Shown here: positions 1 through 64,000 of the stretch, piece by piece
Layout of the letters: the number at the start of each line of letters is the position of its first letter
Numbering within the stretch: the stretch's first letter is position 1
The notes under the pieces: generated by a model
What the model was told of the DNA's origin: nothing
The model's input: the letters and a program-made list of their open reading frames with translations, nothing else
Databases searched by the model: none
Source: Phycisphaerales bacterium Planc_01
Lineage (GTDB): Bacteria; Planctomycetota; Phycisphaerae; Sedimentisphaerales; Anaerobacaceae
Direction of reading: 5' to 3'
Length of the DNA stretch: 64,000 nt
NCBI GenBank assembly: GCA_001603075.1
Contig: LVBB01000006.1
Location: forward strand, 202,181-266,180
Program-made: the position numbers and the translations under genes

Positions 1-849
1 GAACAGGGCCACCCCAAAGGCCGGCTCTACGTGCACATCCTCTTTCGCGTGGTCGTTCTCTGGATTCTCGGCATGATCGCCCAGGGCCGACTGCTCCAGT
101 ACGACTTATCGAAACTGCGCCTGTACAGCAACACGCTCCAGGCCATCGCCGCCGGCTACCTGATCGCTTCGGTCCTCCTGCTGAACCTGCGAATCTGGTG
201 GCAGGCCGTTGTGACCGTCGCCCTGCTGCTGTTGTACTGGGCCCTGCTGATGCTGGTCCCGGTGCCCGGATTCGGCCCCGGTCAACTGACGCAGGAAGGC
301 AACCTGGCGATCTACATCGACAAGCTGATCCTCGGCCCCTACCAGGATGGCACGTCCTACACATGGATCCTCAGCAGCATGACGTTCGGCTGCACGGTCA
401 TGATGGGCGCCCTGGCAGGTCAACTGCTGCAGTCCGACTGCGGCAAGATCCGAAAGGTGCTGTTCCTGCTGGCTTCGGGCATCGCCTGCATCTGGATCGG
501 CTGGGCCTGGGGCCTGGTCTTCCCGATCATCAAGCATATCTGGACCAGTTCGATGGTGCTCTTCGCAGGCGGCCTGAGTCTCGTGCTGCTGGGGGGCTTC
601 TACCTCGCTTTCGACGTGCTGCGTCTGCGCTTCCTGGCGTTCCCGTTCGTCGTGATCGGGATGAACGCCATTGCTGTCTACATGATCACCCGGGTGTACG
701 ACTTTCGTCCGCTCGGCGATATCGTCGTCTCGGGCCTGTCGCGGTGGACGGGCGACTGGCACGAGTTCGTCCGCGCCGTGGCGGGAGTGCTTGTGATCTG
801 GCTGATCCTGTTCCATCTGTACCGCAAGAGAACCTTCATCAAGATCTAA
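1..849 (+). CDS. DUF5009 (NagX/HGSNAT-like) membrane protein, 5' truncated
   Basis: The reading frame is open from base 1, so the gene starts upstream of the window; the internal GTG at 31 is not a convincing start. The visible 280 residues hold about seven hydrophobic helices. The stretch containing LLQYDLSKLRLYSNTLQAIA, followed by a long membrane domain, resembles the DUF5009/NagX family, relatives of heparan-alpha-glucosaminide N-acetyltransferase. These are polytopic inner-membrane proteins thought to move or acylate amino sugars. A second member with the complete N-terminus (SVDALRGLVI motif) lies at 50727-52049. The stop codon is 13 bp before tdh, so they may be co-transcribed. Family assignment comes from recognising the pattern; the substrate is unknown. 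Confidence 0.7.
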   Translation, partial: EQGHPKGRLYVHILFRVVVLWILGMIAQGRLLQYDLSKLRLYSNTLQAIAAGYLIASVLLLNLRIWWQAVVTVALLLLYWALLMLVPVPGFGPGQLTQEGNLAIYIDKLILGPYQDGTSYTWILSSMTFGCTVMMGALAGQLLQSDCGKIRKVLFLLASGIACIWIGWAWGLVFPIIKHIWTSSMVLFAGGLSLVLLGGFYLAFDVLRLRFLAFPFVVIGMNAIAVYMITRVYDFRPLGDIVVSGLSRWTGDWHEFVRAVAGVLVIWLILFHLYRKRTFIKI

Positions 850-862
850 GGGAGAGTAGTTC

Positions 863-1891
863 ATGAAAGCGCTTGTCAAGAGCAAGGCGGAGCCGGGCCT
901 GTGGATGGAAGAGATTCCCGTACCCCGGATCGGCATCAACGACATCCTGATCCAGGTGGTTAAGACCGCGATCTGCGGCACGGACGTGCACATCTACAAC
1001 TGGGACGCCTGGGCGCAGAAGACCATCCGCGTCCCGATGGCGATCGGACACGAATTCGTCGGGCGGATCGTGGAAATCGGCAGCAACGTCCGCGATTTTG
1101 CCGTCGGAGACCTTGTGAGCGCCGAGGGGCACGTGGTCTGTGGGCGCTGCCGCAACTGCCTGGCGGGCCGTCGCCATCTTTGCACGTCTCCCAAGGGAAT
1201 CGGGGTCAATCGCGACGGTGCGTTCGCCGAGTACATCGCCGTGCCCGTGACCAACGTCTGGTACTGCGACACCTCCATTCCAACGGACGTTCTGAGTTGT
1301 TTCGACCCTCTGGGCAATGCCGCACATACGGCCCTGAGTTTCAATCTGGTGGGGGAAGACGTGCTGATCACGGGGGCCGGCCCGATCGGTTGCATGGCCG
1401 CCGCCATCGCCAAACAAGTGGGCGCTCGGCATGTCGTCGTCACCGATGTCAATCCCTACCGGCTCGATCTGGCCAGGAGAATGGGCGCAACGCTGGCCCT
1501 GGACGTGCGGACCATGCGACTGGCCGATGCGCTGAAGCAACTTGGCATGAAGGAGGGCTTCGACGTCGGCATGGAGATGTCGGGCAGTCCCGAGGCCCTT
1601 CGCGAGATGATCGCCAACATGGCCCACGGCGGCAAGATCGCCCTGCTGGGCATCCTGCCCCGCACCGAGATCGAGTGGGATTTCGTCGTGTTCAACGGCC
1701 TGACGATCAAGGGCATCTACGGACGCGAGATGTACGAGACGTGGTACAAGGTCACGATGCTGATCCAGGGCGGCCTGGACCTGGGCCCGCTGATCACGCA
1801 TCGCTTTCACTACACCGACTTTCAAAAAGGCTTTGACGCCATGCGTTCGGGCAACTCCGGCAAGGTCGTTCTGAGTTGGCACGACGAATAG
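863..1891 (+). CDS. tdh: L-threonine 3-dehydrogenase
   Basis: Oxidises L-threonine to 2-amino-3-ketobutyrate with NAD+, a zinc-dependent cytoplasmic enzyme of the medium-chain dehydrogenase family. The 342-aa protein aligns end to end with E. coli Tdh from memory. The catalytic zinc cysteine is C38 (TAICGTD), with H63-E64 (GHEF) as further ligands. The structural zinc cysteines are C93, C96, C99 and C107, and the [11 protein letters not shown] Rossmann motif and the [13 protein letters not shown] segment are both present. GGGAGAG precedes the ATG. The next gene, kbl, completes the pathway from threonine to glycine and acetyl-CoA. The stop codon TAG runs straight into a 20-bp palindrome (separate entry). 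Confidence 0.97.
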
Positions 1892-1911
1892 GGGCGAATC
1901 ATGATTCGCCC
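1892..1911. repeat. 20-bp palindrome, stop-codon-abutting repeat, copy 1
   Basis: GGGCGAATCATGATTCGCCC is a perfect 20-bp palindrome. It begins at the base after the TAG stop of tdh and lies just before the AGGAGG ribosome-binding site of kbl. Related copies sit at 3123-3142 and 27605-27624. In RNA it would form a strong hairpin without a T-tract, so it resembles a REP-like element or mRNA stabiliser rather than a classical terminator. Confidence 0.85.
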
Positions 1912-1931
1912 TCCTGCAGGAGGACACGACG

Positions 1932-3122
1932 ATGTACGGGAGCATGAAGACACATCTTCTGCGCGAACTAACGGAGATTCGCCAGGCGGGCCTGGAGAAG
2001 CCCGAGCGGGTCATCACAAGCCCGCAGAGCAACCGCATCACCACCTCGGCGGGCCACTCCGTGCTCAACATGTGTGCGAACAATTACCTGGGGCTGGCCA
2101 ACCATCCGGAGGTGATTCAAGCCGCCCGTGAGAGCTACGAGAAATGGGGGTTTGGCCTGGCCTCCGTGCGGTTCATCTGCGGCACGCAACAGATTCACAA
2201 GGACCTCGAAGCCGCCGTCACCAAGTTTCTCGGAACAGAGGACACAATCGTCTACGGCTCGTGCTTCGACGCCAACGGCGGCCTGTTCGAGACGCTGCTG
2301 GGCCCCGAAGACGCGATCATCAGCGACCAGTTGAACCACGCCAGCATCATCGACGGCGTGCGTCTGTGCAAGGCCCAGCGGCTTCGCTTCGCCAACAGCG
2401 ACATGGCCGATCTCGAAGAGCAGCTCAAAGCGGCCCAATCCGCGCGATTCCGCCTGATCGCCACCGACGGCGTCTTCTCGATGGACGGCTACGTCGCCAG
2501 GCTCGACGCGATCTGTGAACTGGCCGACCGTTACGACGCGATGGTGATGATCGACGACTGCCATGCCACCGGGGTCATCGGCGCCACCGGGCGGGGCACG
2601 CCGGAGTATCGGGGTGTCATGGGGCGCGTCGATGTCATCACCGGCACATTCGGCAAGGCGCTCGGCGGCGCCAGCGGCGGCTTCGCCTCCGGACGCAAAG
2701 AGATCATCGCCATGCTGCGACAGCGCAGCCGGCCTTATCTGTTCTCGAACACGCTGGCCCCGGCGGTGGCCACCGGATCGCTCAAGACCCTGGAATTGCT
2801 CGACCGTTCGACCGAACTGCTCGACCGTCTTGCCGACAACACACGATACTTCCGCGAGCGCATCGCCCGGACGGGGCTGAAGGTGCTGCCTGGCGACCAC
2901 CCAATCACTCCGATCATCCTCGGAGACGCGACGCTGGCCCAGGAGATGGCTCAGCGTCTGCTGGGCAAGGGGCTCTACGTGATCGGCTTTTCGTTTCCGG
3001 TGGTGCCCCAGGGCCAAGCGCGGATTCGCACGCAGGTCTCAGCCGCCCATACGCGGGACGATTTGGACTTTGCCGTCGAGAAGTTCGGCGAGGTCGCAAA
3101 GGAATTGGGCATCAGTACATAA
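1932..3122 (+). CDS. kbl: 2-amino-3-ketobutyrate coenzyme A ligase (glycine C-acetyltransferase)
   Basis: PLP-dependent enzyme of the alpha-oxoamine synthase family. It cleaves 2-amino-3-ketobutyrate with CoA to glycine and acetyl-CoA, the second step after Tdh. The 396-aa protein keeps the family landmarks: [16 protein letters not shown] near the N-terminus, [48 protein letters not shown], and the PLP lysine near K242 in [18 protein letters not shown] is 7 bp before the ATG at 1932, which favours this start over the ATG at 1944. It is 40 bp downstream of tdh, separated by the palindromic repeat, and almost certainly in the same operon. The TAA stop is followed immediately by a second palindrome copy. 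Confidence 0.97.
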
Positions 3123-3142
3123 GGGCGAATGATCCTTCGCCC
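3123..3142. repeat. Stop-codon-abutting palindrome, copy 2
   Basis: GGGCGAATGATCCTTCGCCC follows the TAA stop of kbl directly. The outer 7-bp arms (GGGCGAA/TTCGCCC) are perfectly complementary, and the 6-bp centre differs from copy 1. It lies 31 bp before the start of the next gene. Confidence 0.8.
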
Positions 3143-3173
3143 CTGCCACATTGACTTCCGCGAGGATAGGACG

Positions 3174-5195
3174 ATGACCAGAGAACTGAACCGCCGTGAC
3201 TTTCTCGGAGCCGCCGGTACGGCTGCTCTCGCCCTGCCGTTTACAGCGACGTTGCGAGCGCAAGATATCCCGATGGGTATGCCCGCCGAGTGGCTCGATC
3301 CACCCGTCGAGTTCGCGCAGGCGCCGTTCTGGTTCTGGAACGACGACCTGTCCGAAAAGGAATTGCTTCGCCAGATAGAGGATTTCCGGGCGCACGGCGT
3401 CCACGCCTTCGTGATCCACCCGCGCGCCGGGCTGCCCCGGTCCATCGGCTGGATGAGCGAGCGGATGATCGACTTCATGCGATTCGCCATCGAGCGGGCC
3501 GCCGAGCGCGACATGTGGGTCATCCTCTATGACGAGGGGATGTATCCCAGCGGTTCGTCGAGCGGCCAGGTGGTCGCGGAGAACCCGGCCTTCCGCACGC
3601 GGGGCCTGGTCTGCGTCGACCTGGATGAGGCCACGCCGGGGACCGAGGTGCAGGGCGTGCGCATCGATGCCGAGGGCAAGCCCGACCTGGCGGCCGACCA
3701 GACGCTCGTGGCCGTCACCGGCCGTAAGAGCAACGGCCACCGCCTCGCCATCGTCGACCGCCCGGCGCGCGAGGGCCGCTCGACCATTCGGGGCCTTCAC
3801 TTCATCCAGGACGACCCGCCCCGCCGCGCCGACCGGCGGGAGGTCCCCGAGAACCAGCCGCCCGGAGCGGACATTCTCAATCCCGAATCGGTGGCGTGCT
3901 TCATTCGACTGGTTTACCAGCGATTCTACGACGAGTTCGGCGACCACTTCGGCAAGACCATCCAGGCGATCTTCACCGACGAGCCGTCGCTGCTGGCCCG
4001 AGGCGCCGAGCGAGGCATGGTCCCTGGGACCACCGGCATTCTCGATCACATCAATCGCATCCTGGGTTACGACTTCGCCGAGCACCTGCCGACGTTGTGG
4101 TATGCCGATGAGCCCGACGCCGAGCGGCGCCGGCGCGACTACAACCGGGCGATTCAGGCGAGGCTGGAAGAGACATTCTACCGGCAGATCTCCGACTGGT
4201 GCGGCGCGCATGGCGTCGCCCTGACGGGCCATCCGATGGGCCCGGACGACATCGGCCATCTGCGTCACTTCCACATCCCCGGCCAGGACATCGTCTGGCG
4301 CTATATCGAGCCGGGCAAGCCCAGCACGCTCGAAGGCGCCCAGTCCACGCAGGGCAAATGCGCATCCTCGGCGATGATTCACCTCAAGCGTCGCCGAAAC
4401 CTGAACGAATTCTGCGGCGCCTATGGACACAACTTCACCTTCGAGGAGATGCAGTGGCTGGCGAACTGGCTGCTGATTCGCGGGTGCAACCTGCTCGTTC
4501 CGCACGCGTTCTACTATTCCATTCGCGGCCCCCGGATCGACGAGCGTCCGCCCGACGTCGGGCCCAACAGCCCGTGGTGGTCGCAATACGAGCCCTTCGC
4601 GCGGGCCACGTCGCGTCTGTGCTGGCTGAATACCGACGGCGTGCACGTCTGCGAGCTGGCCATTCTCGGCCGGAACGACTATCTGCCCTGGCAGGCGGCG
4701 AAGGTCTGCTTCCAGCATCAGCGGGATTTCAACTATCTCGAAGCGCGGCACCTGCGGGAGGACGCCCGCGTCGATTCCGACGGCATTCATCTGGCCGGGA
4801 TGCACTACCGCGCCCTGATCGTAGAGGACGATGTACTCGAAAGAGCCAACCCCGCCATCGACGCCCTCACCCAGGCCGAACGTGTCATCGGCTGGAACGA
4901 GACGATGGAGCCAGCCAAGCTTGTCGACGCAATCGACAGGTTGATTCGGCCGGATGTCGAAGTCTCGCCCAAGACGCCGGACCTGCGGGTCCGACATATG
5001 CGAAAGTCGGGCATAGACTACTACCTGCTGTTCAACGAAGGCCAAGGCGATCTGAACGTACGGCTGCGGCTTCTGTCGAAGGGAAGACGGACACTGCTCG
5101 ATCCCACGACCGGGAGTCAGAGGTCCGTAGCAGGCGACGAACCACTTTCGCTGGCCCGTCACGCAATGCGCGTGCTGGCCGTGCAACAGCGCTGA
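3174..5195 (+). CDS. Tat-exported glycoside hydrolase-like protein (GH106-related type)
   Basis: A 673-aa protein when started at the ATG at 3174, which puts NRRDFLGAAG, a twin-arginine signal, at the N-terminus; the longer frame from 3129 would bury it. After the signal the sequence reads APFWFWNDDL, then a (beta/alpha)8-like domain with FVIHPRAGLP and ILYDEGMYPSGSSSGQV. These are landmarks of the large group of secreted hydrolases related to GH106 alpha-L-rhamnosidases. A second part (FTDEPSLL, CGAYGHNFTFEEMQW, then an alpha/beta region to residue 600) follows the same plan. It likely acts on plant or algal polysaccharide outside the cytoplasm. The substrate cannot be told from sequence. 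It ends 11 bp from the convergent CotH gene. Confidence 0.7.
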   Translation: MTRELNRRDFLGAAGTAALALPFTATLRAQDIPMGMPAEWLDPPVEFAQAPFWFWNDDLSEKELLRQIEDFRAHGVHAFVIHPRAGLPRSIGWMSERMIDFMRFAIERAAERDMWVILYDEGMYPSGSSSGQVVAENPAFRTRGLVCVDLDEATPGTEVQGVRIDAEGKPDLAADQTLVAVTGRKSNGHRLAIVDRPAREGRSTIRGLHFIQDDPPRRADRREVPENQPPGADILNPESVACFIRLVYQRFYDEFGDHFGKTIQAIFTDEPSLLARGAERGMVPGTTGILDHINRILGYDFAEHLPTLWYADEPDAERRRRDYNRAIQARLEETFYRQISDWCGAHGVALTGHPMGPDDIGHLRHFHIPGQDIVWRYIEPGKPSTLEGAQSTQGKCASSAMIHLKRRRNLNEFCGAYGHNFTFEEMQWLANWLLIRGCNLLVPHAFYYSIRGPRIDERPPDVGPNSPWWSQYEPFARATSRLCWLNTDGVHVCELAILGRNDYLPWQAAKVCFQHQRDFNYLEARHLREDARVDSDGIHLAGMHYRALIVEDDVLERANPAIDALTQAERVIGWNETMEPAKLVDAIDRLIRPDVEVSPKTPDLRVRHMRKSGIDYYLLFNEGQGDLNVRLRLLSKGRRTLLDPTTGSQRSVAGDEPLSLARHAMRVLAVQQR

Positions 5196-5205
5196 CGCAA
5201 GAGTG

Positions 5206-8200
5206 CTATAAACCCACCCGGCGCCGGGCGACGCCGGCCGAGTCGATCGCGGCGTGCCAGTTGCCCGGATCGTTGCCGTATGCGTCGGTTGCCGTGCGCG
5301 TCAGTGACAGGCCCGTTCCCGCCGCCCCGGCGGGCCATGGGTCCTGCCCATCGACAAAGGTCTCGTGCTGGGAGCCGTTGCTGTAGCTGACGCGGTCTAC
5401 TACGATCCATCGACGCTGTCCGTCGTCGTCGAGATCACCCGGTCTGTCGAGCCGGATCGTCTGGCCAACATTGTCGAGCGAGCCGGCGCCCCATTCGAGA
5501 ATTGCCGGCGAGCCCGCAATGCGATAGATGGCTTCAAAGGTTGCGCGATCCTTGACCAGCATCAGATACTGTCCCGGCGCCAGCGTCACGGGCAACTCGT
5601 GTGGCAAGAGAAATTCGATCGCCGTGTCGCCGTTGCCGACAAACCGCCACGGCGCGTTCCGCTCGAAGTCGTACAGAGTTACCTCGGAATCGCTGATATT
5701 GAACAGCTCGACGTACTCGACGCCCTGCGAGACGCTCGGATGGTACATGATCTCGCCGATCACGACCGGTCCGACCCTCGGGCCGCTGTTGGCCTCTCCC
5801 GGCGTCGGCTCTGCCATCTCGACGAATTCGACCGCTCCGGTACTCGTCTTATGGCGACCGAAGGTTGCGCCCCTGTCGGAGGGTCCGAACGTCTGTCGTT
5901 CGCTGTAGCCGGTCAGCCCCCCGGCCCAGCCGGAGTGCAGGCGCACTGTCTCGCCGTGCCGGCTCAGACCGAATGGACTGTGACACCCGGGGTCATCCTC
6001 ATTGCCGAAATGCTGGTTCTCCGTAAACACAATATATCCATAGGGCGGGATCGCAGTCCCCGGAGCGATCTCGTAACGCGTCAAATCGCTGGCGTTGTCG
6101 CTGAGGAACCAGCCGCCGATGTCGACGGGCAGATCGGTCGTATTGTGCAGTTCGATCCAATCGGGCCCGACGCCCTGGGAGTTAGCCAGGACCTCGTTGA
6201 TGACCACCGTTCCAAGGGCGGGAAGCTCTCCGGCGTCGTCGAAACCGGGCGAGCCGCCCACAGCCGCGCTGGGCCGCCAGGCGACGGGGTGATTCCAGTC
6301 GCCCGCACCGGCCCCAAGGGGATCGGCAGCCGTCAGGGAGAAGCCCATGCCGTCGGTGATGGGATACCAGTCATCACGATACGTGAAGCTCTGCACGATC
6401 GCGCTCGCGGCATCCTTCAACTCGATCCGCTCCCCCGCGTTGCTCAGGCGGCCCGAGTACTGCCCGATGACCGCCAGGCCGGGCCCATAGACCGCCTCGA
6501 ACGCCACAATGTCCTCGACCACAAGCATGCAATCACCCGGCGCCAGATCGACGGCGGGAAACACGAACTCGATCCCGTCGGTGAATCGGACCAGGTTCAG
6601 GTTGACCGTCTCGTCACCGATGTTGGTCAGTTCAATGAACTCGGCGTTCGGATCGGTCGGATGATACATCAGTTCGCTGATCCGGAGGTTCTCGGCGACC
6701 GGACCGACGGCAAACGTCGCCTCGTTCAAGGCGCTCCAGACGCCGTCGAGCCGGGCACGGGCCTTAACATGCGTACTGGCGCTCAGCGCGATCGGCTCAG
6801 TGTAGAGGACGGCCTCCTCCGGCGACTCGGCTGCCACCTTGTCCGCCACGTCCAGTTCGGCGACGATCAGGAAATCGGAACTGGTCAACGAGTTGTTCAG
6901 CCCGTGAATAGCCAGCAGATTGGCGCCGCTTCGCAAGCGGTCAAGGTGGGAAGAGATATCGATAGATTCGAAGACGATCGCGGCCTCATCGGCATGCGAG
7001 GCGTTGGCAACGGAATCCCAGGCCGGCTCACCCTGGAAGTTCCGCCGGGCCACTTCGACCCCATTGAGATAGGCGATGAACCCGTCGTCGTACTGCACCC
7101 GGAGCGTCATCGTGCGCAAGGCGGCCCGGTTGCCGGAGAACTGAAAGGGAACGCGGACGTAGCATGAGCCGTTCGTATTGTACATCTGCGCGCCCACGTC
7201 GATGCCGATGTACGGTTCATACCCGGTGCTGCGTTCGTATCCGACGCCGCCGGGCAGACCGCTGCCTGATAGCCAGGCCGAATCATCGAAGGTGCGCAGG
7301 CCGGTCCAGTCGCCCACCTCCGGGCCGGTTGGCACATGGGCCCGCTTCGGGTCGCTGCGTTTGACCAACGTGGTTACGGCCGGCTCGGCAACGGCCGAAG
7401 TCCCCGCCGGGTCGGTTCCATCGAGCGTGTAGTAGACCTGCATGTCCGTACGCGGCGCGATCAGACCGAGCCGGTCGCCGGCGGCCATGTGCCCACCCTG
7501 CTGATAGGCCCCGTTGACGGCGAATGTCGGGCCCTCGTACGTATACAGCCCCTCGCGAATACAGGCGTCCAGGAACACCCGCTGTCGATTCGGGGTCCAG
7601 CCGGTGATGACGTAGGTGTTCATGTTGGGGATGACGGTGCGTAGCTCGTCCTGCATTTGTAGGAAACGTTGCCGGACGTTCTCTTCCGTCAGGGCGCCGC
7701 CGTTGTAGAAGTGTTTGTAGAGGCGGTCGGTGAAGAGCCGACGAAAGCCGTCATTGGCTTTCAGTGCCCGGAACAGCATCCCATTGGCGTTGCTCTGTGC
7801 GTTGAGTTCACCGAAACGATCGATGTAGAGTTGGCCGGACTCGAAGGTGCCTTCGGCGTCCCAGACGAAGAACTTCCACTGTCCGGCGTCGGACCGTTCG
7901 GCGGCGGCAGCCCAGTTGTTCTGCGGCCAGTCCCAGTCGTTGGGCCATAAGCGGATGATGAGGTAGTCGATGAAAGACGGAATGTCGAGCCGGCGAGCCA
8001 TCTCTTCGTAGTTGCCGGCAACGCTCAGATTCTGCGTGCGGGCGAAGTCGAGCATTCGGTTCCACGACGTGGTATTGCCGTCACGGATGCCGCTCATGGT
8101 CATCACGTCCCACGGCTTATCGCTGTCGAACCACTCCTGACAGACCTCGTCTTTGATGTGCTCGGTGGGATTGAAGTACCCCTTGTACTGGCCGTTGATG

Positions 8201-9555
8201 AAGAGGTTGGCGAAACGCCCCACGGCTGCCCGGCTGCCCATGTCCTTGTGCAATCGGCGAAGCAGCTCATCCTTCACAAAGGGATTGGTCCGGTCGTTGT
8301 GCCCGGCACGCAGGACTATGCTGGGGAACCGTTCGATGTCGGACTCGGGGAACAGCGGGTATTCGAGCCGATTCGATCCATAGCGGCCTCGGAAATAGAG
8401 CCTCAGACTGAACTTGCCGTATCCCGACCAGTATCCGGTTTGACGCTGATATCGCGGGCGCGTGTATTCGCTGCCGTGGACACGCAGTCCGCAATCCATC
8501 TGGAATCCCGCGTTGTCCTCGGGCAAAATCCACTCACAGGAGACGGGCCGTTCGAGGCTGCGGTTCAAGACATTGTTGTGGCTGTCGGGCCCGCTCGACG
8601 TCCAGACCCCGTTGACGTAACTGCCGCCGACGATGGCCATGACTCCGTCGGGTTCGTAGAGCGACTTTCCGGCGTCGCCGACGACTGAGATCACCGGGAG
8701 CGATCGCACGGTCGCCGGCGCATTGAAGATGTAAGTATGTGTGTGAACCCGGGTCGGTTTCCACCCCGGCTTGACGGCCATGACCCGCAGGCACATCGTC
8801 GTCCGCACCAGCATCGGTCCGGTATACGGCCGGCCCGGCGCAAAACGCCGGCCGACCTCGTCGTCGGGCACAGCGCCGTCGGTGGTGTAGAGGATCTGGA
8901 CGTCCTCGGTCGGGCATGTGATCGTCAGGATGAACGGCTCGTCGTAGAACCCCCGCTCGTGACTGAAATGCAGCGGGGCCACCTCGCCCAGATACCCCTC
9001 ATTGTTCGGCGTTCCCGGCGTCGGCTCACCGAAGAAGCGAAGCGTCTCGCCGGCGTCCGGATAGCGTCCGAAGGACACATCCGGACTCTGCGGTCCGAAT
9101 GCCAGGCTGTCCAGGAGGGTCCGGCCATCGGCGGCAAACAGAAGGACCTGCTCTCCGCCGGCGTCCAGTCTGAAGTTGGCGTGCAGCCACCGCGTCCCGC
9201 TGCCGCCGTCGGCCCATACAATGAGGTACCCTTGGGGTGGAATGACGGTCTTGGCTGGCTCGTCGTCGGGGAACCGCCACTGGGTGGGTCGGTCAGGATC
9301 GTCGGTCAGATACATCCCGGCCACGTCCACGGGCGTTCGGCCGGCGTTGTAGATCTCGATCCAGTCGCTGAAGTTGCCTTGCAGGTCTGTCACGACCGTG
9401 GCATTGGAGGCCATCACCTCGTTGAGGAACAGCGCGATTCGAACCGGCCGGACCTGCTGCGTCAGACCGGCCGAGCCCTCGGCAGCCCCAGTCCAATGAG
9501 GCCACGCGCCAAGCAGAACTCCGCAAACGAGGTGCAATACAATCGGTTTCAACAT
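5206..9555 (-). CDS. Secreted giant with CotH kinase-like domain and four lamin-tail domains
   Basis: 1449 aa with a signal peptide (residues 1-25, ending near TGAAEG). Approximate domain order: lamin-tail domain 40-150 (LNEVMASN, WIEIYNAG); chitobiase C-terminal-like domain 199-277 (ILYTTDGAVP); CotH kinase-like domain 330-655 (VHGSEY, WPNDWDWPQNNW, FFVWDAEGTF); a second chitobiase-like strand near 706 (VYYTLDGTDP); a jelly-roll region 772-902 (YDDGFIAYLNG, NLLAIHGLN); and further lamin-tail domains near 956-1056 (ISELMYHP), 1116-1236 (INEVLANS) and 1262-1359 (IGEIMYHP). This architecture is typical of planctomycete and Bacteroidetes cell-surface proteins. CotH domains can phosphorylate proteins in spores, but bacterial surface members are uncharacterised. 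Convergent with the hydrolase at 3174-5195. Confidence 0.85.
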   Translation of the reverse strand: MLKPIVLHLVCGVLLGAWPHWTGAAEGSAGLTQQVRPVRIALFLNEVMASNATVVTDLQGNFSDWIEIYNAGRTPVDVAGMYLTDDPDRPTQWRFPDDEPAKTVIPPQGYLIVWADGGSGTRWLHANFRLDAGGEQVLLFAADGRTLLDSLAFGPQSPDVSFGRYPDAGETLRFFGEPTPGTPNNEGYLGEVAPLHFSHERGFYDEPFILTITCPTEDVQILYTTDGAVPDDEVGRRFAPGRPYTGPMLVRTTMCLRVMAVKPGWKPTRVHTHTYIFNAPATVRSLPVISVVGDAGKSLYEPDGVMAIVGGSYVNGVWTSSGPDSHNNVLNRSLERPVSCEWILPEDNAGFQMDCGLRVHGSEYTRPRYQRQTGYWSGYGKFSLRLYFRGRYGSNRLEYPLFPESDIERFPSIVLRAGHNDRTNPFVKDELLRRLHKDMGSRAAVGRFANLFINGQYKGYFNPTEHIKDEVCQEWFDSDKPWDVMTMSGIRDGNTTSWNRMLDFARTQNLSVAGNYEEMARRLDIPSFIDYLIIRLWPNDWDWPQNNWAAAAERSDAGQWKFFVWDAEGTFESGQLYIDRFGELNAQSNANGMLFRALKANDGFRRLFTDRLYKHFYNGGALTEENVRQRFLQMQDELRTVIPNMNTYVITGWTPNRQRVFLDACIREGLYTYEGPTFAVNGAYQQGGHMAAGDRLGLIAPRTDMQVYYTLDGTDPAGTSAVAEPAVTTLVKRSDPKRAHVPTGPEVGDWTGLRTFDDSAWLSGSGLPGGVGYERSTGYEPYIGIDVGAQMYNTNGSCYVRVPFQFSGNRAALRTMTLRVQYDDGFIAYLNGVEVARRNFQGEPAWDSVANASHADEAAIVFESIDISSHLDRLRSGANLLAIHGLNNSLTSSDFLIVAELDVADKVAAESPEEAVLYTEPIALSASTHVKARARLDGVWSALNEATFAVGPVAENLRISELMYHPTDPNAEFIELTNIGDETVNLNLVRFTDGIEFVFPAVDLAPGDCMLVVEDIVAFEAVYGPGLAVIGQYSGRLSNAGERIELKDAASAIVQSFTYRDDWYPITDGMGFSLTAADPLGAGAGDWNHPVAWRPSAAVGGSPGFDDAGELPALGTVVINEVLANSQGVGPDWIELHNTTDLPVDIGGWFLSDNASDLTRYEIAPGTAIPPYGYIVFTENQHFGNEDDPGCHSPFGLSRHGETVRLHSGWAGGLTGYSERQTFGPSDRGATFGRHKTSTGAVEFVEMAEPTPGEANSGPRVGPVVIGEIMYHPSVSQGVEYVELFNISDSEVTLYDFERNAPWRFVGNGDTAIEFLLPHELPVTLAPGQYLMLVKDRATFEAIYRIAGSPAILEWGAGSLDNVGQTIRLDRPGDLDDDGQRRWIVVDRVSYSNGSQHETFVDGQDPWPAGAAGTGLSLTRTATDAYGNDPGNWHAAIDSAGVARRRVGL

Positions 9556-9891
9556 AGCTTGGTCCTTGCGAGGCCCAATACGGCATCACAGGCGTCACTT
9601 TGCTCCTGGACGCCTGCCCTCGCGGGAATATCGGACGGCCAAGGCCGTCGTTTGGCCCCCTGAGCGGTTGTCACATCTCCTCACGGGCACTGCGGACACC
9701 CCTGCAAGTATACCAGAACCCGGATGAAAAATCGAGCCCGGCATTGATTTGACCCGCTTTGGAGCAAATACAGTTGCCCTTGAGCAACAATTCGATTAGC
9801 CTCGGTACCAAACGGGGTCTTCTTCTACACCCCGGGTGAATCGACATGCATTCGGTAACAGCGGCAACGGCAAGGGGTGTGCGCCCGTACG
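9556..9891. other. Divergent intergenic region between the CotH gene and mgtE
   Basis: 336 bp without a credible gene. It holds a short inverted repeat GACGGCC-AA-GGCCGTC near 9634-9649, the extended -10 element listed separately, and a small hairpin (GTTGC/GCAAC) near 9773-9788. I looked for an M-box (magnesium) riboswitch ahead of mgtE and did not recognise one. Confidence 0.5.
9707..9715 (-). promoter_or_regulatory. Candidate extended -10 promoter for the CotH gene
   Basis: On the minus strand the sequence reads TGG-TATACT, an extended -10 (TGn-TATAAT-like) element about 150 bp upstream of the start at 9555. No good -35 is visible, which is common for extended -10 promoters. Motif-based only. 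Confidence 0.35.
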
Positions 9892-11262
9892 ATGACTGAA
9901 ATGCGAGAAGAACTGCTGCAGGAAATCGCCCCGCTCCTGGAGAGGGACAGGCAGGCCACGCTGGGCGAGTTGTTGTACGACTGGCGCCCCAGCGACATCG
10001 CCGAGATCGTCGAACTGGTCGACGACGATCGCCGGCGACTGATCTTCGACGTCCTGGAGCCTCCTGTCGCTGCCGAGGTTCTCGAGAAAGTCAACGAGGC
10101 CACGCGGGATCGCCTTTTCGAGATTCTCACCGAGGAGGAAATCCATCGCGTCTTCTCGGAATTGGACTGGGATGACGCCGCTGACCTTCTCGCCGAGATG
10201 CCCGAGGACGTCGCGGATAAGGCGATCCGCAGCCTGTCCCTGACAGATCGCCTCCAGGTCCACAAGCTGATGCGGTACTCGGAGGATTCGGCCGGCGGCA
10301 TCATGGACCCGGTGGTCATCAGCGCGCCCGAGGACGCGACCATTGCCGAAGCGGTCAGCAAGATTCGCATGGCGGAGATCGACGAGGATTTTTACTCCGT
10401 CTACGTGGTAGACAACGACGGTCGTTTCATCGGAGAGGTTCGTCTTCGGTTTCTGTTGACGCGCCGGGAGAACACGCGGATCGGCGATCTGGTGGATCGG
10501 GATACGATCTACGTCAGAACCGACACGGACCAGGAACAGGTGCGCAACATCTTCCGCAAGAACGACCTGATTGTCGTTCCGGTCCTGGACGAGAACCACA
10601 AGCTCGCCGGACGCATCACAGCCGATCGCGTCATCGAGGTGGCTGAGGAAGAAGCCGTCGAAGACATCTACACGATGGCCGGTACGAATCCCGAGGAACT
10701 GGACACGTTCTCCGCGTTGCGGGCGGCCCGCATTCGCATGACCTGGTTGCTGCCCTGTCTGCTGGGTACGGGAGTGACCGCCATCGTGATGAACCTCTTT
10801 GGGACCCACGATCCGCGGGTGTACCTGGCGGCGGCGGCGTTCGTTCCGATGATCGCGGCGATCAGCGGCAACGCCGGGCTACAGACCTCCGCCATCGTGG
10901 TCTCGGGCCTGGCTACGGGCCACCTGGTGGCCCTGAAGCTCAGCACCGTTTTCAGTCGGGAGGTGCGAATCGCCCTGCTGGTGGCCACAGCCTGCGGCCT
11001 GGTGGGCGGCGTGATATGCAGCATCTTGATCCATTACCGGCCGACCCAGAATTCGATCGAGCCGATCCGCCTGGTCTTCGCCTTCGGTACCGCCATGTTC
11101 TCGGCCATCATGGTCGCGACGACTCTTGGTTTGTTCCTGCCCTTCGTCTTCCGGAAGATCGGCATCGACCCGGCCATCAGTTCCGGGCCGCTGGTAACCA
11201 CAGCCAACGACTCGATCAGCGTGACGATCTTCATGACTCTCGCCATCGGCCTGGCCAGTTGA
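9892..11262 (+). CDS. mgtE: Magnesium transporter MgtE
   Basis: Homodimeric Mg2+ channel of the inner membrane. The 456 aa show the three expected parts. These are the superhelical MgtE N domain (about 10-115, with DWRPSDIAEIVELV and LDWDDAADLLAEMP), a CBS pair (about 130-250, with RFIGEVRLRFLL and LAGRITADRVIEV) that senses cytosolic Mg2+, and a C-terminal membrane domain of about five helices (310-456) with the pore-region motif AAAFVPMIAAISGNAGLQ. The ATG at 9892 is preferred to the GTG at 9877 because homologues begin close to it; neither has a strong ribosome-binding site. It faces the M48 protease gene and is probably monocistronic. Confidence 0.93.
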   Translation: MTEMREELLQEIAPLLERDRQATLGELLYDWRPSDIAEIVELVDDDRRRLIFDVLEPPVAAEVLEKVNEATRDRLFEILTEEEIHRVFSELDWDDAADLLAEMPEDVADKAIRSLSLTDRLQVHKLMRYSEDSAGGIMDPVVISAPEDATIAEAVSKIRMAEIDEDFYSVYVVDNDGRFIGEVRLRFLLTRRENTRIGDLVDRDTIYVRTDTDQEQVRNIFRKNDLIVVPVLDENHKLAGRITADRVIEVAEEEAVEDIYTMAGTNPEELDTFSALRAARIRMTWLLPCLLGTGVTAIVMNLFGTHDPRVYLAAAAFVPMIAAISGNAGLQTSAIVVSGLATGHLVALKLSTVFSREVRIALLVATACGLVGGVICSILIHYRPTQNSIEPIRLVFAFGTAMFSAIMVATTLGLFLPFVFRKIGIDPAISSGPLVTTANDSISVTIFMTLAIGLAS

Positions 11263-11311
11263 CCGGCCCGACTTCGAAGAATCGCGTCGGACGGGCGAGC
11301 GATCCGGCGAT

Positions 11312-12046
11312 TCACCGGCGTGGCAGAAATTGACGGATGCTGCGGATGCGCAGGTCAAACGTCGGATGGGTGGAGAAATACTCGCCCGGATCGTTCGCAG
11401 GGGACGCGTCCTTCATCTCGGCCAGCCGCCCGAGCAGCCGCATAGAGGCCTCGGGATCGTAGCCTGCCGCCGCCGAGAGTCGCACACCCAGCCTGTCGGC
11501 CTCCAGTTCGTGGTCGCGCGAATACGCGGTCTCCAGGAACTGCACTCCCACCCGCCGCAGCCAGCCGGCCAGAGGGCCGCTCACAGGCGCGGCACGCGAG
11601 GCGACGGACACCGCCGAATGAGTCACGATCCGTTCGATGGCGTGTCCGCTGATGATGTGCCCCATCTCGTGCCCAAGCACGAAGGCCAGCTCGTCGCGGT
11701 TTCCCTCGCACAACAGGACAATAGGACGACTGACAAAGACGAACCCCCCGGGCAGCGCAAAGGCGTTCGGGGCTTTGGCGGCAAATGCCTCAAACCGAAA
11801 CGAGCGGTGCTTGTTCGCAACCCTCTCCGCGAGGCGGGCTCCTACGCCGGTCACCGCCTCGGCGACGTCGGGATCGGCATCGAGCTGGATTTGCTGGCGG
11901 GCCTGGCAGGCCAAATCCACCCCGACGTCATGCTCCAGTTGAACGAGTTCGCTGTCCGTGGCGGTCATGGAGCCCCAGAGCCACCTGGCCTTGCGAACTC
12001 CGGGAGCGACCTTCCTGCCGAAATGATAGAACAGACTGCCGGCCAT
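11312..12046 (-). CDS. M48 family zinc metallopeptidase
   Basis: 244-aa peptidase related to BepA/Oma1/HtpX-type M48 enzymes, which process or degrade misfolded envelope proteins. The zinc motif HEMGH is at residues 126-130. The third ligand is the glutamate in HELEADRLGV, and ALPGGFVFVSRPI upstream is the usual substrate-strand segment. The first 20 residues are only mildly hydrophobic, so I cannot say whether it is exported or peripheral. The C-terminus STHPTFDLRIRSIRQ matches the conserved M48 tail. Convergent with mgtE, 49 bp apart. Confidence 0.88.
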   Translation of the reverse strand: MAGSLFYHFGRKVAPGVRKARWLWGSMTATDSELVQLEHDVGVDLACQARQQIQLDADPDVAEAVTGVGARLAERVANKHRSFRFEAFAAKAPNAFALPGGFVFVSRPIVLLCEGNRDELAFVLGHEMGHIISGHAIERIVTHSAVSVASRAAPVSGPLAGWLRRVGVQFLETAYSRDHELEADRLGVRLSAAAGYDPEASMRLLGRLAEMKDASPANDPGEYFSTHPTFDLRIRSIRQFLPRR

Positions 12047-12442
12047 ATATCACATTGGGACTCTCAAATCCACCGTCATTCGTACGTTGCCTATGGGGTG
12101 CCCGGGGCGCACTATAGCATCGCGTCGAACCACAATCAAAGCAAAAGGCCCGTCGACGCCCCGGCGGGCATGGAGCGGGGGCATTATGGCTTCTGCTGCG
12201 GCACGCCAGCCGTTCGTTGCCCCTTCCACTGTATGGACATCGTGTCAAAACGGGTGAGGAATTGGGTAAACAGGCGGGGCATCAAGCTTGACAACGGCCG
12301 GGATTGTCTTATAATGTAGTATTGTAAGGGTTTGTTTACACAAATCTTACCGTAAGACAGGAGTCGGCGAGTGACCCGTCCGCCCGCTGCGGTTACGGCC
12401 GCGTGAGAGTCGGTGTTCTCGTCTATTGGAGCACACAGTACG
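12047..12442. other. Divergent regulatory region between M48 protease and pilT
   Basis: 396 bp containing no supported gene. It carries the strong sigma70-type promoter at 12288-12315, and the pilT transcript would have a leader of about 120 nt. The leader contains GACCCGTCCGCCCGC-type GC-rich sequence but no riboswitch that I recognise. Confidence 0.5.
12288..12315 (+). promoter_or_regulatory. Strong sigma70-type promoter of the pilT operon
   Basis: TTGACA at 12288-12293 and TATAAT at 12310-12315, both perfect consensus hexamers separated by 16 bp. It is one of the clearest promoters in the window, in an AT-rich patch, and points at pilT. Confidence 0.8.
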
Positions 12443-13576
12443 ATGACACCGGATCAACCTCTGGATGCCCACAAGGCCCTCGATCACGAACCTCAGATCA
12501 ACAAGTACTTCCGAGTCGCTATCAAGACACTCGCCAACGACATCCACCTGAAGGTGGGCCAGCCTCCGAAACTCCGACTGCAAGGCACGTTGAAGAGTAC
12601 CACGGGGGAGATCCTGACGCCGCAACGCATGGAGGAACTGACGTCCGAGATCATGAGTCCGGCGCAGAGGGAGTTCTTCCAGCAGAACGGAACGCTCGAC
12701 TTCGCGCATGAGATCGGCAAAGAGCATCGGTTTCGTATCAACGTTTTTCGCCAGCGCGGTTTGGTCAGTCTGGTGGCCCGCCGGGTCAGTGCTCATGTGC
12801 CTTCCTTCGAGAGTCTGCACCTGCCACCGGTGCTTGAGAAGATCGCCGAGGCGCACCAAGGCTTGATTCTCGTGGTTGGCGCCACAGGCTCTGGCAAGAC
12901 CACCACGATTGCCTCGATGCTCGACTACATCACCCGAACGCGGGCCTGCCACATCGTAACGGTGGAAGACCCCATCGAGTACCTTTTCAACGACAACAAG
13001 GCCATCGTCTCGCAGCGGGAGATCGGCATCGACGTGCCGAGCTTCGAGGAAGCGTTGACCTATCTGATGCGCCAGGACCCCGACGTCGTCTTCGTCGGGG
13101 AGATGCGTGACGCCCGGACAGTAACGGCCGGGATGCGGGCGGCCGAGACCGGGCACCTGGTCATGGGAACGATGCACTCGACGAATGCCTCCCAGGCGGT
13201 CCACCGCCTGCTGGATCTGTTTCCCCAGGAGGAACGGGAGCTCGTCCGACAGTCCCTGGCGCTGGCCCTCAAGGCCATTGTCAGCCAGGCCCTGCTGCCG
13301 TGCATTCGGGAAGAGATCAGCCGGGTGCCGGCCATGGAGGTGATGTTGGCCAACCCGTCCGTACGGAAGCTCATCGCGGAAGGGCGGGAGGCCGACCTGC
13401 CCAGCGTCATCCGAGGGGCCCAGCGAGAAGGCATGGTCGACCTGACCGACAGCCTCTGCCGTCTCATCCAGGACGGATGGGTCGATCCGAAGGACGCCTA
13501 CCCGGTGGCGCCCAATACGGAGGAGTTGAAGATGGCCCTGAAGGGGATTCGAACGACGGCCGGAGGAATCCTGTAG
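12443..13576 (+). CDS. pilT: Type IV pilus retraction ATPase PilT
   Basis: 377-aa hexameric secretion-superfamily ATPase that depolymerises type IV pili for twitching. Visible features are the N-terminal PAS-like region (NDIHLKVGQPPKLRLQG), Walker A GATGSGKTTT, the Asp box VEDPIEY, a Walker B (DPDVVFVGEMRD) and the His box MGTMHSTNA. All catalytic residues are present, unlike in the next gene. In the PilT-specific C-terminal region, LPCIREEISRVPAMEVML replaces the more usual LLP...GRVAAxE pattern. The ATG at 12443 has GGAG 11 bp upstream; the GTG at 12413 is an alternative. It heads an operon with the PilB-like and CvpA-like genes. Confidence 0.92.
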   Translation: MTPDQPLDAHKALDHEPQINKYFRVAIKTLANDIHLKVGQPPKLRLQGTLKSTTGEILTPQRMEELTSEIMSPAQREFFQQNGTLDFAHEIGKEHRFRINVFRQRGLVSLVARRVSAHVPSFESLHLPPVLEKIAEAHQGLILVVGATGSGKTTTIASMLDYITRTRACHIVTVEDPIEYLFNDNKAIVSQREIGIDVPSFEEALTYLMRQDPDVVFVGEMRDARTVTAGMRAAETGHLVMGTMHSTNASQAVHRLLDLFPQEERELVRQSLALALKAIVSQALLPCIREEISRVPAMEVMLANPSVRKLIAEGREADLPSVIRGAQREGMVDLTDSLCRLIQDGWVDPKDAYPVAPNTEELKMALKGIRTTAGGIL

Positions 13577-13643
13577 GTTTGGGCGGCCCGCTCGCGTTCG
13601 CCGCCGGTCACACGATCGTAACCTTATGGTAATGGAGCATTCA

Positions 13644-15296
13644 ATGCCGGACATGCTGCTGATGGCTATCGAGTACGGCGGGTACGTCTCGATCGTCAAA
13701 CTCGTCGTCTTTGTGTTGCTGTATCTCCTCTGGCTCCTCCTGGTCCGCTGGTCCGCCGCTGACGCCAAGGGTGTTGACACGAACATCGGCTTCTGGATCG
13801 GCCTGATTCTCGGGGCCGGGGCTCTGGGCATTCTGCTCTGGTGGCTGATCCCGGTCTTCATCGTCGGTCTGCTCATCTTCCTCGCCGCCATCGGAGCCAC
13901 CGGCCTGGCCTACGTCCGGCACCGAAACACGCGCGTCCTCGACTTCGACCGCGTGCTCACGTTCGAGCACATCAAGAGTCTCGTCGCCGGCTCGGAGAAG
14001 CTCGAAGCGATGGAGAACTTCATGTTCATCACGGCCAACAACAACGAAGTGCCGCGCCCCGAGCCTCGCACGCCGATGTTTTTCGGCTATCGCACGGCGT
14101 ACGATCTGCTCACGGATGCCCTGTGGCGCCGTGCCAGCACGATCACGTTCGCGCCCAAGGGAGACAACTATGAGGTGACGTATTACATCGACGGCGCGGC
14201 GACCAGGCAACCGGCCGTTCCTCGCGAGCAGATGGAACACTTCATCCACTTCGCCAAGGAACTGGCGGCGCTCGACGCCAACGAGAAGCGCAAGCCTCAG
14301 AAAGGCAAGTTCCGCACGCGACACAAGAAGGAGAATGCCGACTGGGAGGTCGTGACCGCCGGATCGACCGCCGGGGAACAGGTCCGACTCAAGCACGTCT
14401 CCAAAGAGCACGATCTGCGAATCAACCAGTTGGGACTGGCCCCCGACCAGCAGGAGCACTTCGAAGGCCTGACGCAAACCCACCAGGGCGTGTTCCTGAT
14501 CTCGGGGCCTCCCAAGAGCGGCATCACGACCACACTCTATGCGTTGCTGAGGAGCCACGACGCGTTCCTGAACAACATCAACACCATCGAGAAGCAGCCC
14601 GCCACCGAACTGCTGAACATCACACAGAACGTGTTCGCGCTGACCGACACGGGAACGACCACGTACGCCAAGAAGCTCCAGTCGATCGTCCGCATGGGAC
14701 CCGACATCGTGGGCATCGGGGAGTGCGAAGACCCCGAAACCGCCCAAGTCACGAGCCTCGCGGCCAAGGATGGCAAGCGGATGTACGTCGCCATGAACGC
14801 CGACAATGTCCTTCAGACCCTCGGCAAGTGGATCAAGATGGTCGGCGACAAGAAACTGATCGCCGAGACGCTGATCGGCATCTGCAACCAGCGCATGATG
14901 CGCACGCTCTGCGAGGAGTGCAAACAGGGATATTCGCCGAACAAGGAGTTGCTCAAGAAGTTCAATCTGCCGGCAGAGAAGGCCAAGGTCCTGTACCGGC
15001 CCGGCAAGGAGGTCTACGACAAGCGGGGCAAGCCGTCCGTGTGCGAGCATTGCCAGGGAACCGGCTACGTCGGGCGGACGGGCGTCTTCGAGATGATCGT
15101 GCTGACCGACGAACTGCGCGCCGCCGTGCGTCAGGTCAAGCAGTTGCCCGAACTCGGGATGCAGTTCCGCCGGGCCAAGATGTTGTATCTTCAGGAACAG
15201 GCGTTGCGAAAGGTGATGGCGGGGAAGACCTCGATCAACGAAATGCTCCGTGTCCTCGCCAGTGCGAAGCAGCAGAGCAATTCGGCATCGCAATAG
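13644..15296 (+). CDS. Membrane-anchored PilB/GspE-like ATPase with degenerate nucleotide-binding motifs
   Basis: 550 aa. The start at 13644 has GGAG 6 bp upstream; ATGs at 13626 and 13632 are alternatives. Hydrophobic stretches at about 14-34 and 50-92 put two or three membrane helices before a soluble GspE/PilB fold, which is unusual because PilB is normally soluble. The Walker A position reads G288-PPKSG-I-T (usual GPTGSGKT), so the phosphate-binding lysine is replaced by isoleucine. The Walker B region (PDIVGIGECED) keeps the glutamate but lacks the usual IRD arginine. The His-box motif (LHTND) reads VAMNADN. The zinc tetracysteine is retained (C414, CEEC, CEHC). It is probably a non-hydrolysing pilus-motor partner or scaffold for PilT. 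Confidence 0.8.
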   Translation: MPDMLLMAIEYGGYVSIVKLVVFVLLYLLWLLLVRWSAADAKGVDTNIGFWIGLILGAGALGILLWWLIPVFIVGLLIFLAAIGATGLAYVRHRNTRVLDFDRVLTFEHIKSLVAGSEKLEAMENFMFITANNNEVPRPEPRTPMFFGYRTAYDLLTDALWRRASTITFAPKGDNYEVTYYIDGAATRQPAVPREQMEHFIHFAKELAALDANEKRKPQKGKFRTRHKKENADWEVVTAGSTAGEQVRLKHVSKEHDLRINQLGLAPDQQEHFEGLTQTHQGVFLISGPPKSGITTTLYALLRSHDAFLNNINTIEKQPATELLNITQNVFALTDTGTTTYAKKLQSIVRMGPDIVGIGECEDPETAQVTSLAAKDGKRMYVAMNADNVLQTLGKWIKMVGDKKLIAETLIGICNQRMMRTLCEECKQGYSPNKELLKKFNLPAEKAKVLYRPGKEVYDKRGKPSVCEHCQGTGYVGRTGVFEMIVLTDELRAAVRQVKQLPELGMQFRRAKMLYLQEQALRKVMAGKTSINEMLRVLASAKQQSNSASQ

Positions 15297-15353
15297 CAAT
15301 GAATCGGCGGCGGCCCCTGGAAACCGCCCCCTCAGAGAATCGGAGAACGTGGA

Positions 15354-16502
15354 ATGGCCAGTCTGGTAATGCTTGTAATCATCTTGGTCTGTGCGGCCTT
15401 GTTGTATCTCAAGGGGACCTTCGTGCAGGGAATCACCATGGTCTTCAATGCGATCATCGCCGGTTTCGTGGCGCTGGCCTACTTCGAAACCCTGGCCGCG
15501 ATGCTCGTTGGCTATGCCGCGAGCGTCGCCCTCTGGTCGCAGACGATCTGCTTTCTGCTGCTGTTCGTCCTGACTCTGGCGGTCCTGCAAACGCTCGCCC
15601 TCCAGATCGGCAAGGAAAAGGTCGATATGGGGCTCTGGCCCGAGCGGGTCGGGAGAGCCGTCTGTGGAGTGATTCTCGGATACGTCATTACCGGACAGCT
15701 CCTTGTGGCCCTGGCCGTCGCCCCGCTGCCGAGCCAGTACCCCTACCCGAGGTTCGCCGACCGCAATCCGGACCCGTCCAGGCCAAGCGCGCCGCTGTTC
15801 AGCCCCGACGGGTTCGTGACCGGGCTTTTCGGCACGATCAGCGAGGGCAGCTTCGCCGCGATAAGCAGCCCGAAGAGCTTCGCCGTGCTCCACGCGGACT
15901 TTCTGGATCAGATCCACATGAACCGCATCAAGGGTTCGCAGGACGTTTCGATCCGGACGAACACTCCGGCCATCAGCGTGCCTTCCAGAGGAGGGGTCTG
16001 GGAGGCCCCCAGTTCGCTGCGCGACGCCGAGGGCAAGCCTGTGCCGGCCCGTCCCGGAGAGAACCTTATGCTCGTTCGGATTGAGATCAAGAAGAGCGCG
16101 CTGAACGACGCCGGCAAGTTCACCCTGTCGCAAGTGCGTCTGGTCTGTACCCCCAAGGGCGGCAGTGAACAGCCGCTGGCCGGACGGGGCCTGGGCGTCC
16201 ATCCCATCGGCTTTATCGGTCGTGGCGGTCGCCTGGAAGAAAAGACATTGACCGAGATCATCACCATCCAGAGCACCGACGTGCCAGACAACGTCAAAGA
16301 GATCGACTTGGCATTTTACGTTCCCTCCAACACGGTGCCGGTGTTGATCCAGTTCAAACAGAACAACGTCGCGAGGGTTTCCGCCATTGTCTCAGGCGAA
16401 GAAGCGCCTGAGGCGCTGCCGTTTGAAGGTGCGACGCCGGCGGCCAAACCTGATGAACGGACCCCGGGTGCGGACGCAGCAGCGGACGACGAGGAGATGT
16501 GA
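15354..16502 (+). CDS. CvpA-like membrane protein with periplasmic domain
   Basis: 382 aa. The N-terminal 130 residues form four hydrophobic helices arranged like CvpA (colicin V production) proteins, including the loop GITMVFNAIIAGFVALAYFE. The remaining 250 residues are soluble, beta-rich by appearance, and end in an acidic, Pro/Ala-rich tail. It is 57 bp downstream of the PilB-like gene with GGAG-type spacing (CGGAGAACGTGG before the ATG), so it is likely the last gene of the pilT operon. CvpA homologues affect envelope integrity and surface growth in other bacteria. The role of the long C-terminal part is unknown. Confidence 0.65.
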   Translation: MASLVMLVIILVCAALLYLKGTFVQGITMVFNAIIAGFVALAYFETLAAMLVGYAASVALWSQTICFLLLFVLTLAVLQTLALQIGKEKVDMGLWPERVGRAVCGVILGYVITGQLLVALAVAPLPSQYPYPRFADRNPDPSRPSAPLFSPDGFVTGLFGTISEGSFAAISSPKSFAVLHADFLDQIHMNRIKGSQDVSIRTNTPAISVPSRGGVWEAPSSLRDAEGKPVPARPGENLMLVRIEIKKSALNDAGKFTLSQVRLVCTPKGGSEQPLAGRGLGVHPIGFIGRGGRLEEKTLTEIITIQSTDVPDNVKEIDLAFYVPSNTVPVLIQFKQNNVARVSAIVSGEEAPEALPFEGATPAAKPDERTPGADAAADDEEM

Positions 16503-16510
16503 GGTCGCCT

Positions 16511-16526
16511 CTGCGCGATCGCGCAG
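16511..16526. repeat. 16-bp perfect palindrome after the CvpA-like gene
   Basis: CTGCGCGATCGCGCAG is a perfect palindrome starting 9 bp after the stop at 16502. It could form a hairpin at the operon end but has no T-tract, so I do not call it an intrinsic terminator. Confidence 0.5.
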
Positions 16527-16700
16527 TTGCCTGTAGCTGCAGCAGCGGGACATCACAAGAGAGAGGATGGGGCTGCACGGTACCATGTGACGGCATCCCA
16601 AACGGGATACGAAGGAAGAGCACGACAAACTCTGTGGGCATGATTCTGCGGCAGGTCGTGACGGCGCACTGCCGACAGGAGCGAAACAAGGAACCGAACG

Positions 16701-16850
16701 TCAGTGGCAGACCGCCAGTTCCTCGACCTCCAGTTCCATCAGGTGTTCGAGATAGGCGGCCAGGTCCTTCTCGGAGAACTCGGCAAGGAACTCGGTCTTG
16801 GCGGTCGCGTTGATCTCACGGATGCGGTCAATCAGTTCCTTCTTGTCCAT
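16701..16850 (-). CDS. Small acidic helical protein, 49 aa
   Basis: Starting at the ATG at 16850, where TTAGGATACTTGGGG precedes it, gives 49 aa: DKKELIDRIREINATAKTEF followed by a second predicted helix with EKDLAAYLEHLMELE. The frame extends to 16901 but the extra residues look non-coding. I have an impression of short homologues with the same layout (ELI.RI..IN..A...FL..F....L..YL.HL) in other planctomycetes, but cannot confirm this here. Function unknown; the fold is likely a two-helix or helix-turn-helix-like bundle. It stands alone between the pilT operon and the gene at 17241. Confidence 0.65.
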   Translation of the reverse strand: MDKKELIDRIREINATAKTEFLAEFSEKDLAAYLEHLMELEVEELAVCH

Positions 16851-17240
16851 CCCCAAGTATCCTAAATGGTGAACAGGGCTCTCGTTCGAGACTTGTGGCA
16901 TATCGGCAGAACCGACCCGATTTCTTTAACGCCGGTTCCACTCGAATCCTCAATGCCCCATAACCGGATGCACGATATGCATTCGCGCCGGCGGTTGAGA
17001 CCACAAAATATTGAAAGCGCAGTGGCAACCGTATGTCGAGAGCAACCACTGTCCAATAAAAGGCCCTCTGACGTGAGGACGCAGGAGGCCAAAATTTCCA
17101 CCCGTCCCTCGTTTTTCGCCGGCGGCCTCTGCTGTCGATCGGTGTGATAGGATGTTCGCACGAAGCCTGGACCTCAAACGGCCGATCGAGTATACTACAG
17201 AAGCGATCCGGACAATGACTGCCGGACAGGATGACACAGG
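16851..17240. other. Divergent intergenic region upstream of the tandem-domain secreted protein
   Basis: 390 bp with no supported gene. AT content rises near 16915-17020. A candidate promoter for the gene at 17241 is listed separately. Confidence 0.4.
17168..17196 (+). promoter_or_regulatory. Candidate promoter of the 17241-18955 pair
   Basis: TGGACC (17168-17173) and TATACT (17191-17196) with a 17-bp spacer, about 45 bp upstream of the start at 17241. The -10 is good and the -35 matches four of six consensus positions. Confidence 0.5.
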
Positions 17241-18431
17241 ATGGCTGCAATGAGAAGGCTCAAACGGGCGCGTGAGAGACACATTTGGGCCGCTCGCCGT
17301 CTGGCGCGCCGCATCGTGACGACGAGCGCAATTGCGGGCGCGCTCCATCTTACTGCCTATACCGGCCCGGCCCGCTCGGCCGAGACGGGCGTTTCCGACC
17401 CACACCGGATTGCCGTGGCCGAAGACACCGACAGGGACTTGCTGACCGACCGCGAGGAGCTAACGCTCGGTTATCTCCCGTTCCGAGCCGATCAGAACGG
17501 AAACGAAGTGGCCGACGGCGCCGAACTGGCGACGCGTTGCGCCAGGGCGCTCGCGCAGTTGCCGTCTCTGACGCAGGTCACCGACAGCGGACAGACCTTC
17601 AAACAGGAGATGTTGGTTTTCGGACTACAGACCTGTGACGTGTGCGGAGAAGCGGTCAACATGGGCGTTATCCGCGTGGTCAATCACGCGCTGGGCCTGA
17701 CCGTCGATATCCCCGTGATTGCGTCGCACTACATGGAGCATGGCTCGTTCAGCTACGGCGGCCAGATCAACCGTGGACGCGTTGAAGTGGCCCGGCTCGC
17801 TCGAGCGTTGAATGTCCGATTCCCCTGCGAGCCGAACGAACATCATCTGCCGCTTGCCCACGTGATCGAAGAGCTTGGGCGGATCGCACCCGATGCCAAC
17901 GACCTGGACGGCGACCTGCTGGCCGACAGCGAAGAGTTGGCCGCCGGCCTGAATCTGTATGACGCCGATCAGGACCACAATCTCGTGCCCGACGGCATCC
18001 AATTGGCCCATCGGTACGCCGAGATCATCGACCGCCTGCCCACGGTCGAACCAGACGAGCCGCAGGCCGCGGGCGTGTACAAGGTCAGCTACATGATGAG
18101 GGGACTGGAATGGTGTGAGATCTGCGGCCAGTCTGTCAATATGGGATATTGGCAGATCGTCAATGCCGCGACCGGCGGGTCGATCGAGATCCCTGAGATT
18201 GCGCGCCACTTCATGGAACACGGTTCGTTCAGTTCGCTGGGGACCCTGCATGGCGGCAGCCGCATCGATGTCGCCGCCCTGCTGGAGACGATCGGATGGC
18301 CCATCGAATGCGGAGATCTCGGCACTGCATACCCGCCCGGCGACCTGAATCAGGACTGCACAGTGGATGCAGAAGACTTCGTCGAGCTGGTGAACTGGTG
18401 GCTGGGCGCAACCGAACCGGACAGCCGATGA
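17241..18431 (+). CDS. Secreted protein with two tandem CxxCG/VNMG/HxMEHGSFS domains and a dockerin-like tail
   Basis: 396 aa with an arginine-rich signal region (about 1-46). Two homologous halves follow. Each starts with an acidic EF-hand or thrombospondin-type-3-like stretch (DTDRDLLTDREE near 61; DLDGDLLADSEE near 222). Each then has CDVCGEAVNMG (C132, C135) or CEICGQSVNMG (C292, C295), and HYMEHGSFS (H163, H167) or HFMEHGSFS (H323, H327). Two cysteines and two histidines per half suggest a metal site, probably zinc or iron. The C-terminus (about 368-390, GDLNQDCTVDAEDFVELVNW) is dockerin-like. I do not know a named family for the repeated unit. Its TGA overlaps the next gene's ATG. Confidence 0.75.
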   Translation: MAAMRRLKRARERHIWAARRLARRIVTTSAIAGALHLTAYTGPARSAETGVSDPHRIAVAEDTDRDLLTDREELTLGYLPFRADQNGNEVADGAELATRCARALAQLPSLTQVTDSGQTFKQEMLVFGLQTCDVCGEAVNMGVIRVVNHALGLTVDIPVIASHYMEHGSFSYGGQINRGRVEVARLARALNVRFPCEPNEHHLPLAHVIEELGRIAPDANDLDGDLLADSEELAAGLNLYDADQDHNLVPDGIQLAHRYAEIIDRLPTVEPDEPQAAGVYKVSYMMRGLEWCEICGQSVNMGYWQIVNAATGGSIEIPEIARHFMEHGSFSSLGTLHGGSRIDVAALLETIGWPIECGDLGTAYPPGDLNQDCTVDAEDFVELVNWWLGATEPDSR

Positions 18432-18955
18432 CCGACCAGGACAAGCCCATGGATGTGCAACCGCATTGGGATGGCAAGATCGAAGCGAAGATTCGAGCCC
18501 TGAAGGCCGTCGATTTCGAGCTGGCGTATCTGGCCTTGCTGACCTACGAAGGAATCAAACCTCTCAGTCGTTGGGAGAAGCCGACTGACGACCGGACATT
18601 GGTCGCGTTACGCGGGATGGGCCTGCACACCGAACGCGTTCGACGAAAAGTGCGTTCCGGCAAAGCGTTCGATGAGACGATCTTCAGCCGAACCTGCATG
18701 CCTCTGGAGATCTACGCCGAACACTTCCGGGATCGGCCCGTGGACAAATCCGCTGAGACGGTCAGGGTCGAGGGGTTCCTTTTCGGCTATCCCCCCTGCT
18801 GCGTCTCGCAGTACGTCCGGCAACCCTATGCCCCCCACGAGTTCCCTATGCAGCAGCAGGAGGTCCTGTTCCACTGGAGCTGCAGAGGGTGCGTCATCAC
18901 ACCTTCGCTGATCCGGCACTACGAACGGATCCACCGCATCGTCCACGCCTTCTGA
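18428..18955 (+). CDS. Cys-rich GYPPCC protein (DUF483-like), coupled to the upstream gene
   Basis: 175 aa, starting at ATG 18428, which overlaps the previous stop (ATGA). This implies translational coupling. The C-terminal half contains FGYPPCCVSQY followed by HWSCRGCVITPSLIRHYERI, giving two adjacent cysteines, a CxxC and flanking histidines. The GYPxCC motif recalls the DUF483 family of small proteins of unknown function; the assignment is tentative. The N-terminal half is helical and charged with no signal peptide, so it should be cytoplasmic, whereas its coupled partner is exported. Both proteins have potential metal-binding cysteines, which suggests a shared metal or redox task (inference). 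Confidence 0.65.
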   Translation: MTDQDKPMDVQPHWDGKIEAKIRALKAVDFELAYLALLTYEGIKPLSRWEKPTDDRTLVALRGMGLHTERVRRKVRSGKAFDETIFSRTCMPLEIYAEHFRDRPVDKSAETVRVEGFLFGYPPCCVSQYVRQPYAPHEFPMQQQEVLFHWSCRGCVITPSLIRHYERIHRIVHAF

Positions 18956-18967
18956 TCGCGCATCTGG

Positions 18968-18995
18968 GGCGGATCGCCCGTCGCCGCCTTTTTTT
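18968..18995 (+). terminator. Intrinsic terminator after the GYPPCC gene
   Basis: GGCGG (18968-18972) pairs with CCGCC (18984-18988) across an 11-nt loop and is followed directly by seven T residues. It ends the 17241-18955 operon 13 bp after the last stop. Confidence 0.65.
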
Positions 18996-19039
18996 CCGCC
19001 GCAAAACGCGACGAAGTCGGCAAATTGACCAGAAACCTC

Positions 19040-19067
19040 TTGAGAAGCCCCCCAGTCTTCTTATAAC
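19040..19067 (+). promoter_or_regulatory. Candidate promoter of the EF-G-like gene
   Basis: TTGAGA (19040-19045), 16-bp spacer, TATAAC (19062-19067), about 60 bp before the GTG start at 19128. Confidence 0.5.
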
Positions 19068-19127
19068 ATATTTGGTTTTGGAGGTAGGTAGACGCAAGCG
19101 GTCAAGGACCTTTTTGGAGGTTAGAAA

Positions 19128-21158
19128 GTGACAGCAACGGGCGACATTCGAAACGTGGTCCTCTTGGGACACGGCGGCAGCGGCAAGACGTCGCTGACCG
19201 AGGCAATGCTCCACAAGACCGGCGCCACCAGCCGGTTGGGAAGCGTCGATGACAAGACCAGCACGTGCGATTACTACGACGAGGAGAAGGAGCACCATCA
19301 CTCGATTCTATCGGCCGTGGTTCACGTCGAGCATGCCGGAAAACTCATCAACATCATCGACACGCCCGGTTATCCGGACTTCACCGGTCCGGCCATCACG
19401 TCTATCCCGGCTGCCGAAACCGCCATCCTTGTCATCAGCGCCACCGCCGGTATCGAAACCAACACGCGAAAAATGTTCCAGTTGGCCCGTGAGGCGAACA
19501 AGCCGGTCGTTATCGTTATCAACAAGATGGCCGCCGACAACGTCGAAATGGGTGAGCTGATCGGCACGATCCAGGAGACGTTCGGCTCCCAGTGCCGTTG
19601 TGCCAACCTTCCCGGCGCCGACAAGAACTCCGTCATCGACTGCCTCGCCAACAGCAGTGGCGACTCCCCCGTGGCGGACGTCGCCCAGGCCCACACCGAT
19701 CTGATCGAGAGCGTCATCGAAGCCGACGACGCCCTGATGGAGCGTTATCTCGGCGGCGAGGAGATCTCGGCCGACCAGGTCGCCTCGGTGTTCGTCACGG
19801 CCCTCAACACCGGAACGGTGATACCGATCCTCTTCACCGAGGCCCGCAACGAAGTTGGCGTCATGGAACTGCTCGACGTGATCACTCGGTGCACGCCGTC
19901 TCCGAGCGAAGCGGCCCCCGCCAGACTCGTCAACGGTGAGGCCACGATCGAGGTGAAGGCCGACAGCAACGGGCCGTTGGCCGGCCTGGTGTTTCGCGTG
20001 GGCTTCGACCCGAAGTCCAACATGAAGTACTCGACGATCCGAATCTTCAGTGGCACGCTGAAATCGGACACGAACCTGATGTACAACGACGAGAAGAAGG
20101 GCCTGCGTCCGGGCCACATCCTCAAGAGCCAGGGGGCCGAATACACCGAGATTCCGGCCGGTGTGGCCGGCGATCTGGTGACTCTGGCCAAAGTCGAGGA
20201 ACTGCGAGTCGGTGACGTGGTGCACGACGGCCGCATCTCCGGGAAATTCGTTATGCCGGCCGTTCCGGAGCCGATGTTCTCGCTGGCATTGGAGCCCGCG
20301 TCGCGGGGCGACGAGCAGAAGATCGGTGGAGCGCTCGAGCGGCTCTCCGAGGAAGATCTCTGCTTCAAGACCACGCGCGACCCGCAGACCAAGGAACTGG
20401 TGGCGCACGGCCTGGGCGAGCTGCACCTCCGCATCGTCCTTGAGAAAATGGAGAAGCGGTTCAAACTGGCCGTCAACACCAAGGAACCGAAGATCCCCTA
20501 TCGCGAGACCATCACGGGCAAGGCCGAGGGCCACTACCGGCACAAGAAGCAGACCGGCGGCGCCGGGCAGTTCGGCGAGGTCTACCTTCGGGTCGAACCG
20601 GCCGAGCGCAACAGCGATCCGCCCATGCAGTTCAGTTGGGACATCTTCGGCGGATCGGTCCCCGGCCAGTACGAGCCGGCGATCATCAAAGGCATCAATG
20701 ACGTCATGCAGAGCGGCGTAGTGGCCGGATTCCCGTTGCAGGATGTCAAGGTCTCGGTCTACGACGGCAAGTATCACCCCGTCGACTCCAAGGAAGTGGC
20801 CTTCCGCGCCGCGGGCAAGGGCGCCTTCATCGATGCAGTGAGTAAGGCCAAGCCTGCCCTGCTCGAGCCCATCGTCAACATGGAGGTCACCATCCCGGCC
20901 GAGAACGTGGGCGATATCACCGGCGATCTCTCCTCCAAGCGAGGACGCGTCGTCGGCCAGGAGATGCTGCCGGGCAACTTCATCGTCATCAAGGCCCAGG
21001 TGCCGCTGTCGGAAGTGACGCAGTACACCAGCCAGCTCAAGAGCGTCACCGGCGGCCGCGGCAGCTACGCGATGACGCTGAGCCACTATGAGCCGGTCCC
21101 GCCGAACGTACAGCAGCAGATCGTCGCTGCCCACAAGAAGGCGCAGGAGACCGAGTAA
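19128..21158 (+). CDS. Elongation factor G-like GTPase with altered G3 and G4 motifs
   Basis: 676 aa, GTG start with GGAGG 7 bp upstream. All EF-G domains are recognisable: G domain (1-270), domain II, then III-V ending SVTGGRGSYAMTLSHYEPVP. G1 is GHGGSGKT (14-21). G3 is DTPGYPDF (78-85), with tyrosine at the position of the usual catalytic histidine (DTPGHVDF). G4 is NKMA (132-135) instead of NKxD, losing the aspartate that reads guanine. The GHGGSGKT and DTPGY forms are typical of the EF-G-like/EF-G2 paralogue group rather than canonical fusA. No rpsL/rpsG/tuf genes are nearby, which also argues for a paralogue. Its biological role is not known. Confidence 0.85.
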   Translation: MTATGDIRNVVLLGHGGSGKTSLTEAMLHKTGATSRLGSVDDKTSTCDYYDEEKEHHHSILSAVVHVEHAGKLINIIDTPGYPDFTGPAITSIPAAETAILVISATAGIETNTRKMFQLAREANKPVVIVINKMAADNVEMGELIGTIQETFGSQCRCANLPGADKNSVIDCLANSSGDSPVADVAQAHTDLIESVIEADDALMERYLGGEEISADQVASVFVTALNTGTVIPILFTEARNEVGVMELLDVITRCTPSPSEAAPARLVNGEATIEVKADSNGPLAGLVFRVGFDPKSNMKYSTIRIFSGTLKSDTNLMYNDEKKGLRPGHILKSQGAEYTEIPAGVAGDLVTLAKVEELRVGDVVHDGRISGKFVMPAVPEPMFSLALEPASRGDEQKIGGALERLSEEDLCFKTTRDPQTKELVAHGLGELHLRIVLEKMEKRFKLAVNTKEPKIPYRETITGKAEGHYRHKKQTGGAGQFGEVYLRVEPAERNSDPPMQFSWDIFGGSVPGQYEPAIIKGINDVMQSGVVAGFPLQDVKVSVYDGKYHPVDSKEVAFRAAGKGAFIDAVSKAKPALLEPIVNMEVTIPAENVGDITGDLSSKRGRVVGQEMLPGNFIVIKAQVPLSEVTQYTSQLKSVTGGRGSYAMTLSHYEPVPPNVQQQIVAAHKKAQETE

Positions 21159-21538
21159 CCCCCGATCGGGTGCACACGAAAATCGGCTTTTTGACGGGCT
21201 CCGAGGTCTTGCGCTTCGGGGCCCGTTTCTTCAGATCGCCCCTTGACTACGGCGCGGCTCACATGTCATCAGGATTGATGACTGTGAAATCGCAACAGCC
21301 GCTGGACGAATCGGCCATTCGTCGTATCCTGTATCAGGTATACGGCGTCTTGACAGCGCGCCCCTGCACGGATGGAGGCATGCTCGCGTCAACAGGATAC
21401 CCTGCAACGGAGTCTGTTCTGCAGGCCAAGCCGCCATTCGGACGAACGCAAGCCGTCGGGACCCGTATGCTCAGAGGAGTGTGGTGAAAAGCGTTCTCGT
21501 TTCGAATTCATATCCAAATGGAGTGAAAGGAGAAAGCT
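21159..21538. other. Intergenic region between EF-G-like gene and coiled-coil gene
   Basis: 380 bp without a supported gene. It holds the terminator at 21194-21231 and a 7-bp inverted repeat GTCATCA-N4-TGATGAC at 21265-21282 that could be a regulator site. I see no convincing promoter. Confidence 0.4.
21194..21231 (+). terminator. Intrinsic terminator of the EF-G-like gene
   Basis: ACGGGCTCCGAGG pairs with CTTCGGGGCCCGT (two wobble positions) around a 6-nt loop and is followed by TTTCTT. It lies 35 bp after the stop codon. Confidence 0.8.
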
Positions 21539-22609
21539 ATGGACAGCCACACTTTGCCCCGTGCGCCGCAAATCGGTATCCCCCTGTCCCGTCCGGGCGG
21601 AGCGATCCTTGCCCTGTGTTTCGCGATCGTGCTGGCGGCAACGACGGAGGCGCCGGCCGAATCCCAGATCGTCGAACTCGAGCCGGGTGCGTACACGTAT
21701 CAACACGCCCAACTGATGGCTGACGCGCACGCCCGTTCGTTCGGCGAGCGCAGGCCGCCGGCCGTTCGACGAACCCCCGTCCGCGAGGAGGAACTGACAG
21801 ACCTGTGCCAACACCTGGATTCGCTCCAGGAGCAGATCCGACAAACCGAACAGAGGCTGCACGAACTGAGCCAGGCGACGCGACCGGCGCCGCAAGCAAG
21901 GCGGGAACCCGTCTATGGGGGCGATGGCGAGATCGCAGAACTGAACCACCGGCGCAACTGGCTTGCCGAGCAGGCGAATCAACAAGTAGTGGAGTTGAGA
22001 GAACTCCGCGAACACCTCGCCAACCGTGAGCGCCAGATCGCCTCGGAATTGCTCGCCATCCACGAGCAGATGCAGGACGTCGAGAGGCAACTCGTCGATC
22101 TGGACTGCCGGCGCCAGGAACACATGGAGCGCCTCGCGGCGGCACGGGAGCAACTGCGACAGATCGAAGCCCGGCTCCGCAATCTCATGGCCGAGGTAAT
22201 GGGAATGCAGAGGCACGTCGCCGAACGGATGGAGGAGAACGAGAGGCAGAGAGAGGCCATCCGCCATGCCATCGAGCGGACGCGACAGGAGGCCGAGCAG
22301 GTCCGCCGCCAACTCGAAGAGGTCCGCCAAGTGCCCGAACGCCTCCCCGAACCGACGCCGCGCCGTTGGCCGATGTATGTCCCGCCCGCGCCCTGTCCGG
22401 CACCGATCCCGGTCGCACCGTGCCCGACACAGGTGGTTTCCGTGCCGAGCCCGGACCCGGCCCTGCAGACCGAACTGCGACTTCTGCGCGAAGAGGTGAC
22501 CCAATTGCGTCAACGACTTCAGGAAGTGCCCAAACGCTCCGAGCTGATGTGCGTGCAGAACCCCTACGCTGTCGGCAGTGCCCGTGGGTACTACTGGCCC
22601 TGCCGATAA
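21539..22609 (+). CDS. Secreted coiled-coil protein, 356 aa
   Basis: AAAGGAG precedes the ATG at 21539. An N-terminal hydrophobic segment (about 22-36, AILALCFAIVLAATTEA) acts as a signal peptide or anchor. Residues 80-280 are a long heptad-patterned coiled coil rich in Glu, Gln and Arg (EQIRQTEQRLHELSQ, REQLRQIEARLRNLMAEV, ERTRQEAEQVRRQLEEVRQV). A Pro/Cys-containing linker (MYVPPAPCPAPIPVAPCP) follows, then a shorter coil, then the tail GSARGYYWPCR. No named family recognised. The architecture suggests a periplasmic or cell-wall structural protein. It is flanked by terminators on both sides and appears monocistronic. Confidence 0.7.
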   Translation: MDSHTLPRAPQIGIPLSRPGGAILALCFAIVLAATTEAPAESQIVELEPGAYTYQHAQLMADAHARSFGERRPPAVRRTPVREEELTDLCQHLDSLQEQIRQTEQRLHELSQATRPAPQARREPVYGGDGEIAELNHRRNWLAEQANQQVVELRELREHLANRERQIASELLAIHEQMQDVERQLVDLDCRRQEHMERLAAAREQLRQIEARLRNLMAEVMGMQRHVAERMEENERQREAIRHAIERTRQEAEQVRRQLEEVRQVPERLPEPTPRRWPMYVPPAPCPAPIPVAPCPTQVVSVPSPDPALQTELRLLREEVTQLRQRLQEVPKRSELMCVQNPYAVGSARGYYWPCR

Positions 22610-22630
22610 GATCTCGCCATCGTGACCGCC

Positions 22631-22672
22631 AAGGCCCCCGCCGCTGAAACCGCCACGGGGGCCTTTTGTTTT
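22631..22672 (+). terminator. Intrinsic terminator of the coiled-coil gene
   Basis: AAGGCCCCCG (22631-22640) pairs perfectly with CGGGGGCCTT (22656-22665), followed by TTTTGTTTT. A textbook Rho-independent terminator that insulates the blaI promoter downstream. Confidence 0.9.
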
Positions 22673-22719
22673 CCTGCCTTCCATGGTCGGCCGGTCGCCG
22701 AGAAAAAAATCCCACCGTC

Positions 22720-22735
22720 TACGAATTTTTTCGTT
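22720..22735. promoter_or_regulatory. BlaI-type operator 1
   Basis: TACGAA-TTTT-TTCGTT: inverted half-sites with a 4-bp spacer, one mismatch to operator 2. It overlaps the upstream edge of the -35 hexamer (22734). Confidence 0.7.
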
Positions 22736-22762
22736 GATTTACTACGAATTCGTTCGTATCTT
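22734..22762 (+). promoter_or_regulatory. blaI promoter with embedded operator
   Basis: TTGATT (22734-22739) and TATCTT (22757-22762) with a 17-bp spacer. Operator 2 lies between the hexamers, so bound repressor would exclude RNA polymerase, which predicts autoregulation of the blaI-M56 operon. Confidence 0.6.
22743..22758. promoter_or_regulatory. BlaI-type operator 2
   Basis: TACGAA-TTCG-TTCGTA: perfect 6-bp half-sites around a 4-bp spacer. It lies 23 bp from operator 1, about two helical turns, so two repressor dimers could bind the same face of the DNA. Confidence 0.75.
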
Positions 22763-22811
22763 TGCCGATAGAGACTGGTAGACGCAAAGACGCAGGATAC
22801 AGGAGACGCTC

Positions 22812-23195
22812 ATGGCCAGACGTAAGAGCCCCGGACCGACGGACCGAGAGATGGCGATCCTCAGCGTGCTGTGGCAGAGAGGGCCCAGCACGGTTCGTGA
22901 GGTCCACGAGGCGATAAAGACGGACAGCGACACGGGTTACACCACGACGCTCAAGTTGATGCAGATCATGGCCGACAAGGGCCTGCTGTCGCGCAGGGAC
23001 GCAGGACGACAGCACATCTACCGCCCTGCCGTCTCGCAGGAGAAGACGCAGAGTCAGGTCGTCGGCGAGGTACTGGAAAAGGTTTTCGCCGGCTCGGCAG
23101 AGAAACTGGTCATGCGGGCCCTGTCGGCGCGGAAGGTCTCGGCCGAGGAACTCAAACGCATTCGCGAGATGCTCGATGAAATGGAGGGAACATAG
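22812..23195 (+). CDS. BlaI/MecI/CopY-family transcriptional repressor
   Basis: 127 aa. A winged-helix domain (about 8-75) is visible with the family pattern LTDREMAILSVLW-like start (PTDREMAILSVLWQRGPSTV), recognition helix region GYTTTLKLMQIMADKGLL and wing DAGRQHIYRP. The C-terminal dimerisation helix SAEELKRIREMLDEME is where BlaR1-type proteases normally trigger inactivation. It is followed after 2 bp by a BlaR1-like M56 gene. Two palindromic operators sit in its own promoter. In BlaI/BlaR1 systems the membrane protease senses an envelope signal and its activation leads to BlaI cleavage. No beta-lactamase gene is near, so the signal here is probably not a beta-lactam (inference). Confidence 0.9.
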   Translation: MARRKSPGPTDREMAILSVLWQRGPSTVREVHEAIKTDSDTGYTTTLKLMQIMADKGLLSRRDAGRQHIYRPAVSQEKTQSQVVGEVLEKVFAGSAEKLVMRALSARKVSAEELKRIREMLDEMEGT

Positions 23196-23197
23196 TC

Positions 23198-26100
23198 ATG
23201 GCAACACTGGAAACCCTGCTATCGACGCAGATGATCGAGCGGCTGGGCTGGACGCTGGTCCACTTCGTCTGGCAGGCGGCCGCGGTTGCGCTGCTGCTGG
23301 CGGTCGTGCTGCGATGTCTTCGCCGGAGCAGCTCGAATGTGCGGTACGTCGTCGCGTGTCTGGCGATGCTGCTGATCGTCGCGCTGCCGCTGGTGACGAT
23401 GTCGCTTGTCGAGGTATCGAGGCCCGTCGCGGAGGCGGGCCCGACCCTCAATCCCCCGCTTGTGATGAGGACGACGCCCGTCGAGGTGGTGGAATTGCCT
23501 CTTGAGCCGTTCGACGCGCCGGTTGCGGAGATGCCGGAGCGGGTCGCTCACACACCCTGGACGCAGCGGATCGCCACCATGCTCGAGCCTGCCCTGCCTT
23601 GGCTGGTCTCCGGCTGGCTGCTGGGCGTCTTCGGGCTTTCCGCCTGGCACCTGGGCGGCTGGGCCCAGTTGCAGCGGATGAAACGCCGCATGGTCCGCGA
23701 GGTCACTGCCCCACTGCATGCAGCGCTCGCCGACTTGGCGAATCGCCTTGGCGTCCGCCGGACGGTCGGACTGCTCGAATCGGGGCTCGTCGAAGTCCCC
23801 ACCGTCGTCGGCTGGCTCAAGCCGGTGATTCTGCTGCCTGCCAGCGCACTTTCAGGCCTCAGCACCAAACAGCTCGAAGCCATCCTCGCCCACGAACTGG
23901 CCCACGTCCGCCGCTGCGATTACCTCGTCAACCTCGTCCAAACCGTCGTCGAGATCTTCGGATTCTACCATCCTGCGGCCTGGTGGATCTCGCACCGGAT
24001 TCGGGATGAACGGGAGAACTGCTGCGACGATCTGGCTGTGCAGGTCTGCGGCGATTCGCGACGCTACGCCCGCGCGCTGACCTGCCTGGAAGAGCTGCGC
24101 CACCATAGCACTGAACTGGCGCTCGCCGCCAGCGGAGGCAGCCTCGTCGGGCGGATCGCCCGGCTGCTCGGCCGCCCTGCTGTGGATAACCGCCGCTTCG
24201 CCTGGCTCCCCGGCCTGATCGCCCTGCTCGTCGTCGCCGCCATCCTCATCCCCACCGCCCTGCTCATCGCGGCGCCGACTGTACCACAGCCTTTGAACAC
24301 AGAGGCCGATTCAGCAGAAGCTGCGGGAGACGATAATGTCACACCGACACGACTCGTACATCGGAATGTCGAAGGACGGGTTGACCGCGAGTTCGGGTTT
24401 GAGCAGTTGATCCGCGAGGAAGGAGGTCGGTGGATTGTTGCCATACCCTATTCGACGCAGTCGCTCGGAAAGATGCGCTGCCACATGCGTGCCGACCGGG
24501 GCGAACTATGTTTTGATGGAGCGCTGAACCAGCCCACGCCGGACGGTGGCACATTCCGTGGCAATGTGGTCATTGAGATCGCTTCGAGCGAACCCAACAG
24601 CGTCGATACGTGCACGCTCTATCTGAACGAGGTGACCTTCTCCGCACAGAACAAGCGATTCACCGGTTCCGGACCCGTTCGCCTGGTTGCCGACGCCACC
24701 GAACTGGTCGGCCGAGGACTGGAGTTGTCTTTTGACGAACCACCAGACCTGTCCGATCCGAGCCGACTCACGGTCATTGCCGGAGTCGGCGTGCAAATCG
24801 CCCCCTCGGGCTCTCTGATCGTCTCGCTCGTGGAGCCCAAGATAGAGGTCTCGGAGAAATCTGCATCCAGGCAACCCGCGTCGGTCCGCGCGCGGACCGA
24901 AACGGCTGACAGTCGCGCACCCTCACCGGATGAGAAGCCCAGGGTCATGCTGGATATTGAGCCGAGTGCTGACGCAGCAGACCGCCAAGTACTGCTGAGC
25001 TTCACCATGGCGGAAATCGTAACGGAAGAAGCACTGGATCGTGCCACGGCCCGACAGCTTCGTGCCCTTCTCACCGACGCATCGCCCGACGCCAAATTCA
25101 ATCTACCAAGCGTGGAAGAGCTCCAGAAGCCCGTACAGTATATCGTCAGCAAATACGCGAACATCTGCAACCAAATAGATGACGCCGCCAGAGCCTTCAC
25201 CGATCTGCTGGTGTCACGGGGTTATGCGACCGTATGTGACAGCCCTGAAATGCTGATCCGCCTCGGCGAAAGCGGTCACCTCAGGGTCATGGGACCTCCG
25301 GCGCCTCCCAGCCAGACGGACAATTCTGCTCTGAGTCTGGATGTGACACCGACCGCCCCGCATGACGCCTACGGCATCCAGCTTACTCTGGCACTGCGTG
25401 CAAGAAACCTGGTGTCCCTCGACTCGGAGGGCAGGTTCTCCGCGAGGGCAGCCTACGCCAGCTTCGATCTCGCGCTATCTGCCCGGAATAAGCAGTGCGT
25501 CATGCTTACTCTGACCACGGCCGTCGCCCTTGATGCGAAGACCACAACGACTCTGTTGTTGGTCAAGCCGACCCTCATCGAGCCCCCCGCTGCCTCTGCG
25601 CTCGCGCCGTCCGCCTCCGAGCGGGCAACCGCCGACGCGGCTCGCGAATTCGTCCGGACCGATCCGATGGTCCGCGAGTTGGCGAAGAGAATCGCGGAGA
25701 TAGAAATCGAATTGCTGGAAGCGCAGCAGACGTTCCTGCCGGAGCATCCCGAAATCGTCCAGAAGAAACAACTGCTCGAAGCACTCCGCCGCCGGCTGGA
25801 CGAGCGACGCCGCGAACTGCAGCAGGAACTCGACGATGACCTCGCCACACGTCTGCCTTCCGTCCGCGTGTCAACCAAAACGCCAGATGACCGTGCGTCC
25901 TCACGGGATGACAAGCCCAAGGTCATGCTGGATATCGAGCTGGTCAAGTTCCTGACGGACCGGCCACTGAGTCCTGAGGCAGCGACACAGTTGTCGGGCC
26001 TGTGGGACCAGATGTACGCAAGGCGAGAAACCGGACGAGAGCAGCGAGGTTCACTTCCGCGTGTGGACGAGTTGCAGATTTCGCCTCAGGCTCTGCTCGA

Positions 26101-27604
26101 ACGCTGCACCGCGAATGCGCAAGGAGACTCGGAGGCACTGAAGATCCTGGTCGATCTGCTGGCATCGCGCGAATACTTGAAAGTCGTCATGAAGCCAAGG
26201 GTGGAGGTCTTTGACGGCCAGCAGGCACAGGTCATGAGCAAACAACACGTGCCGAATCCGACCGTCCAACCCGGGGCGCCAGAGACGGTCGAATGCCGCG
26301 ATCTTGTGACGGTCACGCCTCGCATCGATAGCGCCGGTCATATCACCTTGGACCTTGCGGCGGAGATCTGCGACGTCATACTGAACGACAGCAAGACGCC
26401 ACGCATCAGCAAGCACAGCATCGACACCAAGGCCGTCGTGGACAAGAACAAAACGTTCGTCTGTCGCCTGGAGTCCACTGCCGAAGGAGAGACGCAAGAC
26501 AACGGGGTCCTCTACCTCCTGGCCCACCCGCGCGTTATCCGATCCGCGCCATCCGCCGCCGTTGCGATCCCGACTGCGGAATCCGAGCCCTCAGGGCTGG
26601 CTACGGTGACCGCAACGTTCGAGGGCACGGACTTGCTTCAGGCCCTCGAAACGGTGGCCGAAATGGCGGGGGCCAATATCATGTGCGATGCGAATCTCTC
26701 CGGCGAAGTCTATGCCACACTTGACGATGTGCCTATTGAGACGGCCCTCCCCGTAATGCTCGCTGGCAGCCCGTACGTCGCGACGAGGACACCGGACGGG
26801 TATGCCGTCACGAGGCGGAATGCGCAGCCTCCCACAGCACCAAGCCGGGAAGTAGACGCCGTCGCAATCGAGACGCGGTTCGTGCTGGTCGATCCCGAGT
26901 TCCTGGACGCACTGCGGCGTGGGTTGCCGATCAAAGGCGTTACCGCACCGGCCGACGCCAACGCGCTGCACGCGCTGGGCGACGACCTCGTCGCCGGTCG
27001 CACGCCACTTCTGGAACCCGACCATGTCCAACTGCTCCTGCAAGCGGTCCGGCAGTATACGGCCAGCAAGATGTTGGCCACACCAAAGGTGACCGTGCTG
27101 GACGCCGAATCCGCGAACATCCGTATTGGGGAACCGATGAACTACGTCAGCGGGTACCGCGAGCCCAACGACGCGTCACAAGAGCCGATCCCGCAGCACG
27201 CCTCGAAGGAGATCGGCATGCGACTCGACGCGACGCCGCACCTCATCGACAACCAGAACAACATCCGTCTTCAGTTCGAGATGGAGATCAACTCGCTGCT
27301 CGGGATGCAGAAGGCCCTGTACAGGGGCAAGTACGAGTACGACGTTCCCACGTTCACGGCCGTCACCGTTGACACCGAGATCGTCATACCCGATGGACAC
27401 ACCGCCCTGATCCACGTAGGACCCATACGCCCGTTTGGCGACATCCTCAGTAACGAAAGCGACCCGCCCGCGCCGATGCTAATGCTCATCAAGTCCACCC
27501 GAACACCGGTCCGGCCCCCCGACCCCACAGCCCCCATGCCCAACAACCCCCACCCCGGCGACCCCGGCATGGGTGCCCTGCCGTCCGGCGCGAGTCTACG
27601 GTAG
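23198..27604 (+). CDS. BlaR1-like M56 metallopeptidase fused to LptC-like, coiled-coil and secretin-like modules
   Basis: 1468 aa. Residues 15-330 form an M56 membrane protease with several helices, the zinc motif HELAH (near 232) and RDERENCCDDLAV. A final membrane helix lies at about 335-360. The rest should be periplasmic. Region 380-548 recalls LptC/OstA-type repeats (FTGSGPVRLVADATELVGRG). Two internally duplicated regions start with MLDIE and lie near 581-795 and 907-1115, each ending in a secretin-like strand pattern. A helical segment at 820-880 has the Wzz-like FLPEHPEIVQKKQLLEAL. Residues 1135-1208 resemble an STN/secretin N domain (DLLQALETVAEMAGANI). Residues 1222-1442 resemble a secretin C-terminal domain (LATPKVTVLDAESANIRIGEP, IPDGHTALIHVGPIR). 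This is an extraordinarily elaborate sensor for a BlaI partner. Confidence 0.8.
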   Translation: MATLETLLSTQMIERLGWTLVHFVWQAAAVALLLAVVLRCLRRSSSNVRYVVACLAMLLIVALPLVTMSLVEVSRPVAEAGPTLNPPLVMRTTPVEVVELPLEPFDAPVAEMPERVAHTPWTQRIATMLEPALPWLVSGWLLGVFGLSAWHLGGWAQLQRMKRRMVREVTAPLHAALADLANRLGVRRTVGLLESGLVEVPTVVGWLKPVILLPASALSGLSTKQLEAILAHELAHVRRCDYLVNLVQTVVEIFGFYHPAAWWISHRIRDERENCCDDLAVQVCGDSRRYARALTCLEELRHHSTELALAASGGSLVGRIARLLGRPAVDNRRFAWLPGLIALLVVAAILIPTALLIAAPTVPQPLNTEADSAEAAGDDNVTPTRLVHRNVEGRVDREFGFEQLIREEGGRWIVAIPYSTQSLGKMRCHMRADRGELCFDGALNQPTPDGGTFRGNVVIEIASSEPNSVDTCTLYLNEVTFSAQNKRFTGSGPVRLVADATELVGRGLELSFDEPPDLSDPSRLTVIAGVGVQIAPSGSLIVSLVEPKIEVSEKSASRQPASVRARTETADSRAPSPDEKPRVMLDIEPSADAADRQVLLSFTMAEIVTEEALDRATARQLRALLTDASPDAKFNLPSVEELQKPVQYIVSKYANICNQIDDAARAFTDLLVSRGYATVCDSPEMLIRLGESGHLRVMGPPAPPSQTDNSALSLDVTPTAPHDAYGIQLTLALRARNLVSLDSEGRFSARAAYASFDLALSARNKQCVMLTLTTAVALDAKTTTTLLLVKPTLIEPPAASALAPSASERATADAAREFVRTDPMVRELAKRIAEIEIELLEAQQTFLPEHPEIVQKKQLLEALRRRLDERRRELQQELDDDLATRLPSVRVSTKTPDDRASSRDDKPKVMLDIELVKFLTDRPLSPEAATQLSGLWDQMYARRETGREQRGSLPRVDELQISPQALLERCTANAQGDSEALKILVDLLASREYLKVVMKPRVEVFDGQQAQVMSKQHVPNPTVQPGAPETVECRDLVTVTPRIDSAGHITLDLAAEICDVILNDSKTPRISKHSIDTKAVVDKNKTFVCRLESTAEGETQDNGVLYLLAHPRVIRSAPSAAVAIPTAESEPSGLATVTATFEGTDLLQALETVAEMAGANIMCDANLSGEVYATLDDVPIETALPVMLAGSPYVATRTPDGYAVTRRNAQPPTAPSREVDAVAIETRFVLVDPEFLDALRRGLPIKGVTAPADANALHALGDDLVAGRTPLLEPDHVQLLLQAVRQYTASKMLATPKVTVLDAESANIRIGEPMNYVSGYREPNDASQEPIPQHASKEIGMRLDATPHLIDNQNNIRLQFEMEINSLLGMQKALYRGKYEYDVPTFTAVTVDTEIVIPDGHTALIHVGPIRPFGDILSNESDPPAPMLMLIKSTRTPVRPPDPTAPMPNNPHPGDPGMGALPSGASLR

Positions 27605-27624
27605 GGGCGAGGCATGCTTCGCCC
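27605..27624. repeat. Stop-codon-abutting palindrome, copy 3, between convergent genes
   Basis: GGGCGAGGCATGCTTCGCCC. The preceding TAG (27602-27604) is the stop of the M56 gene, and the following TTA (27625-27627) is the TAA stop of the minus-strand phosphotransferase gene. The element alone separates the two genes. Confidence 0.85.
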
Positions 27625-28653
27625 TTACGCGAGCATGGTTTCCGTCAGTTCCTTGCGGTGGCGGCGGAGCCACTTGGTCTTGCGGACGATCATGCGGAGG
27701 AAGCCGAGGCCGGAGTGGTCGCCGAAGAAGCCGGTGGCGGCTACGGGCAGGACCGCCTCGGCGATCATCGCTTCGATCATCAGGTCCACCAGGGCGTGGA
27801 GCTTGCGCTTGCCAAGCGGGACAACCTCGCGATAGCCCGCGAGAAACTGCATCAGACGCTCCCGGTCGAAGGCATCGGGCCACTCGGTCGGATCGGGCGA
27901 ATCGCCAATGATGGAGAACTGGAGCATGCCGTTGGCCAGGTCGGTCACGGGCGGTGCGATGCGGATCGAATCGAAATCCACGACGCCGACCACCTTGCGG
28001 TCGGAGAACAGCAGGTTGCCCGGATGCCAGTCGCCGTGGATGACCTGTGTCTTCCAGGACGGATAGCCGAGTCGATTGACGCGACTGCTGGAGCGGTCGT
28101 ACCGGACGATCAGCGATTCGGTCACGGCGGCGGCCCGTTCGAGCGAGCCGGTACGCTTATCGGTGCGGATCATGCCGAGATGCTGACGCACGGTGGCCGA
28201 GTCGTGAAAGCTGCCCTGGAACGGCTCATAGTCATGGGCGAAATCGCGCAGACACACGTGCAGATGGGCCAGTTGCCGGCCCGCATCGGCGATCGCTTCG
28301 GGCGAGGCGTCGCAGCGCGAGCCGGTGACGAACGTGAACAGCTCGTAGATGTGGTTGTCGATGCTCAGGACGGTCCTGCGGTCGTCGCTCGTGGGCACCA
28401 GGGTGGTGACAGGAAAGGCCCGGGCCGACAGGTGCCTCTGCACCGCATGGGCGAAGGCGACGCGTCCGGCGTCGTCGCGACCCTTCGGACGTCGTTTGAG
28501 CAGGAACGTCCCCTTGTCGGCGTGGACGATCACTTTGGGGGCCCGGCGATTGCCCGCCGAGAGAGAGCGGACGCGGTGAACCACGCCAACGTCGTAGTGG
28601 CTCAGGACGCGAACGAGTTCCTCCGTTGCGAAATTGGCTCCTCCTCTGGGCAT
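27625..28653 (-). CDS. Aminoglycoside/choline-kinase-like phosphotransferase family protein
   Basis: 342 aa from the ATG at 28653; the frame opens further upstream to 28698 but the extra residues look non-coding. It shows the bilobal APH/HSK2 fold. There is an N-terminal lobe with a strand-lysine (TFLLKRRPKGRD), then the catalytic loop VIHGDWHPGNLLF and the metal-binding VGVVDFDSIRIAPPVTDLAN. The ending GLGFLRMIVRKTKWLRRHRKEL is basic. This class phosphorylates small molecules such as homoserine, choline, sugars or antibiotics. Nothing local fixes the substrate. It is 54 bp downstream of the Ser/Thr kinase and probably in the same transcript. Confidence 0.8.
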   Translation of the reverse strand: MPRGGANFATEELVRVLSHYDVGVVHRVRSLSAGNRRAPKVIVHADKGTFLLKRRPKGRDDAGRVAFAHAVQRHLSARAFPVTTLVPTSDDRRTVLSIDNHIYELFTFVTGSRCDASPEAIADAGRQLAHLHVCLRDFAHDYEPFQGSFHDSATVRQHLGMIRTDKRTGSLERAAAVTESLIVRYDRSSSRVNRLGYPSWKTQVIHGDWHPGNLLFSDRKVVGVVDFDSIRIAPPVTDLANGMLQFSIIGDSPDPTEWPDAFDRERLMQFLAGYREVVPLGKRKLHALVDLMIEAMIAEAVLPVAATGFFGDHSGLGFLRMIVRKTKWLRRHRKELTETMLA

Positions 28654-28707
28654 TGTCGCGTCTCTCAGAAGACGGCGACGAGGTCCCGCCGCCGGCAATG
28701 GAAATCG

Positions 28708-29931
28708 TCAGAACGCAACCATCAGGACGATGATCAGGATGGAAATCGCGGCGACCGCCCCAAGAACGAGGACGGCCAGGCGATACCGGTTGATCCTCTC
28801 CTCGACGTGCTCTTCGCTCTCGATCTCGACGGTCTCGCCCTCTTCGAGTTTCTCGAGCATGGAGACATCGAATCGCTTGTGCGCCTGCAACGGCGGGTGC
28901 CCCTCGCGGAGGGCCTCCAGGTCCATCAGCAGTTCTTCGACGTTGTTGTATCGGTCTTCCCGGCGCTTGGCCATCATGATCTCGATGACCTCCGAGATGC
29001 CGGCTGAGAGGGTCGTGTTGATGTGGTCCGGGGGAACCAGCTTCTCGCGCAGGTGCTTCTTCATGATCTCGGCCGAGTCGTCGCCGGTGAACGGCACCTT
29101 CCCGGTGACCATGTGATAAAGGGTCGCGCCAAGTCCGTAGATGTCGGCCCGGCCGTCGATGTCGATCTTGCCGCGGATCTGCTCCGGGGCGATGTAATAG
29201 GGCGTGCCGTAGGCCTTGCCCGCCTCGCTCTGGGCGGCCTCGATATCGGCGGTTTCCCGCGCCAGACCCATGTCGGCCAGTTTCACCACGCCCTGCTTGT
29301 TGATCATGATGTTCTTGGGCTTGACATCGCGGTGCACCAGGCCGTGCGAGTGGGCGTGGACCAGGGCATGGGCTACCTGGATAATGATCTCGATGGCTTC
29401 CTTCTCGCCGAACGGGGTGCCGCCGACAAGATCGTCGGCAAGAGTCTTGCCCTCGACGTATTCCATGACGAAGTAATGATAGCCACCGGCCTCGCCGACG
29501 TCGATGGCCTGCACGATGTTCGGATGGTTGAGCTTGCCGGCGGCCTGCCCTTCCTTGTAGAACCTCTGGACGTATTCGGGGTTCTCGGTGAACCGACGGG
29601 GCAGGACCTTGATGGCGACGGTGCGATTGAGGCTGAGCTGCTTGGCCTTGTACACGAACGCCATGGCGCCGGCGCCGATCTTGCCGAGGATCTTGTAGCC
29701 GGGAATCTGGTGGACGGCGACCTTGTTCTCTTTGATACTTAACTTGAGGCGTTCGGCCTGGGTGGCAGTGATGTAGCCCAGCTCGATGAGCAGCTCCTGG
29801 AGCATGAGCGGGTTGATCTTGCGGCGTTCCTGGAGTTCCTCGATCGAGTGGCGAAGCTCCTTGTCCGTACAGAGCCCCTGGTCCACCGCCATCTTGCCAA
29901 ACATCGTGTCGTAGCTTGTTTCGCTTGCCAT
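28708..29931 (-). CDS. Hanks-type Ser/Thr protein kinase, C-terminal tail-anchored
   Basis: 407 aa; the ATG at 29931 with CTGGGGGG upstream is preferred to 29967. Residues 1-65 are an unrecognised helical domain. The kinase domain runs from about 75 to 340, with glycine-rich loop GKIGAGAMAFVYKA, VAIKVL lysine, catalytic loop HRDVKPKNIM, DMG in place of DFG (KLADMGLAR), activation segment ending GTPYYIAPEQIRG and an R-D-type core, so it should be active. A single helix at the extreme C-terminus (RLAVLVLGAVAAISILIIVLMV) anchors it in the membrane with no extracellular sensor domain, unlike PASTA kinases. A promoter is visible at 30032-30059. Confidence 0.9.
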   Translation of the reverse strand: MASETSYDTMFGKMAVDQGLCTDKELRHSIEELQERRKINPLMLQELLIELGYITATQAERLKLSIKENKVAVHQIPGYKILGKIGAGAMAFVYKAKQLSLNRTVAIKVLPRRFTENPEYVQRFYKEGQAAGKLNHPNIVQAIDVGEAGGYHYFVMEYVEGKTLADDLVGGTPFGEKEAIEIIIQVAHALVHAHSHGLVHRDVKPKNIMINKQGVVKLADMGLARETADIEAAQSEAGKAYGTPYYIAPEQIRGKIDIDGRADIYGLGATLYHMVTGKVPFTGDDSAEIMKKHLREKLVPPDHINTTLSAGISEVIEIMMAKRREDRYNNVEELLMDLEALREGHPPLQAHKRFDVSMLEKLEEGETVEIESEEHVEERINRYRLAVLVLGAVAAISILIIVLMVAF

Positions 29932-30031
29932 TGGGAACCCCCCAGGTCGCCCAGGGGCCGTATCCATACGCCGGGAAGCCTCATTGTGCGGCTCCAGTGG
30001 TCAGATCCGATAAACGCCACCGCCGGCGATC

Positions 30032-30059
30032 ATTATCGACGTATCGGGGCCTGTGTCAA
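30032..30059 (-). promoter_or_regulatory. Candidate promoter of the kinase gene
   Basis: On the minus strand: TTGACA (30059-30054), 16-bp spacer, GATAAT (30037-30032). The TTGACA lies inside the arm of the large inverted repeat. Confidence 0.6.
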
Positions 30060-30087
30060 AAAAAAAGTCCGCTTTTTGACACAGGCC
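30048..30087. repeat. 15-bp perfect inverted repeat with A/T-rich centre
   Basis: GGCCTGTGTCAAAAA (30048-30062) and TTTTTGACACAGGCC (30073-30087) around a 10-nt loop. The stem has 15 uninterrupted pairs and each arm contains TTGACA on one strand. It could act as a bidirectional terminator or attenuator-like hairpin or as a large operator. Confidence 0.85.
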
Positions 30088-30189
30088 GGACGCAAACGAG
30101 AACCCCATCGACCTTTTCCGCATAGGGGTTTAACCGTTTCTTCTGCGACGGCCGGAAAAATCGCCCCTCTCGGCGCTCGCGTTTTAGGG

Positions 30190-30217
30190 TTGACCTCGGG
30201 GTCAAGAGCGGTAAACT
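30190..30217 (+). promoter_or_regulatory. Candidate etfB promoter with operator-like inverted repeat
   Basis: TTGACC (30190-30195), 16-bp spacer, TAAACT (30212-30217). The -35 is one arm of TTGACC-TCGG-GGTCAA (30190-30205), an arrangement typical of a dimeric regulator site. Confidence 0.55.
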
Positions 30218-30271
30218 GATGCCGCAATGAAGACTGACATCAGGCAAGGAAGGACTGATAGGAGATTCTCA

Positions 30272-31183
30272 GTGGCATACAATTGTGTTGTGCTGGCCAA
30301 GCAGGTGCCCGATACGCAGAGGATCACCGGCAAGGTCATGAACGACGACGGCACGGTGAACCGTTCGGCGTTGCCGGCTATTTTCAATCCCGAAGATCTC
30401 AATGCGCTGGAGTTGGCGCTGCAGATCAAGGACCGCTTCGGCGGACGAGTGACTGTGGTCACGATGGGCCTGCCCGGCGCGACCCGCATCCTGCGGGAGT
30501 CGCTGTATCGGGGCGCCGATGCGGCCGTTCTGGTCACCGACATGCGATGCGCCGCCAGCGACACGCTGGCGACCAGCTATATCCTCAGTTGCGCCGTCCG
30601 GAAGATGGACTATGATATCGTTCTGTGCGGCCGTCAGGCCATCGACGGCGACACCGCCCAGGTCGGCCCGCAGTTGGCGGAGAAGCTGGGTATTCCTCAA
30701 ATCACCTACATTGAAGCCCTGGAGGACCTCCACGACAACACCATCCAGGTCCGTCGCAACATCGGCAACGGGTGGCAGTCCGTCAAGTCGCGGCTGCCGG
30801 TTCTCTTGACGGTCACGGGCGAGGCGAATGCACCGAGGGTAGCGGCGGCCAAGCACCTGATGAAGTACAAAAAGGCTCGCACGCCGGCGGAGATCACCGC
30901 CGAGATCAAGGCGATCAACCCGAACGCCGTCGAAGCGGAGATCAAGGAGCTGAGTGAGACGCGCTGCGACGCATTTAAGGCCAGAGGACTTCTGATCGAA
31001 CAGTGGAACCTGGACCAGGTCGAGGCGGATCTGACGTGGTGCGGCCGGAACGGCTCGCCCACCAAGGTCCATCGCATCCAAAGCGTGGTCCTGGCCGCCA
31101 AGGAGAGCAAGGAAGTCGAGCCGACCGATGAGGGGCTGGCCGCCATGATCCACGAACTCATCGACGATAAGATCATCGCATAG
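30272..31183 (+). CDS. etfB: Electron transfer flavoprotein, beta subunit
   Basis: 303 aa, starting at GTG 30272 with AGGAG about 8 bp upstream; this gives the normal ETF-beta N-terminus AYNCVVLAKQVPDT. The frame's ATG at 30227 would add non-homologous residues. Family landmarks are NPEDLNALELALQ, TMGLPGA, ESLYRGADAAVLVTD, LCGRQAIDGDTAQVGPQLAE (AMP and FAD contact region) and the C-terminal recognition segment. It forms the heterodimer with EtfA (next gene) and carries electrons from acyl-CoA dehydrogenases to the quinone pool. The region after residue 220 is somewhat longer than in the shortest ETF-beta proteins. Confidence 0.93.
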   Translation: MAYNCVVLAKQVPDTQRITGKVMNDDGTVNRSALPAIFNPEDLNALELALQIKDRFGGRVTVVTMGLPGATRILRESLYRGADAAVLVTDMRCAASDTLATSYILSCAVRKMDYDIVLCGRQAIDGDTAQVGPQLAEKLGIPQITYIEALEDLHDNTIQVRRNIGNGWQSVKSRLPVLLTVTGEANAPRVAAAKHLMKYKKARTPAEITAEIKAINPNAVEAEIKELSETRCDAFKARGLLIEQWNLDQVEADLTWCGRNGSPTKVHRIQSVVLAAKESKEVEPTDEGLAAMIHELIDDKIIA

Positions 31184-31308
31184 GCTCAGGCGCGTGTCCA
31201 CGCGGGCAACGTGGCAATGGAGTGACGTGTTCTGCGGGTCATGTCGACGCCGCATTCGACGCAATGTTCCTGGGACCCTGAGGGTTCCTTTACAGATTCG
31301 GATTTTCC

Positions 31309-32346
31309 ATGATCGACGTGAACAGACAAGGTGAAGTGTGGGTTTTTGCCGAGCAGCACGGCGGCAAACTGGAAGAAACCCCTATCGAATTGATGAGCAA
31401 GGCCCGCCACCTGGCGGATACGCTCAAGGTCAAGCTGGCGGCCGTCCTGGGGGGCGACGAGGTGAGTCACCTTTCCACCGAACTGATTCACTACGGCGCC
31501 GACAAGGTCTATCTGGTCGAGCACCCGCTGCTGCGAAGCTATCAGACCAACAGCTATGCCAAGGTCATTCTGGAGCTGATCGGCAAGCACAAGCCGCAGA
31601 TCGTGTTGTACGGCGCCACCGCTGCGGGCCGCGATCTGGCCCCGCGCGTGGCCAGCGCCGCCAAAGCCGGCCTGACCGCCGACTGTACCGACCTGCAGAT
31701 CGGCACGCACAAGACCGGCAAGGACGGCGAGGTCCACGAGAATCTGCTGTTTCAGATTCGCCCGGCCTTCGGCGGCAACATCGTCGCGACAATCATCAAC
31801 TACGATCGCTGGCCGCAGATGGCGACCGTTCGCGAGGGCGTGATGCCCATGCCGGAGCCCAATCCCAATCATCGCGGCGTGATCGTCGCCGAGACGGTCC
31901 GTCTGGCGCAGGACGATCTGCCGATCGAGATCCTGCAGGAGCACAAACGCGCCAAGAAGGTCGATCTGAAGGCCGCCCGGATCATCGTCGCCGGAGGCGC
32001 CGGGGTCGGCAGCAAGGAGAACTTCAAGCTGGTATGGGATCTGGCGAATTGTCTGGGCGCCGCCCCGGCCGCGACGCGACCGGCCGTCGACCTGGGTTTC
32101 ATCGACCATGACCACCAGGTCGGCCAAACCGGCACGACGGTGCGGCCGAGCCTCTATATCGCCGTCGGGATCAGCGGCGCGATCCAGCACCAGGCGGGCA
32201 TGGCCCAGAGCCAGAAGATCGTCGCCATCAACAACGACCCGGAGGCCCCCATCTTCAGCATCGCTCACTACAAGATTGTGGGCGACCTCAACGAGGTGGT
32301 GCCGAAGATGATTCGCGCCATCAAGGAAAAGGGCATCAAGGATTGA
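31309..32346 (+). CDS. etfA: Electron transfer flavoprotein, alpha subunit
   Basis: 345 aa. The N-terminal alpha/beta domain (VWVFAEQHGGKLEETPIELM, then YGATAAGRDLAPRVA and GLTADCTDL) is followed by the FAD-binding C-terminal domain. That domain has IIVAGGAGVGSKENF, the FAD-binding TRPAVDLGFIDHDHQVGQTG, LYIAVGISGAIQHQAGM and the terminal IVAINNDPEAPIFSIAHYKIVGD. All signature segments are intact. The 125-bp gap after etfB contains no obvious promoter. It works with EtfB and the acyl-CoA dehydrogenase immediately downstream. Confidence 0.95.
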   Translation: MIDVNRQGEVWVFAEQHGGKLEETPIELMSKARHLADTLKVKLAAVLGGDEVSHLSTELIHYGADKVYLVEHPLLRSYQTNSYAKVILELIGKHKPQIVLYGATAAGRDLAPRVASAAKAGLTADCTDLQIGTHKTGKDGEVHENLLFQIRPAFGGNIVATIINYDRWPQMATVREGVMPMPEPNPNHRGVIVAETVRLAQDDLPIEILQEHKRAKKVDLKAARIIVAGGAGVGSKENFKLVWDLANCLGAAPAATRPAVDLGFIDHDHQVGQTGTTVRPSLYIAVGISGAIQHQAGMAQSQKIVAINNDPEAPIFSIAHYKIVGDLNEVVPKMIRAIKEKGIKD

Positions 32347-32419
32347 CCGGCGCTCCGCACGAAGCGGGAAACGCAAGACCACAGCCTGACAATACGATAC
32401 TCATGATAGCAGGATAGCC

Positions 32420-34225
32420 ATGGGGAATTTTTACAGAGACAACGACGATATCCAGTTCCTGTTCCGACACATCGATCTCGGGCACCTGGCCTGCCTCTGC
32501 GAGGAGGGATTCCGCTTCGCCGAGGAATTCGACTACGCCCCGGGCGATGCCGATGAGGCCGTACAGAACTACGAGATGGTGCTCGACGCCCTCGGCGAAC
32601 TCGGCGCCGATTTCATCGCCCCACGGGCCGAGAGCGTGGATCGCGAAGGCAATACGCTCAACGAGGATGGGACGGTCACGCGGGCGAAGGGGATCGCCGA
32701 ATCCCTGGAGAAGCTCGCCCAGGCCGAGGTGATGGGATTTACCCTGCCGTATCGGTTCGGCGGACTGAACTTCCCGAACCTGCTGTACTCGATGGCCACC
32801 GAAATCATCTCGCGCGCCGACGCCTCGCTGATGAACATCTTCGGGCTGCAGGGCATCGCCGAGACGATCAACGCCTTCGCCTCCGAGGAAATCAAGCAGC
32901 AATATCTGCCTCCGTTCGCCGAGGGCACAGTGACCGGGGCGATGGTGCTGACCGAGCCGGACGCGGGATCGGACCTTCAGGCCGTCAAACTGCGAGCCTT
33001 TGAGGACGAAAAGGGCAACTGGTTCCTGCATGGCGTCAAACGCTTCATCACCAACGGTTGCGGCGACGTCCTGCTGGTGCTGTCGCGAAGTGAGCCCGAC
33101 CGCAGTGGCGGACTCGGTCTGAGCCTTTTCGTCTGCGAGCCCGGCCCGACGGTGCACATCCGCCGGCTGGAAGACAAGCTCGGCATCCATGGCTCGCCCA
33201 CCTGTGAGATCTTCTTCGACAACACGCCCTGCCAACTGATCGGCGAGCGCAAACGGGGACTCGCCCCCTATGTTGCGACACTGATGAACGGCGCGAGGAT
33301 CGGCATTGCGGCCCAATCGATGGGCATCGCCGAGGCGGCATATCGCATCGCGCGGGACTATGCTGCCAGCCGCAAACAGTTCGGCGTCGCGATCGAGAGG
33401 CTGCCGGCGGTGCGCGACATGCTGATCGAGATGAAAATCGCCGTCGAGGCCGGACGTGCTCTGCTCTACGAGACCAGCCGCGTGGTGGACCTGGCCGTCG
33501 CCTACAACAAGCAGTTGGAGGAAAACCCGCCGCAGGACAAGGGGGCGTTGAAGCAGCTTAAGGACGATGCCCGCAGCTACAAGCGATATGCCGGCATGCT
33601 GACCCCGATGGCCAAGTATCTCTGCTCGGAAATGTGTAACCAGGTCGCCTACGACGCGATTCAGGTCCTCGGTGGCAGCGGGTATATGCGGGACTACGCC
33701 AGCGAACGGCACGCCCGCGACGCGCGGATCACGACGATCTATGAGGGCACCAGCCAGCTCCAGATCGTCGCCGCGGTGCGAGGCGTGTGCAGCGGCACCA
33801 CCGAGAAGTACCTTGCCGACCTTGCCGGCCAGCACTACGCCGTTGAGGTGAAGGACCTGATCGGCAAGCTCGCCGAGGGTGTTGAGCAGCTCAAGGCCAC
33901 GGTCGAGTTCGTCAAGGACAAGGGCAACGACTACATGGACCTGTATGGCCGCGCGTTGACGGATATCGCAATCGCCCTGATCAACGGGTATCTGTTGTGC
34001 GATCAGGCCGGTACGAAGGTCCAGATGGACGTCGCGGTGGCCCCGGGCTCGTCGTCAGCCAATGGCCAGGTCGTCCCGATGAAGCAGCGCAAGGCCCTCG
34101 TGGCACGACGCTACATCGAAAAGAACGCGCCGAAGATCAAGGCCCTGGTCGAGGTGATCTGTCAGGGCGACCGGTCGACGTTCAGCGACTACGAGGCGCT
34201 CGTGGGACCGGTCCAGGAACAGTAG
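32420..34225 (+). CDS. Acyl-CoA dehydrogenase, long form
   Basis: 601 aa, longer than the 380-aa core family because of N- and C-terminal extensions, as in the FadE5/AcdA-like long group. Visible segments are LTEPDAGSDLQAVKLRA (flavin and substrate contact), GVKRFITNG, LGIHGSPTCEIFFD, the middle helices QSMGIAEAAYRIARDYAASRKQFG, and QVLGGSGYMRDY. The catalytic base is the glutamate near E442 in IYEGTSQLQ. It transfers electrons to the adjacent EtfAB. The chain-length or aromatic-acid substrate is not evident. The gene starts 73 bp after etfA and is 17 bp before the HAD gene. Confidence 0.92.
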   Translation: MGNFYRDNDDIQFLFRHIDLGHLACLCEEGFRFAEEFDYAPGDADEAVQNYEMVLDALGELGADFIAPRAESVDREGNTLNEDGTVTRAKGIAESLEKLAQAEVMGFTLPYRFGGLNFPNLLYSMATEIISRADASLMNIFGLQGIAETINAFASEEIKQQYLPPFAEGTVTGAMVLTEPDAGSDLQAVKLRAFEDEKGNWFLHGVKRFITNGCGDVLLVLSRSEPDRSGGLGLSLFVCEPGPTVHIRRLEDKLGIHGSPTCEIFFDNTPCQLIGERKRGLAPYVATLMNGARIGIAAQSMGIAEAAYRIARDYAASRKQFGVAIERLPAVRDMLIEMKIAVEAGRALLYETSRVVDLAVAYNKQLEENPPQDKGALKQLKDDARSYKRYAGMLTPMAKYLCSEMCNQVAYDAIQVLGGSGYMRDYASERHARDARITTIYEGTSQLQIVAAVRGVCSGTTEKYLADLAGQHYAVEVKDLIGKLAEGVEQLKATVEFVKDKGNDYMDLYGRALTDIAIALINGYLLCDQAGTKVQMDVAVAPGSSSANGQVVPMKQRKALVARRYIEKNAPKIKALVEVICQGDRSTFSDYEALVGPVQEQ

Positions 34226-34242
34226 CATAGAGGTTCGCTTTC

Positions 34243-34923
34243 ATGCTGGGAGCCGTGATTTTCGACTTCGACGGAGTCATCACCGACTCGGAGATCCTGC
34301 ACTTTCGCGCATTCAATGCGGTCTTGAGCGACCACGGCCTGGAGCTGGCCAAGAAGGAGTATTACGCCAACTACCTCGGCCTGAACGACAAGGACTGCTT
34401 CAGGACGCTGATCGGTGAGGGCCGCCTGGGCATCAAGGCGTCCCAGATCGGCGAGTTGATCCGCCGCAAGACGCTCGTCTTCGAAGAGCTGGCTCGCACC
34501 GACGGCAAGATCATCGAGGGCGTGCGTCCGTTTCTCGATATGCTCGCGTCGCACGCCGTGCCGATGGCCATCTGCTCGGGTGCGTTGCGGGCGGAGATCG
34601 AACTGATCCTCGACGACTCCGGGCTGCGCGACTTCTTCCGGGCGATCGTTTCGGCCGAGCAGGTCAAGCGGGGCAAGCCGCACCCGGAAGGGTTTCTTCT
34701 GACCCTCAAGAAGCTCAACGAACGTCTCGGCAGCCCGATAACAGCAGAGCAATGCGTCGTGGTCGAGGACTCCCATTGGGGTCTCAAGGCTGCCCAGGCC
34801 GCCCGCATGCACACCGTGGCCGTGACGAACACGTACGATGCGGACCAGCTCACCTCGGCGGACAAGACTGTCGAGCGGCTCGACAGTCTGACCTTGGGCG
34901 ACCTGACGCAGCTGTGTCACTGA
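34243..34923 (+). CDS. HAD-superfamily hydrolase, beta-phosphoglucomutase/CbbY-like
   Basis: 226 aa. Motif I DFDGVITDSE carries the two aspartates; the alpha-helical cap follows (residues 15-85); motif II is CSGALRAEI, motif III is the lysine in VKRGKPHPEGF, and motif IV is VVVEDSHWGLKAAQAA. The cap type and the motif IV sequence fit the sugar phosphatase/phosphomutase subgroup, so a sugar phosphate is the likely substrate. It lies between the acyl-CoA dehydrogenase and a GH36 gene, 17 and 46 bp away respectively. Confidence 0.85.
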   Translation: MLGAVIFDFDGVITDSEILHFRAFNAVLSDHGLELAKKEYYANYLGLNDKDCFRTLIGEGRLGIKASQIGELIRRKTLVFEELARTDGKIIEGVRPFLDMLASHAVPMAICSGALRAEIELILDDSGLRDFFRAIVSAEQVKRGKPHPEGFLLTLKKLNERLGSPITAEQCVVVEDSHWGLKAAQAARMHTVAVTNTYDADQLTSADKTVERLDSLTLGDLTQLCH

Positions 34924-34969
34924 GACGCGGGCAGTCTTGCTTGAACGACAATCGTTACAGGAGATCGTC

Positions 34970-37105
34970 ATGGCCAGGCATTGCGCGGCCCTGCTGCTTG
35001 TTGCCCTGTCACTTTGCGCCGCCCCCAGCGGCAAGGCTGAATACGCATTTCAATTGACGTTGACGGCAAGCGACGTCAATTCAGCCCCACCCCGCCGGCT
35101 GCTGTGGAGTCAAACGACGGCCGGGATGCGGATCGGACCGAACGACCCGGACCGCACATGGAAGCGGCGATACGACTGGCAGAACGCCGTGCCGCCCTTT
35201 TCCTTCCTGTTCGACGGGCGGCCTTCCGACGAACTGCTCAAGACGTGGACGCTCGACGCCCAGCACGAGACACTCGACGCCCATCGCGTTGCCCACACGC
35301 TGACCTGGCGCGATCCACAGACCGGCCTGATCGTGCGATGGCAAGGTCTGGAATACACGCACTTCCAGAGCATCGAGTGGACTGTGTATCTGACCAACGG
35401 GGCAGACAAGGACACCCCGATCATCGAAAACGTCAAAGCCCTGGATGCCCGGTTTACCCGCGCCGAAGGCACCGAGTATCGGCTCAGACATTGGAAGGGA
35501 ACCTCCGTTGGTCCCGAGGATTTCGCGCCGGCCAGTACGATGCTCGAAGCCGGCCGCAAGCACTCTTTCGCACCGCGCGGAGGTCGCGGCACCGGGGGCA
35601 GTTGGCCTTACTACAATCTCGACACAGGCGATGAAGGCATCATTCTGGCCGTCGGTTGGCCCGGCCAGTGGAACGCCGATTTCCAACGCGACGATGGGAT
35701 TGGGCTGCACGTCACTGCCGGACAGGAAGCCACGCATTTCCGTCTGCGTCCGGGAGAGACCTTCCGAACGCCCCTGATTGTCATGCAGTTCTGGAAAGGT
35801 GGAGACTGGATCGACGCTCAGAACACGTGGCGACGATGGATGATCCGCCACAATCTGCCCCGCCGCAAGGGCCGGCCGCTGCCGCTGCCGATGTTCTGTG
35901 CGTGCAGTTCGCACCAGTTCGCCGAGATGACCAAGGCCGATGAGCGCAGCCAGATCGAATTCATGGACCGCTATCTCGACAAGGGTCTGAAGCTGGATTA
36001 CTGGTGGATGGACGCCGGCTGGTATATCGGGGCGGCGGAGAAGGGCTGGGCGGCGGCGGTCGGCACATGGGAGATCGACCGTCGTCCGCACCGCTTCCCG
36101 AACGGTTTCAAGCGAATCAGCGATCATGCCCGCAGCCGGGGCGTGGAGATCATCGTGTGGTTCGAACCTGAGCGGGTGCACGCCGGGACATGGCTGGCCG
36201 AGAACCACCCGGAATGGGTGCTCGGTGGCTCCGGCGGAGGCCTGCTCAATCTGGGCGACCCGGACGCGTGGAACTGGCTCGTCAACCATATCGACAAAAT
36301 CATCACCGAAGAAGGCATCGATCTGTATCGCCAGGACTACAATATCGAGCCGCTGGACTTCTGGCGCCGCAACGACGCGTCGGATCGCCAGGGGATCACC
36401 GAGAACAAGTACGTCACAGGCTATCTCGCCTATTGGGACGAACTGCTCCGCCGTCACCCGGGCATGGTGATCGACTCCTGCGCCAGCGGCGGACATCGCA
36501 ACGACCTGGAAACCATGCGCCGCTCGGTGCCCCTGCTGCGCAGCGACTACCTGTTCGAGCCCATCGGGCAGCAGGGACACACCTACGGCCTTTCGTTCTG
36601 GCTGCCCTTCTACGGCACCGGATACTGTCCGTCCAATACCGTCGGATGGGGCTGGGGCACGGGCGAACTGAGCTACGCCCCCTACACCCGCCGCAGCAAC
36701 ATGTGCCCGGCCAACATAGGGCTCTTTGACTTCCGAGTCGAGGTCGACGACGAGCTGATCCTGAGGCTCTACCACGAATGGCTCGACGTGGCGCCGGCTT
36801 ACTTCGGGGACTACTACCCGCTGACAGAATACAACCTCTCACAGCGGGACTGGATCGCCTGGCAATTCCACCGGCCTGACGAGGGCACGGGATTCGTGCA
36901 GGCCTTCCGCCGCGAGAGTTGCATTTTCAGTTCTGCCGAGATTCCGTTGCGCGGTCTGGATGCGAACGCAGTGTACGAGGTGAAGGACTTCGACGGCATC
37001 GACGCACTCCGTCTATCGGGCAGGCAGTTGTTGGAAGCGGGCCTGCCGATCCATATTCCCGCCAAACCCGGCGCTGTCACCATCAAGTACACAAAGGTGC
37101 CATGA
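34970..37105 (+). CDS. Secreted alpha-galactosidase-like glycoside hydrolase (GH36)
   Basis: 711 aa from the ATG at 34970 (AGGAG upstream), which gives a signal peptide ending near SGKAEY. An N-terminal beta-sandwich (about 25-290) precedes a TIM barrel. Family landmarks are WWMDAGWY, VIVWFEPERV-like EIIVWFEPERVHAGTWL, the nucleophile D456 in YRQDYNIEP, and the acid/base D502 in VIDSCASGGHRNDLE. Barrel end and C-terminal beta domain are intact. It should release alpha-linked galactose or a similar sugar outside the cytoplasm. It follows the HAD hydrolase closely and may share its transcript. Confidence 0.88.
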   Translation: MARHCAALLLVALSLCAAPSGKAEYAFQLTLTASDVNSAPPRRLLWSQTTAGMRIGPNDPDRTWKRRYDWQNAVPPFSFLFDGRPSDELLKTWTLDAQHETLDAHRVAHTLTWRDPQTGLIVRWQGLEYTHFQSIEWTVYLTNGADKDTPIIENVKALDARFTRAEGTEYRLRHWKGTSVGPEDFAPASTMLEAGRKHSFAPRGGRGTGGSWPYYNLDTGDEGIILAVGWPGQWNADFQRDDGIGLHVTAGQEATHFRLRPGETFRTPLIVMQFWKGGDWIDAQNTWRRWMIRHNLPRRKGRPLPLPMFCACSSHQFAEMTKADERSQIEFMDRYLDKGLKLDYWWMDAGWYIGAAEKGWAAAVGTWEIDRRPHRFPNGFKRISDHARSRGVEIIVWFEPERVHAGTWLAENHPEWVLGGSGGGLLNLGDPDAWNWLVNHIDKIITEEGIDLYRQDYNIEPLDFWRRNDASDRQGITENKYVTGYLAYWDELLRRHPGMVIDSCASGGHRNDLETMRRSVPLLRSDYLFEPIGQQGHTYGLSFWLPFYGTGYCPSNTVGWGWGTGELSYAPYTRRSNMCPANIGLFDFRVEVDDELILRLYHEWLDVAPAYFGDYYPLTEYNLSQRDWIAWQFHRPDEGTGFVQAFRRESCIFSSAEIPLRGLDANAVYEVKDFDGIDALRLSGRQLLEAGLPIHIPAKPGAVTIKYTKVP

Positions 37106-37366
37106 GATCAGGCGCCGAAGCCCAAAGTGCGTCCCATAAGCAGCGATGCACGGGGGCAGACGCCATCCACTGCACGGCAACAGCAGAGCGGCCAAGGCAA
37201 GCAAAAGGGCTTGATGACCCTCCAGATATGGAGGAATCCAGAGCCACGTGAAATCCCCCCCCATGTGCATACACATTTCTGCCGATATGCTATACGGATG
37301 TCAGGGCCATGATCGCCTACGCCCGCGGAATGACGATGAGCTTCGAGTACCTGAAGGTCACGATCG

Positions 37367-39655
37367 ATGTGGATACGGCGCAGTCATCTCCTTGTCGCAG
37401 TACTTCTGTTCGGCATCGCGTCCGTCCTCCTGCTCCTCGCGCAGAGGCCGGGGCTTGACGCCGGCGAAATCCTCTCCGCCGACCCCGGGGACGGCCTGAC
37501 CTGCCCGGCGCTTACGATGACTCACCCGCCGGAGGGGGCCCTCTTTCCGCCGGACATCGCGACCCCGACGTTTCGCTGGTCGTCCGACGGACACGTATGC
37601 GATACGTGGGCAATTCGATTGAGGTTTCACGATGAGGCAGACGATCTGGGTGTTCTCGTGCGCAAACCCTGGTGGGTCCCGGACCCAGCGATGTGGGAAA
37701 CGATCAAGAGAAGATCGCTCGCAAGACAGGCCGAAATGCTCGTCGTCGGGGTCAATCGATCGCGCCCACGCAAAGTCCTCGCCCGTGGACGTGTCTCGTT
37801 CGCGACATCGCCGGATGAGGTCGGCGCGCCCTTGTTCTACCGGGAAGTGAACCTGCCGTTTATTGAGGCCGTCAAAGATCCAACGAAGATCCGCTGGCGC
37901 TTTGGCTCCATCTCGTCCGAGGACATGCCGCCGGTCGTTCTCGAAAACGTACCGGTCTGTGGGAACTGCCACTCTTTCCCCCGCGATGCAAGCGTCCTGG
38001 CGATGGATGTGGACTACGCCAATAGCAAGGGGTCCTACGTGATGACGCGCGTGGCCGAAGAGATGATGCTTCCGACGAGTGACATCATTACGTGGAATGA
38101 CTATCGCGTCGAAGACGGCGAGCAGACCTTCGGGCTGCTCTCACAGATCTCTCCCGACGGCCGCTACGTGGTCAGCACAGTCAAGGACCGCTCGGTGTTC
38201 GTCCCCATGCCGGGATTGGCTTTCTCACAGCTCTTCTTCCCCATCAAAGGCATCTTGTGCGTCTATGATCGGCACACACGGCAGTTTGCCGCCCTGCCGG
38301 GCGCCGATGATCCCCGATACGTTCAGAGCAATCCGACATGGAGCCCGGACGGCCAACACATCGTTTTCGCCCGAAGCGAGGCCTACAGACTCCGCGCCGA
38401 CGACAAGAGCAAGGTCCTTCTGAGCCCGGAGGACTGCGCCGAGTTCGTCGAAGAGGGCAAGCGGTTCGTTTACGACCTCTATCGCATCCCCTTCAACGAC
38501 GGAAGAGGCGGCGTGCCGGAGCCGATTCCGGGTGCCTCCGGTGACGGAATGAGCAACTACTTCGCCCGCTATTCTCCTGACGGCAAGTGGATCGTCTTCT
38601 GCAAGGCGAAGAGCTACATGCTGCTCCAGCCGGACAGCCAATTGTACATCATTCCCGCCCAGGGAGGCGAGCCGCGGCGTCTGCAAGGCAACACCGCCCG
38701 AATGAACTCGTGGCATAGCTTCTCGCCGAATAGCCGGTGGCTGGTCTTCTCATCCAAGGCTCACTCGGACCACACCCAACTGTTCCTGACACACATCGAC
38801 GAAGCCGGACACAGCAGTCCCGCCATCTGCCTGTCACGCCTGACAGTTTCGGACCGGGCCGCCAACATTCCCGAATTCGTCAATACCACTCCCACAGCCA
38901 TCCGCAGGATTCGCGAAGAGTTCCTGAACGACTACTCTTTCGTTCGGGCCGCAGACGCCTTCTTCCGAGCCCACGACACCGACGGCGCGATCCGGGAATA
39001 CCGAAAGGCCCTGGAACTGAACCCCCAAAACGTCAGGGCCCACCGCACACTGGGTTTCCTCCTCTTCAACGTCAAGGAGCAGTATGACGAGGGCCTGATG
39101 CATCTGCAAACCGCCCTGGAACTGGACCCCCGAGATCCGCGTACGCACCACGATCTGGGCATGGCCCTTCTGTACCGCGGGCAACTGGACTCTGGCTCCG
39201 CCCATCTCCGTACAGCGATCCGGGGGATGCCCCACGGGCTTGGGCTCCAATACGACCCGATCCGCATGCGCCACGCCCTCGGGCAAGCCCTCCTTGCCCA
39301 GGGACGGTTGGCGGAGGCGGCGGACTGCATGTCCGATCTGCTGCGGTTGGACCCGAACTGCGCCGAGGCCCACTACGGACTCGCACTGGCGCTGACGGGC
39401 ACGGAAAGACCTCGGGATGTGATCGCACACTACACCAAGGCCGTCCGGATCCGACCCGAAGTGGACAACTCACCCATGCTGCACGATTTCATCGCCGGGT
39501 ACTATGCAGACTGTCGAGCGTTCAAGCAGGCCCTGGCCCACCAGATGCGGGCCCTGGAACTGGCGAGGGTCTCCGGCGACCCGGCCCTTATCGGCCCGAT
39601 CGAAGAGCGTCTGCGTATCCACCGACAACTCTTCGAATCGGCCGGGGCTCCGTAG
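37367..39655 (+). CDS. Secreted beta-propeller/TPR protein with a CxxCH heme motif
   Basis: 762 aa with an N-terminal membrane anchor or signal (about 6-26, HLLVAVLLFGIASVLLLLA). A beta-sandwich-like N-terminal region (PPEGALFPPDIATPTFRW) leads to VPVCGNCHSFPRDAS, a single CxxCH of cytochrome c type. TolB-like PD40 blades follow (SQISPDGRYVVST, PTWSPDGQHIVFAR, ARYSPDGKWIVFCK, HSFSPNSRWLVFSS). The C-terminal third is TPR repeats (AIREYRKALELNPQNVRAHRTLGFLL and three more). One heme in a propeller suggests an electron-transfer or binding role rather than catalysis. The upstream 261 bp hold no other gene and no clear promoter. Confidence 0.8.
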   Translation: MWIRRSHLLVAVLLFGIASVLLLLAQRPGLDAGEILSADPGDGLTCPALTMTHPPEGALFPPDIATPTFRWSSDGHVCDTWAIRLRFHDEADDLGVLVRKPWWVPDPAMWETIKRRSLARQAEMLVVGVNRSRPRKVLARGRVSFATSPDEVGAPLFYREVNLPFIEAVKDPTKIRWRFGSISSEDMPPVVLENVPVCGNCHSFPRDASVLAMDVDYANSKGSYVMTRVAEEMMLPTSDIITWNDYRVEDGEQTFGLLSQISPDGRYVVSTVKDRSVFVPMPGLAFSQLFFPIKGILCVYDRHTRQFAALPGADDPRYVQSNPTWSPDGQHIVFARSEAYRLRADDKSKVLLSPEDCAEFVEEGKRFVYDLYRIPFNDGRGGVPEPIPGASGDGMSNYFARYSPDGKWIVFCKAKSYMLLQPDSQLYIIPAQGGEPRRLQGNTARMNSWHSFSPNSRWLVFSSKAHSDHTQLFLTHIDEAGHSSPAICLSRLTVSDRAANIPEFVNTTPTAIRRIREEFLNDYSFVRAADAFFRAHDTDGAIREYRKALELNPQNVRAHRTLGFLLFNVKEQYDEGLMHLQTALELDPRDPRTHHDLGMALLYRGQLDSGSAHLRTAIRGMPHGLGLQYDPIRMRHALGQALLAQGRLAEAADCMSDLLRLDPNCAEAHYGLALALTGTERPRDVIAHYTKAVRIRPEVDNSPMLHDFIAGYYADCRAFKQALAHQMRALELARVSGDPALIGPIEERLRIHRQLFESAGAP

Positions 39656-39715
39656 CGGTCATGCCCGGCGGGAATAGCCCTTTCGTTGAAGCGGCAATCA
39701 GATGTCACCCTCCGG

Positions 39716-40567
39716 CTACATCCCCCCCATGTGCGTCTTGCCGGGATACTTGGCATCCAGCCAGTCCAGGTCAGGATTGGGGGGACTGAATATCTGTCCC
39801 TTGCCGAATCCCAGAGCGGAAGCCTCTCCTCGGCTGCGGCAATAGATGATCGTCCGCTTGTCCTCCCACTTCTTCCGCTCGGCGTGCCCGTCCATGAAAC
39901 TGAATGTGCAGGCGTCGCTGTGGAAGATGCCGAGCGGGTCCCACAGACTCCCGTCATAAGGGATATACGACCAGCCGTCGTGATTGAAGTTGCCCGCCGA
40001 ACCGTCGTAGATGTCCTCGACAAACAGCATCTTGTTCGCCTGGTCTTTGAAGGTGAACAGCTTTTTCGGATCGGAGGACTCCGTCCCACGCATATAATCG
40101 GTCAGGGAGTAGCTGCGGTATATCTGAAACGCCGGTGTATTGCCAAGGCTGGTGCCCAGGTTCTTTCGATTGTCGCCCGGGCAGTGGAACACGGCGGTCT
40201 CGCGCAGAAATGGATACAGAGCGCCTTCCCGCAGGCCGTTGAGACGCTGTTCGAGCGTCACATTCTGACCGGACGAGCCCATGCCGATAATGGCGCCGCT
40301 GGTAGAGTAGTCCAATGGGGGCATGACCCAAGGTGGCACACCATTGACCGGGGCGTGTCTGGCGAAGCCCCCGCAGATGGAACCGTTGTTGTCATCGGCG
40401 TACATGATGTACGCCTGTGCCAGCGACCGCTGGTTCGCCAGGCAGTTGACACCTCGGGCCTGTTCGCGAGCAACCTTGAGGGCCGGCATGAGGATGGCCA
40501 TGAGGATGGCAATGACGGCAACGACGACGAGCAACTCGATCAAGGTGAATCCGCTACGCTTGCACAT
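39716..40567 (-). CDS. Type II/IV pseudopilin-like protein (prepilin N-terminus, H-x9-DG type)
   Basis: 283 aa. The N-terminus [20 protein letters not shown] is a class III prepilin signal: cleavage would be before the phenylalanine, followed by the glutamate at +5. The C-terminal part has [20 protein letters not shown], the planctomycete motif usually written H-x9-DG. Such proteins are expanded in Planctomycetota and resemble pseudopilins that may build a periplasmic fibre. The pilT operon at 12.4-16.5 kb could act on such fibres, but the two loci are 23 kb apart. Convergent with the propeller/TPR gene, 60 bp between stops. Confidence 0.88.
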
Positions 40568-41119
40568 GCGCGGGCCCTTTCAATATCACGCCGCAACGTC
40601 GCTATCGAATGCCCCGGCACCTCATGTGTAATCAGGCCCGGCTGCCGAACAGCTAACCCACAAGCACCTCTGCGAACCTATTCTATTGGAACCGAAGGTC
40701 CGGGGCAACCCCCCCGCCCGGAGAACGGCAGAGGCAAATGGATCCGGACGCCTTCCCGATCGGTCCGAATGACTTCCGAAGCCCTGAACGGAACGTCTTT
40801 TTCGGTCTTGGACCCAAGATTCTCTAAAGTTTTTGAGCCGTCCGTTCCGATACAGAACAACGGAAATGATAGAGCGTTTATTGCAGAGCAGCCATGTCGG
40901 ACGAGCTTGCAACGGACCGAGGCAGACGCTTGTGGGGAGTTGAGGCTCGCGACGAGTGAACGTTTCTAATTAACCTTCTACCTATTCTTGCAGCGGTAGC
41001 AGTCCTCTGTTACCGCTTCTTTTTTGGTCCGGCCCTCCTCCAGGCGGCGGCCGCCATGGAGGCGATGTCGGTTTCGGCAATATGGGTCCGGGGCCTTGCA
41101 GAACTGAGGAGACAACCAC
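40568..41119. other. Intergenic region holding an orphan terminator
   Basis: 552 bp with no supported protein gene. A plus-strand intrinsic terminator at 40993-41025 ends a transcript of unknown origin (no annotated plus-strand gene lies upstream for 1.3 kb), so an sRNA or leader may be present. A 21-codon frame (start 40892) is too weak to call. Confidence 0.4.
40993..41025 (+). terminator. Intrinsic terminator with no assigned upstream gene
   Basis: GCGGTAGCAG pairs with CTGTTACCGC (one mismatch) around a 4-nt loop and is followed by TTCTTTTTT. On the minus strand there is no T-tract, so it serves plus-strand transcription. Confidence 0.75.
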
Positions 41120-41218
41120 ATGGCAAAATCGCGGGACACCCGAAAAGAGAAGAAGAAAGAGCCCCAGAAGACAGCCAAAGAGAAACGCCAGGCCAAGCGG
41201 GACAAGAAGAACGGCTGA
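41120..41218 (+). CDS. Small very basic protein, 32 aa
   Basis: ATG at 41120 preceded by GAGGAGACAACCAC, a clear ribosome-binding site. The product begins AKSRDTRKEKKKEPQKTAKE and ends KRDKKNG: nearly half Lys/Arg, no hydrophobic core. I recall short proteins of the form MAKSRDxxKExKKxPxKTLKEKRxxKKxK in many bacteria, so I think this is a real gene although tiny. It is likely disordered and nucleic-acid binding (inference from charge). It is preceded by a terminator, so it probably has its own promoter in the 40-95 bp upstream. Confidence 0.65.
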   Translation: MAKSRDTRKEKKKEPQKTAKEKRQAKRDKKNG

Positions 41219-41268
41219 GCAGTCCGTCCGTGACGGGGATCCAACGCTTCATCCGACAGGGTATGGGG

Positions 41269-41404
41269 TTATTCACCTGCCTCAATCGGGCGGATGTTGA
41301 TGTTGCGCCAGCCGTCAGGGTTCTCCCCCGTTGAACAGCAGCTTCCAATCGGCCGCTGTCTCCTCATCGGTGAGAATGTGCGGCCTCGGCAGCGGCTTTC
41401 TCTT
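41269..41404 (-). pseudogene. Remnant of a DUF1080 (3-keto-disaccharide hydrolase-like) domain, internally deleted
   Basis: In the minus-strand frame open from 41404 to the TAA at 41271-41269, the peptide reads ...TAADWKLLFNGENPDGW then RNINIRPIEAGE. The first part matches the usual beginning of DUF1080 domains (WxxLFNGKxLxGW). The second matches their usual ending (FRNIxIRPLE). The roughly 150 residues between are missing. There is no start codon, and the frame overlaps the end of the peptidase gene in another phase. It looks like a deletion scar of a former downstream gene. Confidence 0.5.
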
Positions 41405-42764
41405 TTAGGGCGGCCTTCCATTCGCTGTCAAGCTCCTGAACGGGTTTGCCCGTGTATTCGGCCCACAGATCTTCGGTGTACCTGCCCTCCCGTGCCGCAG
41501 CATTGAGCTTGCGGACAATTTCCTTGTCGTGTGTTTCGCTTGCCCAGTGAAGGAAGTTGGCGGTAATCCGATAGCTCCCGTCGTAGCGGGCACGGTCGAG
41601 ATTTCGCGCGGAGATCTCGGCGCCGCGGGAGTGAGGCTCGTACAAGAACCAACGGATGTAGTCGCAGATTCCTTCCACCAACCAGCCGGGGGTGCGCGTT
41701 GCGTTGGGATTGCTGCTCCGGGCCCGTCCGTAGTTCTGCACGACGTGCACCAGTTCGTGCACGATCGCCCCTTTGGCCTCGCCCTGCAACTGGCCGCGGA
41801 ACCACTGGGCGGCACAGCGCACTCGCGTTCCGCTGGTGGCGGCGACGCCCTGCATATTCGCACTGAACGTAATGCTGACCCGCGCAGGTGCCGCGTACCC
41901 GTCGCTGGGCAGCATGGCCACGATCTTGGGATACCACCGCTTCACGACAGGCGTCAGCTCATCGCTCGCCCATTTCGTCAGGTCAGGGGCTTCGGTCGTA
42001 TCGATCGTGATCTGGTACTTGCCTGCCTCGATCTCCACAACCTGCCTGCGAATCTCCCCGGTCGGTTCACCCGCAGGCCCGGCGGCAACGACAGGTGAGC
42101 TGGGATCGACCACGTCGATCTCGCTGTAGAACGTGTTGCCGAAGGGGTCGGCCGCCTCGGTGCGGAATACGTCCAGCAGCAGATATTGATACGTTCCGAG
42201 CGTGCCATTGGAATCCGTGACGCTGACACCGTGTTGTCCCCCTTCAGGACGGCCCTCGGAGCGCGTATCGACCTTCGCGATCAGCTTCCAGCCGCACGCC
42301 AGAGGATCGACGCCCCTCCTGGGCGCCGCATCGAAGCTGTCGGCCTTTCCGTCGCTGCCGTAGAGGTCATACACCTGTGGGCCGCGACTGCCGGGATGCC
42401 ATGAATACGTGTTGACCTGCTTGACGTCGATGGCACGGCCCAGATCGACCCGAAGGCGGCCGCCGTCGGTCCCGGCACGGAAGAAGAAGTTCTCCGCCGG
42501 CTGGTCTTCCTCGGTGGGGACCTTGCCGTCGGACAGCTTCTCTACCCCACCTCCGTTGCCGTCCGGCCTGCCGTCGACGACTGTGAACCGGGCCTGCGCC
42601 GCGACATCACTGCGGGAAGGCGAGGGAACATTCTCAAACAGAAACTCCGACGTTGCCGACCCGTCATTGCGGGCAGACGTAATCCGAACCTCTGCGTACG
42701 ATACGGAGACAGCCGACAACCCCGCCGACAGAGCGACGACAGCCCAACAGACATGCGACTTCAT
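41364..42764 (-). CDS. Secreted plant basic secretory protein (BSP)-type zinc peptidase with N-terminal sugar-binding-like domain
   Basis: 466 aa from the ATG at 42764 (TGGAGG 5 bp upstream); a signal peptide ends near VSYAEV. Residues 25-215 form a beta-rich, discoidin-like region (VDLGRAIDVKQVNTYSWHPG, QYLLLDVFRT). The C-terminal half is a BSP-type domain with HELVH at 336-340 (AIVHELVHVVQNYGR), followed by TPGWLVEGICDYIRWF and ITANFLHW. The HExxH motif makes it a probable zincin. In plants the family is linked to defence, but bacterial members are uncharacterised. A DUF1080 remnant lies directly downstream. Confidence 0.8.
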   Translation of the reverse strand: MKSHVCWAVVALSAGLSAVSVSYAEVRITSARNDGSATSEFLFENVPSPSRSDVAAQARFTVVDGRPDGNGGGVEKLSDGKVPTEEDQPAENFFFRAGTDGGRLRVDLGRAIDVKQVNTYSWHPGSRGPQVYDLYGSDGKADSFDAAPRRGVDPLACGWKLIAKVDTRSEGRPEGGQHGVSVTDSNGTLGTYQYLLLDVFRTEAADPFGNTFYSEIDVVDPSSPVVAAGPAGEPTGEIRRQVVEIEAGKYQITIDTTEAPDLTKWASDELTPVVKRWYPKIVAMLPSDGYAAPARVSITFSANMQGVAATSGTRVRCAAQWFRGQLQGEAKGAIVHELVHVVQNYGRARSSNPNATRTPGWLVEGICDYIRWFLYEPHSRGAEISARNLDRARYDGSYRITANFLHWASETHDKEIVRKLNAAAREGRYTEDLWAEYTGKPVQELDSEWKAALKEKAAAEAAHSHR

Positions 42765-42896
42765 GGAATCCTCCAGACACACAGGTTCATTGGAAGGTGA
42801 ATGAGCCAATGTTATCATGCCCCGTCCCTCGCCGCAACCAGGTGGCGGCAGGCCTTCTTGCCGACAGAACGGCGCTCCTCAGAGCCGCCGGGCCGG

Positions 42897-43886
42897 CTAC
42901 GGCGTCTGCCACGTGCCCGTCCTGCCGCTTTCGAAGACAGCATCGATGACGCGCATGTTTGCCACGGCGTCGTCCAGAGGGGTAGGGACGTCGGTGTCGT
43001 TCAGGACCGCCAGCGAGAACAGATCGCCCTGGATCGTGTACTGATTGCTCTTGGCCAGGCGAATTCGCCGCAGCCCCGATTCGCCCTGATGCCAAATCGT
43101 GCATCGCTTCTTCGGAGGCGCGTTAAAAGGAATCTCGATCTCGACGCGGCCGGTTGTGCCAATCACGTTGACTCGCTGAAAGGCGCTCAGTTGGGTCGAA
43201 CACGTGAAGGTCGAAGTGCCCGCATTGAATTCCAGGATACCCGATGCCAGCCTGTCGGTTTTGAACTTCGGGTCATATTCCACGACGCCGAGGACCCGTC
43301 GAGGCTCATCGCCAAACAAAAATCGTGACAGCGAGGCACAATAACATCCAATATCCAACATGGCCCCACCGCCCATATCGGCTTTGTTGCGCACATTGGC
43401 GGGATCAACGTTATAGTACGAGAAGGCCGTCTGTATTGTGCGGAGATCGCCGAGCCCTCCATCTCTCAGCAGCTTTCTGGTCTCGATCCACTGCGGATGG
43501 AAACGATACATGAACGCCTCCATGACCTTGAACTTCGGATAGCGCTGGGCGGCCGTCCGGAGCTGGCGGGCCTGCTCGGCATCGAGGCCGATGGGTTTCT
43601 CGCAGAGAACGTGTTTGCCTGCCTCCAGAGCCTTGATCGACCACTCGACATGCAAATGGTTGGGCAGCGGGATGTAGACGGCTCCGACATCGGGATCGGC
43701 CAGCAGGGCTTCGTAACAGCCATACGCCTTGGGGATCCTCAGCCGCTTCGCAGCATCGCGGGCCTTGGCCATATCTCGCGATGCGATGGCCACGATCCTG
43801 GTATGCCTGCCTTTCTGCATGGCCGGGATGACCTTTTGCAGGCCGATCTTCGCCGTACTCAGCACGCCCCACGCCACTTTGTCCAT
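42897..43886 (-). CDS. Gfo/Idh/MocA-family NAD(P)-dependent oxidoreductase
   Basis: 329 aa starting at 43886 (DKVAWGVLSTAKIGLQKV), with AAAGGGCGG upstream; the longer frame to 44105 is not convincing. The Rossmann fold uses GVLSTAKIG in place of the usual GxGxxG. It has the family motif GKHVLCEKPIGLDAEQA containing the catalytic lysine, plus ADMGGGAMLDIGCYCASLSRFL of the C-terminal domain. Such enzymes oxidise sugars, inositols or related polyols; the xylose dehydrogenase/dimeric dihydrodiol dehydrogenase subgroup is closest by eye. The fit with surrounding glycan-degrading genes is reasonable, but no substrate is fixed. Confidence 0.88.
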   Translation of the reverse strand: MDKVAWGVLSTAKIGLQKVIPAMQKGRHTRIVAIASRDMAKARDAAKRLRIPKAYGCYEALLADPDVGAVYIPLPNHLHVEWSIKALEAGKHVLCEKPIGLDAEQARQLRTAAQRYPKFKVMEAFMYRFHPQWIETRKLLRDGGLGDLRTIQTAFSYYNVDPANVRNKADMGGGAMLDIGCYCASLSRFLFGDEPRRVLGVVEYDPKFKTDRLASGILEFNAGTSTFTCSTQLSAFQRVNVIGTTGRVEIEIPFNAPPKKRCTIWHQGESGLRRIRLAKSNQYTIQGDLFSLAVLNDTDVPTPLDDAVANMRVIDAVFESGRTGTWQTP

Positions 43887-44207
43887 TTCCGCCGCCCTTT
43901 CTCGGAATCGACCCCTGTCAGACTTCAGGCACGCCCTCTGCATACGTACTGCCTGCCGATTCCGGCGGCAAGGAGAAAGTCGCATTTGGCGCAACGCCGC
44001 ACCTGCCGTTGGCCAGATCCGTCGATACTCCCGTGTGGAAACAGGAAAATTATGGCACTCGACCGCCGAACAGGCGAACGCCCAGCCCCCATCGTCCGTA
44101 CACACTGCTTTAGAAAGGACGAACCTGCCCCAGCCCCTGAGGCGGGTGAAGATCCATAAATGAGAACAAACGACAAGTACTTACGTTCTGAAAAAGGAGG
44201 ATTTGCA
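43887..44207. other. Divergent intergenic region upstream of the DUF2934 gene
   Basis: 321 bp. Apart from the ribosome-binding site AAAAAGGAGG at 44190-44199, I see no supported element and no gene. Confidence 0.4.
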
Positions 44208-44483
44208 ATGGCTGGCAGGAAGGCCCAGAAGAGCGGAACCAGCACGGTTACACACAACACCCGGTCCGGCGGCAAAAAGGCTGTCGAAGCCGGCGTCACA
44301 AATAGGACCCAAACTGGTTCGACGGCAACCATGTCCTCAGGACCGTCCAAGGCACTGACCTATGAACAGATTGCCCAGCGGGCAGAAGCCATATGGCTCC
44401 AAAAGGGCTGCCAGCCGGGGCAGGACGAGCAGAACTGGCGAGAAGCCGAGGCCCAGTTGAAAGCTGAGATGGGGATTGCTTAG
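44208..44483 (+). CDS. DUF2934 domain protein, 91 aa
   Basis: AAGGAGG lies 8 bp before the ATG at 44208, which decides the start against 44160. The N-terminal 50 residues are low-complexity and basic (AGRKAQKSGTST...GGKKAVEAG). The C-terminal 40 residues match DUF2934: YEQIAQRAEAIWLQKGCQPG, then DEQNWREAEAQL. DUF2934 proteins are small, widespread in environmental bacteria, and of unknown function; a helix-turn-helix-like pair around a W/DExNW motif is the only constant. Confidence 0.85.
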   Translation: MAGRKAQKSGTSTVTHNTRSGGKKAVEAGVTNRTQTGSTATMSSGPSKALTYEQIAQRAEAIWLQKGCQPGQDEQNWREAEAQLKAEMGIA

Positions 44484-44965
44484 TATTCCATTCTGGGAGT
44501 TCCTCGGCGCCGCGGGATGCGGTCCCGGCCCTGCCGCCGCTGAATGAGGAGGATCGCTGGCAGAAGAGTTATCATCTCAGTGCCCTGCAGAATGGGGCCG
44601 CTCGGTCTGATCTGATTGAGCGGCTCTGTGCGTTTTGGCGCTCTGTCTGAGGCGAGTGGTGTGTCTGCGCGGCTGTGCGGCAAACAAGTGAACAGCCTTC
44701 GCTGTAGACGCAGCGTCTGTCATGTGCTATTCTGTTCAAGGGGCGCCTTTGTGTGGGAGCGTCTCGTGGTGACAGGAACGGCGCACAGAACCGCAAACGG
44801 ACGGACGGACGCCGGGCGGGTATACCCGGTGGAGTTCTGGTGTGTCGACACCCCCCCACCGCCATCATGGGTGCCCGACCCGGCGGCTCGCATCAGATCG
44901 ACCATCCCACCTCGCCGTGGTGTCCTCCTTTCCAAAGCCGCGCATAGCCGCACGAGGGCCCGCCC
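44484..44965. other. Intergenic region before the radical SAM gene
   Basis: 482 bp. Short frames exist but none has plausible composition or a ribosome-binding site. No repeat or convincing promoter was found. Confidence 0.4.
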
Positions 44966-45862
44966 ATGACCCTGTGGAACAACGTCGGCGAACTGATGGA
45001 CTACTACATTCCCCCGATGCCTTCGGTCTACTGGGCCGACATCACCCGGATGTGCAACCTGCGATGTGTCATGTGCCCCCAGTCGAACGGCCTGAAACAA
45101 CGCCGAATCAGCATGTCGATGGCGCTGTTTGCGAGCCTCGTCGACGAGGTCTGCGGGAATCAGCCTCTTATCAAGCTCTATCTGTCAGGCGAACCGCTGC
45201 TCTGTGAGCGTCTGTTTGACATGATCGACTACGCCGCCGCCAAGGGTTGCCAGACCATGATCCACACCAACGGGACCCTTCTGACGGAGAAGATGGCACA
45301 GAGGATTCTGGGCTCGGCGCTGACGTCCATCTCCTTCTCGTTTGACGGCTGCTCGGCGGAGGTCTACGAGAGGCTGCGTCCACCGGCCCGCTTCGAGCAA
45401 GTCCGATCCAACATCCGCCACTATCTGGACTTGCGAGAGCATGTCTCCGGCGGAGGGCCTCGCACGTGCATCGAGATCATCCGGATGCGGCAGACCGACG
45501 GCCTGATCGCGGAATTCGTGGACGAATGGAAGTCGAGCGGGGTCGATGAGGTGAACGTGGTCGACTACATGATGTGGCACGGCCGGGTGGAGGACCGGCG
45601 CGTTCCGGTCCCGGCCGGCGCGACCGGCTATAAGCCGTGCGCTTCGCCGTTCCGCTATGGCTGCGTCCTCGCCGACGGCACCGTCGTGCCCTGCTGCCTG
45701 GACGTCGACGGCGAGATGCCCCTGGGCAACATCACACAGACCTCGTTCCGGGATATCTGGATCGGCAATGCCTATCGCCAGTTGCGGCTCGCCATGCTCA
45801 CCGGCACCCTGCCCCCCAACTCCATCTGCAGCCGCTGCCTGAACACCACCCGCCCAATGTAG
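44966..45862 (+). CDS. Radical SAM protein with SPASM-type C-terminus
   Basis: 298 aa. The 4Fe-4S/SAM site is CNLRCVMC (TRMCNLRCVMCPQSNG). The GGE-like motif is LSGEPLLCERLF, and the barrel continues with MIHTNGTLL and SFSFDG. The C-terminus has further cysteines (YKPCASPF, VLADGTVVPCCLDVDGE, CSRCLNT) typical of a SPASM or twitch auxiliary cluster, with the usual LGNITQTSFRDIW pattern. SPASM enzymes modify peptides or carry out anaerobic maturation. No precursor peptide or partner is adjacent, so the substrate is unknown. Convergent with the MutS-like gene. Confidence 0.88.
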   Translation: MTLWNNVGELMDYYIPPMPSVYWADITRMCNLRCVMCPQSNGLKQRRISMSMALFASLVDEVCGNQPLIKLYLSGEPLLCERLFDMIDYAAAKGCQTMIHTNGTLLTEKMAQRILGSALTSISFSFDGCSAEVYERLRPPARFEQVRSNIRHYLDLREHVSGGGPRTCIEIIRMRQTDGLIAEFVDEWKSSGVDEVNVVDYMMWHGRVEDRRVPVPAGATGYKPCASPFRYGCVLADGTVVPCCLDVDGEMPLGNITQTSFRDIWIGNAYRQLRLAMLTGTLPPNSICSRCLNTTRPM

Positions 45863-46015
45863 CGATTCTCGCAGCGAGGCCGCCGGCAACCGGACCAGCC
45901 CTCTGCATCTTCGGCACGGTCCTGATCACATGGGCCATGCTTGTCAACACCCACTTCGATACGGTCGGCCTCGTTACCGTAACCACCTTCTCCCGCGCAT
46001 ATGGTAGGCTGCCAT

Positions 46016-47968
46016 CTACGAGCCGAGTAATTGACGGGCGCGTTCGAGGAGGGCTGGGGGGTACTGCTCTTGTTCGAGGATACGGATGGCGGTTCGGGTG
46101 TGGGCGGGGCCGGGGCAGAGCAGGTAGTCGAACTCAATGCCCTGCTCGGTCAGGTGCTCCTGGAAGTGGTGGTTCTCGGCTGTGTCTGACGCTGCGGCGG
46201 TCTGCGCCAGCGTCTCTTCGTGCGTCGCCAACAGGAACAGGTTGCCCGAGGCCAGAAGATGCTCGGCCAGGGCGATGCCGGCGGCCGTTCGTTCGGAGGA
46301 GTTCGTGCCCCGGAAGGGTTCGTCGATCAGGCCCAGCAGGCGCGTGCCGGCGCCGATGTCAGCCACCATGCGGCGGAGCCGCCGGACCTCGGAGAGGAAG
46401 TAGCTCTCGTTCCGGGCCAGATCGTCGCGAATGCGGACGTCCGTCAGCAGGCGAACGGGCGAAAGCGCCATTCCTCGCGCCGGGACGGCCGAGCCGATCT
46501 GGGCCAGCAGAACGTTGACGCCGATCATTCGCAAATACGTGCTCTTGCCGGCCGCGTTGGGCCCGGTGATCACCCACATCCGCCTGGCATCCGTCAGACA
46601 GACGCTGTTCGAGGTTGCCTTCTGCGGCACGATCAGCGGGTGCCGGCCGTCGGAGATCGAGACCAGTGTCTCGGAGACCAGATCCGGATAGCATGTGCCC
46701 TCCCGCTCGGCGGCAAAGCACGCGAGACTTGCGAGGGCCTCGAACTCTGCCATCGCGGCCAGCCCTTCCAGCAGTATTTGCCGACTGGAGACGGATCGCC
46801 GGACGACGGCCTCGCAGACATGAAGATCGTAGAAGACAACCGCGTTCATCAGGCTGCGCGCCAGGCCGCCGAGCGCCAGCCACCCGAGACGTTCGCAGAG
46901 CGAAGGGACGTCTGCCTCGGTCGCCACCTTCGCGAAACGATGCCTCAGCACGCCCAGGTCGGCCTCGGCCGGCAGGTTCTCTGTCGCCTGCTGCGCCACA
47001 GCCCAGAGCCCGCGAAGGACCGCCGTCAGCCTGACCAGAGGCAACGCGGCTACCCTGAGGCGGATGAGCATGCTCCTGTTCAGGCGTGCGATCAGCAGAT
47101 TGACCGCGATCAATAGCACGATCCACCTGAACCACTCATACTGCCCGCGCAGCATCTGGACGACGGCGAGGGCGAAGAAGAGCCCGCTGACCACCGACCA
47201 AATGCGAATCCACCAGGACGCTGCTGCGTGCGGGTTGATCACCGCCCCGCCGTGAAGATGCTCGACGAGGGCATCGAGACGATGGGATTGACCGCGAAGG
47301 GCGACGATGGAAGCCATCATGGCCATCCGCTGCGTATCGTGCCGGGCCAGCCACCGCACCGCCTCCTGTCGTTGGCGGATGTACTCGGCGGAAAGACACG
47401 GCGCGTTCAACATGTCGCGCAGCCGGCGAGCGCCGAGGTCGGTTGACGTGCGATTGAGCAGGCCGAAGATGCCGACGGGCACCGCGTAGAGATCGAGATC
47501 GTCCAACTCCTGCTCGCTGAGCAGCCAGGTGGGGCCCGACTCCAGGGCGGCCGGTAAGATCGCCGACGGGCGGTCGGGATCGTCCGGCTGCCTCCAGTCG
47601 CGGACGGCCCTGCCCTCCTCGACGGCGCAGCGAAGCGATTCGTCGACCACGAGAAGAATCCGCTCGGTCGAGGTGCGAGTGCCCTTCCAGTGGAGATGGC
47701 GGACGATCGTGAAGCGAAACACGATCAGCACGGGAATCGCCGCTATCACGGCGGGCCCGAATCCCCAAAGGTGCGCCACCACGACGATCGCCGCCACACA
47801 GCCGCCGAAGGCTCCCAACCTCAACCAGGACCAACGCGCTTCACGCCGTGAATACGTGGCCAAGTCGCCTTGGAGGCCGCGTTGGTACGCCGCCAAACGC
47901 TCACGGCAGGATGCCTCCTGGCATTCACCGCCGGCCGCCGAAGAACGGGTTTTGACATCCTTGCTCAT
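46016..47968 (-). CDS. Membrane-anchored MutS-like ATPase
   Basis: 650 aa starting at the ATG at 47968; 48001 is an alternative. Hydrophobic pairs at about 50-90 (GAFGGCVAAIVVVAH, AVIAAIPVLIVFRF) and 240-285 (VVSGLFFALAVVQML, WIVLLIAVNLLIA) place it in the membrane. The core (100-440) resembles MutS domain III, and the C-terminal ATPase is intact. Walker A is GPNAAGKST (469-477), Walker B LLGLIDEPFRGTNSSER, and the final ATHEETL contains the signature histidine. The mismatch-recognition domain I is absent, so this is not canonical MutS. Similar membrane MutS-like proteins occur in planctomycetes and Bacteroidetes without a known role. It lies 43 bp downstream of the glutaminase gene. Confidence 0.82.
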   Translation of the reverse strand: MSKDVKTRSSAAGGECQEASCRERLAAYQRGLQGDLATYSRREARWSWLRLGAFGGCVAAIVVVAHLWGFGPAVIAAIPVLIVFRFTIVRHLHWKGTRTSTERILLVVDESLRCAVEEGRAVRDWRQPDDPDRPSAILPAALESGPTWLLSEQELDDLDLYAVPVGIFGLLNRTSTDLGARRLRDMLNAPCLSAEYIRQRQEAVRWLARHDTQRMAMMASIVALRGQSHRLDALVEHLHGGAVINPHAAASWWIRIWSVVSGLFFALAVVQMLRGQYEWFRWIVLLIAVNLLIARLNRSMLIRLRVAALPLVRLTAVLRGLWAVAQQATENLPAEADLGVLRHRFAKVATEADVPSLCERLGWLALGGLARSLMNAVVFYDLHVCEAVVRRSVSSRQILLEGLAAMAEFEALASLACFAAEREGTCYPDLVSETLVSISDGRHPLIVPQKATSNSVCLTDARRMWVITGPNAAGKSTYLRMIGVNVLLAQIGSAVPARGMALSPVRLLTDVRIRDDLARNESYFLSEVRRLRRMVADIGAGTRLLGLIDEPFRGTNSSERTAAGIALAEHLLASGNLFLLATHEETLAQTAAASDTAENHHFQEHLTEQGIEFDYLLCPGPAHTRTAIRILEQEQYPPALLERARQLLGS

Positions 47969-48011
47969 TGGCAATATCGTGCCCCCCGGTCCCGCGACCA
48001 TCTCTACGCCG

Positions 48012-50606
48012 CTATGGTGTTCTCGCGTCCTGCCGAATGACGTCGGCGAGCCCGACGTCGATGTACTGCCCACCGGTGGTCTGGCGGCAGTGGACGGCGA
48101 AGACGTTTTTGCCCGGTCTCAGGGCGGCCCGACCGGCCGGCTTCATGGGCAGTTGGCTGTAGCTGGCGGTGAAGCCCGACGTCGCCAGCACCAGGACGCC
48201 GTTGACATACACCTCGGCGTCCTCATCGTGGTGGATCTGCAGATGAAGGTCGTGCCAGGTCCCTTCGGGTAGGACGAACTCACGACGCAACCAGATGTCC
48301 GAACTCCTCCAGACGGTTCCGATGCTCGCGCCGGGCGTTCCTCGCGTGCCGAACCCGCCGGGCCCTTCGCGCCAGCCGGAGGCGTCGAAGTCCTCGCCAA
48401 ACCAGCCGTCGGCCGGCTTCTCGGTAGTGTATCGCCACATCTGCGGCTCGTCCTGGCTGGTCGGCACGACCGCAACGACCTTGGGCGGCTTGGGCAGCGG
48501 CGCCCAGCCGGCGGCGTTCGTCACATCGCGACGGGCCCACTTCCGCCACATCCTCTTCTCATAGAGCGTGCGAAGGAAAACGCCACCGACCACGGGCCGG
48601 GCCTGGAAACCGCGTTTCTTGGCGTCGTGCGCCCAGTACCAGTCGGTCATGGGCACGCGGTCGGGCGTCTCGTTGAGGAAACGGAACACCGGATCGACGA
48701 GGGCCTCGAAGTCCTTTCGCTCGCCCGTCAGCGTCGCAGTCCAGAGGATCCAGTCGAGTTTCGTATAGCGCGACCGATTGTCCAGAGGCAGCCCATAGGT
48801 GTTTTGCACCTTCTTGTAGTGATCCATTTCCTTGCGGAGCACCTCCGCCGGGAACAAGTCGAGACCGAGGATCTCGTCCCAGACCAGATTGTATTTCTGG
48901 CTCCACGTGCCGGGCTTGTCGAATGCCAGACGGTAGTGATCGCCATCGTCGGCCTCTTCGACCCAGCGGGCGGCGAATTGCCTCGCCAGCGCCCTGTATT
49001 CGTCTGCCCTCGCCTTGTCACCTCGCATCGCGCAGAGCTTGGCGTAGGAACCCAGACCACAGATCGCTTTGGCCGAGAGATTGACGTTGTGCGCGAGATG
49101 GCCGGCGAAATCGTCGGTGCAAAGCTGGTTCTCCGGATCGAAGCCCTTGTCCTTGAGATACTCGGCCCACGCAGTGAGTTGCGGCCAGTAGAGGCCCGCG
49201 AAGTCCGCGTTGCCTTCCATCTGCGCCACCGCCGCCATGAGGATCAGCAGATTGCCCGATTCCTCAACGGGCATCTGATTCTCCTCGCTGCGCTCGCCGC
49301 CGCCGTAGACCTGGCCGGTGGCGTGTGGATACGTGCCGAGATCGTGCGGCGCGAACGGGAACGGCCAGCGGTCGGATGCCGCGTAGTTCATAAACGGCAC
49401 GAGGAACGACTTGGCCAGCGACGGGCCGAACAGCAGGAACTGCGGAGCCATCGGGTAGAACACGTCCGAGGTGGCGATGCAGCCATTGCTGAAGTTCTCC
49501 TTGGAGAACGACATGGGCTGGCCGTTGCCGTCGGCCACGAACTTGCTGGCGGCAAAGCACTGGCGATAGGCCAGGGCGCACAGCAGAGCGTACTTCCTGC
49601 CCCCGACATCGGTCAGGTCCTTCATCAGCTCCCTGTCGAACTCCCGACAGCGGTTTGACAGCCTTCGGTAATCCCTGGCCGCGACATCGAGCAGATCGCT
49701 CGCCTCGGCGCCGTTGCGACGCCAGTACGGACGCAGCTTCTGTCCGAAGTAGTTGATCGAGTACTCGTCGTCGTAGGCCAGCATCAGATGCCGCGAAACA
49801 GGGCGTCGCCTGACCCGGCCCAGGTCGAAGGCAAACGCCGCGACGGGCATTTCGTCGTTGGCCGCACGGGGCATCCGCACGTCGTCGGTGCGAGGCAGCC
49901 GGCCCGTATCGCCAAAGGCCTGCGTGCAGACCTCATGCGATCCGACGGCGGCGATGGCGTTTTCGGGCGAGGCGGCAGTGTAGAGGTAGCCCCAGTCGAT
50001 TCGCAGGTCATCGCCGCGTTTCTGAAGCACGGGCTGCTCCTCGGAACCCATCCTGACGACCAAAAGCTTGTCCGTGCTCGGGCGCGACCAGACGACCTTC
50101 TGCTCGGGCACGTTGACCGCCAGTTCGGCGCTGCTGCTGAAATAGAGCTGCACGTCGTGCTCCTTGCCGTCGGTGGCGCGCACGTCCCAGATCACGTAGG
50201 TCTGCGGACGCGACAGCACGTCCAGGTCTTCGGGCAAGGCCGGCGTCATGAACGTCAGCGTCACGTGAACACCGCCGCCCTCGAACTCATAGATCGTCCG
50301 CGTCGGCAGGACCTGGAGCGACTTCTGCCCCAAGGCAGCCACGTCGGCAGGCGCATCGCCGAGAATCCGATAGGTCTTGCCGTCGATGCGGACCATGCCG
50401 GTCAGGCGATGGGGCCTGCCCGTCCAGTGACGCGTGGCGTCGTCGGTGAGCCTGTCGGCACAGGACCAGATGCTGAAATACGGATCGCAGGCCACCAACG
50501 GCACGGCCGGCGGGCGCAACGTCACTTCATCACGGCCGGCCCCGTAGACCGGCGCGATCGCGGAAATCGCCAGCAGGACCATGCACAACGAACTGCGTAT
50601 CGCCAT
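48012..50606 (-). CDS. Secreted GtaA-type glutaminase family protein with C-terminal jelly roll
   Basis: 864 aa from the ATG at 50606 (AAGGAG upstream), with a signal peptide ending near VYGAGR. Domain order follows the GtaA family: DUF4964 (about 25-85, VPLVACDPYFSIWSCADRL), DUF5127 (90-330), DUF4965 (SKENFSNGCIATSDVFYPMAP) and DUF1793 (FAGHLAHNVNLSAKAICGLGSYA, then YNLVWDEILGLDLF). After residue 720 a GH2-like jelly roll follows (SSDIWLRREFVLPEG, HHDEDAEVYVNGVLV). Fungal homologues release ammonia from glutamine, but bacterial members sit among glycan-degrading genes and may act on carbohydrate. It is part of the minus-strand cluster 53095-46016. Confidence 0.85.
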   Translation of the reverse strand: MAIRSSLCMVLLAISAIAPVYGAGRDEVTLRPPAVPLVACDPYFSIWSCADRLTDDATRHWTGRPHRLTGMVRIDGKTYRILGDAPADVAALGQKSLQVLPTRTIYEFEGGGVHVTLTFMTPALPEDLDVLSRPQTYVIWDVRATDGKEHDVQLYFSSSAELAVNVPEQKVVWSRPSTDKLLVVRMGSEEQPVLQKRGDDLRIDWGYLYTAASPENAIAAVGSHEVCTQAFGDTGRLPRTDDVRMPRAANDEMPVAAFAFDLGRVRRRPVSRHLMLAYDDEYSINYFGQKLRPYWRRNGAEASDLLDVAARDYRRLSNRCREFDRELMKDLTDVGGRKYALLCALAYRQCFAASKFVADGNGQPMSFSKENFSNGCIATSDVFYPMAPQFLLFGPSLAKSFLVPFMNYAASDRWPFPFAPHDLGTYPHATGQVYGGGERSEENQMPVEESGNLLILMAAVAQMEGNADFAGLYWPQLTAWAEYLKDKGFDPENQLCTDDFAGHLAHNVNLSAKAICGLGSYAKLCAMRGDKARADEYRALARQFAARWVEEADDGDHYRLAFDKPGTWSQKYNLVWDEILGLDLFPAEVLRKEMDHYKKVQNTYGLPLDNRSRYTKLDWILWTATLTGERKDFEALVDPVFRFLNETPDRVPMTDWYWAHDAKKRGFQARPVVGGVFLRTLYEKRMWRKWARRDVTNAAGWAPLPKPPKVVAVVPTSQDEPQMWRYTTEKPADGWFGEDFDASGWREGPGGFGTRGTPGASIGTVWRSSDIWLRREFVLPEGTWHDLHLQIHHDEDAEVYVNGVLVLATSGFTASYSQLPMKPAGRAALRPGKNVFAVHCRQTTGGQYIDVGLADVIRQDARTP

Positions 50607-50726
50607 CGGATGCTCCTTCGTTCTGGAATTCGTGCAACGCCACAGGCCCTCGGCCTTCGGACCAGCGGATTGTACCGTTGACATCACAGACTGGCAAGGC
50701 ACCCCCGTGCAGCGAGGAAAGCGTCT

Positions 50727-52049
50727 TCAGGCTTTCAGGCGGTAGCCGAGGCGGCCGATCAGCCCGGTCAGGCCGACGATCACGAAGGCCATCGCCAGAC
50801 AGCCGAGAATATTCACGGCGACAGGCAGGTCAGCATGCTTGTAGAACGTCAGCGGCAGGCCAACGAACGAGGCAACCATGAGAACGAAAGGATGGAGGAT
50901 ATAGGCCATGAGCGGATTGGCTCCGGCCGGACGGACGATCGCGCTCCAGGTGCGAACGCCTCGCACGTCCATGATCCAATACAGCGCCGCCCACGTCAGC
51001 GCCGTCAGAGACGAACACAGCAGACCCCACGCGGGTGTCGCCCGGATCTTGTTGATGCCGTACAGCGGATCGAACAGCAAAGCCGCCACCGTCAGACCGG
51101 CGGCATAGACCAGGGCCCAACGCAATCGGTCGGTGTGCGTTCGGATTTCCGAGCTGCTCGAAACGATGGTGCCCAGGCAACAGCCGGCCACGGAGATCGA
51201 CGCGAGCGAACCCAGTGACTGCCCGATCGAGACGTGCGAGCCGACCCAGGCGTACAGGCGTTCGAGCAGACCGATCACCGGCGCGGCCCAGGCGAGCCAT
51301 GCCCTGGAGTCGACCCGTGCGAAGAGCCCGTGGCGGTCCGCAACGTAGACCATCGCCAATAGCCCCGTGGCGCCGATCAGCCATTCGCACCGGCGGCCCA
51401 GCACGAGATAGACCAGCGAGGCGACCAGATACGCCCAGCCGATCAGGCCGAGGATGCCCCACCAAGAGTGACGCAGCCAGATCGTGTCGCTCGAATCCAA
51501 GAGCGGACCGAGCAACAGGTGCCTTCCGTCGGCGGTTCGATAGACCAATGCCAGCACCGCCAGACCCACGAAACCAATGACGCGCCACACCTGAAACGTC
51601 CGGCGGCGAAGCGGCGGGCCGGGTGGCACGACGGGAAACGCCAGGAAGATGGCCAGATAGGTCAGGAGTCCCCATAGGCCTCGATGGCCCGGGTCGTGCC
51701 GATCCATATTGACCATAAAGACGCCCATCAGCAGCAGCGCCAGGGTCCGCGCCAGCACCTTGGCCAGAAGCGAAAACCTGGATCGGCCCGCGTCCAGGGC
51801 CCGGCCGAGCGACAGCGGGATCGACATTCCCATGATGAACAGGAAAGCCGGAAAGACCACGTCCGGCAGCGTCATGCCGTCGGCGTCGACGCTGACGTGT
51901 TGGAGCCAGCTTGGCGCGGCCCGCACGCCGGCGACGTCGTTGACGAAGATCATCAGCAGGATCACCAGACCTCGCAACGCATCGACCGACGCAACGCGGT
52001 CCTCGGGGCGGGGCATCGGAAGTCCGCGACTGATGTCTTCACCGCTCAT
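50727..52049 (-). CDS. DUF5009 (NagX/HGSNAT-like) membrane protein
   Basis: 440 aa with about ten to twelve helices. The N-terminal DRVASVDALRGLVILLMIFV and the following loop DVVFPAFLFIMGMSIPLSLG are hallmarks of the DUF5009/heparan-alpha-glucosaminide N-acetyltransferase group, which includes NagX. It probably handles N-acetylated amino sugars at the membrane. The gene starts 20 bp after the GH20-like gene, supporting a shared task: the hydrolase would release hexosamine and this protein would modify or import it (inference). A paralogue is truncated by the left window edge. Confidence 0.85.
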   Translation of the reverse strand: MSGEDISRGLPMPRPEDRVASVDALRGLVILLMIFVNDVAGVRAAPSWLQHVSVDADGMTLPDVVFPAFLFIMGMSIPLSLGRALDAGRSRFSLLAKVLARTLALLLMGVFMVNMDRHDPGHRGLWGLLTYLAIFLAFPVVPPGPPLRRRTFQVWRVIGFVGLAVLALVYRTADGRHLLLGPLLDSSDTIWLRHSWWGILGLIGWAYLVASLVYLVLGRRCEWLIGATGLLAMVYVADRHGLFARVDSRAWLAWAAPVIGLLERLYAWVGSHVSIGQSLGSLASISVAGCCLGTIVSSSSEIRTHTDRLRWALVYAAGLTVAALLFDPLYGINKIRATPAWGLLCSSLTALTWAALYWIMDVRGVRTWSAIVRPAGANPLMAYILHPFVLMVASFVGLPLTFYKHADLPVAVNILGCLAMAFVIVGLTGLIGRLGYRLKA

Positions 52050-52069
52050 TGCGGCCTGTCTCCGCGCGA

Positions 52070-53095
52070 TCAGTCCGCCTTCGTGAGCAGTTTGAGTCCC
52101 TCGACGACGGGCGGGAACTCACTCCACTTCTTGCGCCCGCTCCACGTCGTGAACAGGTGGCCCAGCATCTTGGGATCATCGAAGCCGCGGCTGTACTCGA
52201 TCAAGGCATTGGTCGCCTCGACCTTGTTCCATCCGGCCGGCCAGACGCGGAAGCCTTTCTCGATGAACATCGGCACCGAGGGGTAGCTGTCGCGCCGCTC
52301 GTAGTGCCAGTCGCAGATGATGATGTCCTTTGGGACCAGGTCGATGGCGCCGGCGGTGCCGTTGTCGGACGCCTCCCATCGGCCGTAGGGATGCACCTTG
52401 CTGTCGATGAACCGGTCGCCCCACATCAGCATCTCGACGCCCCGCTTGCCGACCAGGTGGGCGTGCAGGTCGTTGACCGCCTTGGCGAAAACCTTGGCCG
52501 GGTCCTTGCCCTTCGTCGAGGGCGAGTGCTCCGAGCCGATCAGGAACACCTCGTCCATCCCCACGTGCATCGCGTCAGCGTCGAACGCATCGAGCAGCTC
52601 ATCGAGCATCGGCAGCACGATCTCATAGACCTTCGGGTTCAGCGGATCCCATTCGCGGCAGTAGATCCCCTCGTTGTCGGGAAACGCTCCCGGCGTCAGG
52701 TCCAGTTCCGGGTATTTCGTCAACAGAGGAAACGTGTTCTTGGCCCAGGACTGATGCCCCAGGCACGAGAACTGCGGGATCAAGCGAACGTCACTCTCTC
52801 GGCATGTGGCTACCAGCCTGCGCACTCCGTCGCGCGTCGTGGGTGTGTTGCCCATGCGCAGCTCCGGATGCGACTGGTATTCGAACGCGTAGTTGATTTC
52901 GAGGATCAGGACGTTGATGCCCATCTTGGCCAGGGTGGGCACCTGCTCGCCCAACTCCACCAGCGCCGCATCCGTGCCGTAGTTCAGCACGTGCAGCCCC
53001 CGCCACTGCCCTGCCGGCGGCCCCGCAACGCCCTCAGCACATGCGGCGAGGATTACGATAAACCCCACGATAGACGGTCGGATCGACAGACACAT
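52070..53095 (-). CDS. Secreted GH20-like beta-hexosaminidase family protein
   Basis: 341 aa from the second ATG (53095), which has AAGGGG 7 bp upstream; the ATG at 53101 is too close to it. The signal peptide is 1-25 (CLSIRPSIVGFIVILAACAE). The rest is a TIM barrel only, without the usual GH20 N-terminal domain. The catalytic pair D181-E182 lies in DAMHVGMDEVF, matching the GH20 DE dyad, and PQFSCLGHQSW and REWDPLNPKVYEIV are typical barrel segments. It would cleave terminal N-acetylhexosamine. First gene of the minus-strand cluster with the DUF5009 gene. Confidence 0.8.
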   Translation of the reverse strand: MCLSIRPSIVGFIVILAACAEGVAGPPAGQWRGLHVLNYGTDAALVELGEQVPTLAKMGINVLILEINYAFEYQSHPELRMGNTPTTRDGVRRLVATCRESDVRLIPQFSCLGHQSWAKNTFPLLTKYPELDLTPGAFPDNEGIYCREWDPLNPKVYEIVLPMLDELLDAFDADAMHVGMDEVFLIGSEHSPSTKGKDPAKVFAKAVNDLHAHLVGKRGVEMLMWGDRFIDSKVHPYGRWEASDNGTAGAIDLVPKDIIICDWHYERRDSYPSVPMFIEKGFRVWPAGWNKVEATNALIEYSRGFDDPKMLGHLFTTWSGRKKWSEFPPVVEGLKLLTKAD

Positions 53096-53412
53096 GGCCA
53101 TTCCCCTTCAGAGCGTCATCTTCGCCTTGCCAAGAATCGAACCGTCACGCCTAAGGGCGACGGTCGGCACGTCATCGGCAGCAATTGTAGCCCTGAGCGT
53201 GGCGGCGGGCAACTGGAATACAGCGCGAACCCAACAGGCTTCTCTATCACTTGGCCAAGGCGGTTCGAGGGATTGAACGGCGTTTTTGTGTTGTCGCGCC
53301 GACCGACTTGGGTCACAATAGGCACGCCTGATGTCGCTCGTGAGCGTTCGCTGTCTGTTGGCGAATGGGTGCGACCGCGGATCGGCGGTGCGATGGTTGA
53401 GAGAGCACAAGC
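53096..53412. other. Divergent intergenic region with a possible 3' gene remnant
   Basis: 317 bp between the GH20-like gene (minus) and the PDZ lipoprotein gene (plus). The right-hand half shows no coding character and no clear promoter. The left part contains the minus-strand frame described in the next entry. Confidence 0.4.
53108..53221 (-). pseudogene. Possible C-terminal remnant of a lost gene
   Basis: The minus-strand frame ending in TGA at 53108 encodes VFQLPAATLRATIAADDVPT followed by VALRRDGSILGKAKMTL, which has the composition of a genuine protein end. Upstream in the same frame the sequence turns into non-coding-like peptide, and there is no start. It ends 12 bp before the GH20-like start, where a preceding operon member would be expected. 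Evidence is compositional only. Confidence 0.3.
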
Positions 53413-54456
53413 ATGAGAATCCGAAGCATGTTGGCAGCAATGGCAGTGGCGGTGTTCGTACTGGGCGCCGGTTGTGGCACAGGATCCCGGTCGGGTCGGT
53501 CTTCTGTGGCCGGGGAGTACGCCAGTCGACGAGAAGACTTCAACGTATTCAGCGTTCGATACTCCGGGAACGCCTTCGTCTCGCAGGAGAAGGCGGTGGA
53601 CCTGGCGATGCTGCGTGCGGCAGAGCTGACATTGCAGCATGGCTTCGCGTACCTGGTCGTGATCGGCTCACAGAGCGAAGTCGGCCCGCTCGGCAGGCCG
53701 TCGGCGGAACTACTCATCGGCTGCTTCCGCAAAGAGCCTCGACACGCCCAGGCATCGTACCGTGTCTACGAGGCATCCGCCGTGTTCGAGGAGATGGCGC
53801 GAAAGCACCATCTCAGGCAACAGGGGGAGTTCATTCGGCCCGAGGTGGGGCCCTTTCGGCCGGCGCCGGATTCGATCCGCTTCAGCGTGCAGCCCTGGTA
53901 TGCAGGCGAGCCGATCACCGTCGAGGACGTTGAGTATGTCATCCGTGGCACCGGAGGTTTCGACATGGACGGGACCTGGATCGGGCGCTACGCCGACCTT
54001 GAGAACCCGCTGGAAACGGAAGAGGATTTCATCGAGGCAGCCAAACCCGTGGCGGCCCGGTACGGTGCCAACGCCCTGGTCATCCTTGACGATCCAGCTC
54101 GCATCCACCGCGCCGCCCGTGTGAGCGACGCGGAGGAAGCGCTCATCGGCTTCGTCGCCGATCTCTACGTGGTCCCGACCGCGTCTCTGGGAATCGAGTG
54201 GGAGCCCGGCGACATGCTCCTGGGCAAGTACATCGTTCGGCGATTCCGGCCGGGCAGTCGCTGTGCCGAGGCCGGCCTGAAGTTGGGCGACAAGGTCCTG
54301 GCCATCAATAACGTGGACGTGCTGGAAACCAATGCGCTGCTTCGGCAGTCCATGAAGTGGTCCGTCGGAGAGATGGCGATGCTGGCCGTCGTTCGCGATG
54401 GAGCAGAAGTCGTCATGCCGGTTCCACTGGTGCCGAACATCATCGTAGCCCACTGA
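53413..54456 (+). CDS. Lipoprotein with C-terminal PDZ domain
   Basis: 347 aa. The signal peptide ends in a lipobox, VFVLGAGC, so the mature protein should be lipidated at C21. The middle region (about 45-110) reads YSGNAFVSQEKAVDLAMLRA then AELTLQHGFAYLVV. This resembles small envelope lipoproteins of the CC0125/CC1285 type, in which the same strand-helix pattern occurs. The C-terminal 80 residues form a PDZ-like domain (FRPGSRCAEAGLKLGDKVLAINNVDVLETNALL). There is no protease domain, so it probably binds envelope protein ends. It is preceded by the divergent GH20-like cluster. Confidence 0.75.
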   Translation: MRIRSMLAAMAVAVFVLGAGCGTGSRSGRSSVAGEYASRREDFNVFSVRYSGNAFVSQEKAVDLAMLRAAELTLQHGFAYLVVIGSQSEVGPLGRPSAELLIGCFRKEPRHAQASYRVYEASAVFEEMARKHHLRQQGEFIRPEVGPFRPAPDSIRFSVQPWYAGEPITVEDVEYVIRGTGGFDMDGTWIGRYADLENPLETEEDFIEAAKPVAARYGANALVILDDPARIHRAARVSDAEEALIGFVADLYVVPTASLGIEWEPGDMLLGKYIVRRFRPGSRCAEAGLKLGDKVLAINNVDVLETNALLRQSMKWSVGEMAMLAVVRDGAEVVMPVPLVPNIIVAH

Positions 54457-54519
54457 CCGCAACAGAATCGACTGCCTTTGGCGGAGAGGTCACGGGATAG
54501 CGGCCGATTGCCCCAGTGG

Positions 54520-54573
54520 GCCAAAATACGTACTTCTCCCAATAGACGCGGGCCTGAGCCGATCCTATCATCG
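54520..54573. repeat. Degenerate direct repeat, copy 1
   Basis: GCCAAAATACGTA (54520-54532) followed 26 bp later by CCGATCCTATCATCG (54559-54573). The second copy at 54851-54903 has the identical first 13 bases and CCGATGCTACGATCG at nearly the same distance. Confidence 0.6.
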
Positions 54574-54714
54574 ACGCGGTCAATCGGGCCATCGGGGGCA
54601 TCGTGTCGACCGGGAACTTCGTCGCGCGCCCGAGGGGCGGATCGAAAGGCACAATGCCCCCTGTCCCGCCGGATCGTCGCTTCCGGCCCGGAGCAGCCGG
54701 AGTCCGGAACGAAG

Positions 54715-54761
54715 AAAGGTCCGGAGTTCTCCGGGGGGGGGGTAGAGACTCCAGACCTTTT
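54715..54761 (+). terminator. Terminator-like hairpin
   Basis: AAAGGTCCGGAGT (54715-54727) pairs with ACTCCAGACCTTT (54748-54760) with one mismatch; the loop includes ten G residues and the stem is followed by a short T run. It may terminate the lipoprotein transcript 260 bp after its stop, or be part of the repeat region. Confidence 0.45.
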
Positions 54762-54850
54762 CCTCAACTCCGTTCTGCGTCTGAGCTACCAGGAGATCGG
54801 CTCAAGGTCCATCCCACTTGCGGAGAATCGGCCAACCAAGGCATCGATAC

Positions 54851-54903
54851 GCCAAAATACGTAGTTGCCACAATTGCCGTCATTTGACCCGATGCTACGA
54901 TCG
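54851..54903. repeat. Degenerate direct repeat, copy 2
   Basis: GCCAAAATACGTA (54851-54863) followed by CCGATGCTACGATCG (54889-54903). Read on the minus strand, both copies can encode ...YVFW...GR..., about 330 bp apart, with identity fading outside the core. Confidence 0.6.
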
Positions 54904-55053
54904 CTTGTGAAGGCGGGACAGGTTCGCGGCCTGTTCCGGCATGACCTTCGGCTTTCTGGCGGTCGGCTGTGGGCATGGAAGCTCATAGCCTTCCTTATCA
55001 TGCCGCCACTGTCTCGCACGCCAAGCGATGGATTCTGCCTCTGCCCAGCTCAC
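54895..55053 (-). CDS. Possible small protein, 52 aa
   Basis: GTG at 55053 to TAG at 54895. The peptide (SWAEAESIAWRARQWRHDKE, then GYELPCPQPTARKPKVMPEQ and AANLSRLHKRS) has a protein-like composition, and the frame stays open about 30 codons further upstream without a start. No ribosome-binding site is evident. It overlaps repeat copy 2 at its 3' end. It may be a small gene or a decayed fragment; I do not recognise a family. Confidence 0.25.
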   Translation of the reverse strand: MSWAEAESIAWRARQWRHDKEGYELPCPQPTARKPKVMPEQAANLSRLHKRS

Positions 55054-55239
55054 TTTGACGCGGGACGTTTTCGGCTTTCTTCTAAAGCGGCCGGCCCCTC
55101 CGGTCGATGTATCCGCTGGCGGGAATGGCCAGTGACGTGAGACTCAGACCCGTCGGCAGACTTTTTGCGGAGACGACGCGGATGCCCGGACGGCGGACTC
55201 CATCTGCATCGCGTCGGCGCCATTTGGAGCGTGCAGACC

Positions 55240-56250
55240 ATGAAAGCCAGCGTCCTCATCGTAACGTACAACCAGCAGGATCTGATTGGCCAGGCGATTG
55301 AAAGCGCCCTCTCTCAGGTTACGGACTTCGACTACGAGATTGTTGTCGCCGATGACTGTTCAACAGATCGAACGCGATCGGTGGCATGCGGCTACTGCGA
55401 TCGATTTCCCGACCGCGTACGCGTGCTGATCCGCGAGCGGAATCTGGGCCTGATGGGGAACCTTCCCCAGGCGTTTCTCGAATGCCGCGGCGACTATGTG
55501 GCGTGCCTCGACGGGGACGACTACTGGACCGGCTCGGAGAAACTCCAACGGCAGGTGGATTTCCTCGATGCGCATCCGGACTACAGCATCTGCTTTCACA
55601 ACGCGCTGATGGTCTGGGACGACAGCTCGGAAGGCCCAACCCTGCATTCACCTCCCGGACGCAGGTCCACGTACCACCTCGATGAGTTGCTCGTGCACGA
55701 TTTCATCAGCACCTCGGCGGCTGTGGTTCGCAATCACCTCGTGCACGCCTTTCCCGACTGGTATGCGAGATTCCCCGTGCCCGACTGGCCGTTCTTCGTG
55801 CTCCACGCCATGCACGGGAAGATCGGCTATCTCGACGCGGATTGGTCGGTCTATCGGCAGCACGCCGGCGGCGCCTACAGCCCGCTCGCCTACGAGAGAC
55901 AAAGAGAGCAGAACATCGCCATCATCCGTCTGTTCCGGGAGTCTCTGGGGCCTGAATGGAGGACCCTTCTGACGGATGCGGCTCACAGTCGCTGCCTGAG
56001 TCTTGCGTTGCACTATCGCCGGCTCGGCAACAAGAGCCGAGCCCGGAAGTTCGCACAGATGGCGCGCCGCGAGGTGGATTCGGGCCTGTTGGGGTCGCTG
56101 CGTATGGCGGCCAAGGTCTTCACCTATATGCATGTGCCGGCCCTGTACGACCTCGTCTCGCAGGGCCGGGCGGCCCTTCACGCCAAAGCCGCCGCGGAGT
56201 CGGCAACTCAGGACCACAGCGGCGCAGACCCTCACTACGTCAAAGCATAG
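55240..56250 (+). CDS. Family 2 glycosyltransferase
   Basis: 336 aa from the ATG at 55240 (TTGGAG upstream). The GT-A fold is evident: KASVLIVTYNQQDLIGQAIE (nucleotide-binding strand), EIVVADDCSTDRT, the DxD-type metal site CLDGDDYW, and the acceptor region VPDWPFFVLHAMHGKIGYLD. A helical C-terminal tail of about 120 residues carries no membrane helix, so it is a cytoplasmic enzyme building a surface glycan or glycolipid. It is isolated from other polysaccharide genes. Its last 16 bp overlap the end of the convergent FAD/Fe-S gene. Confidence 0.88.
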   Translation: MKASVLIVTYNQQDLIGQAIESALSQVTDFDYEIVVADDCSTDRTRSVACGYCDRFPDRVRVLIRERNLGLMGNLPQAFLECRGDYVACLDGDDYWTGSEKLQRQVDFLDAHPDYSICFHNALMVWDDSSEGPTLHSPPGRRSTYHLDELLVHDFISTSAAVVRNHLVHAFPDWYARFPVPDWPFFVLHAMHGKIGYLDADWSVYRQHAGGAYSPLAYERQREQNIAIIRLFRESLGPEWRTLLTDAAHSRCLSLALHYRRLGNKSRARKFAQMARREVDSGLLGSLRMAAKVFTYMHVPALYDLVSQGRAALHAKAAAESATQDHSGADPHYVKA

Positions 56251-59102
56251 GCGCGGGCAATGAGCTGGACCGGATGACGCACTGCCACGCCTCCCAGGTG
56301 CTCGATCTGCATCTTGCATGCGGCGCATTCGGTCAGCACGTGGCGCGTCGGCGCCGCACCGATGGCACTTCTGAGACTCTGAGAAATCGTCTCGGCCAAA
56401 TCGTAATTCTTCTTTTGCATGCCGAAGGTACCGGACAAGCCACAGCAGCCGGCGCCCAGATCGCTGACATCCACGCCAAAGTGCTCGCGCAACAGGCGAA
56501 GCGTCACCGTCTCATCACCTACCGCACACAGGTGGCAAGGCAGATGGTAAACATACTGCCCACGAACGGATTCGGTCGGGGCCTTGAGCTTGCCACGACG
56601 GCGCAGGTCGGCCAGATAGTTCATCAACTCCCAGGTGCTTTCCGACACGAGCCGGGCGCCGTCACCCGAAACGTAATGGCGCATCTCGTGTTGAAGGCAT
56701 AACGCTGCGCTGGGCTCCGAGCATACAATCTTGCAGCCCTGGCGAGCGGCTGCACCCAGATACCGGACGTTGTAGGTCAGGTCGCGGCGGGCCGTCTTGA
56801 CGTCACCGTAGACGATCGCCGGCAGCGGAGCCGGCCGCTGGCGGGGCACAATCACTTCGACGCCGTTGTGTCGCAGCACGTCGAGGACTGCCGACCCCAG
56901 TTCGTGGTCGTTCGAGTTGGCGTACGAATCGACGAAGTAGACCACCTTCTCCACCGGCGCAACCGGCGGGCCGATCTCGGCCAGACGCCGCTGGGCCGCG
57001 GCGACAAACGAGCCGCGTTGGAAGGTCGGCATGGCCCGTCGTCTGTCGAGACCGATCGTCTTCTCCATCGCCCATTGGAATGGCGGGAGTCTCAGGAAGG
57101 CGTTCGATACCGGCGAGAAGACGCTGCCCAACAGGCTCAGATAGCGACTGTGACTCAACGCGAATTCCGCACGACGCAGGCCCTTGCGCTTGACGTATTC
57201 AGCGCGGGCGGCGGCCATCAGCGTAGAGACCCGGACCCCCGACGGACACTGACGCTCACACATCTTGCAGTTGACGCACAGGTCGAGGAATCGGCGGAAC
57301 TCGGGCGACTCGAAGTCCTTCTCATCCAACTGCCCCGTGGCCCAGTAGTGCAGTAGATTGGCCTTGGCCCGCGAGCTGCCCAGTTCCTCGCCCAAGGCGC
57401 GGTAGACCGGGCACATGCGCAGGGCCGGATCGCGATTCAGGCAAAGCCCGCAGCCGTAGCACTGTTCGAACTCCAATTCCAGCTCGTTCTCGCCGAAGAG
57501 CATCTCGGATCGGGCTTTCCCGGGCTGGATGTGCCGGGCACGACGGAGGTTCTTGACCATCACATCGGGATCGTCGTTGAGGATCTTGCCCGGATTCATC
57601 AGACCCGCCGGATCGAAAATCGCTTTGACTCTGCGCAGGATTTCATAGAACGCATCGCCATACTGGCGACGGACGAAACCGGCCCGCAACAGCCCGTCGG
57701 CGTGCTCTCCGCTGATCGAGCCGCCCAACGACCAGACCAAGGCAAAGACGTCTTCGGCCATCGCCCGCATCTTCTCGACGTCGCGCGGATTGCTCAGGTC
57801 GAGATAGGGCCTCAGATGCAGCTCTCCGTCACCGGCATGGCCGAAGAAGGACATGGTCGTGCCGTATTTCCGCTCGATCTTCTGAAGCCCTTCAATATAC
57901 TCGGCCAGACGCGTGTGGTCGACGCTGGCGTCTTCCATGAACTCGGCGGGATGCTCGCGGCGTCGCCTGCGATAGAGCAAAGGGCCGGCGTCCTTTCGCG
58001 ATTTCCACACACGGGCCTGGTCGCCGGGCGAGGTGATGATGGTCCTCCCGGTCGCCTGCTTTCCGACAACGAGGTCGGTCACTTCGATCCGCTCGCGGAC
58101 CTCGGTCTGGGTTTCGCCCACATGCTCGATCAGCAGCACGGCGGCAGCGCCGGCCGGCAGAATATCGCGATACTGAGGCAACTGATCCACCGCGAGATTG
58201 ATGAGTGTCTCGTCCATCAGTTCGCACGCGGCCGGGGCGGTCTTGACGATGCTCGGGACCGCGCGGGCCATGCTGCCCAGCGAATCGAACTCCAGTTGCA
58301 GAAGCCCTTTGGCCTTGGGCAGAGGCACCGTCCGCAACGTGATGCGCGTGAAGATCGCCAGCGTTCCTTCCGAGCCGGCCAGAAGATGTGCCATGTCGAT
58401 CCGGCCATCGCGGCAAACCGACGCAATGTTGTATCCGCTGCGGTTACGCTTGGTGGCGGGAATTGCCTTGCCGATCACGGTCTTGCCGGCCGTCAGAAGC
58501 GACCAGCATTCCCGAGCGATCGCATCGGCCCGGCCCTCCCCTGCCTTCTCCACATCGAATCCGTTGGCGAACTGGGCAGTGGTCCCGTCGGCCAGGACCG
58601 CCTCGATGGACTCGACGTGCTCATCCATGTGACCGTATTGCAGGGAGTGCGCACCTGTGGCGTTGTTGGCAACACAGCCGCCGATGGTCGCGCGGTTGGC
58701 GCTCGACGGGTCGGGGCCGATCTTGCGGCCGTACCGAGCGAGATGCTTGTTCAAATCGTCGAGGACCACCCCCGGCTCGCACGTCACGGCGAGGCCGTCG
58801 TCGGACGTACCGACGATCCGCGTCATGTAGCGGGTCATGTCAAGCACGATGCCGGAGCACAGCGACTCGCCGGCCACGCCGCTGCCGGCCCCCCGAGGCG
58901 CAACGGCCAGACCTTCGTCGGCTGCATATTTGATCACAGCCACAACGTCATCGGAATCTCGAGGGGCCACCACGCACTGCGGGACGATCCGGTAGCTGCT
59001 TGCATCCGTGCTGAACGCCACACGGTGGATGATGTCGGCGAACGCATCACCTCGGATGCAATGGCTCAGATCGGCGGCGATTTGGGTTGGGTCTTTGGCC
59101 AT
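56235..59102 (-). CDS. FAD- and Fe-S-binding dehydrogenase (YdiJ-type GlcD/GlcF fusion)
   Basis: 955 aa combining three modules. A PCMH-type FAD domain (about 38-175) has APRGAGSGVAGESL and GGCVANNATGAHSLQYG. A FAD-oxidase C domain (to about 520) has FFGHAGDGELHLRPYL and SGEHADGLLRAGFV. A two-cluster ferredoxin region (CYGCGLCLNRDPALRMCP and CVNCKMCERQCPSG) follows, then CCG domains (HLPCHLCAVG, GAGCCGLSGTFG, LTECAACKMQ). The architecture equals E. coli YdiJ and related 2-hydroxyacid dehydrogenases such as D-2-hydroxyglutarate or D-lactate oxidisers, which pass electrons to quinone at the membrane. It is 53 bp downstream of mlaF-like and probably co-transcribed. Confidence 0.9.
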   Translation of the reverse strand: MAKDPTQIAADLSHCIRGDAFADIIHRVAFSTDASSYRIVPQCVVAPRDSDDVVAVIKYAADEGLAVAPRGAGSGVAGESLCSGIVLDMTRYMTRIVGTSDDGLAVTCEPGVVLDDLNKHLARYGRKIGPDPSSANRATIGGCVANNATGAHSLQYGHMDEHVESIEAVLADGTTAQFANGFDVEKAGEGRADAIARECWSLLTAGKTVIGKAIPATKRNRSGYNIASVCRDGRIDMAHLLAGSEGTLAIFTRITLRTVPLPKAKGLLQLEFDSLGSMARAVPSIVKTAPAACELMDETLINLAVDQLPQYRDILPAGAAAVLLIEHVGETQTEVRERIEVTDLVVGKQATGRTIITSPGDQARVWKSRKDAGPLLYRRRRREHPAEFMEDASVDHTRLAEYIEGLQKIERKYGTTMSFFGHAGDGELHLRPYLDLSNPRDVEKMRAMAEDVFALVWSLGGSISGEHADGLLRAGFVRRQYGDAFYEILRRVKAIFDPAGLMNPGKILNDDPDVMVKNLRRARHIQPGKARSEMLFGENELELEFEQCYGCGLCLNRDPALRMCPVYRALGEELGSSRAKANLLHYWATGQLDEKDFESPEFRRFLDLCVNCKMCERQCPSGVRVSTLMAAARAEYVKRKGLRRAEFALSHSRYLSLLGSVFSPVSNAFLRLPPFQWAMEKTIGLDRRRAMPTFQRGSFVAAAQRRLAEIGPPVAPVEKVVYFVDSYANSNDHELGSAVLDVLRHNGVEVIVPRQRPAPLPAIVYGDVKTARRDLTYNVRYLGAAARQGCKIVCSEPSAALCLQHEMRHYVSGDGARLVSESTWELMNYLADLRRRGKLKAPTESVRGQYVYHLPCHLCAVGDETVTLRLLREHFGVDVSDLGAGCCGLSGTFGMQKKNYDLAETISQSLRSAIGAAPTRHVLTECAACKMQIEHLGGVAVRHPVQLIARAYALT

Positions 59103-59155
59103 GTCTTGTGGGTATACGTCCGTCAGGGGTCATTGTTGGCGACGATTCGACCAGC

Positions 59156-60046
59156 CTACTGCTGAAAGTCCCGGGGCAGGAACTGGCTCGTGGCCACCGC
59201 CCCGCTCATCCGCAGCACCGCCAGGTCGTCCTCGCTCACCTGACCGTTGATGAACTGCTGGACGGTGGGATGGGGATGGTCGCGAATGTGGTCGGCGTCT
59301 CCATCCGCAATGATCCTGCCGTTGTGCAGCATGATGATGCGGTCGCCCACCTTGTAGGCGCTCCGCATGTCGTGCGTCACCACGACGCTCGTGACGCCCA
59401 GATCCCGCTCGAGCTTGAGAACCAGCTCGTTGATGATGTCCGATCGTATGGGATCGAGCCCTGTTGTCGGCTCGTCATAGAGAATCACCTCGGGATTCAG
59501 GGCAATCGCCCGCGCCAGCGCGACGCGTTTGCGCTGGCCGCCGGAGAGGTTCGCCGGGTAGTAGTTCTGAAACCCGTCCAAACCCACCATCGCCAACTTG
59601 GCCTTGACCACGTCCTCCACCTGGCGCCAAGTGACGCCCTTGAAGTGCTGTTTGATCGGGAACATGATGTTCTCGGCAACGCTCATGCTATCGAACAGCG
59701 CTCCCTCCTGGAACAGATACCCGAAGCGCGTGCGGACACGGTTCAGCTCGCGCTCGCTGAGGTGATCGATGCGCTGGCCGTCGAAATAGACCTCTCCGGC
59801 GGTCGGCCGTTGCAGGACGATGAAATGCTTCATCAGGACCGTCTTGCCGCAACCGCTGGGACCGATGATTACGGTGGTCTTGCCTCTGTCGATGGAAACG
59901 GAGACGTTGTCGAGCACCAGCTTGCGGCCGAACTTCTTGGTCAGATTCCGCACCTCAATCTGGGTGTTCGCCGCCCCGTTCTCACCGGCCGGTTCCTTCT
60001 GATCGTTTTGTCGTTCCAAACCGCACACTCCGAAGTCGGCCGTCAT
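59156..60046 (-). CDS. mlaF: ABC transporter ATPase, MlaF type
   Basis: 296 aa from the ATG at 60046; the longer frame upstream runs through the permease gene and is spurious. Walker A is GPSGCGKT, the Q-loop LFQEGALFDSMSV is the one typical of MlaF/Ttg2A/Mce-linked ATPases, the signature is LSGGQRKR, Walker B is EVILYDEPTTGLDP, and the switch histidine is in VVTHDM. It should energise the MlaE permease encoded 11 bp upstream for phospholipid traffic across the envelope. No MlaD/Mce substrate-binding gene follows; the next gene is the YdiJ-type dehydrogenase. Confidence 0.88.
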   Translation of the reverse strand: MTADFGVCGLERQNDQKEPAGENGAANTQIEVRNLTKKFGRKLVLDNVSVSIDRGKTTVIIGPSGCGKTVLMKHFIVLQRPTAGEVYFDGQRIDHLSERELNRVRTRFGYLFQEGALFDSMSVAENIMFPIKQHFKGVTWRQVEDVVKAKLAMVGLDGFQNYYPANLSGGQRKRVALARAIALNPEVILYDEPTTGLDPIRSDIINELVLKLERDLGVTSVVVTHDMRSAYKVGDRIIMLHNGRIIADGDADHIRDHPHPTVQQFINGQVSEDDLAVLRMSGAVATSQFLPRDFQQ

Positions 60047-60057
60047 AGCGCCAGGCG

Positions 60058-60867
60058 TCAGACCAGGCTCTTGATCGGCCAGAAGGTCAGGTAGATGCTC
60101 TTGAAGACCACCGCCAGGGCGAAATCCAGGGCCAGAATCGAGATGAAGCTGGCCACGAACGCATCGGTGCAGGCCTGTCCCACACCGTGCGCCCCTTCCT
60201 TGCAGTTGAATCCCTTGTAGCAACTGATCGTGGCAATGGCCCCCCCGAAGAAGAAGCCCTTGACCACCCCGATCGCGACATCCCACAGTTCCACTCCGGC
60301 GGCGCTGAAATTCCAGTAGGCACGGCTGTTGATCCCGAGTTGCAGAAAGCTCACCAGTGCGCCGCCGATCACGCCCATGACATCGGCATACATGATCAGG
60401 ATGGGAGTCAGCAACAGGCACGCCAGCAGTCGAGGCGCCACGAGATATCGAATCGGATCGGTTCCCATGCTCCTGACCGCATCGATCTGCTCGGTGACGT
60501 TCATGGTTCCCAGTTCGGCCGTAAGGGCCCCCCCGACGCGTCCGGCCAGCATGACCGCCGCCAGCACGGGCCCCAACTCCTTGACGACCGCGATATTGAT
60601 CAGGACGCCCAGGTGTTCCTCGAGCCCCATCCCCGCCAGTTGGTCATATGCCTGCACGGCCAAGGTCATTCCGACAAAGGCGCCGGTGATCATGATGACC
60701 GGAACGCTTCGCACGCCGATGACGTTGACCTGGTTCCAGACGAGGGGAAACGTCCCCCGGACAAGGCAACATCGGAGCGAGGTGGTGGCCGCCCGCCATG
60801 TGAATCGTCCGAAACGGCCGGCGTCGACCACGTCCTGGACGGCTTTGGCCCCAAGCGATGCTATCAT
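60058..60867 (-). CDS. mlaE: ABC transporter permease, MlaE family
   Basis: 269 aa with five to six helices. Characteristic MlaE segments are VPVIMITGAFVGMTLAVQ, VVKELGPVLAAVMLAGRVGGALTAELGTM, DAVRSMGTDPIRYLVAPR (the coupling helix region) and the C-terminal GVVKGFFFGGAIATISCYKG. Inner-membrane permease for phospholipids, partner of the ATPase at 59156-60046. The ribosome-binding region is weak. Divergent neighbours lie more than 130 bp away, so a promoter should be located between 60868 and 61007. Confidence 0.9.
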   Translation of the reverse strand: MIASLGAKAVQDVVDAGRFGRFTWRAATTSLRCCLVRGTFPLVWNQVNVIGVRSVPVIMITGAFVGMTLAVQAYDQLAGMGLEEHLGVLINIAVVKELGPVLAAVMLAGRVGGALTAELGTMNVTEQIDAVRSMGTDPIRYLVAPRLLACLLLTPILIMYADVMGVIGGALVSFLQLGINSRAYWNFSAAGVELWDVAIGVVKGFFFGGAIATISCYKGFNCKEGAHGVGQACTDAFVASFISILALDFALAVVFKSIYLTFWPIKSLV

Positions 60868-61007
60868 TCAGAGACTTCCTTATGCGAGGAACGAAGGTAT
60901 CACGGCCTCGTTCAGTGCGAGCCGCCATGCTCCGATTGTCTTGTAACAGGCCCGGGCGCCCTTGTCAAGGAAGACCGGTCTGCGTGATGCGGACCGGACA
61001 CAGCGGT

Positions 61008-61439
61008 TCAAAGCATCTCTTCGAGGATCTCGGCGGCGTCCCTGACGAGATTGGGGCAAATGGTCCGGAAGAGGCCCTCGCGGGTGGCCTTCTGCGCCCC
61101 GTCGGGCGTACTGATATCGCAGCCGAGCAACTCCCGGCAAATCACGACTCGGTTACGCTGCTCGAACCGGGTGACGAACTGCCCCAAAGCGGCGTAGACC
61201 GCATCACGGCCGTCTCGCGTCCGGGCGTTCTCGCCGGCGAAACGCAGTCCCAGGACCATGAAGGCGCCCGTGACGGCACCGCAGGTTTCCCCCAGACGCA
61301 TCCCGCCGGCGAAACCCGAGGCCAGCCTCATCGCCTGATCGTACGAGATCCCGAAGTCCGGGCCGTAGGTTGCCGCAATCGCCTGCGAACAGGCCGCCCC
61401 ACCACAGAAACATTGCACCGCATCGTCTACCTTGCTCAT
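61008..61439 (-). CDS. C_GCAxxG_C_C family putative redox protein
   Basis: 143 aa from the ATG at 61439 (AAGGAG upstream). Cysteines occur in the family spacing: CFCGGAACSQA near the N-terminus, GETCGAVTGAFMVLG in the middle, and CRELLGCD plus ICPNLV toward the C-terminus. Members are small, often next to oxidoreductases or metal genes, and thought to bind a metal or cluster. The middle segment after RLGETCGAVTG matches the family pattern well. It is monocistronic by appearance and divergent from tsaD. Confidence 0.85.
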   Translation of the reverse strand: MSKVDDAVQCFCGGAACSQAIAATYGPDFGISYDQAMRLASGFAGGMRLGETCGAVTGAFMVLGLRFAGENARTRDGRDAVYAALGQFVTRFEQRNRVVICRELLGCDISTPDGAQKATREGLFRTICPNLVRDAAEILEEML

Positions 61440-61555
61440 ATTCCCACTCCTTGGGCCCAAATTCGTGTACCCGTCTGACGCCCAGACCCTCATTGTATGC
61501 CGTCGGCAACAACACCGCAACCACCTGGATCCCAGCCGGTGCGATGCGCCGGCGA

Positions 61556-61584
61556 TTGACACCCAGGTGATGCCCGGCTAAGAT
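61556..61584 (+). promoter_or_regulatory. tsaD promoter, positioned for a leaderless transcript
   Basis: TTGACA (61556-61561), 17-bp spacer, TAAGAT (61579-61584). The ATG at 61594 lies only 9 bp after the -10, so transcription would start within a few bases of the initiation codon. Confidence 0.7.
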
Positions 61585-61593
61585 CGGCGATTT

Positions 61594-62637
61594 ATGGTGT
61601 CAGAAAACGGAAACATCACGGTTCTCGGGATCGAGACGAGCTGCGATGAAACGGCCGCCGCCGTTGTTACCGACGGGCGGCAGGTCCGTTCCTCTGTGGT
61701 CGCGTCCCAGACGAAGCTGCACCAGAAATACGGTGGTGTCGTGCCGGAGATCGCATCGCGGGCCCACATCGAGAATATCTACCCGGTCATCACAGAGGCG
61801 ATGAGCCAAGCCGGCGTCGATGGGGATGACATCGACGCGGTCGCCATCGCCAACCAGCCCGGGCTGGCCATCGCCCTGGTCGTGGGTGTCACGGCCGCCA
61901 AGACACTGAGCTTCATGTGGGGCAAACCGCTCGTCGCGATCAACCACCTCCACGCCCATTTGCAGTCGGCGATGCTCGATGACGAACGGATCGAACTGCC
62001 AGCCGTGGCGCTGGTCGTCTCCGGAGGACATACCTCGCTCTACGATTGTGAATCGGCGTTGGAGCTGAGCCTCCTGGGATCGACAATCGACGACGCAGCC
62101 GGCGAGGCCTTCGACAAGGTCGCCACGATCCTCAGGCTGCCCTATCCGGGCGGTCCCAGCATCGAGAAGCTCGCGCGCACAGGCGACGCAAAAGCCATCC
62201 GTTTTCCGCGTTCGATGCTCGGACGCGACTCGCTGGATTTCTCGTTCAGCGGGCTCAAGACCGCCGTTCTATACCACTGCCGCGGCCAGGACATGAAGGG
62301 CGCCGACTGCGTCGACGAGATGGACGAGCGGAAGATCGCCGACATTGCGGCGTCGTTTCAGGCGGCCGTGATCGACGTGCTGGTCAAGAAGACCAAGCGG
62401 GCCGCCGGCCGCATCGAGGCCCGGACGGTCCTGCTCGGTGGCGGCGTGGCTGCCAACGGCGCGCTGCGGGAGGCCATGGAGACGATGTGCCATCGCCACC
62501 GGCCCCCGCTGAGGCTGTTGGTCGCTCCGAAACAGTATTGCACGGACAATGCGGTTATGGTAGCTTCACTGGCCTATCACAAAATCAGGGCCGGGCTGCT
62601 GGCGGACCTGACGCTGGAACCGAGTTCGACCGGCTGA
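61594..62637 (+). CDS. tsaD: tRNA N6-adenosine threonylcarbamoyltransferase TsaD
   Basis: 347 aa. Transfers the threonylcarbamoyl group to A37 of ANN-decoding tRNAs. The universal N-terminus VLGIETSCDETAAAVV begins at residue 10. The metal-binding histidines are in NHLHAH, and further family blocks are ALVVSGGHTSLY, STIDDAAGEAFDKVA, PYPGGPSIEKLA, FSFSGLKTAVL and the LLGGGVAANGALRE glycine loop. Length and all motifs are normal. There is no ribosome-binding site in front of the ATG, in keeping with the promoter geometry listed above. larB follows 43 bp downstream. Confidence 0.96.
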   Translation: MVSENGNITVLGIETSCDETAAAVVTDGRQVRSSVVASQTKLHQKYGGVVPEIASRAHIENIYPVITEAMSQAGVDGDDIDAVAIANQPGLAIALVVGVTAAKTLSFMWGKPLVAINHLHAHLQSAMLDDERIELPAVALVVSGGHTSLYDCESALELSLLGSTIDDAAGEAFDKVATILRLPYPGGPSIEKLARTGDAKAIRFPRSMLGRDSLDFSFSGLKTAVLYHCRGQDMKGADCVDEMDERKIADIAASFQAAVIDVLVKKTKRAAGRIEARTVLLGGGVAANGALREAMETMCHRHRPPLRLLVAPKQYCTDNAVMVASLAYHKIRAGLLADLTLEPSSTG

Positions 62638-62680
62638 CCACAGGACACGCCGATTCAAGAAGGCAATCAGGAGGTGCCCC

Positions 62681-63448
62681 ATACAGGCCGAACATCTGAG
62701 GGAGCTGCTGGAGCAGGTCAGGACCGGCGCGGTCGGCGTCGATCTGGCCATGGAAAAGCTGCGACACCTGCCATTCGAAGACCTCGGGTTCGCCCACGTC
62801 GATCACCATCGGCAGATCCGACAAGGCTTCCCCGAAGTCATTTTCTGTCCGGGCAAGACGGCCGAACAAATCATCGCCATTTTCGAATCACTGGCTGCCC
62901 GGGGCAACAATGTGCTGGCGACCCGCGCGAGCGTTGAGACGTTCGAGACGCTGGCGGCAACGGACAAATTCCCCCAGGCACGTTACGAGGCCCTGGCCCG
63001 GACGATCGTGCTCGAACAGAAATCGCAGCCGCCGTCGAAGAGCGTCCTGCCGATCGTCACGGCCGGCACAGCCGATCTGGCCATCGCCATGGAAGCCAAA
63101 GTCACCGCCGAGATCATGGGCCAGCGCACCGAGCTGATTTGCGACGTCGGCGTCGCGGGGCTGCACCGCCTGCTCGGACACCTGCCCAAGCTCCGCGAGG
63201 CCAACATCGTCATCGTTGTGGCCGGGATGGAAGGCGCACTGGCCAGTGTCGTAGGCGGACTTGTGAGCGGCCCGGTGATCGCGGTACCGACCAGCGTCGG
63301 CTATGGCGCAAGCTTCCACGGGCTTTCGGCGCTGCTGACGATGCTCAATAGCTGCGCTTCCGGGGTGACGACGGTCAATATCGACAACGGATTCTCCGCC
63401 GCTGTCACAGCGACGCTGATCAACCGAAAGATCGACGGAGTCCCATGA
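62681..63448 (+). CDS. larB: LarB, nickel-pincer cofactor biosynthesis (apparent ATA start)
   Basis: Pyridinium-3,5-biscarboxylic acid mononucleotide synthase, which carboxylates nicotinic acid adenine dinucleotide for the nickel pincer cofactor. Homologous sequence begins at codon ATA 62681 (QAEHLRELLEQVRTGAVGVD) and continues through LPFEDLGFAHVDHHR, QGFPEVIFCPGKT and VVAGMEGALASVVGGLV. AGGAGG is 6 bp before this ATA, and no in-frame ATG, GTG or TTG occurs until the ATG at 62750, which would remove 23 conserved residues. With the ATA start the length is 255 aa, normal for LarB. larC and larE are not in the window. Its stop overlaps the next ATG. Confidence 0.88.
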   Translation: MQAEHLRELLEQVRTGAVGVDLAMEKLRHLPFEDLGFAHVDHHRQIRQGFPEVIFCPGKTAEQIIAIFESLAARGNNVLATRASVETFETLAATDKFPQARYEALARTIVLEQKSQPPSKSVLPIVTAGTADLAIAMEAKVTAEIMGQRTELICDVGVAGLHRLLGHLPKLREANIVIVVAGMEGALASVVGGLVSGPVIAVPTSVGYGASFHGLSALLTMLNSCASGVTTVNIDNGFSAAVTATLINRKIDGVP

Positions 63449-64000
63449 AGATGGACATCGTGCGCGAGGTGCCAAGACTCAGGTCCCGGCCCATCGACGG
63501 GCACAAGGGGACATTCGGGCGGGTCTGCATCGTAGCGGGCAGTGTAGGCATGGCGGGCGCCGCTGCCCTGTCGGGGCGCGCCGCACTGCGTTCCGGCGCC
63601 GGGCTGGTCCGCGTGGCCACCGCCCGAAGCGCTCTTCCCACGGTCGCCGCCCTCGAACCCTGCTACACGACGATCGCCCTGCCCGAGGACTCCGCCGGAC
63701 GCATCAGCGCCAAAGCCGTCGGTGCGATCCTCGACGCGGCGGCGCAGAACGATGCGATGGCCATCGGGCCAGGTCTGGGAACCAGCGCGGCTCTGCGTTC
63801 AGTGATTGAGACGCTCGTACAGCAGGAGGGTCTGCGGCTGGTCATTGATGGAGACGGCCTGAACAACCTGAGCCGGCTTCCCGACTGGCCCGGCAGGCGC
63901 AGGGCCGATGTGGTCCTGACGCCGCATCCGGGAGAAATGAGGCGGCTCTGGTCGGGCCTGTTTCGCGAGGCGCTGCCGTCGGACCGTCAGGAGGCCGCTG
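63445..64000 (+). CDS. nnrD: ADP-dependent NAD(P)H-hydrate dehydratase, 3' truncated by the window
   Basis: Starts at ATG 63445, overlapping the larB stop (ATGA); 185 codons are visible and the frame is open at the window edge. It repairs hydrated NAD(P)H using ADP (YjeF C-terminal/ribokinase-like fold). Landmarks are RPIDGHKGTFGRVCIVAGSV (nucleotide loop), GAAALSGRAALRSGAGLV, AMAIGPGLGTS, VIDGDGLNNLS (catalytic region) and VLTPHPGEMRRL. No N-terminal epimerase (NnrE) domain precedes it, so it is the single-domain form. Coupling with larB, an enzyme acting on a nicotinate dinucleotide, is chemically suggestive. Confidence 0.92.
   Translation, partial: MKMDIVREVPRLRSRPIDGHKGTFGRVCIVAGSVGMAGAAALSGRAALRSGAGLVRVATARSALPTVAALEPCYTTIALPEDSAGRISAKAVGAILDAAAQNDAMAIGPGLGTSAALRSVIETLVQQEGLRLVIDGDGLNNLSRLPDWPGRRRADVVLTPHPGEMRRLWSGLFREALPSDRQEAA

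What the first reader, a model, noticed from the sequence alone, without database searches (positions are those of the whole stretch)
17241..18955. Coupled pair: secreted tandem CxxCG/HxMEHGSFS protein and a GYPPCC/CRGC protein
The first protein repeats a unit of about 160 residues that contains a calcium-loop-like stretch, CxxCG-xx-VNMG and HxMEHGSFS, twice; the second, coupled by an ATGA overlap, has GYPPCC and HWSCRGC. Both have cysteine/histidine sets suited to metals, yet one is exported and the other is not. Neither unit belongs to a family whose function I know. A shared terminator and promoter define a two-gene operon.
Basis: partly seen in the sequence, partly recalled or inferred. 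Interest (0 to 1): 0.6.

Follow-up and report, generated by a model that had tools for sequence, protein, structure and literature searches.

The report
Split exporter-substrate pair, fused elsewhere
Two neighbouring genes of unknown function turn out to be two halves of one conserved unit: a metal-finger-like repeat protein that is sent out of the cell and a small cell-interior protein that in other bacteria is joined to it in one chain, on the inner side of a buried export signal, which suggests that it prepares the repeats before they leave.

Summary
P0001 (396 aa, exported) carries two units about 160 residues apart, each a Ca-loop-like stretch, CxxCG..NMG and HxMEHGSF. P0002 (175 aa, no signal) follows with an ATGA overlap. 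No Pfam or NCBIfam model reaches its cut-off for either. The pair is conserved: of 89 genomes of the family, 30 have both, 3 only P0002, 1 only the units (at a contig end), 55 neither. Named genomes gave the new result. In 31 of 34 loci from other phyla the P0002 domain is fused N-terminally to 1-7 units in one polypeptide, with a basic-plus-hydrophobic, signal-peptide-like segment between them. In planctomycetes the order is reversed and the parts are separate genes. So a cytosolic domain and exported repeats form one functional unit. The P0002 model (pLDDT 94) is closest to an unknown P. gingivalis protein (2guk, Z 10.2) and, weakly, to NleE (Z 6.1), a SAM enzyme that methylates a zinc-finger cysteine. 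Best reading: P0002 matures the CxxC/HxxxH repeats in the cytosol before export. SAM chemistry is possible but unproven; no function was tested.

The parts
17241..18431 (+). P0001, exported two-unit protein (probable real start 17250)
   Evidence: relatives carry MRRL/MRKL/MKRL at 17250
17250..17381 (+). probable signal peptide: long basic n-region, hydrophobic core, ARSA before the mature part (cleavage point inferred)
   Evidence: sequence; same layout in relatives
17403..17840 (+). unit 1: Ca-loop-like stretch, helix, then CxxC/HxxxH domain
17634..17645 (+). C132-x-x-C135 of unit 1
   Evidence: invariant in 142 of 142 units
17727..17741 (+). H163-x-x-x-H167 of unit 1
   Evidence: first His 142 of 142, second 125 of 142
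17901..18305 (+). unit 2
18114..18125 (+). C292-x-x-C295 of unit 2
18207..18221 (+). H323-x-x-x-H327 of unit 2
18336..18413 (+). dockerin-like C-terminal segment (below Pfam cut-off)
   Evidence: 13.4 bits, cut-off 22.9
18428..18955 (+). P0002, cytosolic GYPPCC/HWSCRGC protein
18785..18802 (+). GYPPCC (C124, C125)
   Evidence: invariant Cys in 66 of 66 rows
18872..18892 (+). HWSCRGC (H149, C152, C155)
   Evidence: invariant Cys in 66 of 66 rows; His in 65 of 66
18968..18985 (+). terminator-like hairpin before a T run
   Evidence: chance-level count
17168..17196 (+). promoter-like site, 9 of 12
   Evidence: weak

Best explanation
The two genes are the separated halves of one unit. P0001 is a precursor for export whose repeats combine a Ca-loop-like segment with a CxxC/HxxxH, zinc-finger-like domain; it ends in a surface-type tail. 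P0002 is a cytosolic protein with its own Cys4 site and a 2guk/NleE-like alpha/beta core that acts on the repeats while the precursor is still inside (as an enzyme that modifies them, or as the factor that loads or holds the metal site), after which the repeats leave through Sec. In other phyla the same acting domain sits in cis, N-terminal to an internal signal peptide, and would be cut off when the repeats are exported. Shown: the pairing, the fusion, its order, the conservation, the predicted fold. Inferred: cleavage at the internal signal peptide, metal binding, that P0002 acts on the units, and the kind of action.
For: Pairing: in 89 family genomes both 30, P0002 only 3, units only 1, neither 55; Fisher p 3.6e-19, not corrected for kinship. 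In 29 of 31 named planctomycete loci a unit gene lies directly upstream of P0002. Fusion: 31 of 34 loci of other phyla carry P0002 domain + 1-7 units in one ORF, P0002 first, the opposite of the planctomycete gene order, so it is not simple read-through. All 31 have an uncharged 10-21-residue stretch between the two, net positive before it in 30 of 31; one (L100) reads LLLTGC there, a lipobox (recalled motif). 10 of 15 fused proteins scanned carry a T9SS sorting tail above NCBIfam's cut-off, planctomycete ones a dockerin-like tail, so the repeats end outside. In two Myxococcota loci the units show no signal peptide and lie beside P0002, so both can meet in the cytosol. In 20 other genomes all 57 unit matches lie in open frames that fit the fused ORF or the operon partner. 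Fold.
Against: Two family genomes (G002, 99% complete, and G029) keep an intact P0002 with no unit detected anywhere, and P0002 pairs involving them have dN/dS of 0.14-0.31, so P0002 may have another use. A weak unit relative (L179, E 1.7e-6) in a genome of the Myxococcota class searched lies beside an NqrF-like gene with no P0002 in the 3.2 kb seen. No activity, metal or cleavage was tested. The NleE match is weak (Z 6.1, rmsd 4.9) and below the tool's own caution line; Foldseek gave no PDB hit under E 0.001. No conserved third gene was found. All 66 named loci are metagenome bins, so some phylum labels may be wrong.
Confidence: 0.45

Rival explanations
1. Membrane relay: the fused protein is a lasting N-in membrane protein; the outer repeats sense Ca, metal or a surface and the inner Cys4 domain reports it.
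For: 31 of 31 fused proteins have the order inside domain, hydrophobic segment, outside repeats.
Against: In planctomycetes the halves are separate and P0002 has no membrane segment; T9SS and lipobox signals imply release from the inner membrane; in two Myxococcota loci no signal is seen.
Confidence: 0.17
2. P0002 is only an escort: it holds the unfolded or apo repeats and times their export, with no chemistry, like a Tat-substrate chaperone (recalled).
For: In-cis fusion directly before the signal peptide and a dedicated partner gene; the same evidence as the best explanation.
Against: Invariant polar residues K44, S47, R48, R73, E83 and Y96 in 66 of 66 rows look more like an active site than a holding surface.
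Confidence: 0.2
3. P0002 is a SAM-dependent modifying enzyme, possibly a methyltransferase of the zinc-finger-type Cys of the units, working like NleE.
For: NleE is second in the VIA list, Z 6.1 against 3.6 for the next; both have three strands, and R48 at the end of strand 1, E115 (63 of 66) and an aromatic at 129 (Y 38, F 28 of 66) lie where NleE's Arg107, Glu191 and Tyr212 would by order of elements; the partner units are CxxC finger-like, as NleE's substrate is; DUF483, which shares the GYPxCC motif weakly, is reported fused to methyltransferase or radical-SAM domains (PMC11437467).
Against: Z and rmsd are weak; no residue-level superposition could be made here; no sequence match; a Cys4 site is not described for NleE in the sections read.
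Confidence: 0.15
4. Co-transcription without a shared job.
For: Ordinary overlaps occur between unrelated genes; two genomes have intact P0002 alone.
Against: Fusion in many phyla in the reverse order and near-exclusive co-occurrence.
Confidence: 0.03

Closest known systems
NleE, cysteine methyltransferase effector (PDB 4r29; PMC4239114)
   Same: Partly similar predicted fold (Z 6.1, 111 residues); three strands; conserved Arg, Glu and aromatic at corresponding places by element order; its known substrate is a zinc-finger Cys and the partner here is a CxxC finger-like repeat
   Different: Weak structural score, no sequence evidence, an added Cys4 site and C-terminal part, an own-cell partner instead of a host target
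2guk, P. gingivalis protein of unknown function (DUF1896, recalled)
   Same: Best structural match, Z 10.2, rmsd 3.2 over 107 of 111 residues
   Different: No function known; the match ends at residue 134, so the C-terminal CxxC part has no counterpart
DUF483 (PF04467)
   Same: GYPxCC helix-start motif; hits up to 21.2 bits in relatives
   Different: Below the 25-bit cut-off in every protein scanned; similarity is limited to the motif region
Bacterial TSP3-type Ca repeats and dockerin-like tails
   Same: D-x-D-x-D loops and the DLNxDCxVDxxDF segment of P0001
   Different: P0001 itself stays under the cut-offs; the CxxC/HxxxH domain is not part of those families
Tat-substrate chaperones or RiPP modifiers as dedicated maturation partners (recalled)
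   Same: A cytosolic partner dedicated to one exported or modified substrate
   Different: Here the partner is, in most phyla, fused in cis before an internal signal peptide

Membership tests
NleE-like cysteine methyltransferases | NleE fold | tested here: inconclusive
   Z 6.1, rmsd 4.9, 111 aligned, model 15..136; no Foldseek hit under E 0.001
NleE-like cysteine methyltransferases | SAM-holding Arg107, Glu191, Tyr212 | tested here: inconclusive
   R48 66 of 66, E115 63 of 66, Y/F129 66 of 66 stand at like places by order of elements; no superposition made
NleE-like cysteine methyltransferases | SAM binding and methylation of a zinc-finger Cys | not testable with these tools
   needs protein
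NleE-like cysteine methyltransferases | sequence homology | not tested
   effector sequence deliberately not fetched
DUF483 (PF04467) | Pfam gathering score 25 bits | tested here: not met
   P0002 12.6; best relative L100 21.2; own genome no match
Dockerin_1 (PF00404) | gathering score 22.9 bits in P0001 | tested here: not met
   13.4 bits at 366-391
TSP3_bac (PF18884) | Pfam cut-off 25 bits in P0001 | tested here: not met
   P0001 not listed at E 1; fused relative L089 reaches 33.6
T9SS cargo (TIGR04183) | sorting tail above 23 bits in fused relatives | tested here: met
   10 of 15 fused proteins scanned: 2 of 5, 8 of 10; not claimed for P0001
Treble-clef or ribbon zinc fingers | CxxC knuckle, hairpin, helix with two further ligands | tested here: inconclusive
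   model shows CxxC, hairpin, then helix 159-165 with H163 and H167 near its end; no PDB match with Z of 5 or more; metal not testable

The most novel reading that the evidence does not exclude
A bacterial enzyme of the NleE fold modifies (methylates) zinc-finger-type cysteines of its own exported repeat protein, in cis in a polyprotein with an internal signal peptide or in trans from the next gene: an own-cell role for a fold known as an enzyme only from an injected effector, and a new kind of pre-export protein maturation at the cell surface of many uncultured phyla.
Probability: 0.12. Interest if true: 0.85.

Novelty: new variant of a known kind. Interest (0 to 1): 0.6.

Why it matters
Two undescribed domains are bound together over about ten phyla as a cytosolic part and an exported part, fused across a signal-peptide-like segment in most of them. 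That points to a maturation step before export that has no name yet, gives both families a testable job, and offers a possible relative for the NleE fold, which its discoverers described as unlike the known methyltransferase classes.

Tried and rejected
Families: P0001, P0002 and single units against Pfam, NCBIfam, PHROGs and PDB sequences gave nothing over a cut-off; the eL43 hits of the unit profile (E 0.02 and up) look like a shared CxxC knuckle only. Simple read-through as the cause of fusion was rejected because the order is reversed. A conserved third gene was sought by clustering 536 neighbour ORFs; only lineage-local neighbours recur. Unit relatives outside the pair: 294 phylum genomes gave 74 with a match, but among the listed matches only the window's own reached the CxxC part, the others only the Ca-loop part. 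Phage relatives: no tblastn match for L100's domain or L123; the viral fold match (E 0.011, prob 0.99) led to gp028 of phiAGATE, which has LLGYP but no CC; that it is L0LAF6 is inferred from its length of 225. Fold of P0001: no match of use. Papers: searches for DUF483, DUF1896, 2guk, NleE and TSP3/dockerin and for internal signal peptides listed nothing on this pair; only PMC4239114 (outline and abstract, found passages, sections 7, 10, 13), PMC11437467 (one passage) and PMC7112168 (two passages, off topic) were read, the rest were seen as search listings. The tree of 66 P0002 rows puts the 32 planctomycete rows in one clade (99/97), with the Myxococcota pair and one Calditrichota row as separate split forms; the Calditrichota row (L112) may be a frameshift.

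Full report
What is there. The window holds two overlapping genes, P0001 at 17241-18431 and P0002 at 18428-18955. P0001 has a long basic N-terminus, a hydrophobic stretch and ARSA before the mature part, then two units, then a dockerin-like tail of 13.4 bits (cut-off 22.9). P0002 has no hydrophobic signal. The 17 full-length P0001 relatives printed carry MRRL, MRKL or MKRL at the place of window ATG 17250, so that start is preferred.

Conservation. Relatives of P0001 over most of its length are found in 16 of 61 genomes searched (the other matches cover only the tail) and P0002 in 17 of 61. In the family-wide searches P0002 is in 33 of 89 genomes and the CxxC/H part of the unit in 31 of 89: both 30; P0002 only G002, G029 and G373 (a fragment with a stop); units only G007, whose contig ends just after P0001. 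Fisher p is 3.6e-19, without correction for kinship. Presence is patchy within genera, which suggests gain and loss.

Outside the planctomycetes. A scan of named genomes gave 66 loci, all metagenome bins. Of the 31 planctomycete loci 29 have unit genes directly upstream of P0002; L059 and L062 have none. Of 34 loci labelled as other phyla (Cloacimonadota, KSB1, Latescibacterota, Zixibacteria, WOR-3, Stahlbacteria, Calditrichota, Verrucomicrobiota, Bacteroidetes, Myxococcota and unnamed bacteria), 31 encode one fused polypeptide: P0002 domain, hydrophobic segment, 1-7 units, and in most a tail. Two Myxococcota loci are split, units first, with no visible signal peptide; one Calditrichota locus is split by overlapping frames. 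The last of the 66, L123, is a distant GYPPCC protein with no units.

Topology. In all 31 fusions the segment between the domains is uncharged over 10-21 residues, and positive before it in 30 of 31 by a crude count. Many end in A- or S-type cleavage contexts just before the DxH start of the repeats; L100 reads LLLTGC. Ten of 15 fusions scanned bear a T9SS tail above the cut-off. A T9SS cargo cannot stay tied to the inner membrane, so cleavage is likely; this is inference from known secretion biology.

Units. Over 142 units the two Cys and the first His are invariant, Met is kept in 141, and the second His in 125 (63 of 63 in planctomycetes, 62 of 79 elsewhere). The model of P0001 (pLDDT 80.3) gives a CxxC knuckle, a hairpin and a short helix carrying the His pair. 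No PDB fold matched with Z of 5 or more.

P0002. The model is confident (pLDDT 94.1). VIA-align ranks 2guk first (Z 10.2, rmsd 3.2, 107 aligned) and NleE second (Z 6.1, rmsd 4.9, 111 aligned), with the rest at 3.6 or lower. NleE holds SAM by Arg107 on the loop after strand 1, Glu191, and Tyr212 on its last helix (PMC4239114). P0002 has R48 at the end of strand 1, E115 on the helix before the last core helix, and Y/F129 on that last helix, all conserved. This agreement is by order of elements, not by superposition. DUF483 shares the GYPxCC motif below its cut-off; a paper on Thermus phages says that DUF483 goes with a radical-SAM gene and occurs fused to methyltransferase or radical-SAM domains (PMC11437467).

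Reading. The pair works as one unit whose inner part acts on the outer part before export. The reversed order in fusion and operon, the near-exclusive pairing and the two Myxococcota loci without a visible signal all favour action in the cytosol over a membrane relay. Whether the act is modification, metal loading or escort is open; the NleE likeness makes SAM chemistry the boldest testable version. Against exclusivity stand the two genomes with intact P0002 alone and the distant unit relative beside an NqrF-like gene (L179).

Noticed in passing
window 16701-16850, - strand: A 49-residue ORF (MDKKELIDRI...) is conserved at 66-97% identity near P0001 in 7 of 9 loci compared; a probable small gene of unknown function.
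   Followed up: partly
window 23198-27604, + strand: A 1468-residue ORF starts like a BlaR1/M56 membrane peptidase and ends in stretches that resemble secretin-type domains (by eye); an unusual combination.
   Followed up: no
window 13626-15296, + strand: GspE/PilB-like ORF (named by eye) with N-terminal hydrophobic segments; its relatives give weak matches to P0002 (E 0.065 to 0.5 in five loci; E 0.001-0.002 in two), probably chance.
   Followed up: partly
L179:1507-1974 (- strand): A 156-residue protein beside an NqrF-like gene carries a distant CxxxxCG...HxxxxH relative of the unit, with no P0002 within the stretch.
   Followed up: partly
L042 and L055: P0002 is kept intact at the same place upstream of the EF-G-like gene while the P0001 gene is absent.
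   Followed up: yes
L184:34533-35210 (- strand): Phage phiAGATE gp028 has LLGYP like P0002's FGYPPCC and is probably the best viral fold match; it belongs to phrog_22464, unknown function.
   Followed up: partly
L054:6184-7793 (- strand): P0001 relative broken by a frameshift, its second half followed by an extra domain of about 130 residues after the dockerin-like tail.
   Followed up: no

Follow-up and report, generated by a model that had tools for sequence, protein, structure and literature searches.

A predicted BlaI-M56 signalling operon in Planctomycetota whose receptor carries secretin-type modules

Antibiotic sensing is the role for which BlaR1-type receptors are best known. In the BlaR1/MecR1-BlaI/MecI systems of S. 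aureus, an M56 protease with an HEXXH...E zinc site is encoded next to a BlaI-type repressor, induces its own operon through operators and ends in an extracytoplasmic sensor, which in BlaR1 is a penicillin-binding domain (PMC9834060). The locus described here, found in a window of 64,000 nucleotides of the Phycisphaerales bacterium Planc_01 genome, shares all of these elements, the self-induction being predicted, but the sensor consists of secretin, N0, LptC-like and Wzz-like modules, and a separate target gene with a dual operator was not found. Its modules resemble the secretins GspD and PilQ (PF00263) in fold and sequence, with an N0/STN domain ahead of the last module, whereas the fusion has an N-terminal inner-membrane protease, three tandem shortened modules, a Pro/Gly tail and no signature block. 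As in the FecA/FpvA-FecR/PupR cell-surface signalling systems, an STN-type domain is part of a transmembrane signalling protein, but here there is no sigma or anti-sigma factor, and proteolysis of a repressor would take their place. Comparison within the own genome also reveals periplasmic segments homologous to the LptC and Wzz/GumC envelope bridges; in contrast to these proteins, the fusion holds fragments only, with weak scores on curated models. The M56-BlaI chassis is known, the sensor architecture is new and the regulation is, as far as it appears, unusually closed; no description of M56-secretin fusions was found in the open literature searched.

The fusion is a real gene, a single uninterrupted reading frame of 1468 aa (Table 1). 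In the bare sequence, Pfam identifies Peptidase_M56 (PF05569; residues 25-320, E 6.4e-28, well above the curated cut-off) and, in two stretches, Secretin (PF00263; E 3.8e-24, 85.6 bits versus a cut-off of 27.5). NCBIfam adds PilQ (E 1.3e-20), GspD (1.3e-19), HofQ over the N0/STN region (7e-4) and the Wzz-like EpsF (0.0023), all under the curated cut-offs of these full-length models. The NCBIfam BlaR1 match spans only residues 135-311 (83.6 bits versus a cut-off of 400), and a penicillin-binding (transpeptidase-like) sensor domain is absent from the fusion, none being matched by Pfam when E values as high as 10 are allowed, in agreement with a sequence-only reading that had this sensor replaced. 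The N-terminal anti-repressor protease proposed in the same reading is likewise borne out. Its HEXXH motif lies at residues 232-236 and its third zinc ligand is E273; H232, E233, H236 and E273 are invariant in the alignment of 18 clade members and align with the catalytic residues H201, E202, H205 and E242 of S. aureus BlaR1 (PMC9834060). The expected BlaI partner is also present, its stop codon 2 bp ahead of the fusion gene, and BlaI is encoded a few bp upstream of the M56 gene in nearly all clade members. In S. aureus the scissile positions are Ser-Phe in the BlaR1 autocleavage loop and Asn-Phe in BlaI (PMC9834060), whereas the aligned positions here are Ala-Ala in the autocleavage loop of the fusion and Arg-Ala in BlaI. 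On this alignment, both P1' residues are altered jointly from Phe to Ala, which is consistent with one protease serving both sites.

Table 1. Features of the blaI-M56 locus (positions in the window)
Feature	Position	Strand	Basis or remark
Predicted operator 1, TACGAATTTTTTCGTT, overlapping the start of the -35 element	22720..22735	+	Conserved in orthologous loci
Likely promoter TTGATT-N17-TATCTT, overlapped by both operators	22734..22762	+	Read from sequence
Predicted operator 2, TACGAATTCGTTCGTA, within the promoter spacer	22743..22758	+	Exact palindrome; sole exact copy in the genome
blaI-type repressor gene, 127 aa	22812..23195	+	PF03965 E 3.4e-29; position shared by nearly all orthologous loci
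M56 protease-secretin fusion gene	23198..27604	+	ORF call, Pfam, NCBIfam
M56 (BlaR1-type) membrane zinc protease domain, residues 1-355	23198..24262	+	Pfam, clade alignment, profile match to BlaR1 structures 8exs/8exp
LptC-like domain, residues 380-547	24335..24838	+	Homology to own-genome LptC-like protein, iterated profiles
Secretin module 1 (degenerate), residues 586-794	24953..25579	+	Iterated profile, which also retrieves standalone secretins
Wzz/GumC-like helical segment, residues 814-882	25637..25843	+	NCBIfam EpsF, own-genome Wzz/BY-kinase match, helices in model
Secretin module 2, residues 897-1114	25886..26539	+	PF00263, PilQ; model matches GspD
N0/STN domain, residues 1136-1205	26603..26812	+	Homology to own-genome secretin N0; model fold matches
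Secretin module 3, residues 1216-1440, without signature block	26843..27517	+	PF00263 (best stretch 1284-1405); model
Pro/Gly-rich low-complexity tail	27518..27601	+	Sequence

The LptC-like region, the three secretin modules, the Wzz-like coil and the N0/STN domain were delimited by iterated profiles. A profile of residues 886-1440, whose alignment includes one standalone secretin (L101), matches the solved GspD and PilQ structures (best E 5e-24), and a profile of residues 362-886, built without standalone secretins, matches GspD 5wln (E 2.3e-10). The AlphaFold model of residues 886-1440 (13 sequences, mean pLDDT 77.6, pTM 0.42) superposes on GspD with a Z of 12.9 and an rmsd of 2.8 over 126 residues, and the best Foldseek E is 4e-7. 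The model of the N0/STN domain matches GspD N0 and the signalling domains of PupR and FpvA (Z about 9-11), and that of PupB as well; by sequence, the domain is nearer to secretin N0 than to the FecA/FpvA-FecR/PupR signalling domains, being 40% identical to the N0 of one own-genome secretin. The secretin and N0 assignments come out alike with Pfam, PDB sequence profiles and the AlphaFold model, and the secretin-type, STN-like tail and the duplicated region noted from the letters hold up, the latter as a repeated secretin module. The own genome contains 12 other secretin matches; one secretin of 1241 aa and three of 541-626 aa are matched by the ectodomain. All 12 retain a block of the type VPLLGDIPLLGxLF, whereas the signature block P-L-x-D-I/L-P-x-x-G-x-L-F is missing from all three modules of the fusion, which break off just ahead of it (profile matches stop at 112-113 of 162); module 3 retains only one final strand. 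In a motif count over M56-fused secretin modules, a few rows of which are partial copies of one protein, the block is present in 4 and missing in 30, and the four modules with it (L074, L109, L111 and L113) are all terminal. The C-terminal secretin module was probably derived from a complete secretin and then shortened in several lineages. Since the signature block is missing from all three modules, pore formation by them is judged unlikely, as is an oligomeric outer-membrane channel because of the inner-membrane protease at the N-terminus; on both grounds a working secretin channel is considered unlikely.

The other two labels of the sequence-only reading fared less well. The LptC-like region is 40-44% identical to an own-genome LptC-like protein of 725 aa (L100), encoded beside an SIS-CBS (KdsD-like) gene, and the Wzz-like coil weakly matches an own-genome Wzz/BY-kinase (E 1.6e-7). 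However, Pfam LptC (PF06835) gives only E 0.021, below cut-off, on L100 and no direct hit on the fusion, and EpsF over the coil likewise stays under its cut-off. The AlphaFold model of residues 362-886 is poor (mean pLDDT 57.7), with a low-confidence LptC-like part and helices at the Wzz-like segment. The LptC-like and Wzz-like labels are therefore weaker than the secretin and N0 labels, resting on homology to paralogs whose own scores with curated models are low. Taken by module, the ectodomain has counterparts among the LptC-like protein, the secretins and the Wzz/BY-kinase of its own genome.

The likely promoter of the operon scores below the threshold of a sigma-70 consensus scan and aligns with TTGACA/TATAnT-like elements of relatives. 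In the orthologous blaI upstream regions, two common palindromes, TACGAA-N4-TTCGT[T/A], lie on either side of the start of the -35 element, and the second takes up the spacer. A dual operator, defined as two copies of TACGA-N6-TCGT[T/A] straddling a promoter, is present in 16 of 61 genomes, with exactly one copy in each, and its reversed control has 0 occurrences in the 61. It is located ahead of blaI-M56 in 14 of the 16 genomes and, in G060, ahead of an operon whose last genes are blaI-M56; in G017 the contig ends too early for assignment, so that the 15 assignable cases are all at their own operon. Exact and one-mismatch operator searches for a BlaI regulon elsewhere in the own genome yielded background only; one further TACGA-N6-TCGTA site there is without the dual arrangement and without an assignable promoter-proximal gene start. 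The relatives of the clade that were searched have no second dual site besides that of their own operon. Five exact single operator-like sites in relatives (L198, L207, L208, L209 and L211), without a blaI or M56 ORF in 3 kb and without the dual arrangement, were taken as chance. Operators of the same type are found ahead of blaI-M56 in many other phyla, and in Hymenobacter a BlaI-type operator also precedes genes for TonB-receptor-like outer-membrane proteins. Because each carrier genome has a single dual operator, which belongs to its own operon in every assignable case, the regulation is apparently a closed loop in which the operon would be its own only dual-operator target; weaker or half-site targets may exist.

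We hypothesize, with a probability of roughly 0.4, that the locus encodes a BlaI-M56 system for transmembrane signalling that regulates its own operon and has a sensor built of envelope-machine domains, reading secretin- or pilus-type machinery. Based on motif position and conservation, BlaI would bind the two promoter-straddling operators and repress blaI-M56. By homology to BlaR1, the M56 protein is expected in the inner membrane, its zinc site toward the cytoplasm and its ectodomain in the periplasm, where it would most likely dock on, or compete within, secretin-type or pilus-type trans-envelope machinery via the homologous modules. A change in the state of the machinery would then release the protease, BlaI would be cleaved and the operon induced, the output being mainly more receptor and, in some relatives, prepilin-like proteins as well. 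Since the sensor is put together from parts of the envelope machines of the cell itself, these machines are probably what it reports on; the replacement of the drug sensor by envelope-machine pieces, together with the apparent self-induction only, points to envelope machinery, and not drugs, as the object of the alarm. A more specific version, in which built-in subunit copies let the protease sense how secretin/pseudopilus-type machines are assembled, with feedback from one operator per genome, we consider unlikely. The main rival to envelope sensing would make the protein sensor and effector in one, a structural envelope-spanning scaffold whose dose is set by the BlaI loop and which has no separate target regulon. 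The single dual operator at the own promoter and the long modular periplasmic part with its LptC-like and Wzz-like bridge modules fit such a scaffold; ectodomain length and order, however, vary strongly even inside the genus, which is unusual for a fixed structural bridge, and the fusion lacks the signature block that typical secretins have. We hold this explanation to be rather unlikely, if a serious one.

In favour of the sensing interpretation are the invariant HEXXH...E, the upstream BlaI, the dual operator, the secretin and N0 folds, the own-genome counterparts of the modules, the operators ahead of outer-membrane protein genes in Hymenobacter and two links to pilus machinery. The first is that in both L079 and L124 the operator stands at the front of an operon encoding two prepilins, a small membrane protein (195 and 192 aa, respectively), BlaI and an M56 protein. 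The L079 prepilins match N_methyl and DUF1559, one with an H-X9-DG motif over the cut-off, and the L079 M56 protein ends in a secretin module, none being visible in that of L124. In the window itself, genes for a PilT-like and a GspE-like ATPase (12413-15296) lie about 8-10 kb from the fusion and are syntenic in G001, G002, G005 and G029, that is, in the genus and G029; this proximity is weak evidence for a pilus link, since the own genome has 19 T2SSE ATPase matches. The prepilin operons and the ATPase pair lend indirect support to the idea of the sequence-only reading that the system may monitor secretin or outer-membrane assembly. An ectodomain repeat of about 88 aa was considered as a prepilin-head homolog and is not claimed (hhalign, 29 columns only, probability 69%). 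Counting against envelope sensing, the window blaI-M56 operon lacks a secretin gene, and beyond the genus, conservation of the neighbourhood is limited to blaI-M56; no association with any specific secretin was found. The sensed thing may vary among clade members, because their ectodomains also hold LRR, CarboxypepD_reg, PDZ or HEAT domains, either replacing the modules seen here or alongside them. That many other binding domains stand in for secretin modules would also suit a further proposal, in which the secretin/STN modules have nothing to do with secretion machinery and serve as general-purpose binding domains whose partner is a small ligand, a peptide or a glycan; so would the fact that the N0/STN domain resembles not only secretin N0 but also the signalling domains of FpvA, PupB and PupR. 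The closest sequence relatives of the modules are nevertheless the own-genome secretins and LptC-like protein, and a complete secretin architecture (Secretin_N + Secretin) is present in some relatives; we consider generic binding distinctly unlikely.

Across the clade, which consists of uncultured planctomycetes of the Sedimentisphaerales/Phycisphaerae, M56 domains are 45-87% identical, whereas the ectodomains are much rearranged. The orthologs in G002 (2220 aa), G003 (1797 aa) and G005 (1635 aa) have conserved ends and middle parts that are inserted or replaced, and further proteins of the clade carry HEAT, LRR or CarboxypepD_reg domains, a SecDF head, or PDZ together with Secretin_N. A conserved protease with a quickly rearranged ectodomain, whose modules resemble own-genome envelope proteins, might also be expected of an integrated decoy, in which copies of envelope machines let attacking predators, phages or toxins trigger the receptor and so drive rapid module shuffling; with no attacker, no defence-gene neighbourhood seen and no effector gene under the operator, we regard a decoy as improbable. 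An artefact of assembly or annotation, or a gene in decay, which the odd domain mix in a metagenome-assembled genome could bring to mind, is scarcely credible, as the same fusion occurs in many independent assemblies, without stops or shifts and with conserved ends; the orthologs in G002, G003 and G005, together with about 20 other M56-secretin proteins in the clade, rule out the assembly error that the sequence-only reading had allowed for. If envelope sensing is true, this lineage-wide family, with its secretin ectodomains and apparently closed regulatory loop, would show that the M56 chassis lends itself to rewiring for surveillance of the envelope machines of the cell itself; one operator, one operon and defined modules make a clear test possible. 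The survey of M56 proteins with secretin tails found secretin modules in 20 of 117 M56 ORFs (duplicates removed); 19 of the 20 are from the Planctomycetota group to which the window belongs, the exception being a borderline Bacteroidota hit (domain E 0.03). Matches at E <= 1e-40 were obtained in 28 of the 99 genomes searched, the own genome included, among them all five same-genus relatives. In the M56 tree the window protein stands beside those of G001, G002 and G005, and the named records belong to MAGs of Phycisphaerae, Sedimentisphaerales and other Planctomycetota.

Outside the clade, the dual operator (TACGA-N6-TCGTA) precedes TonB-receptor-like and DUF5916 genes at loci from Hymenobacter (L229, L235) and Citreicoccus (L231), which suggests that the BlaI lineage of the window operon controls envelope proteins elsewhere. 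At loci L079 and L124, two prepilin-like proteins and a membrane protein (195 and 192 aa, respectively) are encoded between the BlaI-type operator and blaI. Four relatives (loci L067, L068, L069 and L070) carry a divergent second BlaI-M56 pair immediately upstream of the blaI-M56 operon; the window is without this pair, and a coiled-coil gene directly adjoins blaI there.

A domain of about 88 aa recurs in M56 ectodomains, among others at loci L072, L074, L113, L068, L111, L122, L096 and L097. Its consensus resembles YANDH..YPD.L...NV.YLGKGKT....IAYDKTLLE.G.GTNVLFNDGHVEF, and searches against Pfam and NCBIfam returned no family match above the cut-off.

Elsewhere in the window, a PilT-like gene adjoins the gene for a GspE/PilB-like ATPase whose N-terminal part contains hydrophobic segments, and a CvpA-like gene follows this pair. 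The synteny of the PilT-like and GspE/PilB-like region is conserved across the genus.

Coordinates of the features in the window and at related loci
Feature	Location	Strand
Two prepilin-like proteins and membrane protein	L079:3896-6246	
Two prepilin-like proteins and membrane protein	L124:6159-8486	
Divergent second BlaI-M56 pair	L067:3686-6366	
Coiled-coil gene	window 21539-22609	
PilT-like gene and adjoining GspE/PilB-like ATPase	window 12413-15296	+
Prepilin-type DUF1559-like gene	window 39716-40567	-
ORF, 1449 aa	window 5206-9555	-
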